DNA of 43,009 nt. Origin: Fimbriimonadales bacterium. GTDB lineage: Bacteria > Armatimonadota > Fimbriimonadia > Fimbriimonadales > Fimbriimonadaceae. A model generated the notes under the pieces. It saw nothing but the letters and a program-made list of their open reading frames with translations. It was not told the DNA's origin and made no database searches. Position 1 is the first letter of the stretch, and each line of letters starts with the position of its first letter. Shown one piece after another: positions 1 to 43,009 of this stretch. A program made the position numbers and the translations under genes. The stretch covers positions 1-43,009 of the forward strand of contig JAOACB010000019.1 in the NCBI GenBank assembly GCA_026418055.1, written 5' to 3'.

Positions 1-394
1 CCGCCCTCACCGCGGCGAGGGTCTCGAACGCCAGCGCGAACAGCGCGTCGCCGGCCAGGATCGCGATCGCTTCGCCGAACGCCTTGTGGCACGTCGGTCG
101 ACCCCTGCGCAGGTCGTCGTCGTCGATCGCGGGCAGGTCGTCGTGGATCAGAGAGAACGCGTGCACCATCTCCAGCGCGGCGGCCGCGTCCAACGCGGGG
201 CCGTGCGGATCGCCGCCGGCGGCCTCGGCGCACAGAAGGCACAGCACGGGCCGGAGGCGCTTCCCCGGCCCCAGGCAACTGTAGCGCATCGCGGCGTGCA
301 ACTCCTCCGGACGGCTGTCGGCGCCCGGCAGCAACTGGTCGAGGCGAGCGTCCACCACCGCCTTCCAAGCCTCCATGCGCTCGCTCAGAGCCAC
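1..394 (-). CDS. ispA: Polyprenyl (farnesyl/geranylgeranyl) diphosphate synthase, N-terminal part
   Basis: Head-to-tail condensation of isopentenyl diphosphate with allylic diphosphates, cytoplasmic, feeding quinone, undecaprenyl or carotenoid synthesis. The minus strand reads PGKRLRPVLCLLCAEAAGG and then the first Asp-rich motif, LIHDDLPAIDDDDLRRGRPT, followed by HKAFGEAIAILAGDALF. These are the KRLRP, DDxxD and G(Q/E)A...LAGDAL blocks of the trans-prenyltransferase family. The gene runs off the left edge, so the second DDxxD is outside the window. Start: GTG at 394 is preferred over ATG at 376 because a TAAACT -10 (407 to 402) lies 7 nt before the GTG, mirroring the divergent neighbour. Symbol is by family; product chain length cannot be read from this part. 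Confidence 0.9.
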   Translation of the reverse strand, partial: MALSERMEAWKAVVDARLDQLLPGADSRPEELHAAMRYSCLGPGKRLRPVLCLLCAEAAGGDPHGPALDAAAALEMVHAFSLIHDDLPAIDDDDLRRGRPTCHKAFGEAIAILAGDALFALAFETLAAVRA

Positions 395-400
395 GATCGG

Positions 401-438
401 CAGTTTACCAGTCGCTCGCCGGACCCTTCGGTAAACTG
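401..438. promoter_or_regulatory. Face-to-face divergent promoters forming an inverted repeat
   Basis: CAGTTTACC (401-409) and GGTAAACTG (430-438) are a perfect 9-bp inverted repeat with a 20-nt centre. Each arm contains TAAACT at -10-like distance from a start codon: 7 nt from the ispA GTG (394, minus) and 8 nt from the DUF1015 ATG (446, plus). With a usual 17-nt spacer, each -35 would overlap the other promoter's -10, so the two promoters should compete. A repressor operator is the alternative reading. Confidence 0.6.
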
Positions 439-445
439 AGCCGCC

Positions 446-1720
446 ATGGCGACCATCCGTCCGTTCCGAGGACTGCGCTTCACCCCGCAGGCGGGCCCGA
501 TCGACCAGCTGGTGGCCCCGCCCTACGACGTGCTGACGCCCGAGGAGCGGGACGCGTTCGCCGCCAAGAACCCCCACAACATCGTGCACCTGACGCTGCC
601 CGAGCAGAAGCCCGACGACCGCAGCAAGTACGTGAAGTACGCGCGCAGCGCGGCCCTGCTGGCCGATTGGCGGCGCAACGGCGTGCTGGCCCCGGAGGCC
701 GAGCCGGTGCTGTACCGCTACGTTCAGACGTTCTCCGTGCCCGGGGCGGACGGTCCGCTGGCGCGCACCTCGGTGATCGCGCTGCTCAAGACGGAGCCGT
801 ACGAGAAGGGCGTCGTGCTGCCGCACGAGCAGACGTTCCCCAAGCACAAGGAGGACCGCCTGCGCCTTCTGGAGGCCACTCGGGCGCATCTGGAGTGCAT
901 CTTCGGCCTGTACGAGGATCCGGGCGCGCGGCTGTTCGACGCCGTGCGGGCCGCCCCCGCGGAGAAGGCCGCCGACGTGACCACCGAGGACGGCGTGCGG
1001 CACGAGCTGCAACCGATCCGAGACCCGGAGGCGATCCGCGCGCTCGTCTTCGCCTTGGACGAGAAGAAGGTCTGGATCGCCGACGGGCACCACCGCTACG
1101 AGACGGCTTGCGCCTTTCGAGCCCAGCTGGGCGAGCGGCCCGGCCTGGTGGCCGAGGACTTCCTGATGATGGCGCTGAGCAGCATGTCGGACCCCGGGCT
1201 GGCCCTGTTGCCCACGCACCGCACCCTGAGGGACGTGCCGCTGACCGCCGACGAGGTCCGCGCCAAGCTCGGCGGGCGCTTCGAAGTCCGCGACGTGGCC
1301 AAGGAGGCCCTGCTGAGGGCGCTGGAGGAGGCCGGGGCGCACGCCTTCGGCATCGTGCTTCCCGGCGGCGCGGCGCTGCTGGCCACGCTGCGAGAGCCCG
1401 AGCGGCTGGGAGAGCTGATCGGCGGCGAGGGCAGCCTCGACCTGAAGTCGCTCGACGTGACCATCCTGCATTCGATGGTCCTCGAGGAGCTTCTGGGCGT
1501 GAGGGGCCTCGACCGCGTCGGCTACACGCGCAACCCCGAGGAGGCGCTGCGCGCGCCCGAGGAGGGTTGCTCCGCGGCGTTCCTCATGAACCCGCCCAGC
1601 GTGGACGACATGCGGCGCATCGCCCTGGGCGGCGAGAAGATGCCCCAGAAGAGCACGTTCTACTATCCCAAGATCCTCAGCGGCCTGGTGCTGTGGTCGC
1701 TGTCGGACTTCGACGCATGA
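446..1720 (+). CDS. DUF1015 family protein
   Basis: A 424-aa cytoplasmic protein of the DUF1015 family, whose biochemical role is not established. Family marks are the N-terminal FRGLRFTPQAG...LVAPPYDVLTPEERD block, KHKEDRLRLLEATRA, the central WIADGHHRYETA motif near residue 210 and the C-terminal LMNPPSVDDMRRIALGGEKM and PQKSTFYYPK blocks. The length is usual for the family. The stop overlaps the next start in an ATGA junction, so it is translationally coupled to the MBL-fold gene downstream. TAAACT at 432-437 lies only 8 nt before the ATG and no Shine-Dalgarno is visible, which predicts a leaderless transcript. Family assignment is firm; function is unknown. Confidence 0.9.
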   Translation: MATIRPFRGLRFTPQAGPIDQLVAPPYDVLTPEERDAFAAKNPHNIVHLTLPEQKPDDRSKYVKYARSAALLADWRRNGVLAPEAEPVLYRYVQTFSVPGADGPLARTSVIALLKTEPYEKGVVLPHEQTFPKHKEDRLRLLEATRAHLECIFGLYEDPGARLFDAVRAAPAEKAADVTTEDGVRHELQPIRDPEAIRALVFALDEKKVWIADGHHRYETACAFRAQLGERPGLVAEDFLMMALSSMSDPGLALLPTHRTLRDVPLTADEVRAKLGGRFEVRDVAKEALLRALEEAGAHAFGIVLPGGAALLATLREPERLGELIGGEGSLDLKSLDVTILHSMVLEELLGVRGLDRVGYTRNPEEALRAPEEGCSAAFLMNPPSVDDMRRIALGGEKMPQKSTFYYPKILSGLVLWSLSDFDA

Positions 1721-2523
1721 TCCTGCGCATCCTCGGTTCCGGGTCGGCCGACGGCATCCCTGCGTTCTTCTCGGACGACCGGGTGAGCGAGCACGCCCGC
1801 AGGCACGGCGGCAAGGACGTGCGCACCCGCTCGGGCGCGCTGGTGGACGGGCACATCAAGATCGACCTGCCCCCCGACACCCTGCTGCAGCTGCAGCGCG
1901 ACGGCCTGCGGGCCAGCGACTGGACGGCGCTCGTGTTCACGCACAGCCACGACGACCACTTCAGCTACCCCGAGCTGCAGTACGCCGTCCACCCGTTCAA
2001 CGACAACCTGTTCGCGCCGTTCGCGATCTACGGCAACGCGTTCGTCCTGTCGGAGATCCGGTCGTACTACCCCGACTGGCCGTTCGAGCTGCACGAGACG
2101 CGAAGCTTCGTGCCGTTCCGCCACGCAGGCTACACCATCACCCCGGTGAGGGCCGAGCACCTGGACGACGAGGACGCCCAGAACCTGCTGATCGACGACG
2201 GCGAGAGCACGCTGCTGTACGCCACCGACACCGGCTGGTGGCCGGAGGCCACCTGGGACTTCCTCAAGAACCGTAGGCTGGATCTGCTCGTGCTGGAGTG
2301 CACGGAGGCGTTCGCCCCCACCGCCTACCACGGACACCTGGACGCGCGCGGTTTCCTGAGGGCGCTGGAGCGCCTGCGGTCGCAGGGGACCATCGACGAC
2401 CGCACGGTGGTCTGCACCACGCACCACAGCCACTCGGGCGAGGCCACGCATGAGGAGCTCGAGCGCTTCTTCGGGCCCCACGGCGTGGTGGTCGGTTTCG
2501 ACGGCCTGCAAATCGAGATTTGA
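1717..2523 (+). CDS. MBL-fold metallo-hydrolase (PhnP-like)
   Basis: A 268-aa metallo-beta-lactamase-fold hydrolase. It starts with the LRILGSGSADGIP strand seen in PhnP/ElaC-like members and contains the metal-binding THSHDDHF motif around residue 77, LLYATDTG with the bridging Asp, and a late TTHHSHSGEATHEE segment that can supply the last His ligand. PhnP-type enzymes are cyclic phosphodiesterases, but substrate cannot be inferred from sequence. No signal peptide, so cytoplasmic. It overlaps the DUF1015 stop by 4 nt (ATGA), so the two are one operon. The ligand motifs are seen; the PhnP-like label is family knowledge, and the specific reaction is unknown. Confidence 0.85.
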   Translation: MILRILGSGSADGIPAFFSDDRVSEHARRHGGKDVRTRSGALVDGHIKIDLPPDTLLQLQRDGLRASDWTALVFTHSHDDHFSYPELQYAVHPFNDNLFAPFAIYGNAFVLSEIRSYYPDWPFELHETRSFVPFRHAGYTITPVRAEHLDDEDAQNLLIDDGESTLLYATDTGWWPEATWDFLKNRRLDLLVLECTEAFAPTAYHGHLDARGFLRALERLRSQGTIDDRTVVCTTHHSHSGEATHEELERFFGPHGVVVGFDGLQIEI

Positions 2524-2528
2524 GGGAT

Positions 2529-2534
2529 TACAAT
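2529..2534 (+). promoter_or_regulatory. -10 element TACAAT of the GH5-like gene
   Basis: TACAAT lies 5 nt before the ATG at 2540, implying a leaderless or near-leaderless mRNA. It sits just after the MBL stop codon, so the glycosidase gene has its own promoter. Confidence 0.5.
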
Positions 2535-2539
2535 GGGGC

Positions 2540-3616
2540 ATGGCCCCTGCGGTGGCTTGGGTGTTTCCGGTCGGTCGGCCGACGGAGGGCCGAACGACCG
2601 TCGAGATCCGGCGAGAGGAGTTCTGGATCGACGGGCGCCCGACGCTGGAGGGCCGCGTCTGGCGGGGGATGAGCCTGCAGGGCCTCCTGCCCAACGCTCG
2701 CCTGGTGCAAGGCATCTTCGACGACCTGAACCCCGAGACGCGGCCCCGCTTCGCCTATCCGGACACCGGCGCGTGGGATCCTGACCGCAACACGTCGGAG
2801 TTCGTCGCGGCCATGCCCGAGTGGCGACGCCACGGCCTGCTCGCGTTCACGCTGAACCTGCAGGGAGGCAGCCCCGAGGGATACTCCCAAGCCCAACCTT
2901 GGCACAACAGCGCCTTCGAGGCCGACGGCCGCCTGCGCCCCGACTACCTGGCTCGGCTGCGGCGCATCCTGGACAAAGCCGACGAGCTGCGCATGGCGGT
3001 GATCCTTGGGCTGTTCTACTTCGGACAGGACGAGCGCCTGCGCGACGAGGAAGCGGTGCAGCGCGCCGTGAGGAACGCCGTGCGGTGGGTGCTCGAGCAA
3101 GGCTATCGGAACGTGCTGATCGAGATCAACAACGAGGCCGACATCGCCTACGAGCACGCCATCCTGCAGCCCCAGCGCGTGCACGAGCTCATCCGCCTGG
3201 CCAGAGGCATCCGGGTGCGGGGCCGCAGCCTGCCGGCCAGCGCCAGCCTGTCCGGCGGCAAGGTTCCGCCGAGGCAGGTTCTCGAGGCATCCGACTTCGT
3301 GCTGCTGCACGGCAACGGCGTGGGAAGCCCCGACGCGCTGCGAGAGCTGATCCGCTCCGTCCGCGCTTCCAAGGGCTATTCCCCCAAACCGATCGTGGTC
3401 AGCGAGGACGACCACTTCGACTTCGAGAAGCCCGACAACCACATGGTCGCCGCGCTCTCGGAGCGCGCGGGCTGGGGCTACTTCGACTACCGCAGGCCGG
3501 GCGAGGGATTCGAGCAGGGCTTCCAGAGCGTGCCCGCGGACTGGGGAATCCGGTCCGAGCGCAAGCGCGGTTTCTTCCGCCTGCTTGCGGAAGCCAGCGG
3601 GATTTCGGAGCACTGA
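2540..3616 (+). CDS. GH5-like (TIM-barrel) glycoside hydrolase homologue
   Basis: A 358-aa protein resembling clan GH-A cellulase-superfamily enzymes. The pattern is seen as LLAFTLNLQGG near 100-110, VILGLFYFG near 154-162, the acid/base-like VLIEINNEAD with E199 after Asn, and IVVSEDDHFD with E289 where the nucleophile is expected at the end of strand 7. The spacing of the two Glu residues fits retaining GH-A hydrolases. No clear signal peptide is present, so it may act in the cytoplasm, or the N-terminus may be mis-set. Start: ATG 2540 rather than the upstream in-frame ATG at 2450, which lies inside the MBL gene; the TACAAT -10 supports 2540. Substrate unknown; it could also be a non-catalytic barrel. 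Confidence 0.7.
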   Translation: MAPAVAWVFPVGRPTEGRTTVEIRREEFWIDGRPTLEGRVWRGMSLQGLLPNARLVQGIFDDLNPETRPRFAYPDTGAWDPDRNTSEFVAAMPEWRRHGLLAFTLNLQGGSPEGYSQAQPWHNSAFEADGRLRPDYLARLRRILDKADELRMAVILGLFYFGQDERLRDEEAVQRAVRNAVRWVLEQGYRNVLIEINNEADIAYEHAILQPQRVHELIRLARGIRVRGRSLPASASLSGGKVPPRQVLEASDFVLLHGNGVGSPDALRELIRSVRASKGYSPKPIVVSEDDHFDFEKPDNHMVAALSERAGWGYFDYRRPGEGFEQGFQSVPADWGIRSERKRGFFRLLAEASGISEH

Positions 3617-3969
3617 GGCCGACACCGCCGAAATCCGCGCTCCCTTTGGGCGCGCCGTTCCGTCTTGCACAATAGCCAACGGAGTGGCGGGCGCACAGGC
3701 CAGGAGGGCCTTCTCCTTCCACCCGCGTCTCCAAGCCCCTTTCCGAGCGTCGGCGCCGCCTCCGCGCCGTTGCATCCGAGCAGGCCGAAGGCGCCGCGCC
3801 GAGGCAGTTGAGGGCATGCTCTCCCCGAGCGTCCCCGACGGCCCGTCGCCGGCCCGGGTCCTCCCTTGCCCCGCCTCGGTGGCCCGGGCCCGCGGGAACC
3901 GGCCCTTGGCGAGGGTCACTCTGGTTTCGGGGCGCCGATCGGCCACAATACTGCTGTAGGTTCAGCGCC
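3617..3969. other. Intergenic region without a recognised gene
   Basis: About 350 nt between the glycosidase and the TPR gene. Open frames here have no family signature and read as shadow frames. I found no tmRNA, RNase P or SRP RNA core motifs. There is a CACAAT near 3667-3672 and another near 3945-3950, and several GC-rich self-complementary stretches around 3750-3900, so an unannotated RNA is possible but unsupported. The TPR promoter lies at its right end. Confidence 0.4.
3957..3962 (+). promoter_or_regulatory. -10 element TAGGTT of the TPR gene
   Basis: TAGGTT lies 7 nt before the ATG at 3970 and no Shine-Dalgarno is seen, predicting a leaderless transcript. Confidence 0.45.
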
Positions 3970-4890
3970 ATGCCCGTATCGATCATCGGAAAGTGGTTCG
4001 GCTTCGGTCGCGACAGGCACTTCGACGAGGGCCTGCGCTGCGTCGACCGCGGGGACTTCGAGAACGCGATCCCCGCGTTCGAGCGCTCGCTGGAGACCAG
4101 CACCGACCCGGCGACCCTGCGGCTCGCCCGGTTCCACCTGGGCGAGGCGCACCGCCAGCTGGCGCAGATCCACATGACCGCCGAGCGGTTCGACGAGGCC
4201 GTCCGACACCTGGAGGCGGCTCTCGAGATCCATCCGAGCTACCCGGACCTGCACTTCAACCTGGCGCGCGCCCTGCACAAGCTGGGAGACGCCTCACAGG
4301 CGCACAGGGCGCTGGACACCGCGCTGCGCCTGAACCCCCGCTACGCCGAGGCCATCCTGCTCGAGGGCATCCTTTGGTACGAGGCCGGCCGCCACGAGGA
4401 CGCGCTCGCGAGGATCGACTACGCCGCGAGCCTGAACCCCCAGTGCGGCGGCGACACGCTGGCCTACGCCAAGGAATGCCACCGGAAGGGCCAGCACGAG
4501 AGGGCCCTGAAGAACCTGAGGGGCCTTCTGGACCATGCGCCCTGCGACGCCAACTTCCACGCGTTCGTGGCGGACGGCCTGGCCCGCGACGGCGAGTACG
4601 AGCGCGCCTTCGAGGAGTACGAGAAGGCTCTGCAGCTCGCACCGAACTACCCGGACATCCGTTGCCGCTACGGCCAGGCGCTGCTGGCGGCCGGAAGGCC
4701 CGAGGACGCGTTGGCGCAACTGCGCGCGGCCATCGGCATCAACCCGCGGTACGCGGACGCGCAGGCGAACCTCGGCGTGGCCCTGAAGAGGCTCGGCAGG
4801 CACGACGAGGCGCGGCAGGCGTTCCGCGCGGCCTTGGACGTCGACCCGCACCACCCGATCGCGAGTCTGGAAGCCGAGCGCTTGGGCTGA
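3970..4890 (+). CDS. Tetratricopeptide repeat protein
   Basis: A 306-aa protein built almost entirely of TPR units. Repeats are visible as FDEGLRCVDRGDFENAIPAF, FDEAVRHLEAALEIHPSYPD, YAEAILLEGILWYEAGRHED, FHAFVADGLARDGEYERAFE, YPDIRCRYGQALLAAGRPED and YADAQANLGVALKRLGRHDE, each with the W/L-G-Y/F-A-P spacing of a 34-residue repeat. There is no signal peptide; the first ten residues are only weakly hydrophobic. TPR domains bind protein partners, and nothing here names the partner. It stands alone, with its own -10 upstream and an imperfect hairpin after the stop. Function unknown beyond scaffolding. Confidence 0.88.
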   Translation: MPVSIIGKWFGFGRDRHFDEGLRCVDRGDFENAIPAFERSLETSTDPATLRLARFHLGEAHRQLAQIHMTAERFDEAVRHLEAALEIHPSYPDLHFNLARALHKLGDASQAHRALDTALRLNPRYAEAILLEGILWYEAGRHEDALARIDYAASLNPQCGGDTLAYAKECHRKGQHERALKNLRGLLDHAPCDANFHAFVADGLARDGEYERAFEEYEKALQLAPNYPDIRCRYGQALLAAGRPEDALAQLRAAIGINPRYADAQANLGVALKRLGRHDEARQAFRAALDVDPHHPIASLEAERLG

Positions 4891-4913
4891 CCGCGGGCTT
4901 CGGCAAGCCGGTC
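4889..4913 (+). terminator. Imperfect hairpin after the TPR gene
   Basis: GACC (4889-4892) pairs with GGTC (4910-4913) and GGCTT (4896-4900) with AAGCC (4905-4909), with a 3-nt bulge GCG and loop CGGC. It overlaps the TPR stop codon. There is no T tract. Confidence 0.4.
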
Positions 4914-4966
4914 GGACGCCGGGGCGCGACCCAACCCGATTCGGGTACTCTCGTCCCAGAACTCTC

Positions 4967-5977
4967 ATGGTGCACCGAGGCTTCCTTCTCTCGCTCCGCC
5001 GTACTCTCCGTCGTGGCCCGAACCTGCCGTGGTGCGCGGCGCTGCTGCTGGCGCTCGGTTGCGGAGGCGGCTCCGACCCTCAAGGGGACTCGTCCGGGCG
5101 CATGCTGCTGGCGGAGGTCTCCGAGCGGGAGATCCGCATCTTCCTTCCGGCTTCCGACCGTCCGACCGACCGATGGTTCGAGTTCGGCCTGCGTCGGTTC
5201 GAAAGGCCGTTCGACCCCGCCGGCAAGGCCGCCAACCACAACCTCGACGCGTGGAACCTCGACCGGGTGTTCGAGGTTCGCGAGAGCGAGGGGAGGATGG
5301 AGAGGCTGCGCGGGGGGAAGCCGATCGTCGCCGCCGGCTCGTGGGAGTGCGCGATCCGCGAGAAGGGCGCCAGGGACTTCATCGGCTCGTACGCCCACGG
5401 CGACGAGACGCTGCAGACCTTCTCGCTGTGGGCGGACGACCAGCCCGTCGACCTGGCCGCGGGGGGCCGCCTGCAGGCGCGCAAGATCGTGTTCCGACAC
5501 CGGTCGGTGCTCCACCGGTGCGACACGCAGACTCCGGTGGCGGAGTACGAGAGGACCTACACGTTCCGAGACGACGGCCTCGTGCTCTCGCAGGACCTGT
5601 TCTGGCTCGAGCCGATGGAGGTGACCGACGGATACCTCGCGATGCTGCCGATTCGACGGAACCTGGACGGCGCGACCGGCGAGCTCATCACGGACTCGGG
5701 CCGCCGCGACTTCGGGCCCGAGGAGGACCTATCGGCCCCAGGCTTCCCCGCGCGGTACACGGTGGGCACGCGGAGGGTCAGGATCTGGGGTCGGCAGAGC
5801 GGCCTGCGCGCTTCGGTGGAGATCCTCGAGCGGAGCGGCCTGCCGTCGCCGGAGTTCCACTTCAGCTCCGCGCCGGCGTACAACAAGCTGTACTTCGACT
5901 GCACGCGGAACCGCAGCGTCAAGGCAGGGGAGCGGTGGCGGGTGCGCGTCCGCTACCGGCTGGCCTCCGCCCCGTAA
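4967..5977 (+). CDS. Secreted lipoprotein of unknown function
   Basis: A 336-aa lipoprotein. A basic N-terminus (RRTLRRG) is followed by a hydrophobic stretch and a lipobox LALGC with Cys32, then GGGSDPQGDSSG, a typical flexible linker. The mature part is beta-rich and polar: EIRIFLPASDRPTDRWFEFG, HNLDAWNLDRVFEV, KIVFRHRSVLHRCDTQTPVA and a closing RVRVRYRLASAP. The features recall glycan-binding or carbohydrate-modifying beta-sandwich proteins, but no family motif was recognised. A GGGTACTCT -10-like element (TACTCT at 4946-4951) lies 15 nt before the ATG. It ends 3 nt from the convergent M48 gene. Export as a lipoprotein is strong; function unknown. Confidence 0.75.
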   Translation: MVHRGFLLSLRRTLRRGPNLPWCAALLLALGCGGGSDPQGDSSGRMLLAEVSEREIRIFLPASDRPTDRWFEFGLRRFERPFDPAGKAANHNLDAWNLDRVFEVRESEGRMERLRGGKPIVAAGSWECAIREKGARDFIGSYAHGDETLQTFSLWADDQPVDLAAGGRLQARKIVFRHRSVLHRCDTQTPVAEYERTYTFRDDGLVLSQDLFWLEPMEVTDGYLAMLPIRRNLDGATGELITDSGRRDFGPEEDLSAPGFPARYTVGTRRVRIWGRQSGLRASVEILERSGLPSPEFHFSSAPAYNKLYFDCTRNRSVKAGERWRVRVRYRLASAP

Positions 5978-5980
5978 CCC

Positions 5981-6808
5981 TCAGGCGGCGTCGAAGCCCG
6001 CGAGGATCCGGTCGTAGGCGCCGCTGTTGGCCCATCGCTCCAGCTCCTTGGCCCGGTGCACCGGCATCGGGTGCGTCAGCGCCGCCGAGCCGGAGAGGAA
6101 CAGCAGCACCTTGTCCGCCGGCCCGGCGTCTTGGTAGGCCCTGGCCTGCAGCAGGAACTCGTCGGCATCGAGCTCGTGCGCGAAGCGGCTGATGCCCGCG
6201 CACAGCCTCAGATTCGCCTCGATCGAGGTCTCCAGACTCTGAGAGGCCAGCAGCCCGGCTCGGTCGGCGGTCAGCTCGGCCATGCGCGACCACTGCGCCA
6301 TCGCCATCAGAAGTCCCATGCCGGCCACGTCGCCCAAGCCGAAGGTGCGCCGACCGAGCATCTCCAGCAACGGCAGCAGCACCGCCGCGACGGACTTGTA
6401 CAGCACGTGGCCCGCCTTGACGTGCCCCAGCTCGTGGCCGATCAGGTGGTACAGGTGCGCGTCGTCCAACGCGTCGAGGATCGAGGAGCGCAGGGTGATG
6501 TAGGGCCTCTCCACGCCTCCGGCGAACGCGTTGGGAAACGGGTTGGCGGTCACGTACAGCTCCGGCTCCGGCACGTCGAGCACAGCGCAGCACTCTCGGA
6601 AGATGCCGTAGACGGTGCGGAACTGGCGCGGCCCGCAACGCACCGCAGAGGCCATGTTCAGCAGGTACATGCGGCGGTCCAGCCCAACCTCGTGGAACTT
6701 CTGGATGACCTTCGGAAGCAGGGGAACCTTCTGCAGCGCCTGCAGCGCCGCCCGGTCTCCCTCGTGCGCGAACGATTCGGCCCGCAGGCCGGGCAGGCGG
6801 CGCCGCAT
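5981..6808 (-). CDS. M48-family zinc metalloprotease
   Basis: A 275-aa peptidase of the M48 (HtpX/Ste24-like) family. It shows PELYVTANPFPNAFAGG, typical of the strand before the active site, then HLIGHELGHVKAGH with H125, E126 and H129, and MAELTADRAGLLA with E178 as third zinc ligand. The usual strong N-terminal membrane helices are missing, and only a moderately hydrophobic helix (about 138-150) follows the zinc site. The protein may be soluble or peripherally bound. The start codon shares a base with the GH57 stop (TGATG), so it is translated from the branching-enzyme mRNA. The protease role in glycogen metabolism, if any, is unclear. Confidence 0.9.
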   Translation of the reverse strand: MRRRLPGLRAESFAHEGDRAALQALQKVPLLPKVIQKFHEVGLDRRMYLLNMASAVRCGPRQFRTVYGIFRECCAVLDVPEPELYVTANPFPNAFAGGVERPYITLRSSILDALDDAHLYHLIGHELGHVKAGHVLYKSVAAVLLPLLEMLGRRTFGLGDVAGMGLLMAMAQWSRMAELTADRAGLLASQSLETSIEANLRLCAGISRFAHELDADEFLLQARAYQDAGPADKVLLFLSGSAALTHPMPVHRAKELERWANSGAYDRILAGFDAA

Positions 6809-8511
6809 CACACCACCCCAGGGATCGGGTGCTCGAGCCTGGCCCAGAGCGAAAGGTCGATGTCGGGGAACGCGGCGTCCTTCTGGCGGCACTCCTCGAG
6901 GAACAGCGCGTCGTCGGAGGACACGGACCGGCCCATCGAGGCCAGGTCGGCGATCTCCGCCAGGCGCCAGAAGCGGTCCACATGGTCCTGGAAGCGCACC
7001 TCGGCGTAGTCGCGGGCGCTGAACGTGCTGATGAGGAACTGCCAGTCGGAGGCCTCGGCCAGCAGCAGCTCGCGGGCGGCCTGGCGCACCACCTCGTCGG
7101 CGGGGCCTCCGGCGTACTTGCGCGCCATGGAGCGCATCTTGGCCTCCATGGGATACAGCTTCTCCCAGGTCCAAACGTTGTCGGGGTTGATCCACACGTA
7201 GTGGTAGCCTCCCTCGCCCCACGAACCCTCGGGCAGGGTGATGGTGTGCCGGGGAGGCTCCTGGTCGAGCAGGTCGCCTCCGGTGACCGGCTGCAGGTCA
7301 GGATCGTGGTGCAGCCGCACGGCCAGCTCGTACAGGAACTCCGGCCCCTCGAACCACCAGTGTCCGAACAGCTCGGTGTCGTACATGGCCACCAGAGTTC
7401 CGGTGCGGTCGGCCAGCCCTCGGTAGTGGGCCAGCGTTCCCTTGAGGGTGTGGACCATGTCGTCGGCGTGGTTGCCGATGTTCTCGAACGCCCGCCATGG
7501 GTCGTAGGGCTGCTTGGCTCCCAGGTCCCTCTTGTTCTGGCTGATGCGCCAGTAGCGCAGCCTGCCGGGATACAGCTGCTTGTGGAACTCCAGGTAGTAC
7601 TCGTCGCCGGGGTAGCCCATGTCGCCGGACCACACCTTCACGGTGGTCTGCGGGTCGCGGGCCAGCACCACGACGCCGTTGGGCAGCGCGTAGTGCTCGT
7701 ACTCGCTGCGGTACTCGGGCGGCGGCGTGAAGAACTTGCTGCTGCGGGCGAACAGCTCGGCCAGCTGGGGGAACTTGGCGCCGTAGGTGCCCAGCGGCTG
7801 GCCGCCGCGGATCATGTGGCTGTCGACGAAGAAGTACTCGATGCCGTTCTCCCGCAGGTACTCCTCGACGCCCTTGCGCGGGAACGGCACCGCGTGCTCC
7901 CCCACCGGCGGCTTCCACTCGTAGCTGGGGCGGTACGCGCACTCGGGAAGCCAGATGCCGCGCGGCTGCCGGCCGAAGTGGCGCTTGTACGTGTCGACCC
8001 CCAGCTTCACCTGGGCCTGCACCGACTCGTCGGTGCCCAGCAGCGGCAGGTAGCCGTGGGTGGCGGCGCAGGTGATGATCTCGACGCACTCCTCGTCCTG
8101 GAAGTAGCGGAACGCCTCGACGATCGAGCGTCCCCACTGGTGCTTGAACTGCACGAGCGCGCGGGTGTAGTAGCGCTGCCAGAACGCCGCGAGCCCCTGC
8201 ATCCACAGCGGCCCCTCTCGCTCGAAGCGGCGCTGGTCTGCCAGGGCCACGTCGATCTTCTCCTGGCAGTAGCCCTCGAACTCGTCCTTGAACGTGGGGT
8301 CCTCGAGCTGCTCGGCCAGCACGGGGGTGACGTTGATGGTCCATCGCGGGCGGATGCCCTGGGTGTGCAGCCGGTCGAGGGCGTGCAGGATCGGCAGGTA
8401 GCACTCCGCGGCCGATTCGTTGATCCAGTCGGTGCCGTGCGGGGACTTGCCGTGCGACAGGACGTATGGCATGTGGGAGTGGAGGCACAGCAGCACGCGA
8501 CCGACCGGCAT
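6808..8511 (-). CDS. GH57 1,4-alpha-glucan branching enzyme
   Basis: A 567-aa cytoplasmic enzyme that makes alpha-1,6 branches in alpha-glucan. It begins LLCLHSHMPYVLSHGKSPHG, the conserved first GH57 region, then ATHGYLPLL (region 2), GIWLPECAY with nucleophile E190, VVVLARDPQTTVKVWSGDMGYPGD, and YDTELFGHWWFEGP with acid/base D378. The C-terminal helical domain (about 430-540), with WTWEKLYPMEAKM, is as in bacterial and archaeal GH57 branching enzymes, and the length matches. Upstream on the minus strand, CAGAATGAGCC directly precedes the ATG. It is coupled to the M48 gene. No GH13 glgB is in the window, so this may be the sole branching enzyme, which cannot be tested here. Confidence 0.9.
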   Translation of the reverse strand: MPVGRVLLCLHSHMPYVLSHGKSPHGTDWINESAAECYLPILHALDRLHTQGIRPRWTINVTPVLAEQLEDPTFKDEFEGYCQEKIDVALADQRRFEREGPLWMQGLAAFWQRYYTRALVQFKHQWGRSIVEAFRYFQDEECVEIITCAATHGYLPLLGTDESVQAQVKLGVDTYKRHFGRQPRGIWLPECAYRPSYEWKPPVGEHAVPFPRKGVEEYLRENGIEYFFVDSHMIRGGQPLGTYGAKFPQLAELFARSSKFFTPPPEYRSEYEHYALPNGVVVLARDPQTTVKVWSGDMGYPGDEYYLEFHKQLYPGRLRYWRISQNKRDLGAKQPYDPWRAFENIGNHADDMVHTLKGTLAHYRGLADRTGTLVAMYDTELFGHWWFEGPEFLYELAVRLHHDPDLQPVTGGDLLDQEPPRHTITLPEGSWGEGGYHYVWINPDNVWTWEKLYPMEAKMRSMARKYAGGPADEVVRQAARELLLAEASDWQFLISTFSARDYAEVRFQDHVDRFWRLAEIADLASMGRSVSSDDALFLEECRQKDAAFPDIDLSLWARLEHPIPGVV

Positions 8512-8603
8512 GGCTCATTCTGGCACGGCGGACCGCCAAACTCGGGATGCCGTGCGTCGGTTGCAGGGAGCTTCGTGGTATACAGCCTCGCGGATAGGAG
8601 AGG

Positions 8604-8625
8604 TCCGAGCTGGGGGAGGCTCGGA
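8604..8625 (+). promoter_or_regulatory. Leader hairpin before the symporter gene
   Basis: TCCGAGC (8604-8610) pairs perfectly with GCTCGGA (8619-8625) around an 8-nt loop rich in G. It sits between a TATACA -10 (8579-8584) and the Shine-Dalgarno GGAGG (8628-8632), so it lies in the 5' leader next to the ribosome-binding site. Confidence 0.4.
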
Positions 8626-8639
8626 GAGGAGGCTGGTTC

Positions 8640-10175
8640 GTGCCAACCAACTTCAACTGGCTGCTGGATGGAGGCATCGTGGGGCTCTACCTGCTCGTCA
8701 CGATGGTGGCCGGCGTCTGGGTCCGGCGCTACGTGGGCAAGGTGGAGCACTTCCTGGTCGCCGGCCGCGAGATGAACCTGTACCTGGGCATCGCGTCGCT
8801 GGCGGCCACCGAGTTCGGCATCGTCACGGCGATGTACACCGCCCAGGCGGGCTACACGAGGGGCTTCAGCGGCGCCGTGCCCGGCCTGTGCAACGCGCTG
8901 GCCATGTTCCTGGTCGGCTGGACCGGCTTCTGCATCAAGCCGTTGCGCGACGCTGGGGTGATCACCATCCCCGAGCTGTTCGAGCAGCGCTTCGGGCCTT
9001 TCGTGCGGTGGCTGGCGGGCGTGGTGATCGTGCTGGGCGGCCTGCTGAACATGGGCGTGTTCCTGCGCGTGGGCGGGCAGTTCCTGGTGGTGGCCACGGG
9101 CATGAACGTGCGCTACCTGGAGATCGCGATGACCACGCTGCTGGTTCTGGTGGCGGTGTACACGATCTTCGGCGGCATGCTGTCGGTGCTCGTCACCGAC
9201 TACCTGCAGTTCATCGTGATGAGCGTGGGCCTGCTGGTGGTCACCGTGCTGGTGCTGACGCAGGTGGGCTGGTTCGACATCGTGACCACCGTGCAGGGCC
9301 GCTACGACGCAGGGGCGTTCAACCCGTTCGCGAACCCCGATCTGGGCTGGGCGTTCGTGGTGTCGAACCTGATCACGAACACGGCCGCGGTGCTCACGTG
9401 GCAGACCGTCATCTCGCGCCTGCTCGCGGCCAAGGACACCGCCACCGGGCGCCGGATCTACACCGGCACGGCGTTCTTCTTCGTGTGCCGCTGGGTGCTG
9501 CCAGGCCTGTGGGGCATGGCCGCGCTGGTGATGGTCAAGCCCGAGACGCTCGACGGCATCGCCAGGCAGATGGGCGAGCAGAACGGCACGCTGTTCGCGA
9601 TGCCCGCCATGCTGGCGATGCTCGTGCCCAGCGGCATCATGGGCATCCTGGTGGCGGCGATGCTCGCCGCGGACATGTCCACCGACTCGTCCTACATGCT
9701 CACGTGGGGCAGCGTGATCTACAACGACATCCTGGCTCCGTTCCGACGGCGCGGCCGGTGGAGCGAGCGCAAGGGCCTGCTCGTCAACCGGTTCATCGTG
9801 GCCTGCATCGGGCTGTTCCTGCTGTTCTTCGGGCTGTGGTACAAGCTCGGCGGCAACCTGTGGGAGTACCTGCAGACCACCGGCACGATCTACCTCTCGA
9901 GCATGTCGGTGATGCTCATCGCCTGCTGCTACTGGAAGCGGGCCAACAACTGGGGCGCCGTCGCCGCGATCCTGGCCGGAGCGATCCTGCCGGTGACGGC
10001 GCTGACGCTGAACCTGTTCGTCAAGGTTCGCGTGGGAGGCCAGGAGGTCGGCTGGACCACCGCCACGATCGGCGACGCCTGGGTGAACATCGGCACGTAC
10101 GTCGTGGTGGCGCTGGCCATGGTGATCGGATCGCTGCTCAAGCCGCAATCCAAGGCGGAGGCCGCCGCAGCGTAG
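8640..10175 (+). CDS. Sodium:solute symporter family protein
   Basis: A 511-aa inner-membrane transporter of the SSF/SSS family. About 13 hydrophobic helices are visible, starting at GGIVGLYLLVTMVAGVWV. The family's EHFLVAGREMNLYLGIASLAAT block is at 40-60, where a Ser/Ala/Gly-rich broken TM1 forms the Na+ and substrate site, and YTIFGGMLSVLVTDYLQFIVM is the conserved TM5 region. The substrate (sugar, pantothenate, proline or other) cannot be told. The start is GTG, with GGAGG 7 nt upstream and a leader hairpin. A 53-aa membrane protein follows 11 nt after the stop and probably belongs to the same transporter. Confidence 0.9.
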   Translation: MPTNFNWLLDGGIVGLYLLVTMVAGVWVRRYVGKVEHFLVAGREMNLYLGIASLAATEFGIVTAMYTAQAGYTRGFSGAVPGLCNALAMFLVGWTGFCIKPLRDAGVITIPELFEQRFGPFVRWLAGVVIVLGGLLNMGVFLRVGGQFLVVATGMNVRYLEIAMTTLLVLVAVYTIFGGMLSVLVTDYLQFIVMSVGLLVVTVLVLTQVGWFDIVTTVQGRYDAGAFNPFANPDLGWAFVVSNLITNTAAVLTWQTVISRLLAAKDTATGRRIYTGTAFFFVCRWVLPGLWGMAALVMVKPETLDGIARQMGEQNGTLFAMPAMLAMLVPSGIMGILVAAMLAADMSTDSSYMLTWGSVIYNDILAPFRRRGRWSERKGLLVNRFIVACIGLFLLFFGLWYKLGGNLWEYLQTTGTIYLSSMSVMLIACCYWKRANNWGAVAAILAGAILPVTALTLNLFVKVRVGGQEVGWTTATIGDAWVNIGTYVVVALAMVIGSLLKPQSKAEAAAA

Positions 10176-10186
10176 GGAGCGAAGCG

Positions 10187-10348
10187 ATGGAGGGACTGCA
10201 CTTTCTTTGGCTGGGCGTGACGGCCCTGTGCCTGCTGTGGTACGGAACCATCACGCTGTACGTGGCGGTGCGCGGAGGCAGGGACATCGGCCAGATGCTG
10301 AGGAACCTCTCGAAGCTGAACGGGCCGCGGGAACCGGAGGGGCGCTAG
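10187..10348 (+). CDS. Small single-helix membrane protein next to the symporter
   Basis: A 53-aa protein with one hydrophobic helix (about residues 5-27, LHFLWLGVTALCLLWYG then TITLYVAVRGG) and a basic, polar tail. GGGAG lies about 9 nt before its ATG. SSF carriers are sometimes paired with short membrane proteins (for example PanF with YhdT), and position and length suggest the same here; this is inference. The TAG stop overlaps the convergent ribE stop, which shares bases 10346-10347. Confidence 0.7.
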   Translation: MEGLHFLWLGVTALCLLWYGTITLYVAVRGGRDIGQMLRNLSKLNGPREPEGR

Positions 10349-10956
10349 GCGCCGCGATCCGACTGCAGCCTCTCGAGGAACGGCTTCGCGAGCTTCTCCA
10401 GGTACTTCGCGATCACGTCGAACTCGAGGTTCACCAGGTCGCCCGGCTGCGCGGCACGGAAGTTGGTCACCTCGAACGTGTGCGGAATGACCCACACGTC
10501 GAACGCCCCGTCCCGCGGCTCGACGACCGTGAGGCTGATGCCGTCCACGCACACCGAGCCCTTGTCGATCAGGTAGCGGTCGTACTCGGGCGGAGCCTGG
10601 AAGCGGAAGATCCAAGCCAGATCGGTCTTCCGGATGGACACGATCTCCCCGGTGGCGTCCACGTGGCCCTGCACGATGTGCCCGCCGAACCGGTCGCCCT
10701 CGCCCATGGCGCGCTCCAGGTTCGCCAGAGCCCCCGGCTCAGCCCTCTGGAACGACGTGCGGCGGATGGTCTCCTCGCTCAGGTCGAAGCGCAGCCCGTC
10801 GCTCGCGTCGACCACCGTGAGGCAGCAGCCGTTGACGGCGACGCTCTCCCCCACCGCCCATGGGGCGCCGCCCGGCACCGAAACCGGATCCAGGATCAGC
10901 ACGCCGCTCTGCAGAGACCGCACGACCCCGGTGGTTTGGACGATGCCCGTGAACAT
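10345..10956 (-). CDS. ribE: Riboflavin synthase, alpha subunit
   Basis: A 203-aa cytoplasmic enzyme that dismutates two 6,7-dimethyl-8-ribityllumazine to riboflavin and a pyrimidine product. It starts with the invariant MFTGIVQTTG and has two lumazine-binding barrels: SVAVNGCCLTVVD with LSEETIRRTSF in the first half, and GSVCVDGISLTVVEP with IPHTFEVTNF in the second. HIVQGHVDATG lies at the junction. The length is standard. It lies 16 nt downstream of secG on the same strand, so the two are probably co-transcribed. No FMN riboswitch is seen upstream. ribBA, ribD and ribH are not in the window. Confidence 0.95.
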   Translation of the reverse strand: MFTGIVQTTGVVRSLQSGVLILDPVSVPGGAPWAVGESVAVNGCCLTVVDASDGLRFDLSEETIRRTSFQRAEPGALANLERAMGEGDRFGGHIVQGHVDATGEIVSIRKTDLAWIFRFQAPPEYDRYLIDKGSVCVDGISLTVVEPRDGAFDVWVIPHTFEVTNFRAAQPGDLVNLEFDVIAKYLEKLAKPFLERLQSDRGA

Positions 10957-10972
10957 GGCGTTCGACGGCGCC

Positions 10973-11221
10973 TCAGTTGAAGGCGTCCGGGGCGCGCTGG
11001 GCGATCACGTCCATCGCCAGCATGATGAGCAGGAACGCTCCGCCCAGGATCAGCACCAGGCGGGACATGTAGTCGTCGAAGCTGGCCTTGCCCTTGAACG
11101 TCGTGCGCACCCCCGAGCCGCCCGACATGGCGTCGCCCTTGCCGGTCAGGAACACGAGCCCGGAGAAGAGGACGGCGACGATCACGCCGAGCACCAACAG
11201 GATCTGATACAGCGCGTGCAC
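10973..11221 (-). CDS. secG: Preprotein translocase subunit SecG
   Basis: An 82-aa inner-membrane subunit of SecYEG. Two hydrophobic helices (about 5-25, LLVLGVIVAVLFSGLVFLTG, and 57-77, LVLILGGAFLLIMLAMDVIA) flank the conserved GKGDAMSGGSG loop. Start: GTG at 11221 is chosen over GTG at 11242. The minus-strand TATAGT (11246 to 11241) is a good -10 that would overlap the 11242 codon, whereas CGGGAG (11233 to 11228) lies 6 nt before 11221. It is the first gene of a secG-ribE unit. Divergent to the exported beta-helix protein. Confidence 0.92.
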   Translation of the reverse strand: MHALYQILLVLGVIVAVLFSGLVFLTGKGDAMSGGSGVRTTFKGKASFDDYMSRLVLILGGAFLLIMLAMDVIAQRAPDAFN

Positions 11222-11240
11222 GGAGAACTCCCGAAAGGCC

Positions 11241-11246
11241 ACTATA
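11241..11246 (-). promoter_or_regulatory. -10 element TATAGT of secG-ribE
   Basis: On the minus strand GGGGTATAGTGG contains TATAGT. The transcript would begin about 12 nt before the CGGGAG ribosome-binding site and the GTG at 11221. Confidence 0.55.
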
Positions 11247-11397
11247 CCCCGTGCGGCCCGAAGGCGCCGGAACCTTCCGCGGGTCCCGGTCGTCCAACGG
11301 AGTCAATGCTACGGAATCGATAGCGACCCCGCAAGACTCGCAGGGGTCGGGACGGGCCAGCGAAGGAACAACTCCAGCGGCATCGAGGGAACGACCT

Positions 11398-13032
11398 ATG
11401 CTGCTTCGACTCTTCCGACACACGTTTCTCGCCTGTTCGGTCGCCTGCGCGGGGGGCGCGCTCGCGGCGGACGACGCCGTCTGGATCAACGCCGAGATCC
11501 GAGCCGCCATCGCTCGGGGCGACAAGGCCTACCGTCTTCCGGCAGGAACGTTCGAGCTGGAATCGACGATCGTCATCCCGCCCGGCACGCGGAACTTCGC
11601 TCTGATCGGAGCCGGGTCCGACCAGACCATCCTGCGGACGCCCAGCGTCAAGCTGTCGCACGCCGTGCGCGTGGGGTTCGTGCCGGTGCTGTTCAACAAC
11701 TGGGGCATCGCCAACCGGAGGCAGATTCCGGTGATGACCGTCAGCGAGGGCTCCAACCGCATCCAGCTGCCGCGCACGTCGCCCGCCGTCGAGCCCGGCC
11801 TGTACGTTCTGTGGGACGAGCACCGGATCCAGGGAGTCAAGCCTCCGTACAACTCGGTGCTCAACCGCGCGGAGATCGTGCGCGTGGCGTCGTTCGACGA
11901 GGCGACGTGGCAGGCCAGGCTCGACGCTCCGGTGGGCCGGGAGTACACCGTGAGCCCGAAGCTGGCCGACGTGCGGGACGCCGTCTGCGAGAACATCGAG
12001 GTTTCGGGCCTGCAGCTGCAGGGCTCCCTGGGGGACACGGCCACGAACGGCATCGTGTCCGCGGGCCTCACCGAGGGTCTCGTTCTCGCCGACCTGAAGG
12101 TGCGCGGGTACTGGAGCGACGCCGTGACCGTGAACACCGTGCGCAACGCGCGCCTCGAGCGCCTCGACGTCGAGGGCGCCGTCGGCTCCGGCGCGGGCGC
12201 GGGCTACGGCGTCAGCATCTACCGATCGCGCTTCGTCGTCGTGCGCGGCAGCCGCGCGCACAACTTCAACCCCAACTCGGGGTTCATCGTGCACAGCGGC
12301 TCCACCGACGTCGTGATCCGCGACAGCGTGTGCGAGGAGTCCGCCAAGTTCGACACCCACGGCTACGACGACCGGCGCATCCTGTTCGAGAACTGCTCGG
12401 GCGGCACGATGGGCATCGGGAACGTCGCCTGGCTGGGAGGGGCGCGCCACGTGGCGCTGCGCAACTGCACCCACGCCAGCATCTGGATCGGCCCGAACGT
12501 GGTCGGCGTGCGCGCCACGGACAGCCGGTTCGGACGGGTGACGCTCGCCAGCGTGCCTCCCCAGGAGAACGGCAACCCCCGCTCGGGAAGGCCGGACGCG
12601 ATCGCGTTCGTGAACTGCGACATCGTCGGTTCGGGCACGACGATCCTGAGCGACAGCTCGGACGGCGGATGGGTGACCTTCCTGTACTGCCGCATCGCGA
12701 ACACCCGGACCGACTGGGGCCACGTGGCGCTGCTGGAGAAGTACAACGGCCAGATGGCGTTCTACAACTGCGAGATCCGCACCGCCAACAGCCGCACGCC
12801 GATCTTGCTGGCCAGCCCGAAGCCTTCGATGCGGCTGATCCTGCGCAACTGCGTCGTGTCGAGCGAGCGCAACGCCGCCCAGGCGGTGTCGGTCGACCCG
12901 GCCTTCGAGGGCACGTACGAGATGGTCGGCAACCTGTTCCGCTCGTACGCGCCCCGGGGATTCCACTCCGACGTGCAGACGCGGTCGGGCTGCCTGGTGC
13001 AGAACAACCGCGTGGAGACGCTGAGCCGGTGA
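11398..13032 (+). CDS. Exported right-handed parallel beta-helix protein
   Basis: A 544-aa secreted protein. The signal peptide is LLRLFRHTFLACSVACAGGALAA, with AxA-type cleavage before DDAVW. The mature part begins with the pectate-lyase-like entry segment (GDKAYRLPAGTFELESTIVIPPGT, LIGAGSDQTILRTPS) and continues as short strands separated by turns, for example VSGLQLQG, LVLADLKVRG, ARLERLDVEG, VVVRGSRAHNF, VVIRDSVCEES, ILFENCSGG and ARHVALRNCT. This is the coil pattern of polysaccharide lyases and epimerases. No catalytic set could be assigned. An in-frame ATG at 11251 is rejected because the signal peptide begins at 11398. A 15-bp hairpin follows. Substrate unknown; probably glycan-related. 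Confidence 0.82.
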   Translation: MLLRLFRHTFLACSVACAGGALAADDAVWINAEIRAAIARGDKAYRLPAGTFELESTIVIPPGTRNFALIGAGSDQTILRTPSVKLSHAVRVGFVPVLFNNWGIANRRQIPVMTVSEGSNRIQLPRTSPAVEPGLYVLWDEHRIQGVKPPYNSVLNRAEIVRVASFDEATWQARLDAPVGREYTVSPKLADVRDAVCENIEVSGLQLQGSLGDTATNGIVSAGLTEGLVLADLKVRGYWSDAVTVNTVRNARLERLDVEGAVGSGAGAGYGVSIYRSRFVVVRGSRAHNFNPNSGFIVHSGSTDVVIRDSVCEESAKFDTHGYDDRRILFENCSGGTMGIGNVAWLGGARHVALRNCTHASIWIGPNVVGVRATDSRFGRVTLASVPPQENGNPRSGRPDAIAFVNCDIVGSGTTILSDSSDGGWVTFLYCRIANTRTDWGHVALLEKYNGQMAFYNCEIRTANSRTPILLASPKPSMRLILRNCVVSSERNAAQAVSVDPAFEGTYEMVGNLFRSYAPRGFHSDVQTRSGCLVQNNRVETLSR

Positions 13033-13036
13033 CGGC

Positions 13037-13074
13037 GGCGCTCCGGGCCCGCCCTCCGTCGGGCCCGGAGCGCC
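13037..13074 (+). terminator. Strong 15-bp terminator hairpin
   Basis: Bases 13037-13051 pair perfectly with 13060-13074 around loop CCCTCCGT. It starts 5 nt after the beta-helix stop. There is no T tract, as with other hairpins in this window. Confidence 0.75.
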
Positions 13075-13100
13075 CGTTCCGACCGCCGCCAACCCGCTGG

Positions 13101-13106
13101 TAGACT
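13101..13106 (+). promoter_or_regulatory. -10 element TAGACT of the glycosyltransferase gene
   Basis: GGTAGACTG with TAGACT ending 10 nt before the ATG at 13117; it follows the terminator of the previous gene. Confidence 0.45.
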
Positions 13107-13116
13107 GCGCGCTCCC

Positions 13117-14193
13117 ATGAGGGTGCTGGCTTTGTTCTTCGGAGGGGGCGCTGGCGGCGACGCGCGAGTGTGCCTCGACCTCGCCGAAGCCTGGGCCCGC
13201 ATGGGGCACGAGGTGACCGTCGCGGCCCGGGCGACCCGCGCTTCCGAGACGATGCGTCGCCGGGCCGAGAAGGCGGGCCTGCCGATGACGACCTACCGCG
13301 CGCTGCGGGAGTTCCTGCGGAACCAACGCCGAGCCGGCGCGCGCTACGACGCGGCTTTCCTGCACGTCGCCGGGGAGGTGCCAGCGCTGGGATCTCAGGT
13401 GCTTCCGCTGGTCCGCTCCCGGCTCGCCGCCAAGCACGCGGGGGTGTTCCACGGCGCCGCTCCGCTCTCCAGCCTGGGTCTGGGGCCGTGGCGCCGCCTG
13501 CTCGTTCGCGTCGCCGTGGGCCTGCTGGATTCGGCAGCCGTGCCCTCCCGGCACAAGGTGGGGGAATGGCGCGAGCTGTTCGGCCCCGACGTGCGGATCC
13601 GCGCGATCGCGAACCCCGTCCAGCCGATCGAGCCCGGCGAGCCGTCCGAGGCCAGGCGGCGGCTGGGCTTGGACGAGGACCTGCGCTGGTTGGCGTTCGT
13701 GGGGCTCTTCCGCGCGGAGAAGGGAGCCCTGGAGGCCGTGCGCGCGGCCGCGCTGCTGCGATCCGAGGGCGTGGGCCTCGCCCTGGCCGGGGACGGCCCC
13801 GAGCGGGAGCCGTGCGAACGGCTGGCGAGCTCCCTGCAGGCCCCCTGCCGCTTCCTCGGCTACCTCGAGGACCCCTCCGACCTGTACCGGGGGGCGGACG
13901 CCTTCGTGTTCCCCTCCCGGTGGGAGAGCTTCGGTCTGTCGCTGATGCAGGCCGCGGGCCTCGGGCTGCCGATCGCCGCCAGCGACCTGCCGATCGTGCG
14001 CGACGAGCTGGATTTCCCCGGCGCCGTGTTCCGGTTCCCGCCGGGAGACGCCGAGGCCATGGCCGAGGCGCTGCGCCGCGCTCTGCGCGAGAGCGATCCC
14101 GCCTCGCTCGCGGCGATGCGGCAGGCGACGCTCGAGCTGACGCTGCCCGAGCGCGCGGCCCGCCGGCACCTCATGGCGCTCGGGGCAGAATAG
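13117..14193 (+). CDS. GT4-like glycosyltransferase (GT-B fold)
   Basis: A 358-aa enzyme moving a sugar from a nucleotide donor to an unknown acceptor at the cytoplasmic membrane face. The N-terminal domain begins VLALFFGGGAGGDARVCLDLAEAW, a nucleotide-free Rossmann half with a Gly-rich loop. The C-terminal half has LRWLAFVGLFRAEKGALEAV, LALAGDGPEREPCERL, FLGYLEDPSDLYRGADAFVFPSRWESFGLSLMQAAGLGLPIAASDLP, with the E-x7-E (WESFGLSLMQA) and P-S-x-W/E features of GT4. A Gln stands where the second Glu often is. The stop is followed after 3 nt by cinA. Possible roles are in cell-envelope or exopolysaccharide assembly. Confidence 0.85.
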   Translation: MRVLALFFGGGAGGDARVCLDLAEAWARMGHEVTVAARATRASETMRRRAEKAGLPMTTYRALREFLRNQRRAGARYDAAFLHVAGEVPALGSQVLPLVRSRLAAKHAGVFHGAAPLSSLGLGPWRRLLVRVAVGLLDSAAVPSRHKVGEWRELFGPDVRIRAIANPVQPIEPGEPSEARRRLGLDEDLRWLAFVGLFRAEKGALEAVRAAALLRSEGVGLALAGDGPEREPCERLASSLQAPCRFLGYLEDPSDLYRGADAFVFPSRWESFGLSLMQAAGLGLPIAASDLPIVRDELDFPGAVFRFPPGDAEAMAEALRRALRESDPASLAAMRQATLELTLPERAARRHLMALGAE

Positions 14194-14196
14194 GCC

Positions 14197-15432
14197 ATGG
14201 TCGCCGAGATCGTGAGCGTGGGAACCGAGATCCTCCTGGGGCAGATCGCCGACACCAACGCCCAGCGGATCGGCCAGCTGCTGCCCGAGTTCGGCATCGC
14301 GCACCGCTTCCGCCAAACGGTCGGGGACAACCTGGAGCGGCTGACCGAAGCGCTGCGCCTCGCGCTGTCCCGCTCGGACATCGTGTTCACCATCGGCGGC
14401 CTGGGACCGACCGAGGACGACCTGACCCGGGAGGGCATCGCCAAGGCCCTGAACGACGAGCTGATCCACGACCCGGCGATCGAGGAGCACCTGCGCGACC
14501 TGTTCCGCCATCGGCCCGAGGCGTGGGTCGGCTCCCAGCTGCGGCAGGCGATGCGCCCGCGGTGCTCGACGCCGCTCCCGAACCCGAACGGCACCGCGCC
14601 GGGGCTGATCTGCGAGAAGGACGGCAAGGTGGTCATCGCCCTGCCGGGACCCAAGGGCGAGTTCGGCCCCATGCTCGACGGACCGGTGCGCGAGCACCTG
14701 TCGAGGCTGGCGCAGGGGGGAGCGATCGCCTCGCGCCTGCTGAGGGTTTGCGGCATCGGCGAGGCGGCTGTCGAGGACCGGATCCGGCAGCTCGTCGCCG
14801 GGACCAACCCCACCGTGGCCCCCTACGCCAAGGCGGGCGAGGTGCACCTGCGGATCACCGCCCAGGCCAAGACCCGGGAGGAGGCCGAGGCGATGCTGGA
14901 GCCCGTGGCCAGGCAGATCCGAGCGGCCTTCGGGTCGGCGCTGTACGCGGAGGGCGACCGCACGCTGGAGGAGGTGGTGCTGGAGCTTCTGCGGGAGCGC
15001 CGGTGCACCCTCGCGCTCGCCGAGAGCTGCACCGGCGGCGGGCTGGGGTTCCGCCTGACGTCGGTGCCCGGCAGCTCGGACGTGCTCCTAGGCGGCGTGG
15101 TTTCGTACTCCAACGACGCGAAGCGCTCCCTGCTCGGGGTGCCCGAGGAGGTTCTGCAGCGGCACGGAGCCGTCTCGGCCGAGTGCGCCGAGGCGATGGC
15201 CGAGGGCGCGGCGCGCGCGCTGGGCGCGGACTGGGCGGTGTCGGTCACGGGCATCGCGGGTCCCGGCGGAGCCACGCCCGACAAGCCCGTCGGGACCGTT
15301 TGGATCGGCACGTTCGGACCGGGAGGCGCCCGCTCGGCGAGGTTCCTGTTCCGGCAGGGTAGGCAGGGCGTGCGCGAGCGTTCGATCCAGCAGGCCTTGA
15401 TCCTGCTGCGCGAGAGGCTGCTGGAGGCTTAG
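14197..15432 (+). CDS. cinA: CinA: competence/damage-inducible protein, NMN deamidase domain
   Basis: A 411-aa two-domain protein. The N-terminal MoCF-binding domain (about 1-170) begins AEIVSVGTEILLGQIADTNA and has FTIGGLGPTEDDLTREGIA; in the family it acts as ADP-ribose pyrophosphatase. The C-terminal PncC-type domain (about 260-405) has LALAESCTGGGLGFRLTSVPG and VSVTGIAGPGGATPDKPVGT, typical of NMN deamidase in pyridine-nucleotide salvage. Length is typical. It starts 3 nt after the GT4 stop, so it may be co-transcribed; CAGAATAGGCC immediately before the ATG could also be a weak -10. Its stop overlaps the convergent fabD stop by 4 nt. Confidence 0.93.
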   Translation: MVAEIVSVGTEILLGQIADTNAQRIGQLLPEFGIAHRFRQTVGDNLERLTEALRLALSRSDIVFTIGGLGPTEDDLTREGIAKALNDELIHDPAIEEHLRDLFRHRPEAWVGSQLRQAMRPRCSTPLPNPNGTAPGLICEKDGKVVIALPGPKGEFGPMLDGPVREHLSRLAQGGAIASRLLRVCGIGEAAVEDRIRQLVAGTNPTVAPYAKAGEVHLRITAQAKTREEAEAMLEPVARQIRAAFGSALYAEGDRTLEEVVLELLRERRCTLALAESCTGGGLGFRLTSVPGSSDVLLGGVVSYSNDAKRSLLGVPEEVLQRHGAVSAECAEAMAEGAARALGADWAVSVTGIAGPGGATPDKPVGTVWIGTFGPGGARSARFLFRQGRQGVRERSIQQALILLRERLLEA

Positions 15433-16367
15433 GCTCTGAGCTCCGCCACGGCCTGGGCCACTGTTTCCGGATCGGAGGCCCGCAGTCCCTTCGCGTCGCG
15501 GTCGATGCGCCGCAGCAGGCCGGTCAGAACGTCCCCCACGCCGCACTCCACGAAGGCCGAGGCCCCCAGCTCCAGCATACGCCGCACGCTCTCGGTCCAC
15601 CGCACCGGCCGCCTCAGCTGGGCCTCGAGCAGCTCCGGCCAGCGCGCTGGGTCGTCGTTCGCGTCGGCCTCCACGTTGCCGACCACCCTGGTGCCGTTTC
15701 CGGGGCCGAACGCCACCGTGCGCAGGGCCTCCCCCATGCGCCGAGCGGGCTCCTCCATGAGCGGGCTGTGGAACGCCCCGCTCACGTTCAGAGGGATCGC
15801 TCGCTTCGCTCCGGCCTGAGTCGCCAGCGTGCAGGCGCGCTCGACGGCCGCCTTGTCTCCGCTGACCACCAGCTGGCCGGGGCAGTTGTCGTTGGCCACC
15901 ACCACGACCTCGCCGCCGGACGAGGCCTCGCGGCAAACCTCCTCGAGCCTCTCGCGCTCCAGGCCGAGCACCGCCGCCATGCCTCCGGGCCTCTCGCGGC
16001 CGCTCTCCGCCATCACGCGGCCCCTCGCGGCCACGAGCCTCGCGCCGTCGCCGACGGACACGATCCCCGCCGCCGCCAGCGCGGCGTATTCGCCGATGCT
16101 GTGCCCCGCGGCCAAGTCCGGCTGGGGGCCTCCCGCCTCGCGGAACGCCTCGAAGGCGGCCACGCCGCAGGCGTACAGCGCGATCTGGGCGTTCTGGGTC
16201 TGGCGCAGGGTGTGCTCGTCCATTTCGAAGCAGACGGCGCGCACGTCCGAGCCGATCGCCTCGGACACCTGGTCGAACACGTTCCGAGCCGAGGCGAAGG
16301 CGTCGTGCAGCTCCCGCCCCATGCCCGGCTTCTGCGAGCCTTGGCCGGGGAACACCACCGCGAACAT
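15429..16367 (-). CDS. fabD: Malonyl-CoA:ACP transacylase
   Basis: A 312-aa cytoplasmic enzyme moving malonyl from CoA to acyl carrier protein, the entry step of type II fatty-acid synthesis. It opens with FAVVFPGQGSQKPGMG, has the nucleophile in AAGHSIGEYAALAAAG (S90), the conserved Gln-rich TQNAQIALYA segment near 57-66, and NVSGAFHSPLME with catalytic H200. Length is standard. Start: ATG at 16367; an in-frame ATG at 16514 is rejected because the FabD fold begins at MFAVVFPG and TACCCT (16379 to 16374, minus) lies 6 nt before 16367. No other fab gene is adjacent, so it is detached from the common fabH-fabD-fabG-acpP cluster. Confidence 0.95.
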   Translation of the reverse strand: MFAVVFPGQGSQKPGMGRELHDAFASARNVFDQVSEAIGSDVRAVCFEMDEHTLRQTQNAQIALYACGVAAFEAFREAGGPQPDLAAGHSIGEYAALAAAGIVSVGDGARLVAARGRVMAESGRERPGGMAAVLGLERERLEEVCREASSGGEVVVVANDNCPGQLVVSGDKAAVERACTLATQAGAKRAIPLNVSGAFHSPLMEEPARRMGEALRTVAFGPGNGTRVVGNVEADANDDPARWPELLEAQLRRPVRWTESVRRMLELGASAFVECGVGDVLTGLLRRIDRDAKGLRASDPETVAQAVAELRA

Positions 16368-16373
16368 GGCCCG

Positions 16374-16379
16374 AGGGTA
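16374..16379 (-). promoter_or_regulatory. -10 element TACCCT of fabD
   Basis: Minus-strand GGTACCCTC puts TACCCT 6 nt before the fabD ATG, predicting a leaderless mRNA. The same GGTACCCTCGG sequence precedes the HAD gene at 35595-35605. Confidence 0.5.
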
Positions 16380-16420
16380 CCCAAGCGCCGGAGTCCCTCG
16401 CCGAGCGGCCGGCGCTGTGC

Positions 16421-16426
16421 CATAAT
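16421..16426 (+). promoter_or_regulatory. -10 element CATAAT of the MFS gene
   Basis: GCCATAATCGCC gives CATAAT, about 86 nt before the MFS start. The leader ends in AGGAAGG, so this gene is not leaderless. Confidence 0.4.
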
Positions 16427-16512
16427 CGCCTTCGATGAGGCTCCTCTGACCTTCCCCGACGCATCGTCGTCCTCCCGCGCCGCCCGGGCGCCCCGTTCCC
16501 TCAGGAAGGTCC

Positions 16513-17895
16513 ATGGTTTACCGAGAAGTCTTAGCGATCCCAGCGTTCCGCAGGCTGTGGCTGGGCCAGGCGATCAGCCAGTTCGGCGACGCCTTCTACT
16601 ACCTGATCTTCGTGTTCATGGTGAACCAGATCACCGGCAACCCCGCCATGGTGGGCTACGTGGGCGCGCTGCAGGCGATCCCGTTCCTGCTGCTGGGGCC
16701 CTACGCGGGCGTGCTGGCCGACCGGCTCGACCGGCGGCTGGTGATGCTGGGCAGCGACCTTGCCAGCGCGGCGCTGCTGCTCGGCCTGGGGGTTTGGCTG
16801 GCGTTCGACCCGGAGCCTCCCGTGGAGGTGCTGATGCCGACGGCGTTCCTGCTGTCGGTGGTCGCCACGTTCTTCATGCCGGCCAAGTCCGCCGCCATTC
16901 CGGCTCTGGTGCCCCCGAGCCTGCTGCTGCAGGCCAATTCGCTGAGCGCGGCCACCCAGAACGTGATGCCGCTCATCGGCGTGGGCCTCAGCGGCGGCGT
17001 GCTGGCAGCCGTGTACCGGCTGTTCCCAAGGGCGTTCTTCCTGACGGCCGTGGTGGTCAACGCGCTGTCGTTCCTCGCCTCGGCGTGGTACATCGCGCGG
17101 CTGCCGAAGATCCTGCCCGACCGGAGCAAGCCCGCTGGGGGCGCGTGGAGCGAGTTCGCCGAGGGGTTGCGGCTGGTGCGCTCGGACCGCGTGCTCGCGC
17201 TGGTGCTGGCGATCGGCTTCCTTGTGAACCTGGCGGTGGCGCCGTTCTTCGTGGTGTACGTCACCGTGAACACGGAGTGGTTCGGCGTTCCGACCAGCCC
17301 CGAGTCCGGCTGGACGCTGACGGGCCTGAAGGCGGCTCTGACGGCGCTCCCGGCTTCCGCGGCGCTCGCCGGGCCGCTCGCGCGCACGCTGGCTCCCGGC
17401 CAGTACTGGGTTCTGGCCGCCTTCGAGGGCGGATTCATGCTGGGCATGGTGCTGGGAAGCGTGCTGGTCGGCAGGCTCAGGATCCGCAGGCCGGGGATCG
17501 CCCAGGTGGCGGGCACGGCCGGTTGCGCGCTGACCATCGTGGCGATGGCGTTCAGCCCGACGTTCTGGGGTTTCTGGATGTGGAACTTCCTGGCGGGCAT
17601 CGTCCTGCCGCTGGCCTGGCTGCCGATGAACACCTACATCCAGCTGATCCTTCCCGACGCGTTCCGAGGCAGGGTGAACAGCGTGTTCGCGATGGCGTCG
17701 TTCGCCGCGATGCCGCTGGGCATGAGCGCCGCGGGCGTGCTCGTCGCGCGCTTCGGCGCGGAGGCGATGTTCCTGATGATGGGTGCCGCGATGATCCTCT
17801 TCGTGGTGCCCATGCTGGCCGACCGCCAGTTCCGCGGCGCGACGATGCCCGAGCCGGCCCCCGCGACCTCCGGTACCATGTCGGCGACGCCATGA
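16513..17895 (+). CDS. MFS transporter (MFS_3/macrolide-efflux type)
   Basis: A 460-aa inner-membrane carrier with about 12 helices. The N-terminus FRRLWLGQAISQFGDAFYYLIFVFMV is the typical first helix of the MFS_3 group. The inter-helix 2/3 motif appears as GPYAGVLADRLDRRLVML (G-x-x-x-D-R). The late FRGRVNSVFAMASFAAMPLGMS segment is also characteristic. Substrate is not predictable; family members export drugs or are linked to siderophores. AGGAAGG precedes the ATG. Its stop overlaps the next gene's start (ATGA), so the carrier and the dehydrogenase-like enzyme form an operon. Confidence 0.9.
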   Translation: MVYREVLAIPAFRRLWLGQAISQFGDAFYYLIFVFMVNQITGNPAMVGYVGALQAIPFLLLGPYAGVLADRLDRRLVMLGSDLASAALLLGLGVWLAFDPEPPVEVLMPTAFLLSVVATFFMPAKSAAIPALVPPSLLLQANSLSAATQNVMPLIGVGLSGGVLAAVYRLFPRAFFLTAVVVNALSFLASAWYIARLPKILPDRSKPAGGAWSEFAEGLRLVRSDRVLALVLAIGFLVNLAVAPFFVVYVTVNTEWFGVPTSPESGWTLTGLKAALTALPASAALAGPLARTLAPGQYWVLAAFEGGFMLGMVLGSVLVGRLRIRRPGIAQVAGTAGCALTIVAMAFSPTFWGFWMWNFLAGIVLPLAWLPMNTYIQLILPDAFRGRVNSVFAMASFAAMPLGMSAAGVLVARFGAEAMFLMMGAAMILFVVPMLADRQFRGATMPEPAPATSGTMSATP

Positions 17896-19058
17896 GACGC
17901 TACGCCGTTCTGGGCGCCGGCATGCAGGGGACGGCCGCCGCCTACGACATCGCCCGCTTCGGCGAGCCCGAGGGCCTGGTGCTGGCCGACGTCCGCCCCG
18001 AGGCGGCCCGAAGCGCCGCGGAGCGCGTGAACCAGCTGGTCGGCACGAACGCCGCGCGATGGGCCTCGGCGGACGCCACCGATCCCGCTTCGCTGCGCGC
18101 GCTGCTGGCCGACGCGGACGTGCTGGTGAGCGCGGTGCCGTACACCCTGCAGCCGAACGTGTGGGAGGCCGCGTTCGACAGCCGCACGAGCATGGTGGAC
18201 ATGGGCAACGACACCACCGACACCCTCCGCCTGCTGGAGCGCGACGCCGAGGCGAAGGCCCTGGGCATCGCGCTCGTGCCCGACACAGGGCTCGCGCCCG
18301 GCCTGGTGAACAGCCTGGGCAACCTGTTCCTCGAGCGGCTGGACGAGGCCGACGCGATCCGCCTGTACTGCGGGGGCCTTCCGCAGAACCACAAGCCGCC
18401 GTTCGGCTACAAGCTGGTGTTCAGCGTCGAGGGACTGGTGGGCGAGTACACCGACGAGACCCTGGCCCTGCGCAACGGCGAGGTCGTGGCGATCGAAACG
18501 CTGGACGAGCTCGAGGAGCTGGACGTGGAGGGGCTGGGCCGCATGGAGGCCTTCACCACCTCGGGCGGTGCCAGCACCGCGCCCTTCACCCACCGGGGGC
18601 GCGTGCGCAACTACGAGTACAAGACGGTGCGCTACCCGGGGCACTGCGCCCTGATGCGTGTGTTCCGAGACTGCGGCTTCTGGGGCACCGAGCCCGTCCA
18701 AGCGGGAGGCGCGGCGGTGCGGCCCCGGGACCTGTTCTGCGCGCTGATGCGCTCCGTGCTGGAGGACCCAGAGGACAGGGACCTGGTGGTCGTGAGGGCC
18801 GTGGGCGAGGGTCGGGCGGCGGGCCGGCGCGTTCGCCTGCAGGCCGACATCCTCGACCGGCACGACGAGGCCACGGGCTTCTCCGCCATGGAGCGCCTCA
18901 CCGGCTTCTCCTCGTCGATCGTGGCCATCGAGATCGCCCGGGGCGCGATCGGGCCCGGATGCCACGCCTACGAGACGGCCATGACCGGAGAGCGGTTCGT
19001 ACGGGAGATCCGGCGCCGCGGCATCGTCGTGGACGTGCGGGAGGAAGCGCTGGACTGA
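17892..19058 (+). CDS. Saccharopine-dehydrogenase-like oxidoreductase
   Basis: A 388-aa NAD(P)-dependent enzyme. The Rossmann start YAVLGAGMQGTAAAYDIARF is followed by LVLADVRPEAARS and DVLVSAVPYTLQPNVWEAAF, then a C-terminal catalytic region with DTGLAPGLVNSLGNLFLERL and IRLYCGGLPQNHKPPFGYKLVFSVEGLVGEYT. This matches the saccharopine dehydrogenase/L-lysine 6-dehydrogenase group in order and length. The exact substrate (saccharopine, lysine, or a carboxynorspermidine-like compound) is not clear. ATGA overlap with the MFS gene; a TACCAT (17874-17879) 12 nt upstream could be an internal promoter. A 9-bp hairpin follows. Confidence 0.85.
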   Translation: MRRYAVLGAGMQGTAAAYDIARFGEPEGLVLADVRPEAARSAAERVNQLVGTNAARWASADATDPASLRALLADADVLVSAVPYTLQPNVWEAAFDSRTSMVDMGNDTTDTLRLLERDAEAKALGIALVPDTGLAPGLVNSLGNLFLERLDEADAIRLYCGGLPQNHKPPFGYKLVFSVEGLVGEYTDETLALRNGEVVAIETLDELEELDVEGLGRMEAFTTSGGASTAPFTHRGRVRNYEYKTVRYPGHCALMRVFRDCGFWGTEPVQAGGAAVRPRDLFCALMRSVLEDPEDRDLVVVRAVGEGRAAGRRVRLQADILDRHDEATGFSAMERLTGFSSSIVAIEIARGAIGPGCHAYETAMTGERFVREIRRRGIVVDVREEALD

Positions 19059-19060
19059 GC

Positions 19061-19090
19061 GGCCGATGGCTGCGCCTCGGACCATCGGCC
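19061..19090 (+). terminator. 9-bp terminator hairpin
   Basis: GGCCGATGG (19061-19069) pairs perfectly with CCATCGGCC (19082-19090) around a 12-nt loop, 2 nt after the dehydrogenase stop. No T tract follows. Confidence 0.65.
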
Positions 19091-19160
19091 CGGCGGGTGC
19101 GCCGAGCCCCACCCCGGAAGCCCTCCGCACCGTAGGACTGTTGAAGCAAGAGAAACGAGC

Positions 19161-20252
19161 ATGAGCGCACCCACGCAAGCGGCCTCGCCCTGGTCGGTCC
19201 GCCTCGCCACCGTGAGGGGGATCCCGATCCGCATCCACTTCTCGTTCCTGCTGCTGCTGTTCTGGATCGCTGTCGTCAGCCGCTGGCAGGCGCAGGCGCT
19301 GGTGAACATTCTGGCCTTGTTCGTGTGCGTCCTTCTGCACGAGCTGGGCCACGCGCTCACGGCCCAGCGCTACGGCATCCGCATCAAGGACATCACGCTG
19401 TATCCGATCGGCGGGGTGGCGATGCTGGTGGACCGGCCCAAGCCGAAACAGGAGTTCTGGATCACCCTGGCCGGCCCTGCGGTGAACGTTGCCATCGCCT
19501 TCGTGGCTGCCGCGATGCTGGCGGCCAAGGGCTTCCAGCCCGACCAGCTGCAGTCGGCGTTCGAGCAGGGGGCTCTGCTGCCCTACCTGCTGGTGGCCAA
19601 CGTCATGCTGGCGGTGTTCAACATGATCCCCGCGTTCCCGATGGACGGGGGCCGGATCCTGCGCTCGGTGCTGGCGATGAACATGCCGCACGCCAAGGCC
19701 ACGCGGATCGCAGGCACGATCGGCCAGGGCCTCGCGATCCTGTTCGGCTTCCTCGGCCTGTTCACGGGGCAGATTCTGCTGATGATCATCGCGTTCTTCG
19801 TGTTCGTGGGAGCCGGGGCCGAGATGGGGCAGGCGCAGGGTTTGGCGCTGACCGAGGGCCGCAACGTCCGAGAGGCGATGTACACGCGCTTCGCCGTGCT
19901 GCAGCACGGCGACTCCCTGGGCAGGGCCGCCGAGCTGCTGCTCTCCTCGACCCAGGCCGACTTTCCCGTGATGTCGGGCCCGGACGTGGTGGGCGTGCTG
20001 AACCGCGAGGCGATCGTGCGGGGCCTCGCCGAGGCGGGCCCGGGGGGCTACGTGGCGGGCTACATGAACCGCGACGTCGACTACATCGAGGGCGGGGAGC
20101 CGCTGTCGGTCGCTCTGGAGAGGCTCTCCTCGAACCCGAGGGGCCTTCTGGTGGTCACCGAGCAGGGCCGGCCGGTGGGACTGCTGAACGCCGAGAACCT
20201 CGGGGAGTTCCTCATGCTGCAACAGGCTCGAGAGGCGCTCCGCCAAGCGTGA
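19161..20252 (+). CDS. Site-2 protease-like M50 metalloprotease with CBS pair
   Basis: A 363-aa inner-membrane zinc protease, likely cutting within the membrane. The HELGH motif has H60, E61 and H64 in LALFVCVLLHELGHALTAQRYG; the third ligand D162 is in NMIPAFPMDGGR. Its TLYPIGGVAML strand is typical of the SpoIVFB/Rv2869c-like M50B group. About six hydrophobic segments precede residue 230. From about 235 to 355 a CBS-domain pair follows (VREAMYTRFAVLQHGDSLGRAAELL, then YVAGYMNRDVDYIEGGEPLSVALERL), which in the family may sense adenine nucleotides. Substrate unknown. A terminator precedes it, so it has its own promoter, possibly TAGGAC in CCGTAGGACTG near 19132. Confidence 0.92.
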   Translation: MSAPTQAASPWSVRLATVRGIPIRIHFSFLLLLFWIAVVSRWQAQALVNILALFVCVLLHELGHALTAQRYGIRIKDITLYPIGGVAMLVDRPKPKQEFWITLAGPAVNVAIAFVAAAMLAAKGFQPDQLQSAFEQGALLPYLLVANVMLAVFNMIPAFPMDGGRILRSVLAMNMPHAKATRIAGTIGQGLAILFGFLGLFTGQILLMIIAFFVFVGAGAEMGQAQGLALTEGRNVREAMYTRFAVLQHGDSLGRAAELLLSSTQADFPVMSGPDVVGVLNREAIVRGLAEAGPGGYVAGYMNRDVDYIEGGEPLSVALERLSSNPRGLLVVTEQGRPVGLLNAENLGEFLMLQQAREALRQA

Positions 20253-20325
20253 AGCCTCCCGGGGTGCCGGTTCCGATTGGTGTAACATAGCCTCGAATGG
20301 TCCGACCGATCACCGGGAGGGGCCG

Positions 20326-21294
20326 TTGAAGCGGCCGCATCGCGCCCTGCTCAGCCGCCTCTCGAAGGCCAAGGCGGTGCTGATCGGCACCCACAAGAAC
20401 CCCGACGGCGATGCCATCGGGAGCGCCTTGGCTTTGGCTCGGTTCATCGACACGCTGAGAAAGCCGTGCGAGGTGCTCTGCCACGACCTGCCGCGCGACA
20501 ACCTGCGCTTCCTGCCGGACATCGACAGGGTGCGGCTGCGCCCGGAGGGACGAGGGCACGACCTCGGCATCGTGGTGGACCTGGAGTCGGTGAGCCGCCT
20601 CGGAGACGCCGCCCCCTACTTCGAGGGTTGCAGGCAGATCGTGGTGATCGACCACCACCTGCCGCACGAGGCTCCCGGCGATCTGCGCCTGGTCGACCCC
20701 ACCGCTCCCGCGACGGCGGTGCTGGTGACGCGCTTCCTGCTGGACGCCAAGGCCAAGATCGACCCCGACACCGCCCAGTTGCTGCTCACGGGCATCGTCA
20801 CCGACACCGGCGGCTTCCGGTTCCGCAACACCACCCCGGAGGCGCTGCATCTGGGCGCCAAGCTGCTCGAGCTGGGGGGCGACATCGCGGCGATCAACCA
20901 CCACGTGTTCGAGAGCAAGCCGCTGAGCGACGTGCGCCTGCTCGGCATCATGCTCGCGAAGATGCAGCTGGAGATGGACGGTCGGCTGTGCCACGCGGCG
21001 CTCAGCCAGAGGGACTTCGAGCTGACCGAGACCACCGACGAGGCGACCGAGGGGTTCGTGAACCACCTGCTGTGCATCGAGACCGTGCAGGTGGCGGTGC
21101 TGCTGCGCGAGCACATCCCGGGTAGGTGGCGCATCAGCCTGCGCTCGACGGACCGCTTCGACGTGGCGGCGGTGGCGCGCTCCCTGGGCGGTGGCGGACA
21201 CCGCAACGCCGCAGGTTGCTCGATCGAGGGCACCGAGGAACAGGCCCTGGAGCGGTTGCGGCCGGAGTTGCAAAAGTGCTTGGAATCCTGTTGA
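20326..21294 (+). CDS. nrnA: NrnA-like DHH/DHHA1 phosphoesterase
   Basis: A 322-aa cytoplasmic Mn-dependent phosphoesterase that, in the family, degrades nanoRNA and often pAp. DHH domain: LIGTHKNPDGDAIGSALAL with H23, D27 and D29; LGIVVDLESVSRLG; QIVVIDHHLPHE carrying the DHH motif; GIVTDTGGFRFRNTTPEAL. DHHA1 domain: late SLGGGGHRNAAGC with the GGGH substrate-binding motif. Start: TTG at 20326, with GGGAGGGG (20315-20322) as ribosome-binding site. An ATG at 20297 is out of frame. TAACAT at 20283-20288 is a -10 candidate. The end overlaps truB by 19 nt, a common nrnA-truB pairing (often with rbfA and infB, absent here). Confidence 0.93.
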   Translation: MKRPHRALLSRLSKAKAVLIGTHKNPDGDAIGSALALARFIDTLRKPCEVLCHDLPRDNLRFLPDIDRVRLRPEGRGHDLGIVVDLESVSRLGDAAPYFEGCRQIVVIDHHLPHEAPGDLRLVDPTAPATAVLVTRFLLDAKAKIDPDTAQLLLTGIVTDTGGFRFRNTTPEALHLGAKLLELGGDIAAINHHVFESKPLSDVRLLGIMLAKMQLEMDGRLCHAALSQRDFELTETTDEATEGFVNHLLCIETVQVAVLLREHIPGRWRISLRSTDRFDVAAVARSLGGGGHRNAAGCSIEGTEEQALERLRPELQKCLESC

Positions 21295-22139
21295 TCGACA
21301 AACCTGCCGGGATCACCTCCCACGACGTGGTCAGCCGCGTGCGGCGCTCCCTGGGGACGCGCCGCGTCGGGCACGCCGGAACGCTCGACCCGATCGCCAC
21401 CGGACTGCTGGTGGTGGCCGTCGGGCACGCCACGCGCTTCCTGAACTACCTGCCGCTCGAGCCCAAGCGCTACGAGGGCGTGGCGAGGTTCGGCGTAGCC
21501 ACCGCCACCTACGACTCCGAAGGCGAGCCGACCGAAACCCGGCCCATCCCCGAGGACCTGGAGGAGCGCATCGGGCAGGTCGGCGAGCGGTTCGTGGGGG
21601 CCGTGCGCCAGCTGCCTCCCATGTTCAGCGCCGTGAAGAAGGACGGCAGGCCTCTCTACGAGTACGCGCGCAAGGGCGTGGAGGTCGAGCGCGAGGAGCG
21701 CGAGGTGTGGATCGACGCCCTGGACGTCGAGGTGGTGCCGCCGGATCGCGCGCGCATCTGCGTGGTGTGCAGCGGGGGAACCTACGTGCGCACGCTGGTG
21801 CACGACCTGGGTCAGGCGGTGGGCTGCGGAGCGCACGTGGTGGAGCTGCGGCGCACGCAGGTGGGCCGCTTCCGCGTCGAGGAGGCCATCGCCCAGGAGG
21901 AAGCCTCCCCCGAGCGGCTGATCCCGCTGTCCGAGGCGCTGGACCTGCCCATGGCCCGGTTGACCGAGCCCCAGCTGCGGCTGTTCCGCAACGGCAACCC
22001 GGTGCGGATGCGCCTGCGCGAGCCCAGCCCCCACGCGGCCGTGTGCGACCTCGAGGGCAACGTCGTCGGCCTGGCGCGCTGCGGGGTCGCGACGCTGGAG
22101 CCCGAAATCGTGATCCCCTCGGATGCGCCGGGCCGCTGA
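21276..22139 (+). CDS. truB: tRNA pseudouridine(55) synthase
   Basis: A 287-aa enzyme making pseudouridine-55 in the T loop of tRNAs. It begins LGILLIDKPAGITSHDVVSRVRR and has the catalytic motif VGHAGTLDPIATGLL with D38, then the RYEGVARFGVATATYD strand, QLPPMFSAVKKDGRPLYEYARKG, GTYVRTLVHDLGQAVG and a short C-terminal PUA-like part. Start: GTG at 21276 inside the nrnA gene, preceded by CGGAG about 9 nt upstream. The longer in-frame ATG would lie deep in nrnA and is rejected. It overlaps DUF2752 downstream by 17 nt. It is part of the nrnA-truB-DUF2752 operon. Confidence 0.95.
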   Translation: MLGILLIDKPAGITSHDVVSRVRRSLGTRRVGHAGTLDPIATGLLVVAVGHATRFLNYLPLEPKRYEGVARFGVATATYDSEGEPTETRPIPEDLEERIGQVGERFVGAVRQLPPMFSAVKKDGRPLYEYARKGVEVEREEREVWIDALDVEVVPPDRARICVVCSGGTYVRTLVHDLGQAVGCGAHVVELRRTQVGRFRVEEAIAQEEASPERLIPLSEALDLPMARLTEPQLRLFRNGNPVRMRLREPSPHAAVCDLEGNVVGLARCGVATLEPEIVIPSDAPGR

Positions 22140-22587
22140 CGACCCTCGGTCGGGCTGGATCCGCCTCGAGCGGGGCGCTCCGCGCCGAAGGCTGTGGCCG
22201 CAGATGGCGGCGTTCCTCGCCTGGGTGGCCGCCGCGGCGATCGCGCTGTGGATCGAGCCCTCTCCGGAGGCCCGCGGAAGCCACACGCAGCTCGGCCTGC
22301 CTCCCTGCGCGCTGTTGGCGATCGCCCATCGGCCGTGTCCCGGATGCGGCCTGACCACCAGCGTGGCCGCGACGCTGAGGGGCCGATGGTCCGAGGCTCT
22401 GCGCGCCCACCCGTTCGGCCCGCCCTTGGTCGCGCTGGCCACTGCGGCGGCCTGCCTCGCGCTGTGGGGCTGGCTGGCGGGCGTGCGCGTCTCCCTCGCC
22501 ACGCGCCGCATGGACCTTGCGGCCATCCTGTTCCTCGGCGCGTTCCTGCTGTTCGGAGCCGCTCGGTTTCTGCTGGAACGCACGTAG
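22123..22587 (+). CDS. DUF2752 membrane protein
   Basis: A 154-aa inner-membrane protein of the DUF2752 family, function unknown. The family hallmark CPGCGLTTSVAATLRGRWSEALRAHPFGP appears after the first hydrophobic segment (MAAFLAWVAAAAIALWI), split here as CPGCGLTTS near 82-90 and AHPFG near 104. Two further helices follow (LVALATAAACLALWGWLAG and AAILFLGAFLLFGAARFLL). The Cys pair CPGC may bind metal or be redox active, which is inference. It overlaps the truB stop by 17 nt and is probably translated by coupling. Confidence 0.85.
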   Translation: MRRAADDPRSGWIRLERGAPRRRLWPQMAAFLAWVAAAAIALWIEPSPEARGSHTQLGLPPCALLAIAHRPCPGCGLTTSVAATLRGRWSEALRAHPFGPPLVALATAAACLALWGWLAGVRVSLATRRMDLAAILFLGAFLLFGAARFLLERT

Positions 22588-22601
22588 ACCGCGCCCAGGG
22601 G

Positions 22602-22607
22602 TAGTCT
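22602..22607 (+). promoter_or_regulatory. -10 element TAGTCT of the M28 gene
   Basis: GGGGTAGTCTG with TAGTCT ending 7 nt before the ATG at 22615; no Shine-Dalgarno, so a leaderless start is predicted. Confidence 0.5.
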
Positions 22608-22614
22608 GCCCGCC

Positions 22615-23943
22615 ATGCTGTTCGATGGCGAGCGCGCTTTGGAGACGGTGCGGCGCCTGACCGTGGACGTGGGCTGCCGCTTCGCGGGCACCGACAACGA
22701 GCGCCGGGCCGCCGAGCTGCTGCGGGACCTTCTGGTGGAGTACGGCTACGCCGACGCGCGGCTCGACCCCTTCCCCATCGACCTGTGGCAGGTCGCGGAC
22801 GAGCGGCTGGAGGTCGACGGCCTGGGCGAGCTGCCGTGCGAGGGCCTGCTGGGATCCGAGGACGCTCCGCAGGGCGTGTCGGGTCCCTTGGTTTACGTCG
22901 AGGGCGGGGAGGAGTGCAACCTGGGGGAGCACTGCCGCGGGGCCATCCTGCTGGTGGTGGCGGAACTGGGACGCAAGATCGAGGCGATCCGGCGATGGGA
23001 TCCTGCAGGGGTGGTGGTTTTGGAGACCACGCCCCACCTGAACCCCCGGCGCCACAACATCGGCCACGAAGCGCGCAGGAGGTTCGGCGCGCTGCCCGCG
23101 GTGCGGGTGCGGCACGACGTGGCCGAGCGGCTGCTGCGCTGCCGGGGCCGAAGGGCCACCCTGGCGCTGCGCTCGTGGCACACCGAGGCCCAGGCCTTCA
23201 ACGTGATCGCCGACCTGCCCGGCTCGACGCACCCCGACGAGATCGTGGTGGTGTGCGGGCACATGGACAGCACCTACGACGGGCCCGGCACCCTCGACAA
23301 CGCCGCGGGCACCGCCGTGGTCTGGGAGCTGGCGAGGGTGTTCCGCCGCTTGGGCAGCCGGCGCACGCTGCGCTTTGTGGCGTTCTCGGGCGAGGAGCAG
23401 GGCCTTCGGGGCAGCATCCACTACGCCAAGCGCCTGCGGCGGGACGACCAGCGGGCGAAGAAGGACAAGGACTTCGTGCCGAGCGGCGGCAGGACCGAGC
23501 TGGACCGGCACCGGCTGGTGGTGAACGTCGACGTGCAGGGGGCGCTGCTCGCCACCAACGGCGCGTGGATCACCGGCCACCCGGACCTGGGCGCCGCCGT
23601 GCGCCTGCTCGCCGCCGAGAGCGGGCCGTTCTTCACGGTGCACGAGGCCTGCTACAGCTCCGACAACGCGCCCCTCTCGGACGCCGGCGTCCCTGCGGTC
23701 TCGTTCGGCCGCGCCGGCCCCAACAACTTCTACGGGCACACCGACGGCGACGCGTTCGAGCTGTGCAGCGCCGAGGGTCTGCAGGCGTCCGGCAGGTTCG
23801 TGCAGGAGTTTCTGCGTCGCTACGTGACCGAGCCACGGATGCTGCCTTTCCCGCGGGAGATCCCCGACGAGCACCGCAGGCACGTGCAGAACTACTTCAA
23901 GGAGCGCTTCATGCTGCGCCTCGACGAGGGAGTGGAGGACTGA
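22615..23943 (+). CDS. M28-family zinc aminopeptidase, non-exported
   Basis: A 442-aa di-zinc peptidase. Ligand motifs in order are VVVCGHMDSTYDG with H216, TLDNAAGTAVV with D228, AFSGEEQGLRGS with E260/E261, VNVDVQGAL with Asp near 303, and YGHTDGDAFE with a final His near 376. A PA-like insert of about 110 residues lies at 80-190. There is no signal peptide, so it should act in the cytoplasm, which is unusual as many M28 enzymes are exported. It begins a block with GH29 and a second M28 gene; the GH29 start is 3 nt after its stop. Substrate may be peptide N-termini; M28 also includes glutaminyl cyclases, but these lack the same motif order. Confidence 0.9.
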   Translation: MLFDGERALETVRRLTVDVGCRFAGTDNERRAAELLRDLLVEYGYADARLDPFPIDLWQVADERLEVDGLGELPCEGLLGSEDAPQGVSGPLVYVEGGEECNLGEHCRGAILLVVAELGRKIEAIRRWDPAGVVVLETTPHLNPRRHNIGHEARRRFGALPAVRVRHDVAERLLRCRGRRATLALRSWHTEAQAFNVIADLPGSTHPDEIVVVCGHMDSTYDGPGTLDNAAGTAVVWELARVFRRLGSRRTLRFVAFSGEEQGLRGSIHYAKRLRRDDQRAKKDKDFVPSGGRTELDRHRLVVNVDVQGALLATNGAWITGHPDLGAAVRLLAAESGPFFTVHEACYSSDNAPLSDAGVPAVSFGRAGPNNFYGHTDGDAFELCSAEGLQASGRFVQEFLRRYVTEPRMLPFPREIPDEHRRHVQNYFKERFMLRLDEGVED

Positions 23944-23946
23944 GCG

Positions 23947-25350
23947 GTGGTGGGTTGGATGCTGCTGGCCACCCTGCAGGCCGCCGAGGAGCCGCAGCCC
24001 GTGCCGCCGGTGCCGAGCGAGCGGCAACTGGCCTGGCACCGCTGGGAGACCTACGCGTTCGTGCACTTCGGCATCAACACGTTCACGGGGCGAGAGTGGG
24101 GGGATGGAAAGGAGGACCCTCGGCTGTTCCAGCCGACGGACTTCGACCCCGACCAGTGGATGGCGGCGTTCCGCGCGGCGGGCCTGAGGACGGTGATCCT
24201 CACCGCCAAGCACCACGACGGCTTCTGCCTGTGGCCCAGTAGGCGCACGACCCACTCGGTGGCCGGCAGCCCTTGGCGCGGAGGCAAGGGAGACGTGGTG
24301 CGCGAGGTGGCCGAAGCCTGCCGCAGGGCCGGCCTGCGGTTCGGGATTTACCTCTCGCCTTGGGACCGGCACGAGCCCACCTACGGCCGAGGCAAGGCGT
24401 ACAACGACTTCTACATCTCCCAGCTCACGGAGCTGCTCACGCAGTACGGTCCGATCGCGGAGGTTTGGTTCGACGGGGCCTGCGGCGAGGGGCCGAACGG
24501 CAAGCGCCAGGAGTACGACTGGCGACGCATCCGGGCCACGGTGCGGCGCCTGCAGCCCCAGGCGGTGATGTTCAGCGACGCCGGCCCCGACGTGCGCTGG
24601 ATCGGCAACGAGAGCGGCGTGGCGGACGAGACCAACTGGTGCCTCCTCGAGCCGTCCCGCATGAGGATCGGCCAGCCCAATCCCGGCCAGACGCAGGGCC
24701 ACCCCGACGGCTCGCAGTGGGTCCCGGGGGAGTGCGACGTGTCGATCCGCCCCGGTTGGTTCCACCACCCCGAGGAGGACGCCAAGGTGAAGACGCCCGA
24801 CGAGTTGGTGGAGCTGTACTTCCGCTCGGTCGGGCGAGGCGCGTCGCTGCTGCTGAACGTCCCGCCGGACCGCCGAGGGCGGCTCGCCGACCCGGACGTG
24901 GCCTCGCTGATGGAGTTCGGGCGTCGCATCCGTTCGATGTTCCGCGAGGACGTGCTGCGAGGGTCGAGGGCGACCGCGAGCGGCGTGTGGCGCGGCCGGG
25001 ACCGGTTCGGTCCCGACAAGGCCACCGACGGCGACGAGGGGACCTATTGGGCCGCCGACGAGGCAGCGCGCTCCGGCTGGCTCGAGGCCGACCTGGGACG
25101 GGAGCGCACGATCGACTGCGTGGAGATCCGCGAGCCGATCCGGCTGGGCCAGAGGGTGGCGCGCTTCCGGGTTTCCGTGGCGAGCGGCGCGGCCTGGCGA
25201 ACGGTGGCCGAAGGCACCACCGTCGGGCCGAGGCGGCTGCTGCGGTTCGACCCCGTGTCGGCGTCCCGGGTGAGGCTGGAGGTGCTCGAGGCTCGCGGCT
25301 GCCCGCTGATCCAGGACCTCCGCGCCTACCGCGTCGGCCAGCGAGAGTAA
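23947..25350 (+). CDS. GH29 alpha-L-fucosidase with C-terminal discoidin-like domain
   Basis: A 467-aa glycosidase removing alpha-L-fucose. The barrel (about 30-330) has WETYAFVHFGINTFTGREWG, VILTAKHHDGFCLWPS with the conserved HHDGF, GIYLSPWDRHEPTYG, and AEVWFDGACG with nucleophile D176. LLLNVPPDRRGRLADPDV marks the barrel end, as in GH29. From about 340 to 465 an F5/8 type C-like beta-sandwich follows (GPDKATDGDEGTYWAADEA, GWLEADLGRERTIDCVEI). The acid/base was not assigned. GTG start, 3 nt after the M28 stop; a short hydrophobic stretch (WMLLATLQAA) may be a weak signal peptide. Export is uncertain. Confidence 0.9.
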   Translation: MVGWMLLATLQAAEEPQPVPPVPSERQLAWHRWETYAFVHFGINTFTGREWGDGKEDPRLFQPTDFDPDQWMAAFRAAGLRTVILTAKHHDGFCLWPSRRTTHSVAGSPWRGGKGDVVREVAEACRRAGLRFGIYLSPWDRHEPTYGRGKAYNDFYISQLTELLTQYGPIAEVWFDGACGEGPNGKRQEYDWRRIRATVRRLQPQAVMFSDAGPDVRWIGNESGVADETNWCLLEPSRMRIGQPNPGQTQGHPDGSQWVPGECDVSIRPGWFHHPEEDAKVKTPDELVELYFRSVGRGASLLLNVPPDRRGRLADPDVASLMEFGRRIRSMFREDVLRGSRATASGVWRGRDRFGPDKATDGDEGTYWAADEAARSGWLEADLGRERTIDCVEIREPIRLGQRVARFRVSVASGAAWRTVAEGTTVGPRRLLRFDPVSASRVRLEVLEARGCPLIQDLRAYRVGQRE

Positions 25351-25383
25351 AGTAGGGTTGCATCTCCGAAAGGTGGCATCTCC

Positions 25384-27126
25384 ATGGCCCTGAACGCTCT
25401 AGTCGCCCTGTTCGCCGTCGCAGCCTCCGGCGGAGCCACGATCGCCGTCGAGGACGTCGCTCCGCACGTGCGGGAACTCTCCTCCGCCAAGTACGAGGGA
25501 CGCCTGACGCTCGCCAAGGGCGGCACCCTGGCGGCCGAGTACCTCGCCGAGCAGATGCGAGCCATCGGCCTGAGGCCCGGCGGCGACGACGGAACGTTCT
25601 TCCACAGCTTTCCCGTGACGTTCGGCTTCAAGGCCGGAGAGGACAACAGCCTGCGGATCGTCGCGCCGGACGGCCGCGCCGTGGAGGCGAAGCTGGACCA
25701 GGATTTCCGGCCTCTCGTCAACTCCGCCAGCGGTGCGACCGTGCAGGGCGAGCTGGTGTTCCTGGGCTACGGCCTGAACGACGAGGCCTACGACGACTAC
25801 CGCGGCGCGGACCTGCGCGGCAAGGTGGCTGTGGTGCTGCGCGGCTCGCCCGCCGGCTACCGTCCGGTGTCGAACGCCGAGAAGGCCGCGATCGCCCGAG
25901 CCGCCGGCGCGAACGGCCTGCTGGTGGTCGGCAAGGCCCGCCCGAGCGACCCCGAGCTGCCCGCCTACACCCGGGGCCAGGGCATCGGTCAGCTCGAGGG
26001 GTTCGTCGCCGCGGCCGTCACCTCCGCCTGGCTGAAGGAGGCCACCGGTTTCGACGCCGACCAAGCCCGCACCGCCGCCCACCCGGAGCCGCGTCCGCTG
26101 AACGCCTCCGTGACCCTCCGCACCCAGCTCGTGCAGAACACCGGCATCGGCCGCAACGTGGTGGGCTTCCTGCCCGGCACGGATCCCAACCTGAAGAACG
26201 AGCTGGTGATCGTGGGAGCGCACTACGACCACATCGGCCGCGGCGAGGTCGGCTCGACCAGCGGCTCCAGCGAGATCCACTACGGCGCGGACGACAATGC
26301 CAGCGGCACCGCAGGGGTGCTGGGCCTCGCCAAGTACTTCGCCCGGAAGGGCGACAACCGCCGCACGATCGTCTTCCAGCTGTACCAGGGCGAGGAGCTG
26401 GGCCTGCTCGGCTCGCAGGCCTGGGCCCGGCAGTTCCCGGACAAGCTGCAGCGCACCACGGCGATGATCAACCTGGACATGATCGGCCTCCTCCGCGACG
26501 GCCACCTGAATGTGTACGGCACCTCGACCTCGGAGGGCTGGGCCGAAGTGCTGCGCAAGGTGGCGGTCCCGGGCATCAAGCCGAAGCTGAACCCGCAGAC
26601 GCGCGCCGACTCCGACCACTTCTCGTTCGCCTCGCGCAACGTGCCGGTGCTGTTCCTGTTCACGGGCATCCACCCGCAGTACCACAACGAGGGCGACGTG
26701 TACGACCTGATCAACACCCAAGGCCTGGCTCAGGTGGCGTCGTTCGCCGCGCAGCTGGTGGAGGCACTGGACGCCAGGCCGACCAAGCTGGCGTTCAACC
26801 CCCAGAGCGCGGTGGGCAACCGCGCCGGCGACCGGCAGGGGGCGCCGCGCGACTCCGCCCGCCGCGTGCGCATCGGCTTCATCCCCGACATGACGGGTCA
26901 GGCCAACGGCGTCGTCCTGATGGGGGCCTCGCCCGGGTCTCCCGCCGAGCGAGCAGGATTCAAGGCGGGCGACGTGATCTTGGAGTTCGGCGGCCGCAAG
27001 ATCGCGTCGCTCGAAGACCTGCAGGAGGCGATGACGGCGCTGAAGCCCGGCGACAAGGTCAAAGTTCGCTACCGACGGGGCGACAAGGAGCTCGAGGCGG
27101 AGATCCAGACGGAGCAGAGGAGCTAG
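25384..27126 (+). CDS. Exported M28 peptidase with PDZ domain
   Basis: A 580-aa secreted metallopeptidase. Signal peptide MALNALVALFAVAASGGA. Peptidase motifs are IVGAHYDHIGRGEVG with the first His near 278, YGADDNASGTAG, YQGEELGLLGS, MINLDMIGLL, and GIHPQYHNEGDVYD with the final His. A PA-like insert (about 110-200, GELVFLGYGLNDEAYDDYRGADLRGKV) precedes the catalytic part. The C-terminal PDZ (about 490-575) has GVVLMGASPGSPAERAGFKAGDVILEFGG. The PDZ may bind target C-termini. GAAAGGTGG lies about 7 nt before the ATG, and TAAAGT or TAGGGT (25348-25358) are -10 candidates. It differs from the other M28 gene in export and in the PDZ domain. Confidence 0.93.
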   Translation: MALNALVALFAVAASGGATIAVEDVAPHVRELSSAKYEGRLTLAKGGTLAAEYLAEQMRAIGLRPGGDDGTFFHSFPVTFGFKAGEDNSLRIVAPDGRAVEAKLDQDFRPLVNSASGATVQGELVFLGYGLNDEAYDDYRGADLRGKVAVVLRGSPAGYRPVSNAEKAAIARAAGANGLLVVGKARPSDPELPAYTRGQGIGQLEGFVAAAVTSAWLKEATGFDADQARTAAHPEPRPLNASVTLRTQLVQNTGIGRNVVGFLPGTDPNLKNELVIVGAHYDHIGRGEVGSTSGSSEIHYGADDNASGTAGVLGLAKYFARKGDNRRTIVFQLYQGEELGLLGSQAWARQFPDKLQRTTAMINLDMIGLLRDGHLNVYGTSTSEGWAEVLRKVAVPGIKPKLNPQTRADSDHFSFASRNVPVLFLFTGIHPQYHNEGDVYDLINTQGLAQVASFAAQLVEALDARPTKLAFNPQSAVGNRAGDRQGAPRDSARRVRIGFIPDMTGQANGVVLMGASPGSPAERAGFKAGDVILEFGGRKIASLEDLQEAMTALKPGDKVKVRYRRGDKELEAEIQTEQRS

Positions 27127-27162
27127 CCTAGGCGCCGCCTGTATCGGCCTCGGTACGGCCTG

Positions 27163-28107
27163 CTACCGGAGGCATCGCCTCCAACCCTCGCGGAACAGCC
27201 TGCGCACTCCCCAGCCCGCCACCGAGCGCAGCGCGGGGTCTTCCGGTCCGAGGCCCGCCAGGCGGGCCGCCAGCTCGCGCAGAAAGCCCGTGCGGCCGAT
27301 CCTCCGGGCAACCTCCCCCAAAGCCGCTTCCCCACAGCGCTCGGCCAGCACCGAGCCCAGCACCCCGGCCTGCTCGTAGGCTCGGTGCACGAGGTCCCGC
27401 CCTTCCGGCGTCTCTCGGTCCTCGCCGAAGGCGTCCTCGAGCCTGCGGGGATCCAGCCACGGCCACCTTCCCGAGCCGAACTTGCGCAGCGCCGCCGGAT
27501 CGCACTCGTCGCCGATCACCATGGCCACCGCCTCCTCCAGCCAATGCGCCATGCGCCCGCCCGCCGCGTCGAGGCACAGCGCGTGCGCCACCTCGTGCCG
27601 CACCGCCGACCGGAAGTCCTCCGGGTCGTCTGCCAGGTAGGCGGGAAGGCAGATTTTGAAGAAGCGCTCCTTGGGCTCGCAGTAGCCGTGCCGCATCGGC
27701 ACCCAGGGGGCGTCCGCCTCGTCCGTCAGCACGGTGGCCAGCAGGGGCGGCAGGCGATCGAAGCCGAGCCTGCGCGCGGCCTGGTCCGCGGCCTCCAAGG
27801 TCCAGCGTCCGATCGAGGGCGCCAGGCCGCCGACCTCGTCGTCCACGTACTCCAGCTCGAGGCCGGGGGCCAGAGGCTTGCGCGCCGCGCGCCGCCGCGT
27901 CAGCGCCTCGGCCTCGATCGATCGGTACAGCCCGAGCCAGGCTCCCGCGCCGCCAGCCCCCAGTCGCAGGGCCAGCGCGTACGCGGCCTCCAGGTCGTCC
28001 TTGCGGAAAGCCTCCTCCACCGCCTGCCAGGCGGCGTGCTCGCCCGCCCCGCCGTACAGGTCGGCCCATTCCTCGAGGTCGCGGGGGGCGGCTCGGCGCG
28101 CGGGCAT
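27163..28107 (-). CDS. Putative gluzincin metalloprotease (HEVAH)
   Basis: A 314-aa protein not assigned to a known peptidase family. It has the zinc motif RHEVAHALCLDAAGG with H171, E172 and H175, followed by MAHWLEEAVAMVIGD with E191 or E192 in the place of the gluzincin third ligand; the 16-17 residue spacing is short but within the MA clan range. The N-terminal 80 residues are helical (TPR-like, YGGAGEHAAWQAVEEAFRKDD). No signal peptide. Start: ATG at 28107, because TACAGA (28120 to 28115, minus) lies 7 nt before it; an in-frame ATG at 28203 is possible but lies beyond this -10. Peptidase activity is inference from the motif alone. Confidence 0.7.
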   Translation of the reverse strand: MPARRAAPRDLEEWADLYGGAGEHAAWQAVEEAFRKDDLEAAYALALRLGAGGAGAWLGLYRSIEAEALTRRRAARKPLAPGLELEYVDDEVGGLAPSIGRWTLEAADQAARRLGFDRLPPLLATVLTDEADAPWVPMRHGYCEPKERFFKICLPAYLADDPEDFRSAVRHEVAHALCLDAAGGRMAHWLEEAVAMVIGDECDPAALRKFGSGRWPWLDPRRLEDAFGEDRETPEGRDLVHRAYEQAGVLGSVLAERCGEAALGEVARRIGRTGFLRELAARLAGLGPEDPALRSVAGWGVRRLFREGWRRCLR

Positions 28108-28114
28108 GGATCCG

Positions 28115-28120
28115 TCTGTA
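28115..28120 (-). promoter_or_regulatory. -10 element TACAGA of the HEVAH gene
   Basis: Minus-strand GGGTACAGACGG places TACAGA 7 nt before the ATG at 28107. The last base is not T, so it is weaker than the other GGTAnnnT elements. Confidence 0.35.
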
Positions 28121-28282
28121 CCCGAAAAGGAAAAGAGGGGGTGGCGCCAGACCCACCCCCCAAGACCGTTGCAGCTCCTTTCCATCGCTCGGCGGCTCTC
28201 CATCGGCCACTCGGCCGGCCGCTCGTTCCTGTTCCGCCCTCATCTTCCCGCGCGGATGTTAACGGAGTGTGAATCGGTGGGA

Positions 28283-28311
28283 CCTGCCTCGTGCCCGCGC
28301 GCCGAGGCAGG
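28283..28311 (+). promoter_or_regulatory. 9-bp stem-loop upstream of the oxidoreductase gene
   Basis: CCTGCCTCG (28283-28291) pairs perfectly with CGAGGCAGG (28303-28311) around an 11-nt loop, about 75 nt before the Gfo/Idh/MocA start. It could be a leader hairpin, an operator or a terminator. Nothing else is recognised in the 28121-28385 gap, apart from the AAAAGGAGG ribosome-binding site at 28372-28379. Confidence 0.4.
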
Positions 28312-28385
28312 AATCCAGCCGCCCCGATGCGAATGCTGAGAACGGAGCGGGCCGTTGCGAGGCCGACCCGCAAAAGGAGGATTCC

Positions 28386-29384
28386 ATGAACGATTCGATC
28401 CGCGTCGGAGTCGCCGGACTCACCCACGGCCACGTCGGCGGGCTGATCGCCAGCTGGGAGAGGGTGCCCGGCGCCCGACTGGTGTCCGTCGCCGACGCCA
28501 CGCCGCTGATGGAGCAACACGGGAGGAAGTTCGAGCGGCGGTACGAGTCTTGGCGGGAGATGCTCGACGTGGAGGAGCTGGACGCGCTCGTGGTGACCAG
28601 CAACAACGTCGAGTCCTCGGAGATCGCCGTGGAGGCGCTCGGCAGAGGCATCCCCTGCATGGTCGAGAAGCCCATGGCCGCGAGCCACGACGACGCCCTG
28701 AAGATGCTGGAGGCTTGGCGCAGGGCCCAGAAGCCGCTCATGATCAACTGGCCGCTCGCCTGGAGCCCTTGGCTCCACGAGCTGAAGCGGATGCTGGACC
28801 AAGGGATCGTCGGGAAGGTGTTCCACCTGCGTTACCGCAACGGCCATCACGGGCCCAAGGAGATCGGATGCGACCCCTGGTTCGTCGCTTGGCTCCACGA
28901 CGAGCGGCTCAACGGAGGCGGAGCCCTGGCCGACTTCTGCGGCTACGGAGCCGTGCTGTGCCGCTGGTACTTCGGGTTGCCCCAGAGCGTGTACGCCGTG
29001 CGCGACAACTGCACCAAAGACTACGAGGTGCCGGACGACCACGCCATCGTCGTGCTGCGCTACCCCAAGCTCACCTGCATCCTGGAGGGCACCTGGGCGA
29101 CGTACGGCTTCGACCGCAGCGCCAACCCCGTGGTGCACGGCAAGGAGGGGACGCTGGGCGTGTACGGCAACGACGTGGTGCTGTTCCGGGCGGGACAGGA
29201 GGACGTGCACCACGAGAGCCCCGCGCTGTCGATCGACAGCCCGGCCGAGTACTTCGTGCGCTGCATGCGGACGGGGCACTGCCCCGGCGGCATCCTCCAC
29301 CCCGAGGTTGCGGCCGACGCCTGCCGCATCATCGACGCCGCGAAGGAGAGCGCGCGCTCGGGACGAGAGGTTTCCCTGGCCTGA
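28386..29384 (+). CDS. Gfo/Idh/MocA family oxidoreductase
   Basis: A 332-aa NAD(P)-dependent sugar or inositol oxidoreductase. The Rossmann domain starts IRVGVAGLTHGHVGGLI, with the family motif VEKPMA (E94-K95-P96) at the nicotinamide site. The second domain includes VFHLRYRNGHHGPKEIG, GGALADFCGYGAVLCRWYFG, and VLRYPKLTCILEGTWATYG. The usual G-G-x-x-D-x-x-x-H segment reads GGALADFCGY, with Cys or Tyr in place of His. That is a deviation from the catalytic His and may signal a different substrate. AAAAGGAGG precedes the ATG, one of the strongest ribosome-binding sites in the window. Product cannot be named. Confidence 0.88.
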   Translation: MNDSIRVGVAGLTHGHVGGLIASWERVPGARLVSVADATPLMEQHGRKFERRYESWREMLDVEELDALVVTSNNVESSEIAVEALGRGIPCMVEKPMAASHDDALKMLEAWRRAQKPLMINWPLAWSPWLHELKRMLDQGIVGKVFHLRYRNGHHGPKEIGCDPWFVAWLHDERLNGGGALADFCGYGAVLCRWYFGLPQSVYAVRDNCTKDYEVPDDHAIVVLRYPKLTCILEGTWATYGFDRSANPVVHGKEGTLGVYGNDVVLFRAGQEDVHHESPALSIDSPAEYFVRCMRTGHCPGGILHPEVAADACRIIDAAKESARSGREVSLA

Positions 29385-29392
29385 GGGGAGGG

Positions 29393-29398
29393 TACAAT
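29393..29398 (+). promoter_or_regulatory. -10 element TACAAT of tRNA-Gly
   Basis: GGTACAATGG places TACAAT 11 nt before the tRNA 5' end, leaving a leader of about 5 nt. No convincing -35 is seen. This is useful support for the motif, as a tRNA promoter needs no translation signal. Confidence 0.6.
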
Positions 29399-29409
29399 GG
29401 CGGTTGGAC

Positions 29410-29483
29410 GCGGGCGTAGCTTAATGGTAAAGCTCCAGCCTTCCAAGCTGGCTACGTGGGTTCGATTCCCATCGCCCGCTCCA
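29410..29483 (+). tRNA. tRNA-Gly(UCC)
   Basis: The acceptor stem GCGGGCG (29410-29416) pairs with CGCCCGC (29473-29479), then discriminator T and encoded CCA. The anticodon stem CCAGC/GCTGG encloses loop CTTCCAA, with anticodon TCC at 29442-29444. The T loop is GGTTCGATTCC. It reads GGA codons. No second copy of its 3' end was noticed in the window. Confidence 0.95.
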
Positions 29484-29494
29484 ACCCCCCTGCT

Positions 29495-30127
29495 CTAACG
29501 CCTCCCGCCGTCCGGACCGGGAAACGGCAGCTTGGCCGGCCGAGAACCCTCGGGCGGGGTCCATGCGGCCAAGCGGCGATCCACGGGGGCGTTCAACCGC
29601 AGGTCGCGGTACACCACGACCGTCCGCCGGCCGTCGCGCGCGGCGGACCATCCCATCGGCAGGCCGGTGCGAGGGTCCAGGAACACGTCGGTCGGCCCCG
29701 TCAGACCGCGAACGCGAGCCAGCACGCACGGTCTGCCGTCGAACGTCGCCCGCCGCGCCCTGGGTTGCAGGCAGTCCATCGCGGGGTCAGGCCCGAAGAA
29801 CCCTTGGAAGCCCATCAGCACGAGCGACACCTGCGGCCTGCGGCTCGGGTAGGCCATGTACCGCTTGGTCTTGGGCTCGAACACATACTGCACCCCCCGC
29901 TCGCCGTTGTGGAACACCTCGTAGCCGCGCCAACGGGCGTGGAACGAGCCGGGCTTGACCAGCGCGAACGGCTGGGGTTGCCCCGCCTGGCCCTTCTCCA
30001 AGAACCTGCCGACCACGGTGCGGGCGGCCCGGAGCGCGTCCTGCCCCCTGCGGATCAGCCCCTCGGCGTCGACGGTCTGCGAAGGCATCCCGAGCGCGAG
30101 CCCAAACCAAGCCCAACCGGCCAGCAT
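29495..30127 (-). CDS. LolA-like periplasmic protein
   Basis: A 210-aa protein with a short hydrophobic N-terminus (MLAGWAWFGLALGMPS) that is probably a signal peptide. The rest follows a LolA/LppX-like beta fold: an N-terminal helix (AEGLIRRGQDALRAARTVVGRF), strands such as SFHARWRGYEVFHNGERGVQ, a YVFEPKTKRYMAYPS segment, and closing DVFLDPRTGLPMGWSAARDG. This fold carries lipids or lipoproteins across the periplasm. It starts 8 nt after the ADP-ribosylglycohydrolase stop, so the two share an operon. A direct link between them is not known. It is convergent to the tRNA gene. Confidence 0.65.
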   Translation of the reverse strand: MLAGWAWFGLALGMPSQTVDAEGLIRRGQDALRAARTVVGRFLEKGQAGQPQPFALVKPGSFHARWRGYEVFHNGERGVQYVFEPKTKRYMAYPSRRPQVSLVLMGFQGFFGPDPAMDCLQPRARRATFDGRPCVLARVRGLTGPTDVFLDPRTGLPMGWSAARDGRRTVVVYRDLRLNAPVDRRLAAWTPPEGSRPAKLPFPGPDGGRR

Positions 30128-30135
30128 GGCACCTT

Positions 30136-31566
30136 CTACCCCGTCAGGAACGTCACCGGCACGAGGCCGACCGTGGGCCTTCCGACGGCCGAGACCTCGA
30201 GGATCGCGCGAGCCCGGGATTCTGGCAGCGGCCCCGGCAGCAGCTCGAAGCGGACCTCCAGCGACGCGTCCTGCTCGAGCATCGCCTCGAGCGCGCGGCA
30301 CGGGGTCGCGGTCCAGCCCTCGGGCAGCAGCCAGCGCAGCGTCGTGAGGCGCGAGTCGGGCATCCGGTTGGCGAGTCGAACCGCCACCGGGAACGGGTGT
30401 CCGGGCCTCACGCGCGGCTCCTGCAGGAGGTCCAGCTCCACGAGCGTGTGCACCAGGTCCGCGCGCAGCGCATAGCCGCTCCGGCGCCAGAGGTCCTGCA
30501 CGGCCTCTCCTCCGACCAGTGCGGGCAGGCCCGAACGATCGGTCGGTCCCTCCGTCAGCGACACGGGCGCGCGGTGCGCGGCCAGCACCGCGGGAGCCAT
30601 GGCCGCCACCCGGTCCGTGAGCTCGTCCAGCGTCTGCGGCCAATCCCAGGCGCTTCCCCTGTCGATGGCGATGGTGGCGATGCGGTCTCCCGCGTGGCCC
30701 GCCCACTCCTCGGGCAACCCCGAGCGACCGAGCAGGATACCCAGCAAAGCGCCCAGGGTGGCGCCCGTGCAGTCGGTGTCGTCTCCGCACGACACGGCGG
30801 TGCACAGCGAGCGGCCGAAGTCGCCGTCTCCGTACAGCCAGCCGACAATCACGAACCCGACGTTGGCGGGTGCCATGAACCATCCGAGGTCCGCGCTGTC
30901 CTCGACCAGCCTCTCGCGAGCCTCCCGCCAAGACAGCCCCTGCCGGTGGCACTGCCGAGCCAGCCCGACGGCGCGAGCGACGCGGCAGTCCCCGGGGATC
31001 TTCGACAGGGCGGCGTCGAGCAATCGATCGCTCTCGAACTCAACGAACGCCGCGCTCTGCAGGGCCGCGGTGAACATCGCCGCGAACGTGCCCTCGCCGT
31101 CGCCGTGGTCCACCGCCGCGTCCTCCCACGCAAGGCGAGCCGCCAGGTCCGGGCACCCCGGCGCCAGGCAGGCCCAGATCTCCGATCGGATCCAGGCTCC
31201 GTTGGAGTGCTTCCACCGGTTGTGGCAGCTGCCGCTGAGCGGCGGAGGCAGGCCGGCGCGCTGGTTGGCCTTGCTGAGCCCGTACTCGTTCCAGGGAGGG
31301 GGCACGTAGTTCAGCCAGTACTCGCCCAGAACGGCCGCGGAGAGGCCCTTCGGGCCGCGCTCCTCCAGCGCCTTCAGCCAGACCAGCTGCAGGTCGAGGT
31401 CGTCGTTGGGCAGGGGTTCGCCGGGCGGCGTGGCGAACCCCGAGACGTCCAGCAGCTCCCGCCGGCCCTCGAAGGGCCCTCCCAGCGTGCCTCCCACGCT
31501 CTTGCCGGTCCAGCACCCCAACACGCGGTCGCGGTACTCCGCCAGGTTCAGCTTCGCTCGGGCCAT
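30136..31566 (-). CDS. ADP-ribosylglycohydrolase family protein with C-terminal beta domain
   Basis: A 476-aa protein. The ADP-ribosylglycohydrolase fold covers about 8-340: YRDRVLGCWTGKSVGGTLGGPFEG, NDDLDLQ (residues 54-60, metal-binding like the usual TDDT), and AVSCGDDTDCTGATLGALLGI near 275-295 for the second metal site. Family members remove ADP-ribose from proteins or cleave other glycosidic links. From about 345 to 476 an Ig-like or NEW3-like beta segment is appended (HPFPVAVRLANRMPDS, TLRWLLPEGWTA, VRFELLPG), which is not typical. Start ATG 31566; GGAGGAGG lies too far upstream (about 30 nt) to be used. Substrate unknown. Confidence 0.88.
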   Translation of the reverse strand: MARAKLNLAEYRDRVLGCWTGKSVGGTLGGPFEGRRELLDVSGFATPPGEPLPNDDLDLQLVWLKALEERGPKGLSAAVLGEYWLNYVPPPWNEYGLSKANQRAGLPPPLSGSCHNRWKHSNGAWIRSEIWACLAPGCPDLAARLAWEDAAVDHGDGEGTFAAMFTAALQSAAFVEFESDRLLDAALSKIPGDCRVARAVGLARQCHRQGLSWREARERLVEDSADLGWFMAPANVGFVIVGWLYGDGDFGRSLCTAVSCGDDTDCTGATLGALLGILLGRSGLPEEWAGHAGDRIATIAIDRGSAWDWPQTLDELTDRVAAMAPAVLAAHRAPVSLTEGPTDRSGLPALVGGEAVQDLWRRSGYALRADLVHTLVELDLLQEPRVRPGHPFPVAVRLANRMPDSRLTTLRWLLPEGWTATPCRALEAMLEQDASLEVRFELLPGPLPESRARAILEVSAVGRPTVGLVPVTFLTG

Positions 31567-31658
31567 TCCGATAGCGGCTTTCTGCGCGGCGACGACCTCC
31601 TCCTGCCGGTTCGGGGCTTGGATTCCGCAATCTTGCCGGGTGTCCGACCGCGCTCCCA

Positions 31659-31693
31659 AGGAACAACCCCACTGGAGCGCAGCGGGGGTTCCT
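31659..31693 (-). terminator. Hairpin at the end of the capsid operon
   Basis: AGGAAC (31659-31664) pairs with GTTCCT (31688-31693), CCCC (31667-31670) with GGGG (31684-31687) and CTG (31672-31674) with CAG (31680-31682), with a 2-nt bulge and one mismatch. It lies 3 nt beyond the stop of the 89-aa gene and separates the operon from the ADP-ribosylglycohydrolase gene. Confidence 0.5.
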
Positions 31694-31696
31694 CTC

Positions 31697-31966
31697 TCAG
31701 CCGCCCGAACCTCCCTGCGCATCCGCTCGGCGCGACCGCCGCCGAAGCGCCTCGATCACCTCGGTGTTGCGGCGCACCGCCTCGGCCAGCTCGCGCAACG
31801 CGGGCGCGAAGGCCGCCTGCGCCGCCTCTTGGCGGCGGACCATCTCCTCCAGAAAGCCCACGAAGCGGTCCGCGACCTGGCGCTGCTGCACCAGGCTGAA
31901 CCGCGCCAGGGCGAACGACGAAGCGACGAACGTGGCCAGCACGGCCAGCAGCTGCGTCCAGTCCAA
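31697..31966 (-). CDS. Small membrane-anchored coiled-coil protein of the capsid operon
   Basis: An 89-aa protein: one N-terminal helix (about 4-24, TQLLAVLATFVASSFALARF), then a charged helix with heptad-like hydrophobics (about 30-78, QVADRFVGFLEEMVRR, LRELAEAVRRNTEVIEALRR), then a Gly/Ser tail. TTG start with GGAGGAGG 8 nt upstream. It is the last gene of the capsid operon, 49 nt after the major capsid gene. Holin-like or structural proteins of this size are common near phage heads, but its topology (membrane helix at the N-terminus, coil after) could also tether a shell to the membrane. No family was recognised. Confidence 0.65.
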   Translation of the reverse strand: MDWTQLLAVLATFVASSFALARFSLVQQRQVADRFVGFLEEMVRRQEAAQAAFAPALRELAEAVRRNTEVIEALRRRSRRADAQGGSGG

Positions 31967-31984
31967 GCGGCGTCCTCCTCCGAA

Positions 31985-32010
31985 CCTTTAGGGGGCCCTT
32001 TAGGGGCCCC
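31985..32010. repeat. 12-bp tandem repeat with hairpin between capsid genes
   Basis: CCTTTAGGGGGC (31985-31996) is followed at once by CCTTTAGGGGCC (31997-32008), 11 of 12 identical. The same stretch folds as a 7-bp GC stem (31992-31998 with 32004-32010). It lies between the major capsid stop and the ribosome-binding site of the 89-aa gene, where it could limit read-through or mRNA decay. Confidence 0.5.
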
Positions 32011-32015
32011 AGCGG

Positions 32016-32951
32016 TCACAGCATCGCCCCGTAGGCGGTCTGCCACAGGCCGTAGCCCACGGCGTAGCGGGCGCGCACGCCGTAGTGGTAGCGGTCGTAC
32101 ATCCAGGCCGCGTCGCTGCCCGCGCCGGCCTCCAAGGCGGAGAACTCGACCGGCACGTCGCTGCGCTGCTGCAGGATCACCGCGCGGATCGGCCTCTTCG
32201 TGTCGAGCAGGAACCAGTAGTCGTCGGTCGGCCCCGTGAGGAACGGCGTGACGACCACGCGCAGCCTGCCCTGGAAGGCGTTCAGGTAGTCGGTCGGCGG
32301 AACGGTGTCCGAGGCGTTCGGCTTGTACACCACCACGGGGCTCTCCACCAGCTCCAGAGCGCTCCAATACAGCTTGGGACCCACGACCAGCGTATCGGGA
32401 ACGATGCCCAGCGGCGTCCCCGAGTCGTCGGGCACGCCCATCATGGCGGTGAAGGCGGCCGCGAGGCTGCCCGCGCCGAGCGGCTGGTTGCCCGTGTTCG
32501 AATAGGTTCCACCTCCCACGGGGTGCGACGCGCTGAACAGCGGCTGCCCGTCGTAGGTCTGGCCGGAGAACCCCGACGCGAGCGCCTCCACCACGATCTG
32601 GTGACGGTGCGTGGCGACGCGGTGCGCCAGATCGCGCACCCTCAGGCGGATCAGGTCCAGCTGGTCGTCCTCGATGGCCTTGCGGTCCACCGCGATGCTG
32701 GCCTCGTACACCTTGTCGGCGATGGTCACGGCGTAGGACGCCAGGCCCGCGGGACGGCGCTCGTCCGCGAACTCCCGCAGCGTCGGCACCGCCCCCAGCC
32801 AAGCGTAGCGCTGCACGGGCAGCGTGGTGTGGACCACCGTCGCCAGGCGGTCCGCCACGCTCTGGTCCAGCTCGGTGCGGTAGGCCTGCTCGAACTCCGC
32901 CTTCAGGCCGGGCAGCAGCAGATCGGGGATGTCGGATCGTGTCAGAGCCAT
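32016..32951 (-). CDS. Mu gpT-like major capsid protein
   Basis: A 311-aa shell protein of the Mu gpT (major head subunit) family, an HK97-fold type in known phages. The family order is seen: N-terminal LLLPGLKAEFEQAYRTELDQ, then VQRYAWLGAVPTLREFADERR (47-66), YAVTIADKVYEASIAVDRKAIEDDQLDL (73-100), the helix DLAHRVATHRHQIVVEAL, SGQTYDGQPLFSASHPVGGG (129-148) and the C-terminal YDRYHYGVRARYAVGYGLWQTAYGA, which matches the gpT end G-x-G-x-W-Q-x-A. Length is close to Mu gpT. GAGGAGGAAACG precedes the ATG. The frame is intact. No portal, terminase or tail gene is nearby, so free phage assembly from this locus looks impossible. Confidence 0.88.
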   Translation of the reverse strand: MALTRSDIPDLLLPGLKAEFEQAYRTELDQSVADRLATVVHTTLPVQRYAWLGAVPTLREFADERRPAGLASYAVTIADKVYEASIAVDRKAIEDDQLDLIRLRVRDLAHRVATHRHQIVVEALASGFSGQTYDGQPLFSASHPVGGGTYSNTGNQPLGAGSLAAAFTAMMGVPDDSGTPLGIVPDTLVVGPKLYWSALELVESPVVVYKPNASDTVPPTDYLNAFQGRLRVVVTPFLTGPTDDYWFLLDTKRPIRAVILQQRSDVPVEFSALEAGAGSDAAWMYDRYHYGVRARYAVGYGLWQTAYGAML

Positions 32952-32961
32952 CGTTTCCTCC

Positions 32962-33399
32962 TCACACCGTGTGGTTGTCGATGCGCACGCGCACGCCGAG
33001 CTCCCCCGTCGACGTGGTCTCCAGGGCGACGATCGTGCCGACCTTGTAGGCGTTGCCCAGTCCGGTGGCCGAGTTCTGCACCTCCCAGTCGGAGGCCGCG
33101 TAGGCCTCCTTGCCGATGTCGGCCTGGCTGGGGGTGAAGCCGACCGCCTTGAACACGAAGCTGCCGGCCTTGGTGATCGCCACCGAGCGCTGGCCGGGGT
33201 TGCCGTCGGTGTTGTCGACGGTCTCGTTCGCGACGCCGACGAACTTCAGGCCTGCGGCCTGGGGGGCGATGGGCACCAGGTAGCCGGCCGTCGAGACCGC
33301 CATCAGGGCGCCCTTGAACGCCTTCACGGTCGCGAGCTTCATCGAGACGACGATGCCGGGACGCTCGAACGCCTCATAGGGTTTGGTGAGGGATGCCAT
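32962..33399 (-). CDS. Capsid cement (DUF2190-like) protein
   Basis: A 145-aa beta-rich protein resembling phage capsid cement/decoration proteins (DUF2190 type), which stabilise shells from outside. Typical features are LKFVGVANETVDNTDGNPGQ, then the repeated short strands RSVAITKAGSFVFKAVG, QADIGKEAYAASDWEVQN and VGTIVALETTSTGELGVRVR. The order protease, cement, capsid protein is as in phage head modules. It lies 10 nt before the capsid start and 21 nt after the protease stop. Its ribosome-binding site is weak, which suggests coupling to the upstream gene. Family label is a pattern match by eye. Confidence 0.78.
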   Translation of the reverse strand: MASLTKPYEAFERPGIVVSMKLATVKAFKGALMAVSTAGYLVPIAPQAAGLKFVGVANETVDNTDGNPGQRSVAITKAGSFVFKAVGFTPSQADIGKEAYAASDWEVQNSATGLGNAYKVGTIVALETTSTGELGVRVRIDNHTV

Positions 33400-33420
33400 G
33401 GTTTTGCTCTGAGGGATGGA

Positions 33421-34149
33421 TCAGCGGGACCGCCGTCGTGCGATCTCCGCGAGGTCGACGTCCGGGAAGTAACGGCGGTAGAACGCCTCCTCCTCGGGCA
33501 GGAGCAGATGCGACTCGTCGGAGGCGCGAGCAGGCGCCACCTCCGCCAGCAACGCCGACGGTGGCTGCCTCTCGAGCAACGCCCGGACGAGGGCCGCGAC
33601 CGGCACCGCGGAACCGTCGAAGGCCACCTTCTGGCTGCACGCCAGCAGCGCCTCCGCGAACGGCCTCTGCGCGGGAGCGAGCCTGCCGCCGCGCTGCAGC
33701 TCGTCCAGAAGCGCGCGCGACTCGGGGCTCAGCGGCTGGCCCGGCCACGCCGCGTGGAACACCGGCCCCTGCCCGAACAGGCGGGCGTCGGGCACCCGGG
33801 GGTGACGCACCAGGGACACCTCGAGGATGCGCGACAGGTCGGGGCTGAGCGCCACCGACAGCGACGACGCCCCGGAGCGCCGAGCCAGCCGGTCGGCCTC
33901 CTCGGTCAGCCGCACCGTGCCGAACAGCTCCCCGCCCACCGCCTCGACCGAGGCGAGCTCGCCGAGGTGCAGCGGGGACTCCGCGTGCTCGATCAGCACC
34001 GGCACGGGGCCCTCGAACCGCTCCGCCAGGCTCGCGAGGTCCTGGGCCGTCACGCTGAGGCCCTTGTCCGGGTACTCGCCGGCCTCGAACAGCTTGGCGC
34101 GGCGCTCGACCCAGGGGGCCGCGGGTGGGGTCGTTGCGGGATGCTCCAT
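33421..34149 (-). CDS. Phage prohead protease/scaffold-like protein
   Basis: A 242-aa protein in the position and form of Mu gpI-type protease-scaffold fusions. The N-terminal half (15-125) resembles such proteases: AKLFEAGEYPDKGLSVTAQDL, PVLIEHAESPLHLGELASVEAV with H55, GASSLSVALSPDLSRILEVSL with candidate Ser 96 or 98 and E110, and VRHPRVPDARLF. The C-terminal half is helical and charged, as in scaffolds (PESRALLDELQRGGRLAPAQ, LLLPEEEAFYRRYFPD). First gene of the capsid operon; the ATG lies 6 nt after a -10-like TATCCC. Activity is inferred from order and motif placement, not from a confirmed match. Confidence 0.75.
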   Translation of the reverse strand: MEHPATTPPAAPWVERRAKLFEAGEYPDKGLSVTAQDLASLAERFEGPVPVLIEHAESPLHLGELASVEAVGGELFGTVRLTEEADRLARRSGASSLSVALSPDLSRILEVSLVRHPRVPDARLFGQGPVFHAAWPGQPLSPESRALLDELQRGGRLAPAQRPFAEALLACSQKVAFDGSAVPVAALVRALLERQPPSALLAEVAPARASDESHLLLPEEEAFYRRYFPDVDLAEIARRRSR

Positions 34150-34155
34150 CTCACA

Positions 34156-34185
34156 GGGATAGGAGACGAACGTCTACTCTGTCAA
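34156..34185 (-). promoter_or_regulatory. Capsid operon promoter with operator-like dyad
   Basis: On the minus strand a perfect -35 TTGACA (34185 to 34180) is followed after 18 nt by TATCCC (34161 to 34156), 6 nt before the protease ATG. The spacer contains the dyad AGACG-TT-CGTCT (34164-34175), placed where a repressor would block polymerase. No other perfect TTGACA -35 paired with a -10 was noticed in the window. Confidence 0.6.
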
Positions 34186-34204
34186 CCCCCGGCCGCAAAA
34201 GGCT

Positions 34205-34230
34205 GGGGCGCCGGCCAAGGCCGGCGCCCC
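34205..34230 (-). terminator. 12-bp terminator of the FadL-like gene
   Basis: GGGGCGCCGGCC (34205-34216) pairs with GGCCGGCGCCCC (34219-34230). It starts 21 nt after the porin stop and on the minus strand is followed by AGCCTTTTG, a short T run. It insulates the porin gene from the capsid promoter. Confidence 0.7.
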
Positions 34231-34250
34231 TCGGCCCGCCTTCACGCAGG

Positions 34251-35507
34251 TTAGAACTTCTTCGAGTACCCCAGCTCCAGCTCGAACTGGTGCATGCTCA
34301 GGCGGATCGTCTGCGCGGGGTCCATCGGGTTCGGCCCGCTCACCGTCTTCTTCGGGCTGTACACCAGCGCCATGCTGAACTCGCCGCCGTCCTTCAGCGT
34401 CTGCGTGAACCCTCCGGCGAAGTGCCACTCCTGCACGCCCGGCGCCAGGATGTTGAACAGCACGTCCGAGCTGCGGATCGGCTGGCGACCGTAGCTGACG
34501 CCCGCGCGCAGCCGCAGCCCCTCGCGAGCCTCCCACTCGTAGCCCAGCTTGTACACCGTCATGTCCCTCCAACCGAAGCCGGGGCCGTTCGGATGGCCCA
34601 AAGGATAGCCGGAGGCGCCGGGGTTGCCGACCGACGTCACTCCGCTGTAGTTGATCTGCTTCACGTCGAAGCCGATCACCGACTTCGAGTCCGGGCGGTA
34701 CGCCAGGCCGACGCCGTAGTGCTCGGGGATGTCGAAGTTGCCTCCGTCGGCGAACAGCTCGCTGTAGCGGTCGAACCTCTCCATCTTCATCTTCGGCGAG
34801 TACACAGCGCCGACGGTGAGACCCGGCGCGACCTCGCTCTGCACCCCGAGCTTCACGCCGAACCCCTGCGACCAGTCCACCCCGTTGTTCGAGATCCGGT
34901 CGCTGCCAGGGTTGAAGGCCTGCAGGCCCTTGGCCGAGAACCGCTGCAGACCGTAGATCAGGGAGGCCCCGACGGACGCCCTTTCGGAGACCTTGCGGCT
35001 GTAGCTGACGCTCAGGAACGCCTGCTCCAGGTTCACTCCGGTCGCGCCCGAGCCGAACGTGCCGAATCCGCCGTTCGCGTCCGCCGGGTAGCTGGTGTTC
35101 ATGCCGCCGTTGCCGTCCAGGGTCACGCCGATCGCGCCGCCGTCCTTCTGCGGAAACACCACGCCGAACGTGGGGATCACGAAGAAGTTTTCGCCCGAGT
35201 ACACCGTTCCAGGGAGGAACCCGCCCATGCCCGAAGGCGCGCCGTCGACCGCGTAGTGCCGGTACGGGATGAACAGCTCGAGCGAGGCGTCCCATCGGCG
35301 ATCCAGCCAAACCATGCCCGCTGGGTTGTTGGCGGCCGCGGTGGCGTCGTGCGGCAGGGCGATGCTCACCCCCGCCATGCCGCGGCTGCGCACGCCGTAG
35401 GCCGTGCTGAAGTAGCCGTCGGTGGCCAGGGAGAGCGTCGGGAAGAGCGCGGCGCCGAACACGGCCCACTGCGCCAAGCGCCGCGAGGATGGGATGGTTG
35501 TGTTCAT
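34251..35507 (-). CDS. FadL/OmpP1-family outer-membrane protein
   Basis: A 418-aa beta-barrel for hydrophobic compounds such as long-chain fatty acids. The signal peptide RRLAQWAVFGAALFPTLSLA precedes TDGYFSTAYGVRSRGMAGVSIALPHDATAAANNPAGM, with the FadL N-terminal hatch and NPAG motif. Alternating amphipathic strands follow, for example FGVKLGVQSEVAPGLTVGAVYSP, and the protein ends FELELGYSKKF with a terminal Phe for BAM recognition. Start ATG 35507 with GGAGGAACC before it; in-frame ATG codons up to 35723 lie beyond the promoter. TACACT (35561 to 35556, minus) is a good -10, with a hairpin at the 5' end. This gene is direct evidence for an outer membrane. Confidence 0.9.
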   Translation of the reverse strand: MNTTIPSSRRLAQWAVFGAALFPTLSLATDGYFSTAYGVRSRGMAGVSIALPHDATAAANNPAGMVWLDRRWDASLELFIPYRHYAVDGAPSGMGGFLPGTVYSGENFFVIPTFGVVFPQKDGGAIGVTLDGNGGMNTSYPADANGGFGTFGSGATGVNLEQAFLSVSYSRKVSERASVGASLIYGLQRFSAKGLQAFNPGSDRISNNGVDWSQGFGVKLGVQSEVAPGLTVGAVYSPKMKMERFDRYSELFADGGNFDIPEHYGVGLAYRPDSKSVIGFDVKQINYSGVTSVGNPGASGYPLGHPNGPGFGWRDMTVYKLGYEWEAREGLRLRAGVSYGRQPIRSSDVLFNILAPGVQEWHFAGGFTQTLKDGGEFSMALVYSPKKTVSGPNPMDPAQTIRLSMHQFELELGYSKKF

Positions 35508-35533
35508 GGTTCCTCCAATCGAACGGATTCGAA

Positions 35534-35551
35534 CTGGGTCTTTGGACCCAG
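35534..35551 (-). promoter_or_regulatory. 5'-terminal stem-loop of the porin mRNA
   Basis: CTGGGTC (35534-35540) pairs perfectly with GACCCAG (35545-35551) around loop TTTG. With -10 TACACT at 35561 to 35556, transcription would start near 35549, so the hairpin would be at the very 5' end of the mRNA, as in stabilising leaders of abundant porin mRNAs. Confidence 0.5.
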
Positions 35552-35555
35552 CAGC

Positions 35556-35561
35556 AGTGTA
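35556..35561 (-). promoter_or_regulatory. -10 element TACACT of the FadL-like gene
   Basis: Minus-strand GCTACACTGC contains TACACT, about 48 nt before the ATG at 35507. The -35 region is not convincing. Confidence 0.45.
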
Positions 35562-35596
35562 GCACGGCGGCGCGGCGGAGCGCGCGCTCCCGCAGG

Positions 35597-35602
35597 TACC
35601 CT
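35597..35602 (+). promoter_or_regulatory. -10 element TACCCT of the HAD gene
   Basis: GGTACCCTCGG puts TACCCT 8 nt before the ATG at 35611, with no Shine-Dalgarno. The sequence is identical over 11 nt to the fabD promoter. Confidence 0.5.
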
Positions 35603-35610
35603 CGGCGCGC

Positions 35611-36336
35611 ATGGCGGCTTGGATCTTCGACGTGGACGGCGTGCTCGTGGACTCCCCGCACGAGGCGGCTTGGGGCGAGACCGCCCTCTGGCTCGCCGAA
35701 CACGAGTGGGACTTTAGACCCATTCGACCCTACGACACCGCGCTCTACCAGGCCTTCGTGGCGGGCAAGCCCCGCCTCGAGGGAGCCGCCGCGCTGCTGC
35801 GCGCGCTGGGCATCCCCGACCCCGACGGCGCCAAGGCGGTCCGACTGGCGGAACTCAAGCAACACCGCATCCTCGAGCTGATCCGCCTCGGGAGCTTCCG
35901 AGCGTTCGACGACGCCGTGCGCCTGGCCGCCAGGGCCAAGGCAGCGGGATGCAGGCTGGCCGCCGCCAGCAGCAGCAAGAACGCCAACGCGATGCTCGAA
36001 CGCGTGGACCTCGGGAGGATCCTCGGCCCCCGCGCGCCCGCCGAGCGCCTGATCGAACTGTTCGACGCGAACGTGTGCGGACGGGACTTCCCCCGCGGCA
36101 AGCCCGACCCCGAGATCTTCCTCGCCGCCGCTCGCGAGGCGGCCGAGCCGCCCGCCTCTTGCGTCGTGGTGGAGGACGCCCCATCGGGAGCGGCGGCCGC
36201 CAAGGCCGCCGGGATGGCGTGCGTCGGCATCGCGAGGCTGGGAGACGAGGATCTGCTGCGCGGGGCGGGAGCCGACCTGGTCGTGTCCTCGCTGGACGAC
36301 GTGCGCGTAGGGCCGGACGGGTTGCCCGTCCGCTAG
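35611..36336 (+). CDS. HAD hydrolase, beta-phosphoglucomutase-like
   Basis: A 241-aa cytoplasmic HAD-superfamily protein. Motif I is AAWIFDVDGVLVDSP with D7 and D9, motif II is LAAASSSKNANAML, motif III is GRDFPRGKPDPEIFLAA, and motif IV is CVVVEDAPSGAAAAKAAGM. A helical cap (about 15-95) fits beta-phosphoglucomutase, which converts beta-glucose-1-phosphate to glucose-6-phosphate. It is followed after 23 nt by a GH65 phosphorylase, the enzyme that makes beta-glucose-1-phosphate, and this pairing is the best reason for the label. Other HAD phosphatases share these motifs, so the reaction is inferred from context. Confidence 0.83.
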   Translation: MAAWIFDVDGVLVDSPHEAAWGETALWLAEHEWDFRPIRPYDTALYQAFVAGKPRLEGAAALLRALGIPDPDGAKAVRLAELKQHRILELIRLGSFRAFDDAVRLAARAKAAGCRLAAASSSKNANAMLERVDLGRILGPRAPAERLIELFDANVCGRDFPRGKPDPEIFLAAAREAAEPPASCVVVEDAPSGAAAAKAAGMACVGIARLGDEDLLRGAGADLVVSSLDDVRVGPDGLPVR

Positions 36337-36359
36337 ATTCCGCGCAAACTGGATCCGAC

Positions 36360-38633
36360 ATGCCCGAGCTGCGCTTCGAACCCGGCTGGCTGCTCGTCGA
36401 GGACGCCCCCGAACCTGCCGAGCAGATCGCCCGCTCCACGGTGTTCGCCCTTGCCAACGGAACGTTCGGCCTGCGGGGCGCCCCGGAGGAGGTCCCTGCC
36501 AGCGTGCAGGGCGCCAAGGGCTGCTACCTCAACGGCGTGTACGACACGCCGCGCGGCCTGCTCACCGAGCGCGAGTTCCCGAACCTGCCGGACTTCGCCT
36601 GCGTCTGGGTCGAGATCGACGGCGAGCGCTTCGACGCCGCCGCCTCCGCGCTGGAGTCCTACCGACGCGAGCTGGACCTGTCCTGCGGACTGCTCCGTCG
36701 GACCGTGGACTGGAGGACGCGGTCGGGCGTGCGCGCCGTGCTGACCTTCGAGCGCTTCGTGGCCATGCACGACGCCAACCTGGCTTGGCTGCGGGTGGGC
36801 GTCGCGGTCGACCGCGACTGCCGACTCCGCCTCGAGTCCGGCATCGACGCCGACGTGACCAACCGCTGGGCAGACCACCTGAAGGAGGTGCGCTTCAGCC
36901 AGGTCGGCGAGGCGATCCTCTGCCTGGCGCACACCTTCGATCCCGGCCACCAGCTAGCGGAAATGACGGTGCAGTTCCTCGCCGCGCCGCGAGCCGGAGA
37001 GCTGGAGACCACGGTCGACGCGAAGCGGTATCTGGAGCGCTACACCTTCGAGCTCCGAGCCGGAGAGCAGGCGCTCCTGCTGAAGCCGGTGGCCGTGCAC
37101 GCGGACAGGTTCGCCCGAGGCAGCCTGAAGGAGGCCTGCCGTGCCACCCTGCGCAGGGCCCTTCAGGACGGCTGGGACCGCAGCCTGGCCAGGCACCGCC
37201 GGAGCTGGGCCGAGCTTTGGGAACGGTCGCGCGTGGACATCGAGGGAGACGACGAAGCGCTGCTCGGCATCCGCTTCAGCCAGTTCCACCTGCTGGCGGC
37301 GGCGCCCTACCGAGACGCACGGGTGAGCGTGCCCGCCCGGGGTCTGCAGGGCCAGGACTACTACGGATCCGTATTCTGGGACTGCGAGATCTTCGTGTTC
37401 CCCTTCTACGCCTACACCCAGCCGCAGGCCGCGCGCAACTGCGTCGGCTACCGCATCGCCACGCTCGACGGCGCGCGCCGCAAGGCCGCCTCCCTGGGCT
37501 TCGAGGGCGCCTACTACGCCTGGCAGAGCCAGGAGACCGGAGACGACCAGTGCGACCGCTACGTGTTCAACAACCCGATCACCGGCGAGAAGATCCGCAG
37601 CTACTTCATGGACGAGCAGATCCACATCACCGCCGACGTGGTGCACGCGTTCCGGCAGTACGCCGAGGCCACCGGAGACGAGCGGTTCTGGTCGGAGGGC
37701 GGAGCCGAGGTGGTGCTCGAGGCCGCGCGGTTCTTCGCGTCGCGCTGCACGTGGGTGCCCGAGCGGAATCGGTACGAGATCCATCGCGTGCTCGGCCCCG
37801 ACGAGTACCACGAGAACGTCGACAACAACGCCTTCACCAACGCCATGGCCCGCGAAACCCTGCTCACCGCCCTGGACCTGCACGCACGGGGACTGCTGCG
37901 GGCCGACGAGCGGGACGCAGAGCGCTGGCGCGAAGTGGCCGAGCGTCTGTACGTTCCCGAGCCCGACCCCGACACCGGGTTGATCGAGCAGTTCGACGGC
38001 TACTTCGCCCTGCGCGACGAGCCGATCGAGCAAACCAACCGACGCCTGGCCCACCCCGACCTGCACAAGGGCGGCCCGCTCGGCCCCTTCCAGGAGACCC
38101 GCAACATCAAGCAGGCGGACGTCGTCATGCTGCTGTACCTGCTGCGCGACCGGTACTCCGCCGAAGTGAAGCGGGCGAACTGGGAGTTCTACGAGCCGCG
38201 CACCGCCCACGACTCCTCGCTCAGCCCGATGGCGTACGCGCTCGTGGCCGCCGACGTGGGCCGCACGGACTGGGCCCACCGCTACTACCTGTACACGTCG
38301 CACATCGACCTGGGAGCCTACGGGCCGCACTGGAACCACGGGGTGCACACGGCCTCGCTCGGAGGGGCCTGGCTGGCGATCGTGCACGGCTTCCTCAGGC
38401 TGAGGCTGGCGCCGGAGGGCCCCCGGCTGGACGGCTGGCCCCTGTTGCCGGAGAGTTGGCGCGCGGTGGAGGCGCGCTTCGTGTGGCACGGCCGACCGAT
38501 GGGCGTGCGGGCCGAGCCGGGCAGGGTGGTCTTCGAGAACCGCTCGTCCGAGCCCGTGTGCGTGGCCCTGCCGTCGGGCCCCGCCGAGGTGCCGCCCCAA
38601 GGGAGGCTCGAGGCGCCGTTTGGGGTACCATAG
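36360..38633 (+). CDS. GH65 disaccharide phosphorylase
   Basis: A 757-aa cytoplasmic enzyme that splits an alpha-glucoside with phosphate to beta-glucose-1-phosphate and sugar. The order is as in maltose/trehalose/kojibiose phosphorylases: N-terminal beta domain (FALANGTFGLRGAPEE, GCYLNGVYDTP), an (alpha/alpha)6 barrel with GLQGQDYYGSVFWDCEIFVFPF, GAYYAWQSQETGDDQ, and HRVLGPDEYHENVDNNAFTN with general acid E482, then KQADVVMLLYLL and a closing beta part. Length is typical. Which disaccharide is used cannot be read reliably. The short gap after the HAD gene implies co-transcription. A -10 for L11 (TACCAT, 38626-38631) overlaps its last codons. Confidence 0.93.
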   Translation: MPELRFEPGWLLVEDAPEPAEQIARSTVFALANGTFGLRGAPEEVPASVQGAKGCYLNGVYDTPRGLLTEREFPNLPDFACVWVEIDGERFDAAASALESYRRELDLSCGLLRRTVDWRTRSGVRAVLTFERFVAMHDANLAWLRVGVAVDRDCRLRLESGIDADVTNRWADHLKEVRFSQVGEAILCLAHTFDPGHQLAEMTVQFLAAPRAGELETTVDAKRYLERYTFELRAGEQALLLKPVAVHADRFARGSLKEACRATLRRALQDGWDRSLARHRRSWAELWERSRVDIEGDDEALLGIRFSQFHLLAAAPYRDARVSVPARGLQGQDYYGSVFWDCEIFVFPFYAYTQPQAARNCVGYRIATLDGARRKAASLGFEGAYYAWQSQETGDDQCDRYVFNNPITGEKIRSYFMDEQIHITADVVHAFRQYAEATGDERFWSEGGAEVVLEAARFFASRCTWVPERNRYEIHRVLGPDEYHENVDNNAFTNAMARETLLTALDLHARGLLRADERDAERWREVAERLYVPEPDPDTGLIEQFDGYFALRDEPIEQTNRRLAHPDLHKGGPLGPFQETRNIKQADVVMLLYLLRDRYSAEVKRANWEFYEPRTAHDSSLSPMAYALVAADVGRTDWAHRYYLYTSHIDLGAYGPHWNHGVHTASLGGAWLAIVHGFLRLRLAPEGPRLDGWPLLPESWRAVEARFVWHGRPMGVRAEPGRVVFENRSSEPVCVALPSGPAEVPPQGRLEAPFGVP
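38626..38631 (+). promoter_or_regulatory. -10 element TACCAT of rplK
   Basis: GGGGTACCATAGG contains TACCAT overlapping the GH65 stop. The leader to the rplK ATG would be about 70 nt, ending in a GGAAGGA ribosome-binding site. Confidence 0.45.
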
Positions 38634-38709
38634 GGGATCCGGGCGCCAGTGGGGATGACGCTTCCCTCTCTCCTGCACGGGCCGTCCCGCGTCGGAAGGA
38701 TTTGGAACC

Positions 38710-39135
38710 ATGGCTAAGCAAGTGACGAGCGTGATCAAGCTCAACATCCCTGCCGGGAAGGGCACTCCCGCGCCGCCCGTGGGCCCCGCTCTGGGTCAGG
38801 CCGGCGTCAACATGATGGAGTTCCTCAAGAAGTTCAACGAGATGACGGCGCCCCAGATGGGCTTCGTTCTGCCCGTCGAGATCACCGTGTACTCCGACCG
38901 CTCCTACAGCTTCGTGGTCAAGCAGCCGCTGACGACGGACCTCATCAAGCGCGCGGCGGGCATCGAGAAGGGCGCCTCGAACGCCAAGACCCAGACGGTG
39001 GCCACGCTCAGCAAGGAGAAGCTTCGCGAGGTGGCCCGCCAGAAGATGAAGGACCTGAACACCGAAGACGAGGAGATGGCCATGCGCATCGTGGCGGGCG
39101 CCGCCCGCTCGATGGGCGTGCGCGTCGAGGAGTGA
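38710..39135 (+). CDS. rplK: Ribosomal protein L11
   Basis: A 141-aa large-subunit protein that binds the GTPase centre of 23S rRNA and is needed for factor function and RelA control. It shows IKLNIPAGKGTPAPPVGPALGQAGVNMMEFLKKFNE, the full N-terminal L11 signature split over 10-45, and the C-terminal RNA-binding domain with PLTTDLIKRAAGIEKGASNAKT and GAARSMGVRVEE. Length is exact. The usual partner rplA (L1) and the upstream secE-nusG are missing: a phosphorylase gene precedes it, and a convergent gene follows. A 14-bp hairpin lies 21 nt after the stop. Identity is certain; the location is unusual. Confidence 0.98.
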   Translation: MAKQVTSVIKLNIPAGKGTPAPPVGPALGQAGVNMMEFLKKFNEMTAPQMGFVLPVEITVYSDRSYSFVVKQPLTTDLIKRAAGIEKGASNAKTQTVATLSKEKLREVARQKMKDLNTEDEEMAMRIVAGAARSMGVRVEE

Positions 39136-39156
39136 CGCTCGGCCTCGACTCGGGAA

Positions 39157-39188
39157 GACGGGCCTCGGCCGCATGGCCGAGGCCCGTC
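39157..39188. terminator. 14-bp bidirectional terminator between convergent genes
   Basis: Bases 39157-39170 pair perfectly with 39175-39188 around loop GCAT. It lies between the rplK stop (39135) and the stop of the convergent gene (39196), so it can serve both strands. Confidence 0.75.
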
Positions 39189-39195
39189 GCGCCAT

Positions 39196-40413
39196 TCAGC
39201 GCCGGATCGGACGGATCAGTTCGGACAGCGGCCTGCGCGGCGCGCCGGCCGGCGGCTGGAAGTCGCGCATCGTGGGTCGGGCGCCGCCATAGCGGTAGGT
39301 GCGCTGCGAGCGGTTCAGCACCCGCCCGGCCGAGTCCACGTTCGCGGCCCCCATGCTGTCCAGCAGACCGTCGGGTCGAACGCCGAACACCAGCCTCAGC
39401 TCGGGCGTGACCACCTCGATCAGCTGCACGGCGCTCGGTCCCTTGCCCTCCGTGCCAGCCCAACGGGCCAGGCCCTCCGGCGGCAGCAGCAGGCGCATCG
39501 GGTTGCGCCCTCGCGCCAGCTCGCGCAGCACCGGCTCCAGCTGAACCCCCACGCGGTCCAGCCAAAGAGCGGCCGTGCGCGGGTCGGCCGTCGCGAAGTG
39601 CGTCGGGCCGTTGCCGTCGCGCACCCAGAGCGTGGTTCCGTCGTAGCCCACCGTTCGCCGGCCCGAGCGGTAGCGGAACCGCACGCCCTCCTGCAGCACC
39701 TCCACCCTGTCGCGCCCCTGCGACACGTACCGCGTGCTCGGAAGCTTGGCGTAGGCCTGCACCGCCCGCTCCACGATCGCCCTGGCCCGCTCGTCGGCGA
39801 ACCTCGGCAGCGGCAGGTTCGCCGCGCGCGCGACCTGCGAGGGAGGCCCCAGCGCCGACGCTGGCGACCCCGGACGGTAAGCGTACCGGGCGCCCGAGCC
39901 CGGTCCCAGAAGGCCCGACCATCGCACCAGACGCCCGCCGGCGTCCAGCTCCAGGCGCAGCGGCCCCTTCGGCCCGAGGCCCCGCCACTCCGAGGACTCG
40001 TCCCAACGCCGCACGATCCAGCCGAAGCCGATCTCCCCGGCCCTCAGGAGCTGCTCCGCCGCCGATCGGTCGATCACCGCCAGAGCGGCCTCCGGAAGCT
40101 CCGCTCCGATGGCCTCGAACTTCTCGCGCTCGGTCGTCCCCTGCAACGGGAGCTCGGTCTCCGCGGCCTGGCCAGCCAGCTGGCGCCAAGCGGCCGCCGC
40201 CAGGTGGCCGAAGCCCGATTTGCGGCCCTGCGCGTCGACCAGCCAAACGCTCGCGCCAGCGTCCGTCCACGCCACCTCGGCCTTCCGCACCGGACCTCCG
40301 TCCAGCGTAACCTCCACCGTTCCCTCGCCCCGCCGGAACTGCGACGGGAACGCCGCGTCCAGAGCGGGCCTCGGCGAGGCGCACAGCAACCACACGACCG
40401 TCAGCACGCCCAT
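39196..40413 (-). CDS. Exported protein with LolA-like C-terminal half
   Basis: A 405-aa protein with a short signal-like N-terminus (MGVLTVVWLLCASPRPALDA). Its first half (20-200) is beta-rich and unassigned (GTVEVTLDGGPVRKAEVAWT, ASVWLVDAQGRKSG). The second half (about 210-400) begins with the helix DERARAIVERAVQAYAKLPS and continues with strands (RVEVLQEGVRFRYRSGRRTV, TTLWVRDGNGPTHF, LRLVFGVRPDGLLDSM) that recall LolA/LppX-type lipid carriers. It starts 4 nt after the stop of the last ABC permease gene, so it is coupled to that importer. A role in envelope lipid transfer is only suggested by the fold. Confidence 0.55.
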   Translation of the reverse strand: MGVLTVVWLLCASPRPALDAAFPSQFRRGEGTVEVTLDGGPVRKAEVAWTDAGASVWLVDAQGRKSGFGHLAAAAWRQLAGQAAETELPLQGTTEREKFEAIGAELPEAALAVIDRSAAEQLLRAGEIGFGWIVRRWDESSEWRGLGPKGPLRLELDAGGRLVRWSGLLGPGSGARYAYRPGSPASALGPPSQVARAANLPLPRFADERARAIVERAVQAYAKLPSTRYVSQGRDRVEVLQEGVRFRYRSGRRTVGYDGTTLWVRDGNGPTHFATADPRTAALWLDRVGVQLEPVLRELARGRNPMRLLLPPEGLARWAGTEGKGPSAVQLIEVVTPELRLVFGVRPDGLLDSMGAANVDSAGRVLNRSQRTYRYGGARPTMRDFQPPAGAPRRPLSELIRPIRR

Positions 40414-40417
40414 CGCT

Positions 40418-41275
40418 TCACACCTTGCCCAAACCGGCCGGAGCCCGGCTCTTCCCCGCGAAGCCTGCCAGCGCCAGGATCGTCGCCAGGTACGGCAGCG
40501 ACTGCCAGAACTCCACAGGGATCTTGGCTCCCAGTAGGTCCGTGCCCTGCAGCACGAGCTGAAGGGCCTCGGCGAAACCGAAGAACAGGCACGCCAGCGC
40601 CACGGGGATCGGCCGCCAGCCTCCCAGGATCAGCGCCGCGAGCGCGATGAAGCCCCTTCCCGCGGTCATGTTGTCCACGAACCTCCCTGCGTTGGTCACG
40701 ATCATCGCGCCCGCCACGCCGCAGAACACCCCCGTGACGGTTTGGGCCCAGAACCTCACCACGATCGGCTCCACCCCCATCTGCCGCGCCTTGTCGGGGT
40801 CGCTCCCGCTCGCCAGAAGCCGCACGCCGGCCCTCGTGCGCCCCACGGCGTAGGCCAGCGCGAGCGGTAGCAGGAACGCCAGGGCCTGGTAGGCGCCGAG
40901 CGGGAGCCGCGGCATGTCGCCGATGTGCGTGGGGTCGGTGAACCGCTTGTCGAAGAAGTTCGTGGCGCCGAAGGCCAGCGCGTTGAGCGCCATGCCGCTC
41001 ACCACCGCGTCCACCCGGAACCGCTGGGTGAGCAACCAGTGCGTCCAAGCCAGCAGCACCGCCGCCGCGGCTCCGCAGCCCAGCGCCAGCCAGGCGTTGC
41101 GCGTCGCGAACCCGACGAGCGAAGTGGCCGCGCAAGCCGCCAGCATCTTGCCCTCCAGGGCGATGTTCACGATGCCGCCCCGCTCGCTCACGTAGCCGCC
41201 CATGGCCGCTAGGATCAGCGGCGAGGCCAGCGTGACCGTGCCGACCAGCAGCACCCAGAGCATCGAGTCAGTCAC
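40418..41275 (-). CDS. BMP-type ABC importer, second permease
   Basis: A 285-aa inner-membrane permease of the BPD_transp_2 group with about 8-9 helices. Characteristic is AAMGGYVSERGGIVNIALEGKMLAACAATSLVGF, split over 24-57, with the E-R-x-G-x-x-N-I-x-x-E-G motif of nucleoside importers (YufQ/NupQ). Further marks are FRVDAVVSGMALNALAFGATNF and ASGSDPDKARQMGVEPIVVRF (coupling-helix region). It overlaps the first permease by 8 nt. The pair with the ATPase implies uptake of nucleosides or related compounds. The substrate-binding lipoprotein would lie beyond the right edge. Confidence 0.9.
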   Translation of the reverse strand: MTDSMLWVLLVGTVTLASPLILAAMGGYVSERGGIVNIALEGKMLAACAATSLVGFATRNAWLALGCGAAAAVLLAWTHWLLTQRFRVDAVVSGMALNALAFGATNFFDKRFTDPTHIGDMPRLPLGAYQALAFLLPLALAYAVGRTRAGVRLLASGSDPDKARQMGVEPIVVRFWAQTVTGVFCGVAGAMIVTNAGRFVDNMTAGRGFIALAALILGGWRPIPVALACLFFGFAEALQLVLQGTDLLGAKIPVEFWQSLPYLATILALAGFAGKSRAPAGLGKV

Positions 41276-42332
41276 GCGCCGCCTCCCTCCGGTACCGCAC
41301 CACCGCGAACACCACGATCAGCAGACCCAGGATCACGTACGACAGGCCCTTGGGAACGCCCAGGATCTGGATCGACGTCGAGCCCTTCGCCAAGGCACCG
41401 AACGCCAGCGCCGACGGCACGAGCCCGAACGGGCTGGCCCCGGCCAGGATCGCCACACCCAGCGAGTCGAAACCGTAGCCCGGCGAGAAGCCCGCGTAGA
41501 ATCGACCCTCGTAGGCCAGAGCCTGCACCGCGCCCGCCAGCCCGCCGATCGCGCCGCTCGCCACCAGAGCGCCCAGCGTCACGCGCCGGGTGTTCACCCC
41601 GGCGAATCGAGCGGCCTTGGGGTTCGCCCCCGTGGCGCGCAGCTCGAACCCGGCCACGGTGCGCCGCAGCCACCATGCCGTGGCCGCCACCAGCACCAGG
41701 CCCACAACGAGGCCCAGACTGACCCGGAACGGCGGCGAGGCATACAGGTCCGGGATGCGCGTTCCGGCGTCCAGCAGCCGCGTGGTGGGGCTCTGCTGCG
41801 CAGGATCCTTGAGCGGGCCCGCCACCAGAGCGGTGCTGAGATAGTTCGCGACGCCGTTGAGCATGATCGTCGTGATCACCTCGTGGCCGTTGCGGTAGGC
41901 CTTGATCAGCGCGGCGGGAAGGGCCCACAGCGCGCCCGCGGCCACTCCCGCGAGCGTGCCCAGCAGCACCCCCGCCGGGCCGGACATCGCCAGGCAAACC
42001 GCCACCGAGGCCATCGCGCCCACCACCAGCTGCCCCTCGACGCCGATGTTGAACAGGCCCGCGCGCAGCGCCACGAACACCGACAAGCCCGCGATCAGCA
42101 ACGGCGTGGTCTCGCGCAGGGTGCCGGCCCACGCGCCCTTGGAACCGAACGCGCCCACCGCCAGCTCCCGCAGGGCCTCCCGCGGCGGCACCCCAGAAAG
42201 GGCAAAAGCCCCGAGCACGAGCAGCAGCGCCGCCGCGGCCACCGCGGCCACCTGCACCCTGCGGTCCGCAAGAGCGGCCTCGAGCCGCCACGGCCGGTTC
42301 CGCCTGGCGGGGCCCCCCGCGATCGTGCTCAT
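41268..42332 (-). CDS. BMP-type ABC importer, first permease
   Basis: A 354-aa inner-membrane permease (YufP/NupP-like). About 10 helices. The helix pair LLIAGLSVFVALRAGLFNIGVEGQLVVGAMASV has the F-N-I-G-x-E-G-Q motif, and NGHEVITTIMLNGVANYLSTAL and ATGANPKAARFAGVNTRRVTL are the conserved cytoplasmic loops of this importer class. Start ATG at 42332, overlapping the ATPase stop as ATGA. The longer in-frame start at 42794 lies within the ATPase gene and is rejected. It is the middle gene of the ATPase, permease, permease, LolA-like series. Confidence 0.92.
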   Translation of the reverse strand: MSTIAGGPARRNRPWRLEAALADRRVQVAAVAAAALLLVLGAFALSGVPPREALRELAVGAFGSKGAWAGTLRETTPLLIAGLSVFVALRAGLFNIGVEGQLVVGAMASVAVCLAMSGPAGVLLGTLAGVAAGALWALPAALIKAYRNGHEVITTIMLNGVANYLSTALVAGPLKDPAQQSPTTRLLDAGTRIPDLYASPPFRVSLGLVVGLVLVAATAWWLRRTVAGFELRATGANPKAARFAGVNTRRVTLGALVASGAIGGLAGAVQALAYEGRFYAGFSPGYGFDSLGVAILAGASPFGLVPSALAFGALAKGSTSIQILGVPKGLSYVILGLLIVVFAVVRYRREAARD

Positions 42333-42990
42333 GGCGCCGCAGCCCCCACCATCAGCCGACCGATCGCCGCGCGGTCGCGCTCCCGGCCAGGGTCGGGCCG
42401 AAGGATCCGACCGGAGCGCATCGCCACCACGCGGTCGCAGTGCTCCAGCAGTTCGTCGAGGTCGAAGCTCACCACCAGCGCGGCGCCTCCGCCGCGGCAC
42501 AGCTCGCGCAGCGCGCCGTAAACGCGCCGCGTCGCGTCGATGTCCAGGCCGCGCGCAGGCTGGAACGCCAGCACCAAACGAGCACCCAGCTGCAGGGCCC
42601 TGCCTGCGACGAACCTCTGCTGGTTGCCGCCAGAGAGGCTGGACATCGGAAGACGCAGGCCGCCGTGCCGCGTCTCGAACAGCGCGGCGGCCCTCTCCGC
42701 GACCTCTCGCTGCACGCGCCCGTCCAAGCCGATCCCGCGCCGAAGCGGCGGCACGCGCTGCAGACCGAGCGCCGCGTTGTCCAGCAACGGCCACTCGTCC
42801 ACCACTCCCTCCTCGTGGCGGTCCTCGGGAATCAGGCGCAAACCCTCCCGGATGCGCCGGGCCGGGCTCCAGCTCCCCGCGTCCCGGCCGAACAGCCTCA
42901 CGGCGCCCTGCGTCGGCCTGAGCAGACCCAGAACGGCCTGAAACAGCTCGCGCTGTCCGCTTCCGTCCACGCCGGCGATGCCCACCAGCT
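42329..42990 (-). CDS. BMP-type ABC importer ATPase, C-terminal part
   Basis: About 220 residues of the second half of a two-domain sugar/nucleoside ABC ATPase (YufO/RbsA-like). The first visible residues ELVGIAGVDGSGQRELFQAVLG form the degenerate P-loop strand of domain 2. LIPEDRHEEGVVDEWPLLDN is the Q-loop region, and SSLSGGNQQRFVAGRAL is the ABC signature. LVLAFQPARGLDIDAT holds the Q-P-x-R-G-L-D substitute for Walker B seen in this subfamily. Domain 1 is missing because the contig ends. Native sequence stops near 42990, where adapter begins, so residues beyond ELV are not from the organism. Confidence 0.9.
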
Positions 42991-43009
42991 CAGTCTCTTA
43001 TACACATCT
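42991..43009. other. Nextera/Tn5 mosaic-end adapter sequence
   Basis: The last 19 bases read CAGTCTCTTATACACATCT, which differs from the Tn5 mosaic-end adapter CTGTCTCTTATACACATCT only at the second base. This is known library adapter sequence, and its placement at the exact end of the window marks an assembly artefact. Confidence 0.93.

Follow-up and report, generated by a model that had tools for sequence, protein, structure and literature searches.

Four genes in the window, by which we mean the whole 43,009-nucleotide stretch of DNA analysed here, probably make up the head locus in a particle system of Armatimonadota, one that is domesticated, is passed on vertically, packages DNA and resembles gene transfer agents (GTAs). 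We favour a DNA-packaging head over an empty shell because a terminase, a portal and, in most cases, an adaptor and a stopper are conserved together with the capsid genes. Formally recognised GTAs come from few lineages (PMC9662315), and we found no report of the present system in the literature. If this reading is true, it adds a new lineage of GTA-like systems whose layout is unusual, in that the head, neck, portal and terminase genes are scattered over separate host loci and a tail is apparently absent; two questions then come within reach of experiment, namely whether DNA can be moved by a domesticated head that lacks its own tail, and whether host-owned particles can arise from tail-less head elements.

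The four genes all lie on the minus strand, with open frames separated by gaps of about 22, 11 and 50 nt from the first gene to the last, in agreement with an earlier note that had described them, from the letters alone, as intact and closely spaced. The functions proposed there were likewise borne out. P1 (33421-34149, 242 aa) has the layout of a prohead protease with a scaffold-like C-terminus, as in Mu gpI or S78-like proteins; its C-terminal half weakly matches the head maturation protease family phrog_976 (E 9e-4), and His55, Ser98 and Glu110 are invariant in 57 of 57 homologues, with no match to the Mu protease family PF10123. P2 (32962-33399, 145 aa) resembles cement or decoration proteins of virions and matches the virion structural family phrog_1731 (E 2.5e-18), and its position between P1 and gpT is kept in nearly all loci. 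P3 (32016-32951, 311 aa) is the major capsid protein of Mu gpT type (PF10124, E 1.5e-54; phrog_371, 1.8e-58). Two C-terminal segments of this protein have traded places compared with Mu gpT, residues 162-238 matching Mu 237-305 and residues 246-306 matching Mu 169-226, and the same arrangement is seen in FP_Mushu. P4 (31697-31966, 89 aa), whose sequence is kept in the congener, shows by its hydropathy profile one N-terminal membrane segment and a predicted coiled coil. The claims about signals fared less well: the hairpin downstream of P4 is present (31666-31687, minus strand), but it is a weak terminator-like structure that folds little better than shuffled sequences (z -1.2; two terminator-like sites versus 0.8 expected), and a consensus scan gave no promoter before the operon. 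Most of the cellular neighbours that had been named were seen, including an ADP-ribosylglycohydrolase directly after P4, a GFO/IDH/MocA oxidoreductase, tRNA-Gly, a FadL-type porin, HAD and GH65; the LolA-like gene, however, had no Pfam match.

The locus had been thought to stand alone without portal or terminase, which holds inside the window but not for the genome (an assembly of 2.89 Mb in 135 contigs), in which a Terminase_6N protein (TerL; G000:C124:69937-70521) adjoins a Mu-type portal (C124:68294-69232) on another contig. Its named relatives assign this genome to Fimbriimonadia within Armatimonadota. Among 61 related genomes, strong homologues of both gpT and the portal occur in 41 and of neither in 15, with the portal only in five and gpT only in none (Fisher p 2e-10), and the portal is thus present in every gpT-carrying relative of this set. 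The system is dispensable, since 15 of the 61 relatives lack both genes and five have a portal without gpT; those five (G001, G017, G032, G056 and G060) are incomplete assemblies or cases of partial loss. In most cases TerL and portal sit together as a two-gene locus amid host genes, at distances from gpT of about 2 kb (G016), about 18 kb (G011), 756 kb (G009) and 1.03 Mb (G019). Within Fimbriimonadia the parts are dispersed over two to four loci, and the closed genome G041 has four separate ones (gpT at 1412266, portal at 1233459, TerL at 2272893 and P5, discussed below, at 2556446); distances between the loci span 0.18-1 Mb in G009, G019 and G041, all three closed genomes, and deep lineages have the parts contiguous. 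In 21 TerL sequences the Walker A (GRRWGK) and Walker B (DE) motifs and the nuclease aspartates, as we assigned them, are invariant.

These observations bear on the suggestion of the earlier note that the operon makes an empty shell, that is, an encapsulin-like or other protein compartment built on the gpT capsid. Seen from the window, which shows a capsid operon only, and from the loss of the adaptor in the window's genus, such a compartment has some appeal; but in that same genus TerL, with all its catalytic residues, and the portal are kept under purifying selection, and no relative with gpT is without the portal. Given this co-conservation, together with that of the adaptor and stopper in most cases, we rejected the encapsulin reading and regard a compartment as very unlikely.

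Deeper lineages carry the complete set as one cluster, in the order TerL, portal, protease, cement, capsid, a variable gene (X), adaptor, stopper and membrane protein, often with an endolysin. The closed genome G217 has TerL-portal-P1-P2-gpT-X-P5-P6-P4 (L370), and families f32-f35 have similar clusters, several of which also carry a holin-like gene and an amidase or M15 gene: L374 reads portal-P1-P2-gpT-X-P5-P6-P4-holin-like-M15 peptidase, and L372 and L387 contain TerL, portal, P1, P2, gpT, X, P5, P6, a holin-like gene and an Amidase_3-type gene. In family f2, the adaptor-like P5 and the stopper-like P6 occupy a locus of their own. P5 has no match to any PHROG and is placed by its predicted structure: a model built from a 15-sequence alignment (pLDDT 84) ranks with the adaptors HK97 gp6 and SPP1 gp15, and phage necks fill the first nine places (Z 6.0-7.9), with single Foldseek E-values that are weak. 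The P6 model (29 sequences, pLDDT 96) ranks with phage stoppers, namely those of T1 (Z 10.5), lambda (9.7-9.8) and a GTA virion (8.2). P5 is missing from the window's genus, and P6 was not seen in the window, the TerL-portal stretch of C124 or the congener's contig, the three places examined; with no P5 and no stopper beside the operon, the particle of this genus may be impaired or altered. P4 is probably a lysis accessory because it adjoins holin-like and endolysin genes in deep lineages, as in the order stopper-P4-holin-like-M15 peptidase of L374-L376. The product of X varies, with a short N-terminal motif that recurs in some lineages, and possibly supplies head fibres or depolymerases. The post-capsid gene is a GDSL esterase in L384 (7140-8012) and a DUF2961 protein in L385 (11010-12050), and large proteins with no assigned family occupy this place in L382 (6415-9432) and L084 (12045-14674).

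The gpT profile has matches in 124 of 291 Armatimonadota genomes and 68 of 156 genera, and in these 124 genomes the homologues are almost all single-copy and free of stops. A search of 84,980 species genomes gave nothing above 37% identity outside Armatimonadota, with two exceptions: a short match in Tabrizicola at 44% (E 4e-11) and, at 48%, a single record that bears the title Abditibacteriota. A further record, titled as a Methanoregulaceae archaeon (L065), carries a Fimbriimonadia cassette, and its title is for that reason probably wrong for the assembly. Named phages reach 35% for gpT, and IMG/VR contigs at most 41% by the gpT search's own figures, with the portal up to 41% and TerL up to 37%. 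With single homologues as blastp queries, a few IMG/VR contigs with host gene order reached about 50%, and these are probably host DNA; the IMG/VR contigs L252, L253, L255 and L263 resemble host Armatimonadota clusters that were binned as viral.

Selection and descent both point to genes kept by the host. Against the congener G002, dN/dS is 0.19 for P1, 0.37 for P2, 0.14 for gpT, 0.19 for the portal and 0.23 for TerL, compared with 0.14-0.32 for neighbouring host genes. The distances of gpT, portal and TerL are mutually correlated (r 0.82-0.92), and all three also correlate with those of rpoB (Mantel r 0.73-0.79, versus permutation maxima of 0.26-0.35). Trees built from gpT, and from the three proteins combined, reproduce the family groups and have the backbone and several inner clades in common with rpoB. 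The agreement of portal and TerL with rpoB is weak inside family f1 (values as high arose in 40 and 82 of 999 permutations), for which reason some local horizontal exchange in this family is possible. Neighbour clustering gave no recurrent integrase, regulator or replication gene beside the head, TerL-portal or neck loci. The system is apparently older than several families of Armatimonadota, and the proposal of domestication made in the earlier note is upheld by its conservation across the phylum, the intact single copies, the purifying selection, the rpoB-like trees and the lack of recurrent mobile-element neighbours.

The same data speak to whether the loci are slowly decaying remnants of an old prophage. 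Short incomplete prophages, one of them with portal, head and capsid, have been listed in Fimbriimonadales metagenome-assembled genomes (PMC8597652), and the loss of P5 in the window's genus and the scattering of the gene sets would fit such decay; yet the frames are intact in nearly all 124 genomes, where frequent frameshifts and losses had been named beforehand as signs against domestication, dN/dS is like that of neighbouring host genes, the catalytic residues of TerL and P1 are invariant, and the congruence with rpoB extends over several families. We consider a remnant highly improbable, as the first reading had also ranked it lower, and rejected it on intactness, selection and congruence.

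No tail genes were recognisable after the neck genes in the clusters read, and none were linked to the head loci. The tape measure family PF10145 was found in two of 61 genomes (one over the cut-off), the sheath family PF04984 in three of 31 and a second tape measure family, PF20155, in six of 31 (three over the cut-off), all of them sporadic and none conserved among carrying genomes; clustering of recurrent neighbours gave no tail family either, and a divergent tail could escape these three families and this clustering. In Mu and FP_Mushu, by comparison, sheath, tube and tape measure closely follow the neck genes. A portal, terminase or tail set beside the head genes of related genomes had been put forward as evidence against a stand-alone locus; portal and terminase do adjoin the head genes in several relatives, whereas a tail set was not found. 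A divergent relative in G038 (contig C45; L044 and L194) has a different-looking terminase, a phrog_195 adaptor and an amidase, is also split by host genes and, in our reading of its sequences, has putative tail genes downstream; its hub-like protein has no homologue except for one weak match in G028. An 8.8-kb contig of the window's genome, C106 (L045), is a fragment of a separate prophage that encodes a protease-capsid fusion (phrog_4523) and a tape measure protein; its capsid differs, and it does not belong to the system.

A gene content of head, packaging and neck with no tail agrees with the helper-dependent head that the earlier note had also raised, in which the cell, or an immobilised satellite, would make DNA-filled necked heads that take the tails of resident phages. 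The fold match of P6 to stoppers, which normally dock a tail, and the presence of tailed prophages in some carriers (the tape measure on C106; G041 near 677 kb) fit such helper-dependent heads, but tail-bearing prophages are sporadic among carrying genomes, and the loci have no recurrent integrase, regulator or replication neighbours, so we hold this explanation to be rather unlikely while giving it more weight than the compartment or the remnant.

Our data suggest a model of a GTA-like particle whereby P1 would first scaffold and then mature the gpT shell, P2 would cement it, TerL would use the portal to package host DNA in pieces, adaptor and stopper would seal the neck, and P4 with an endolysin would release the particles. 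Where the gene set is dispersed, it would presumably not package itself as one piece, and the whole would work like a gene transfer agent. Delivery with no encoded tail might use the tails of resident phages, a tail locus that escaped recognition, or head-bound fibres or hydrolases encoded by the variable gene. A more specific and clearly more tentative version, to which we give less than even chances, is that hosts across the phylum own a DNA-packaging head with no tail of its own, derived from a tail-less head element and not from a tailed phage, which delivers host DNA by borrowed tails or by head-bound fibres and hydrolases.

A conceivable source of such a head is offered by IMG/VR contig 3300036983_000046 (IMGVR_UViG_3300036983_000046; L432/L257), which has 24,215 bp and identical 127-bp ends, as in a circular genome. 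It encodes helicases, a primase-like protein, TerL, portal, P5, an amidase, P1, P2 and gpT, and a further protein with a match to a tail-fibre family, and no tail tube, sheath or tape measure was recognised in it. Two further contigs of 23.6 and 24.9 kb are alike, and the pairs L430/L261 and L431/L256 belong with them. These contigs point to the existence of tail-less head elements as mobile genomes, and we read them as a family of tail-less or tail-borrowing elements, one of which may have been ancestral to the Armatimonadota system. The group (L256, L257, L261 and L430-L432) shares with this system a portal and gpT about 40% identical, the P1-P2-gpT block, P5, an amidase and a membrane coiled-coil gene, with no tail recognised; unlike it, the group is of mobile type and encodes helicases and a primase-like protein, and its terminase family and gene order are different.

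Among known systems, Mu-like phages (Mu and FP_Mushu) have in common with the Armatimonadota genes the gpT family, the Mu-type portal, a protease/scaffold before the capsid and an adaptor after it, but in the phages sheath, tube and tape measure follow, which the Armatimonadota clusters lack, and P1 has no PF10123 match and P5 no PHROG match. Encapsulins are HK97-fold shells with neither portal nor terminase, whereas both are co-conserved with gpT here; the frequent frameshifts, losses and relaxed selection of decaying prophages are not seen, yet the window's genus has lost its adaptor. Capsid-forming PICIs contain head, packaging and connector genes without a tail. The Armatimonadota system is similar to them in having head and packaging genes without genes of the tail families searched, and differs in being dispersed, vertically inherited and no mobile island, with no integrase, regulator or replication gene among the recurrent neighbour families. 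Capsid-forming PICIs are reported to take tails from resident phages (Alqurainy et al. 2023, cited in PMC11389934).

GTAs are viriforms, for which a definition with six features has been given (PMC9662315), and three of these can be recognised in the Armatimonadota system: proteins derived from caudoviricetes (gpT, Mu portal, TerL, and adaptor and stopper folds), full endogenisation, often at multiple loci (separate in closed genomes G009, G019 and G041), and mostly vertical inheritance with co-diversification (Mantel tests and trees against rpoB), weaker within f1. The definition also asks for a gene set that does not fit whole into one particle, on which the distant loci of those closed genomes and the contiguous clusters of deep lineages point different ways, for a cargo of mostly random host DNA and for delivery of that DNA to other cells. 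It differs from RcGTA, BaGTA and BhGTA in its phylum and, it appears, in the lineage of its capsid, portal and terminase; no tail module was found in it, its head, neck, portal and terminase are split into up to four loci, and its packaging and delivery are predictions read from genes. Like those GTAs, it has head and packaging genes derived from caudoviricetes, endogenised and often at multiple loci, that co-diversify with the host and are accompanied by lysis-type genes. Together, the system, a candidate GTA known from its genes rather than an established member, looks like an unrecognised and unusual GTA relative that is kept by much of Armatimonadota.
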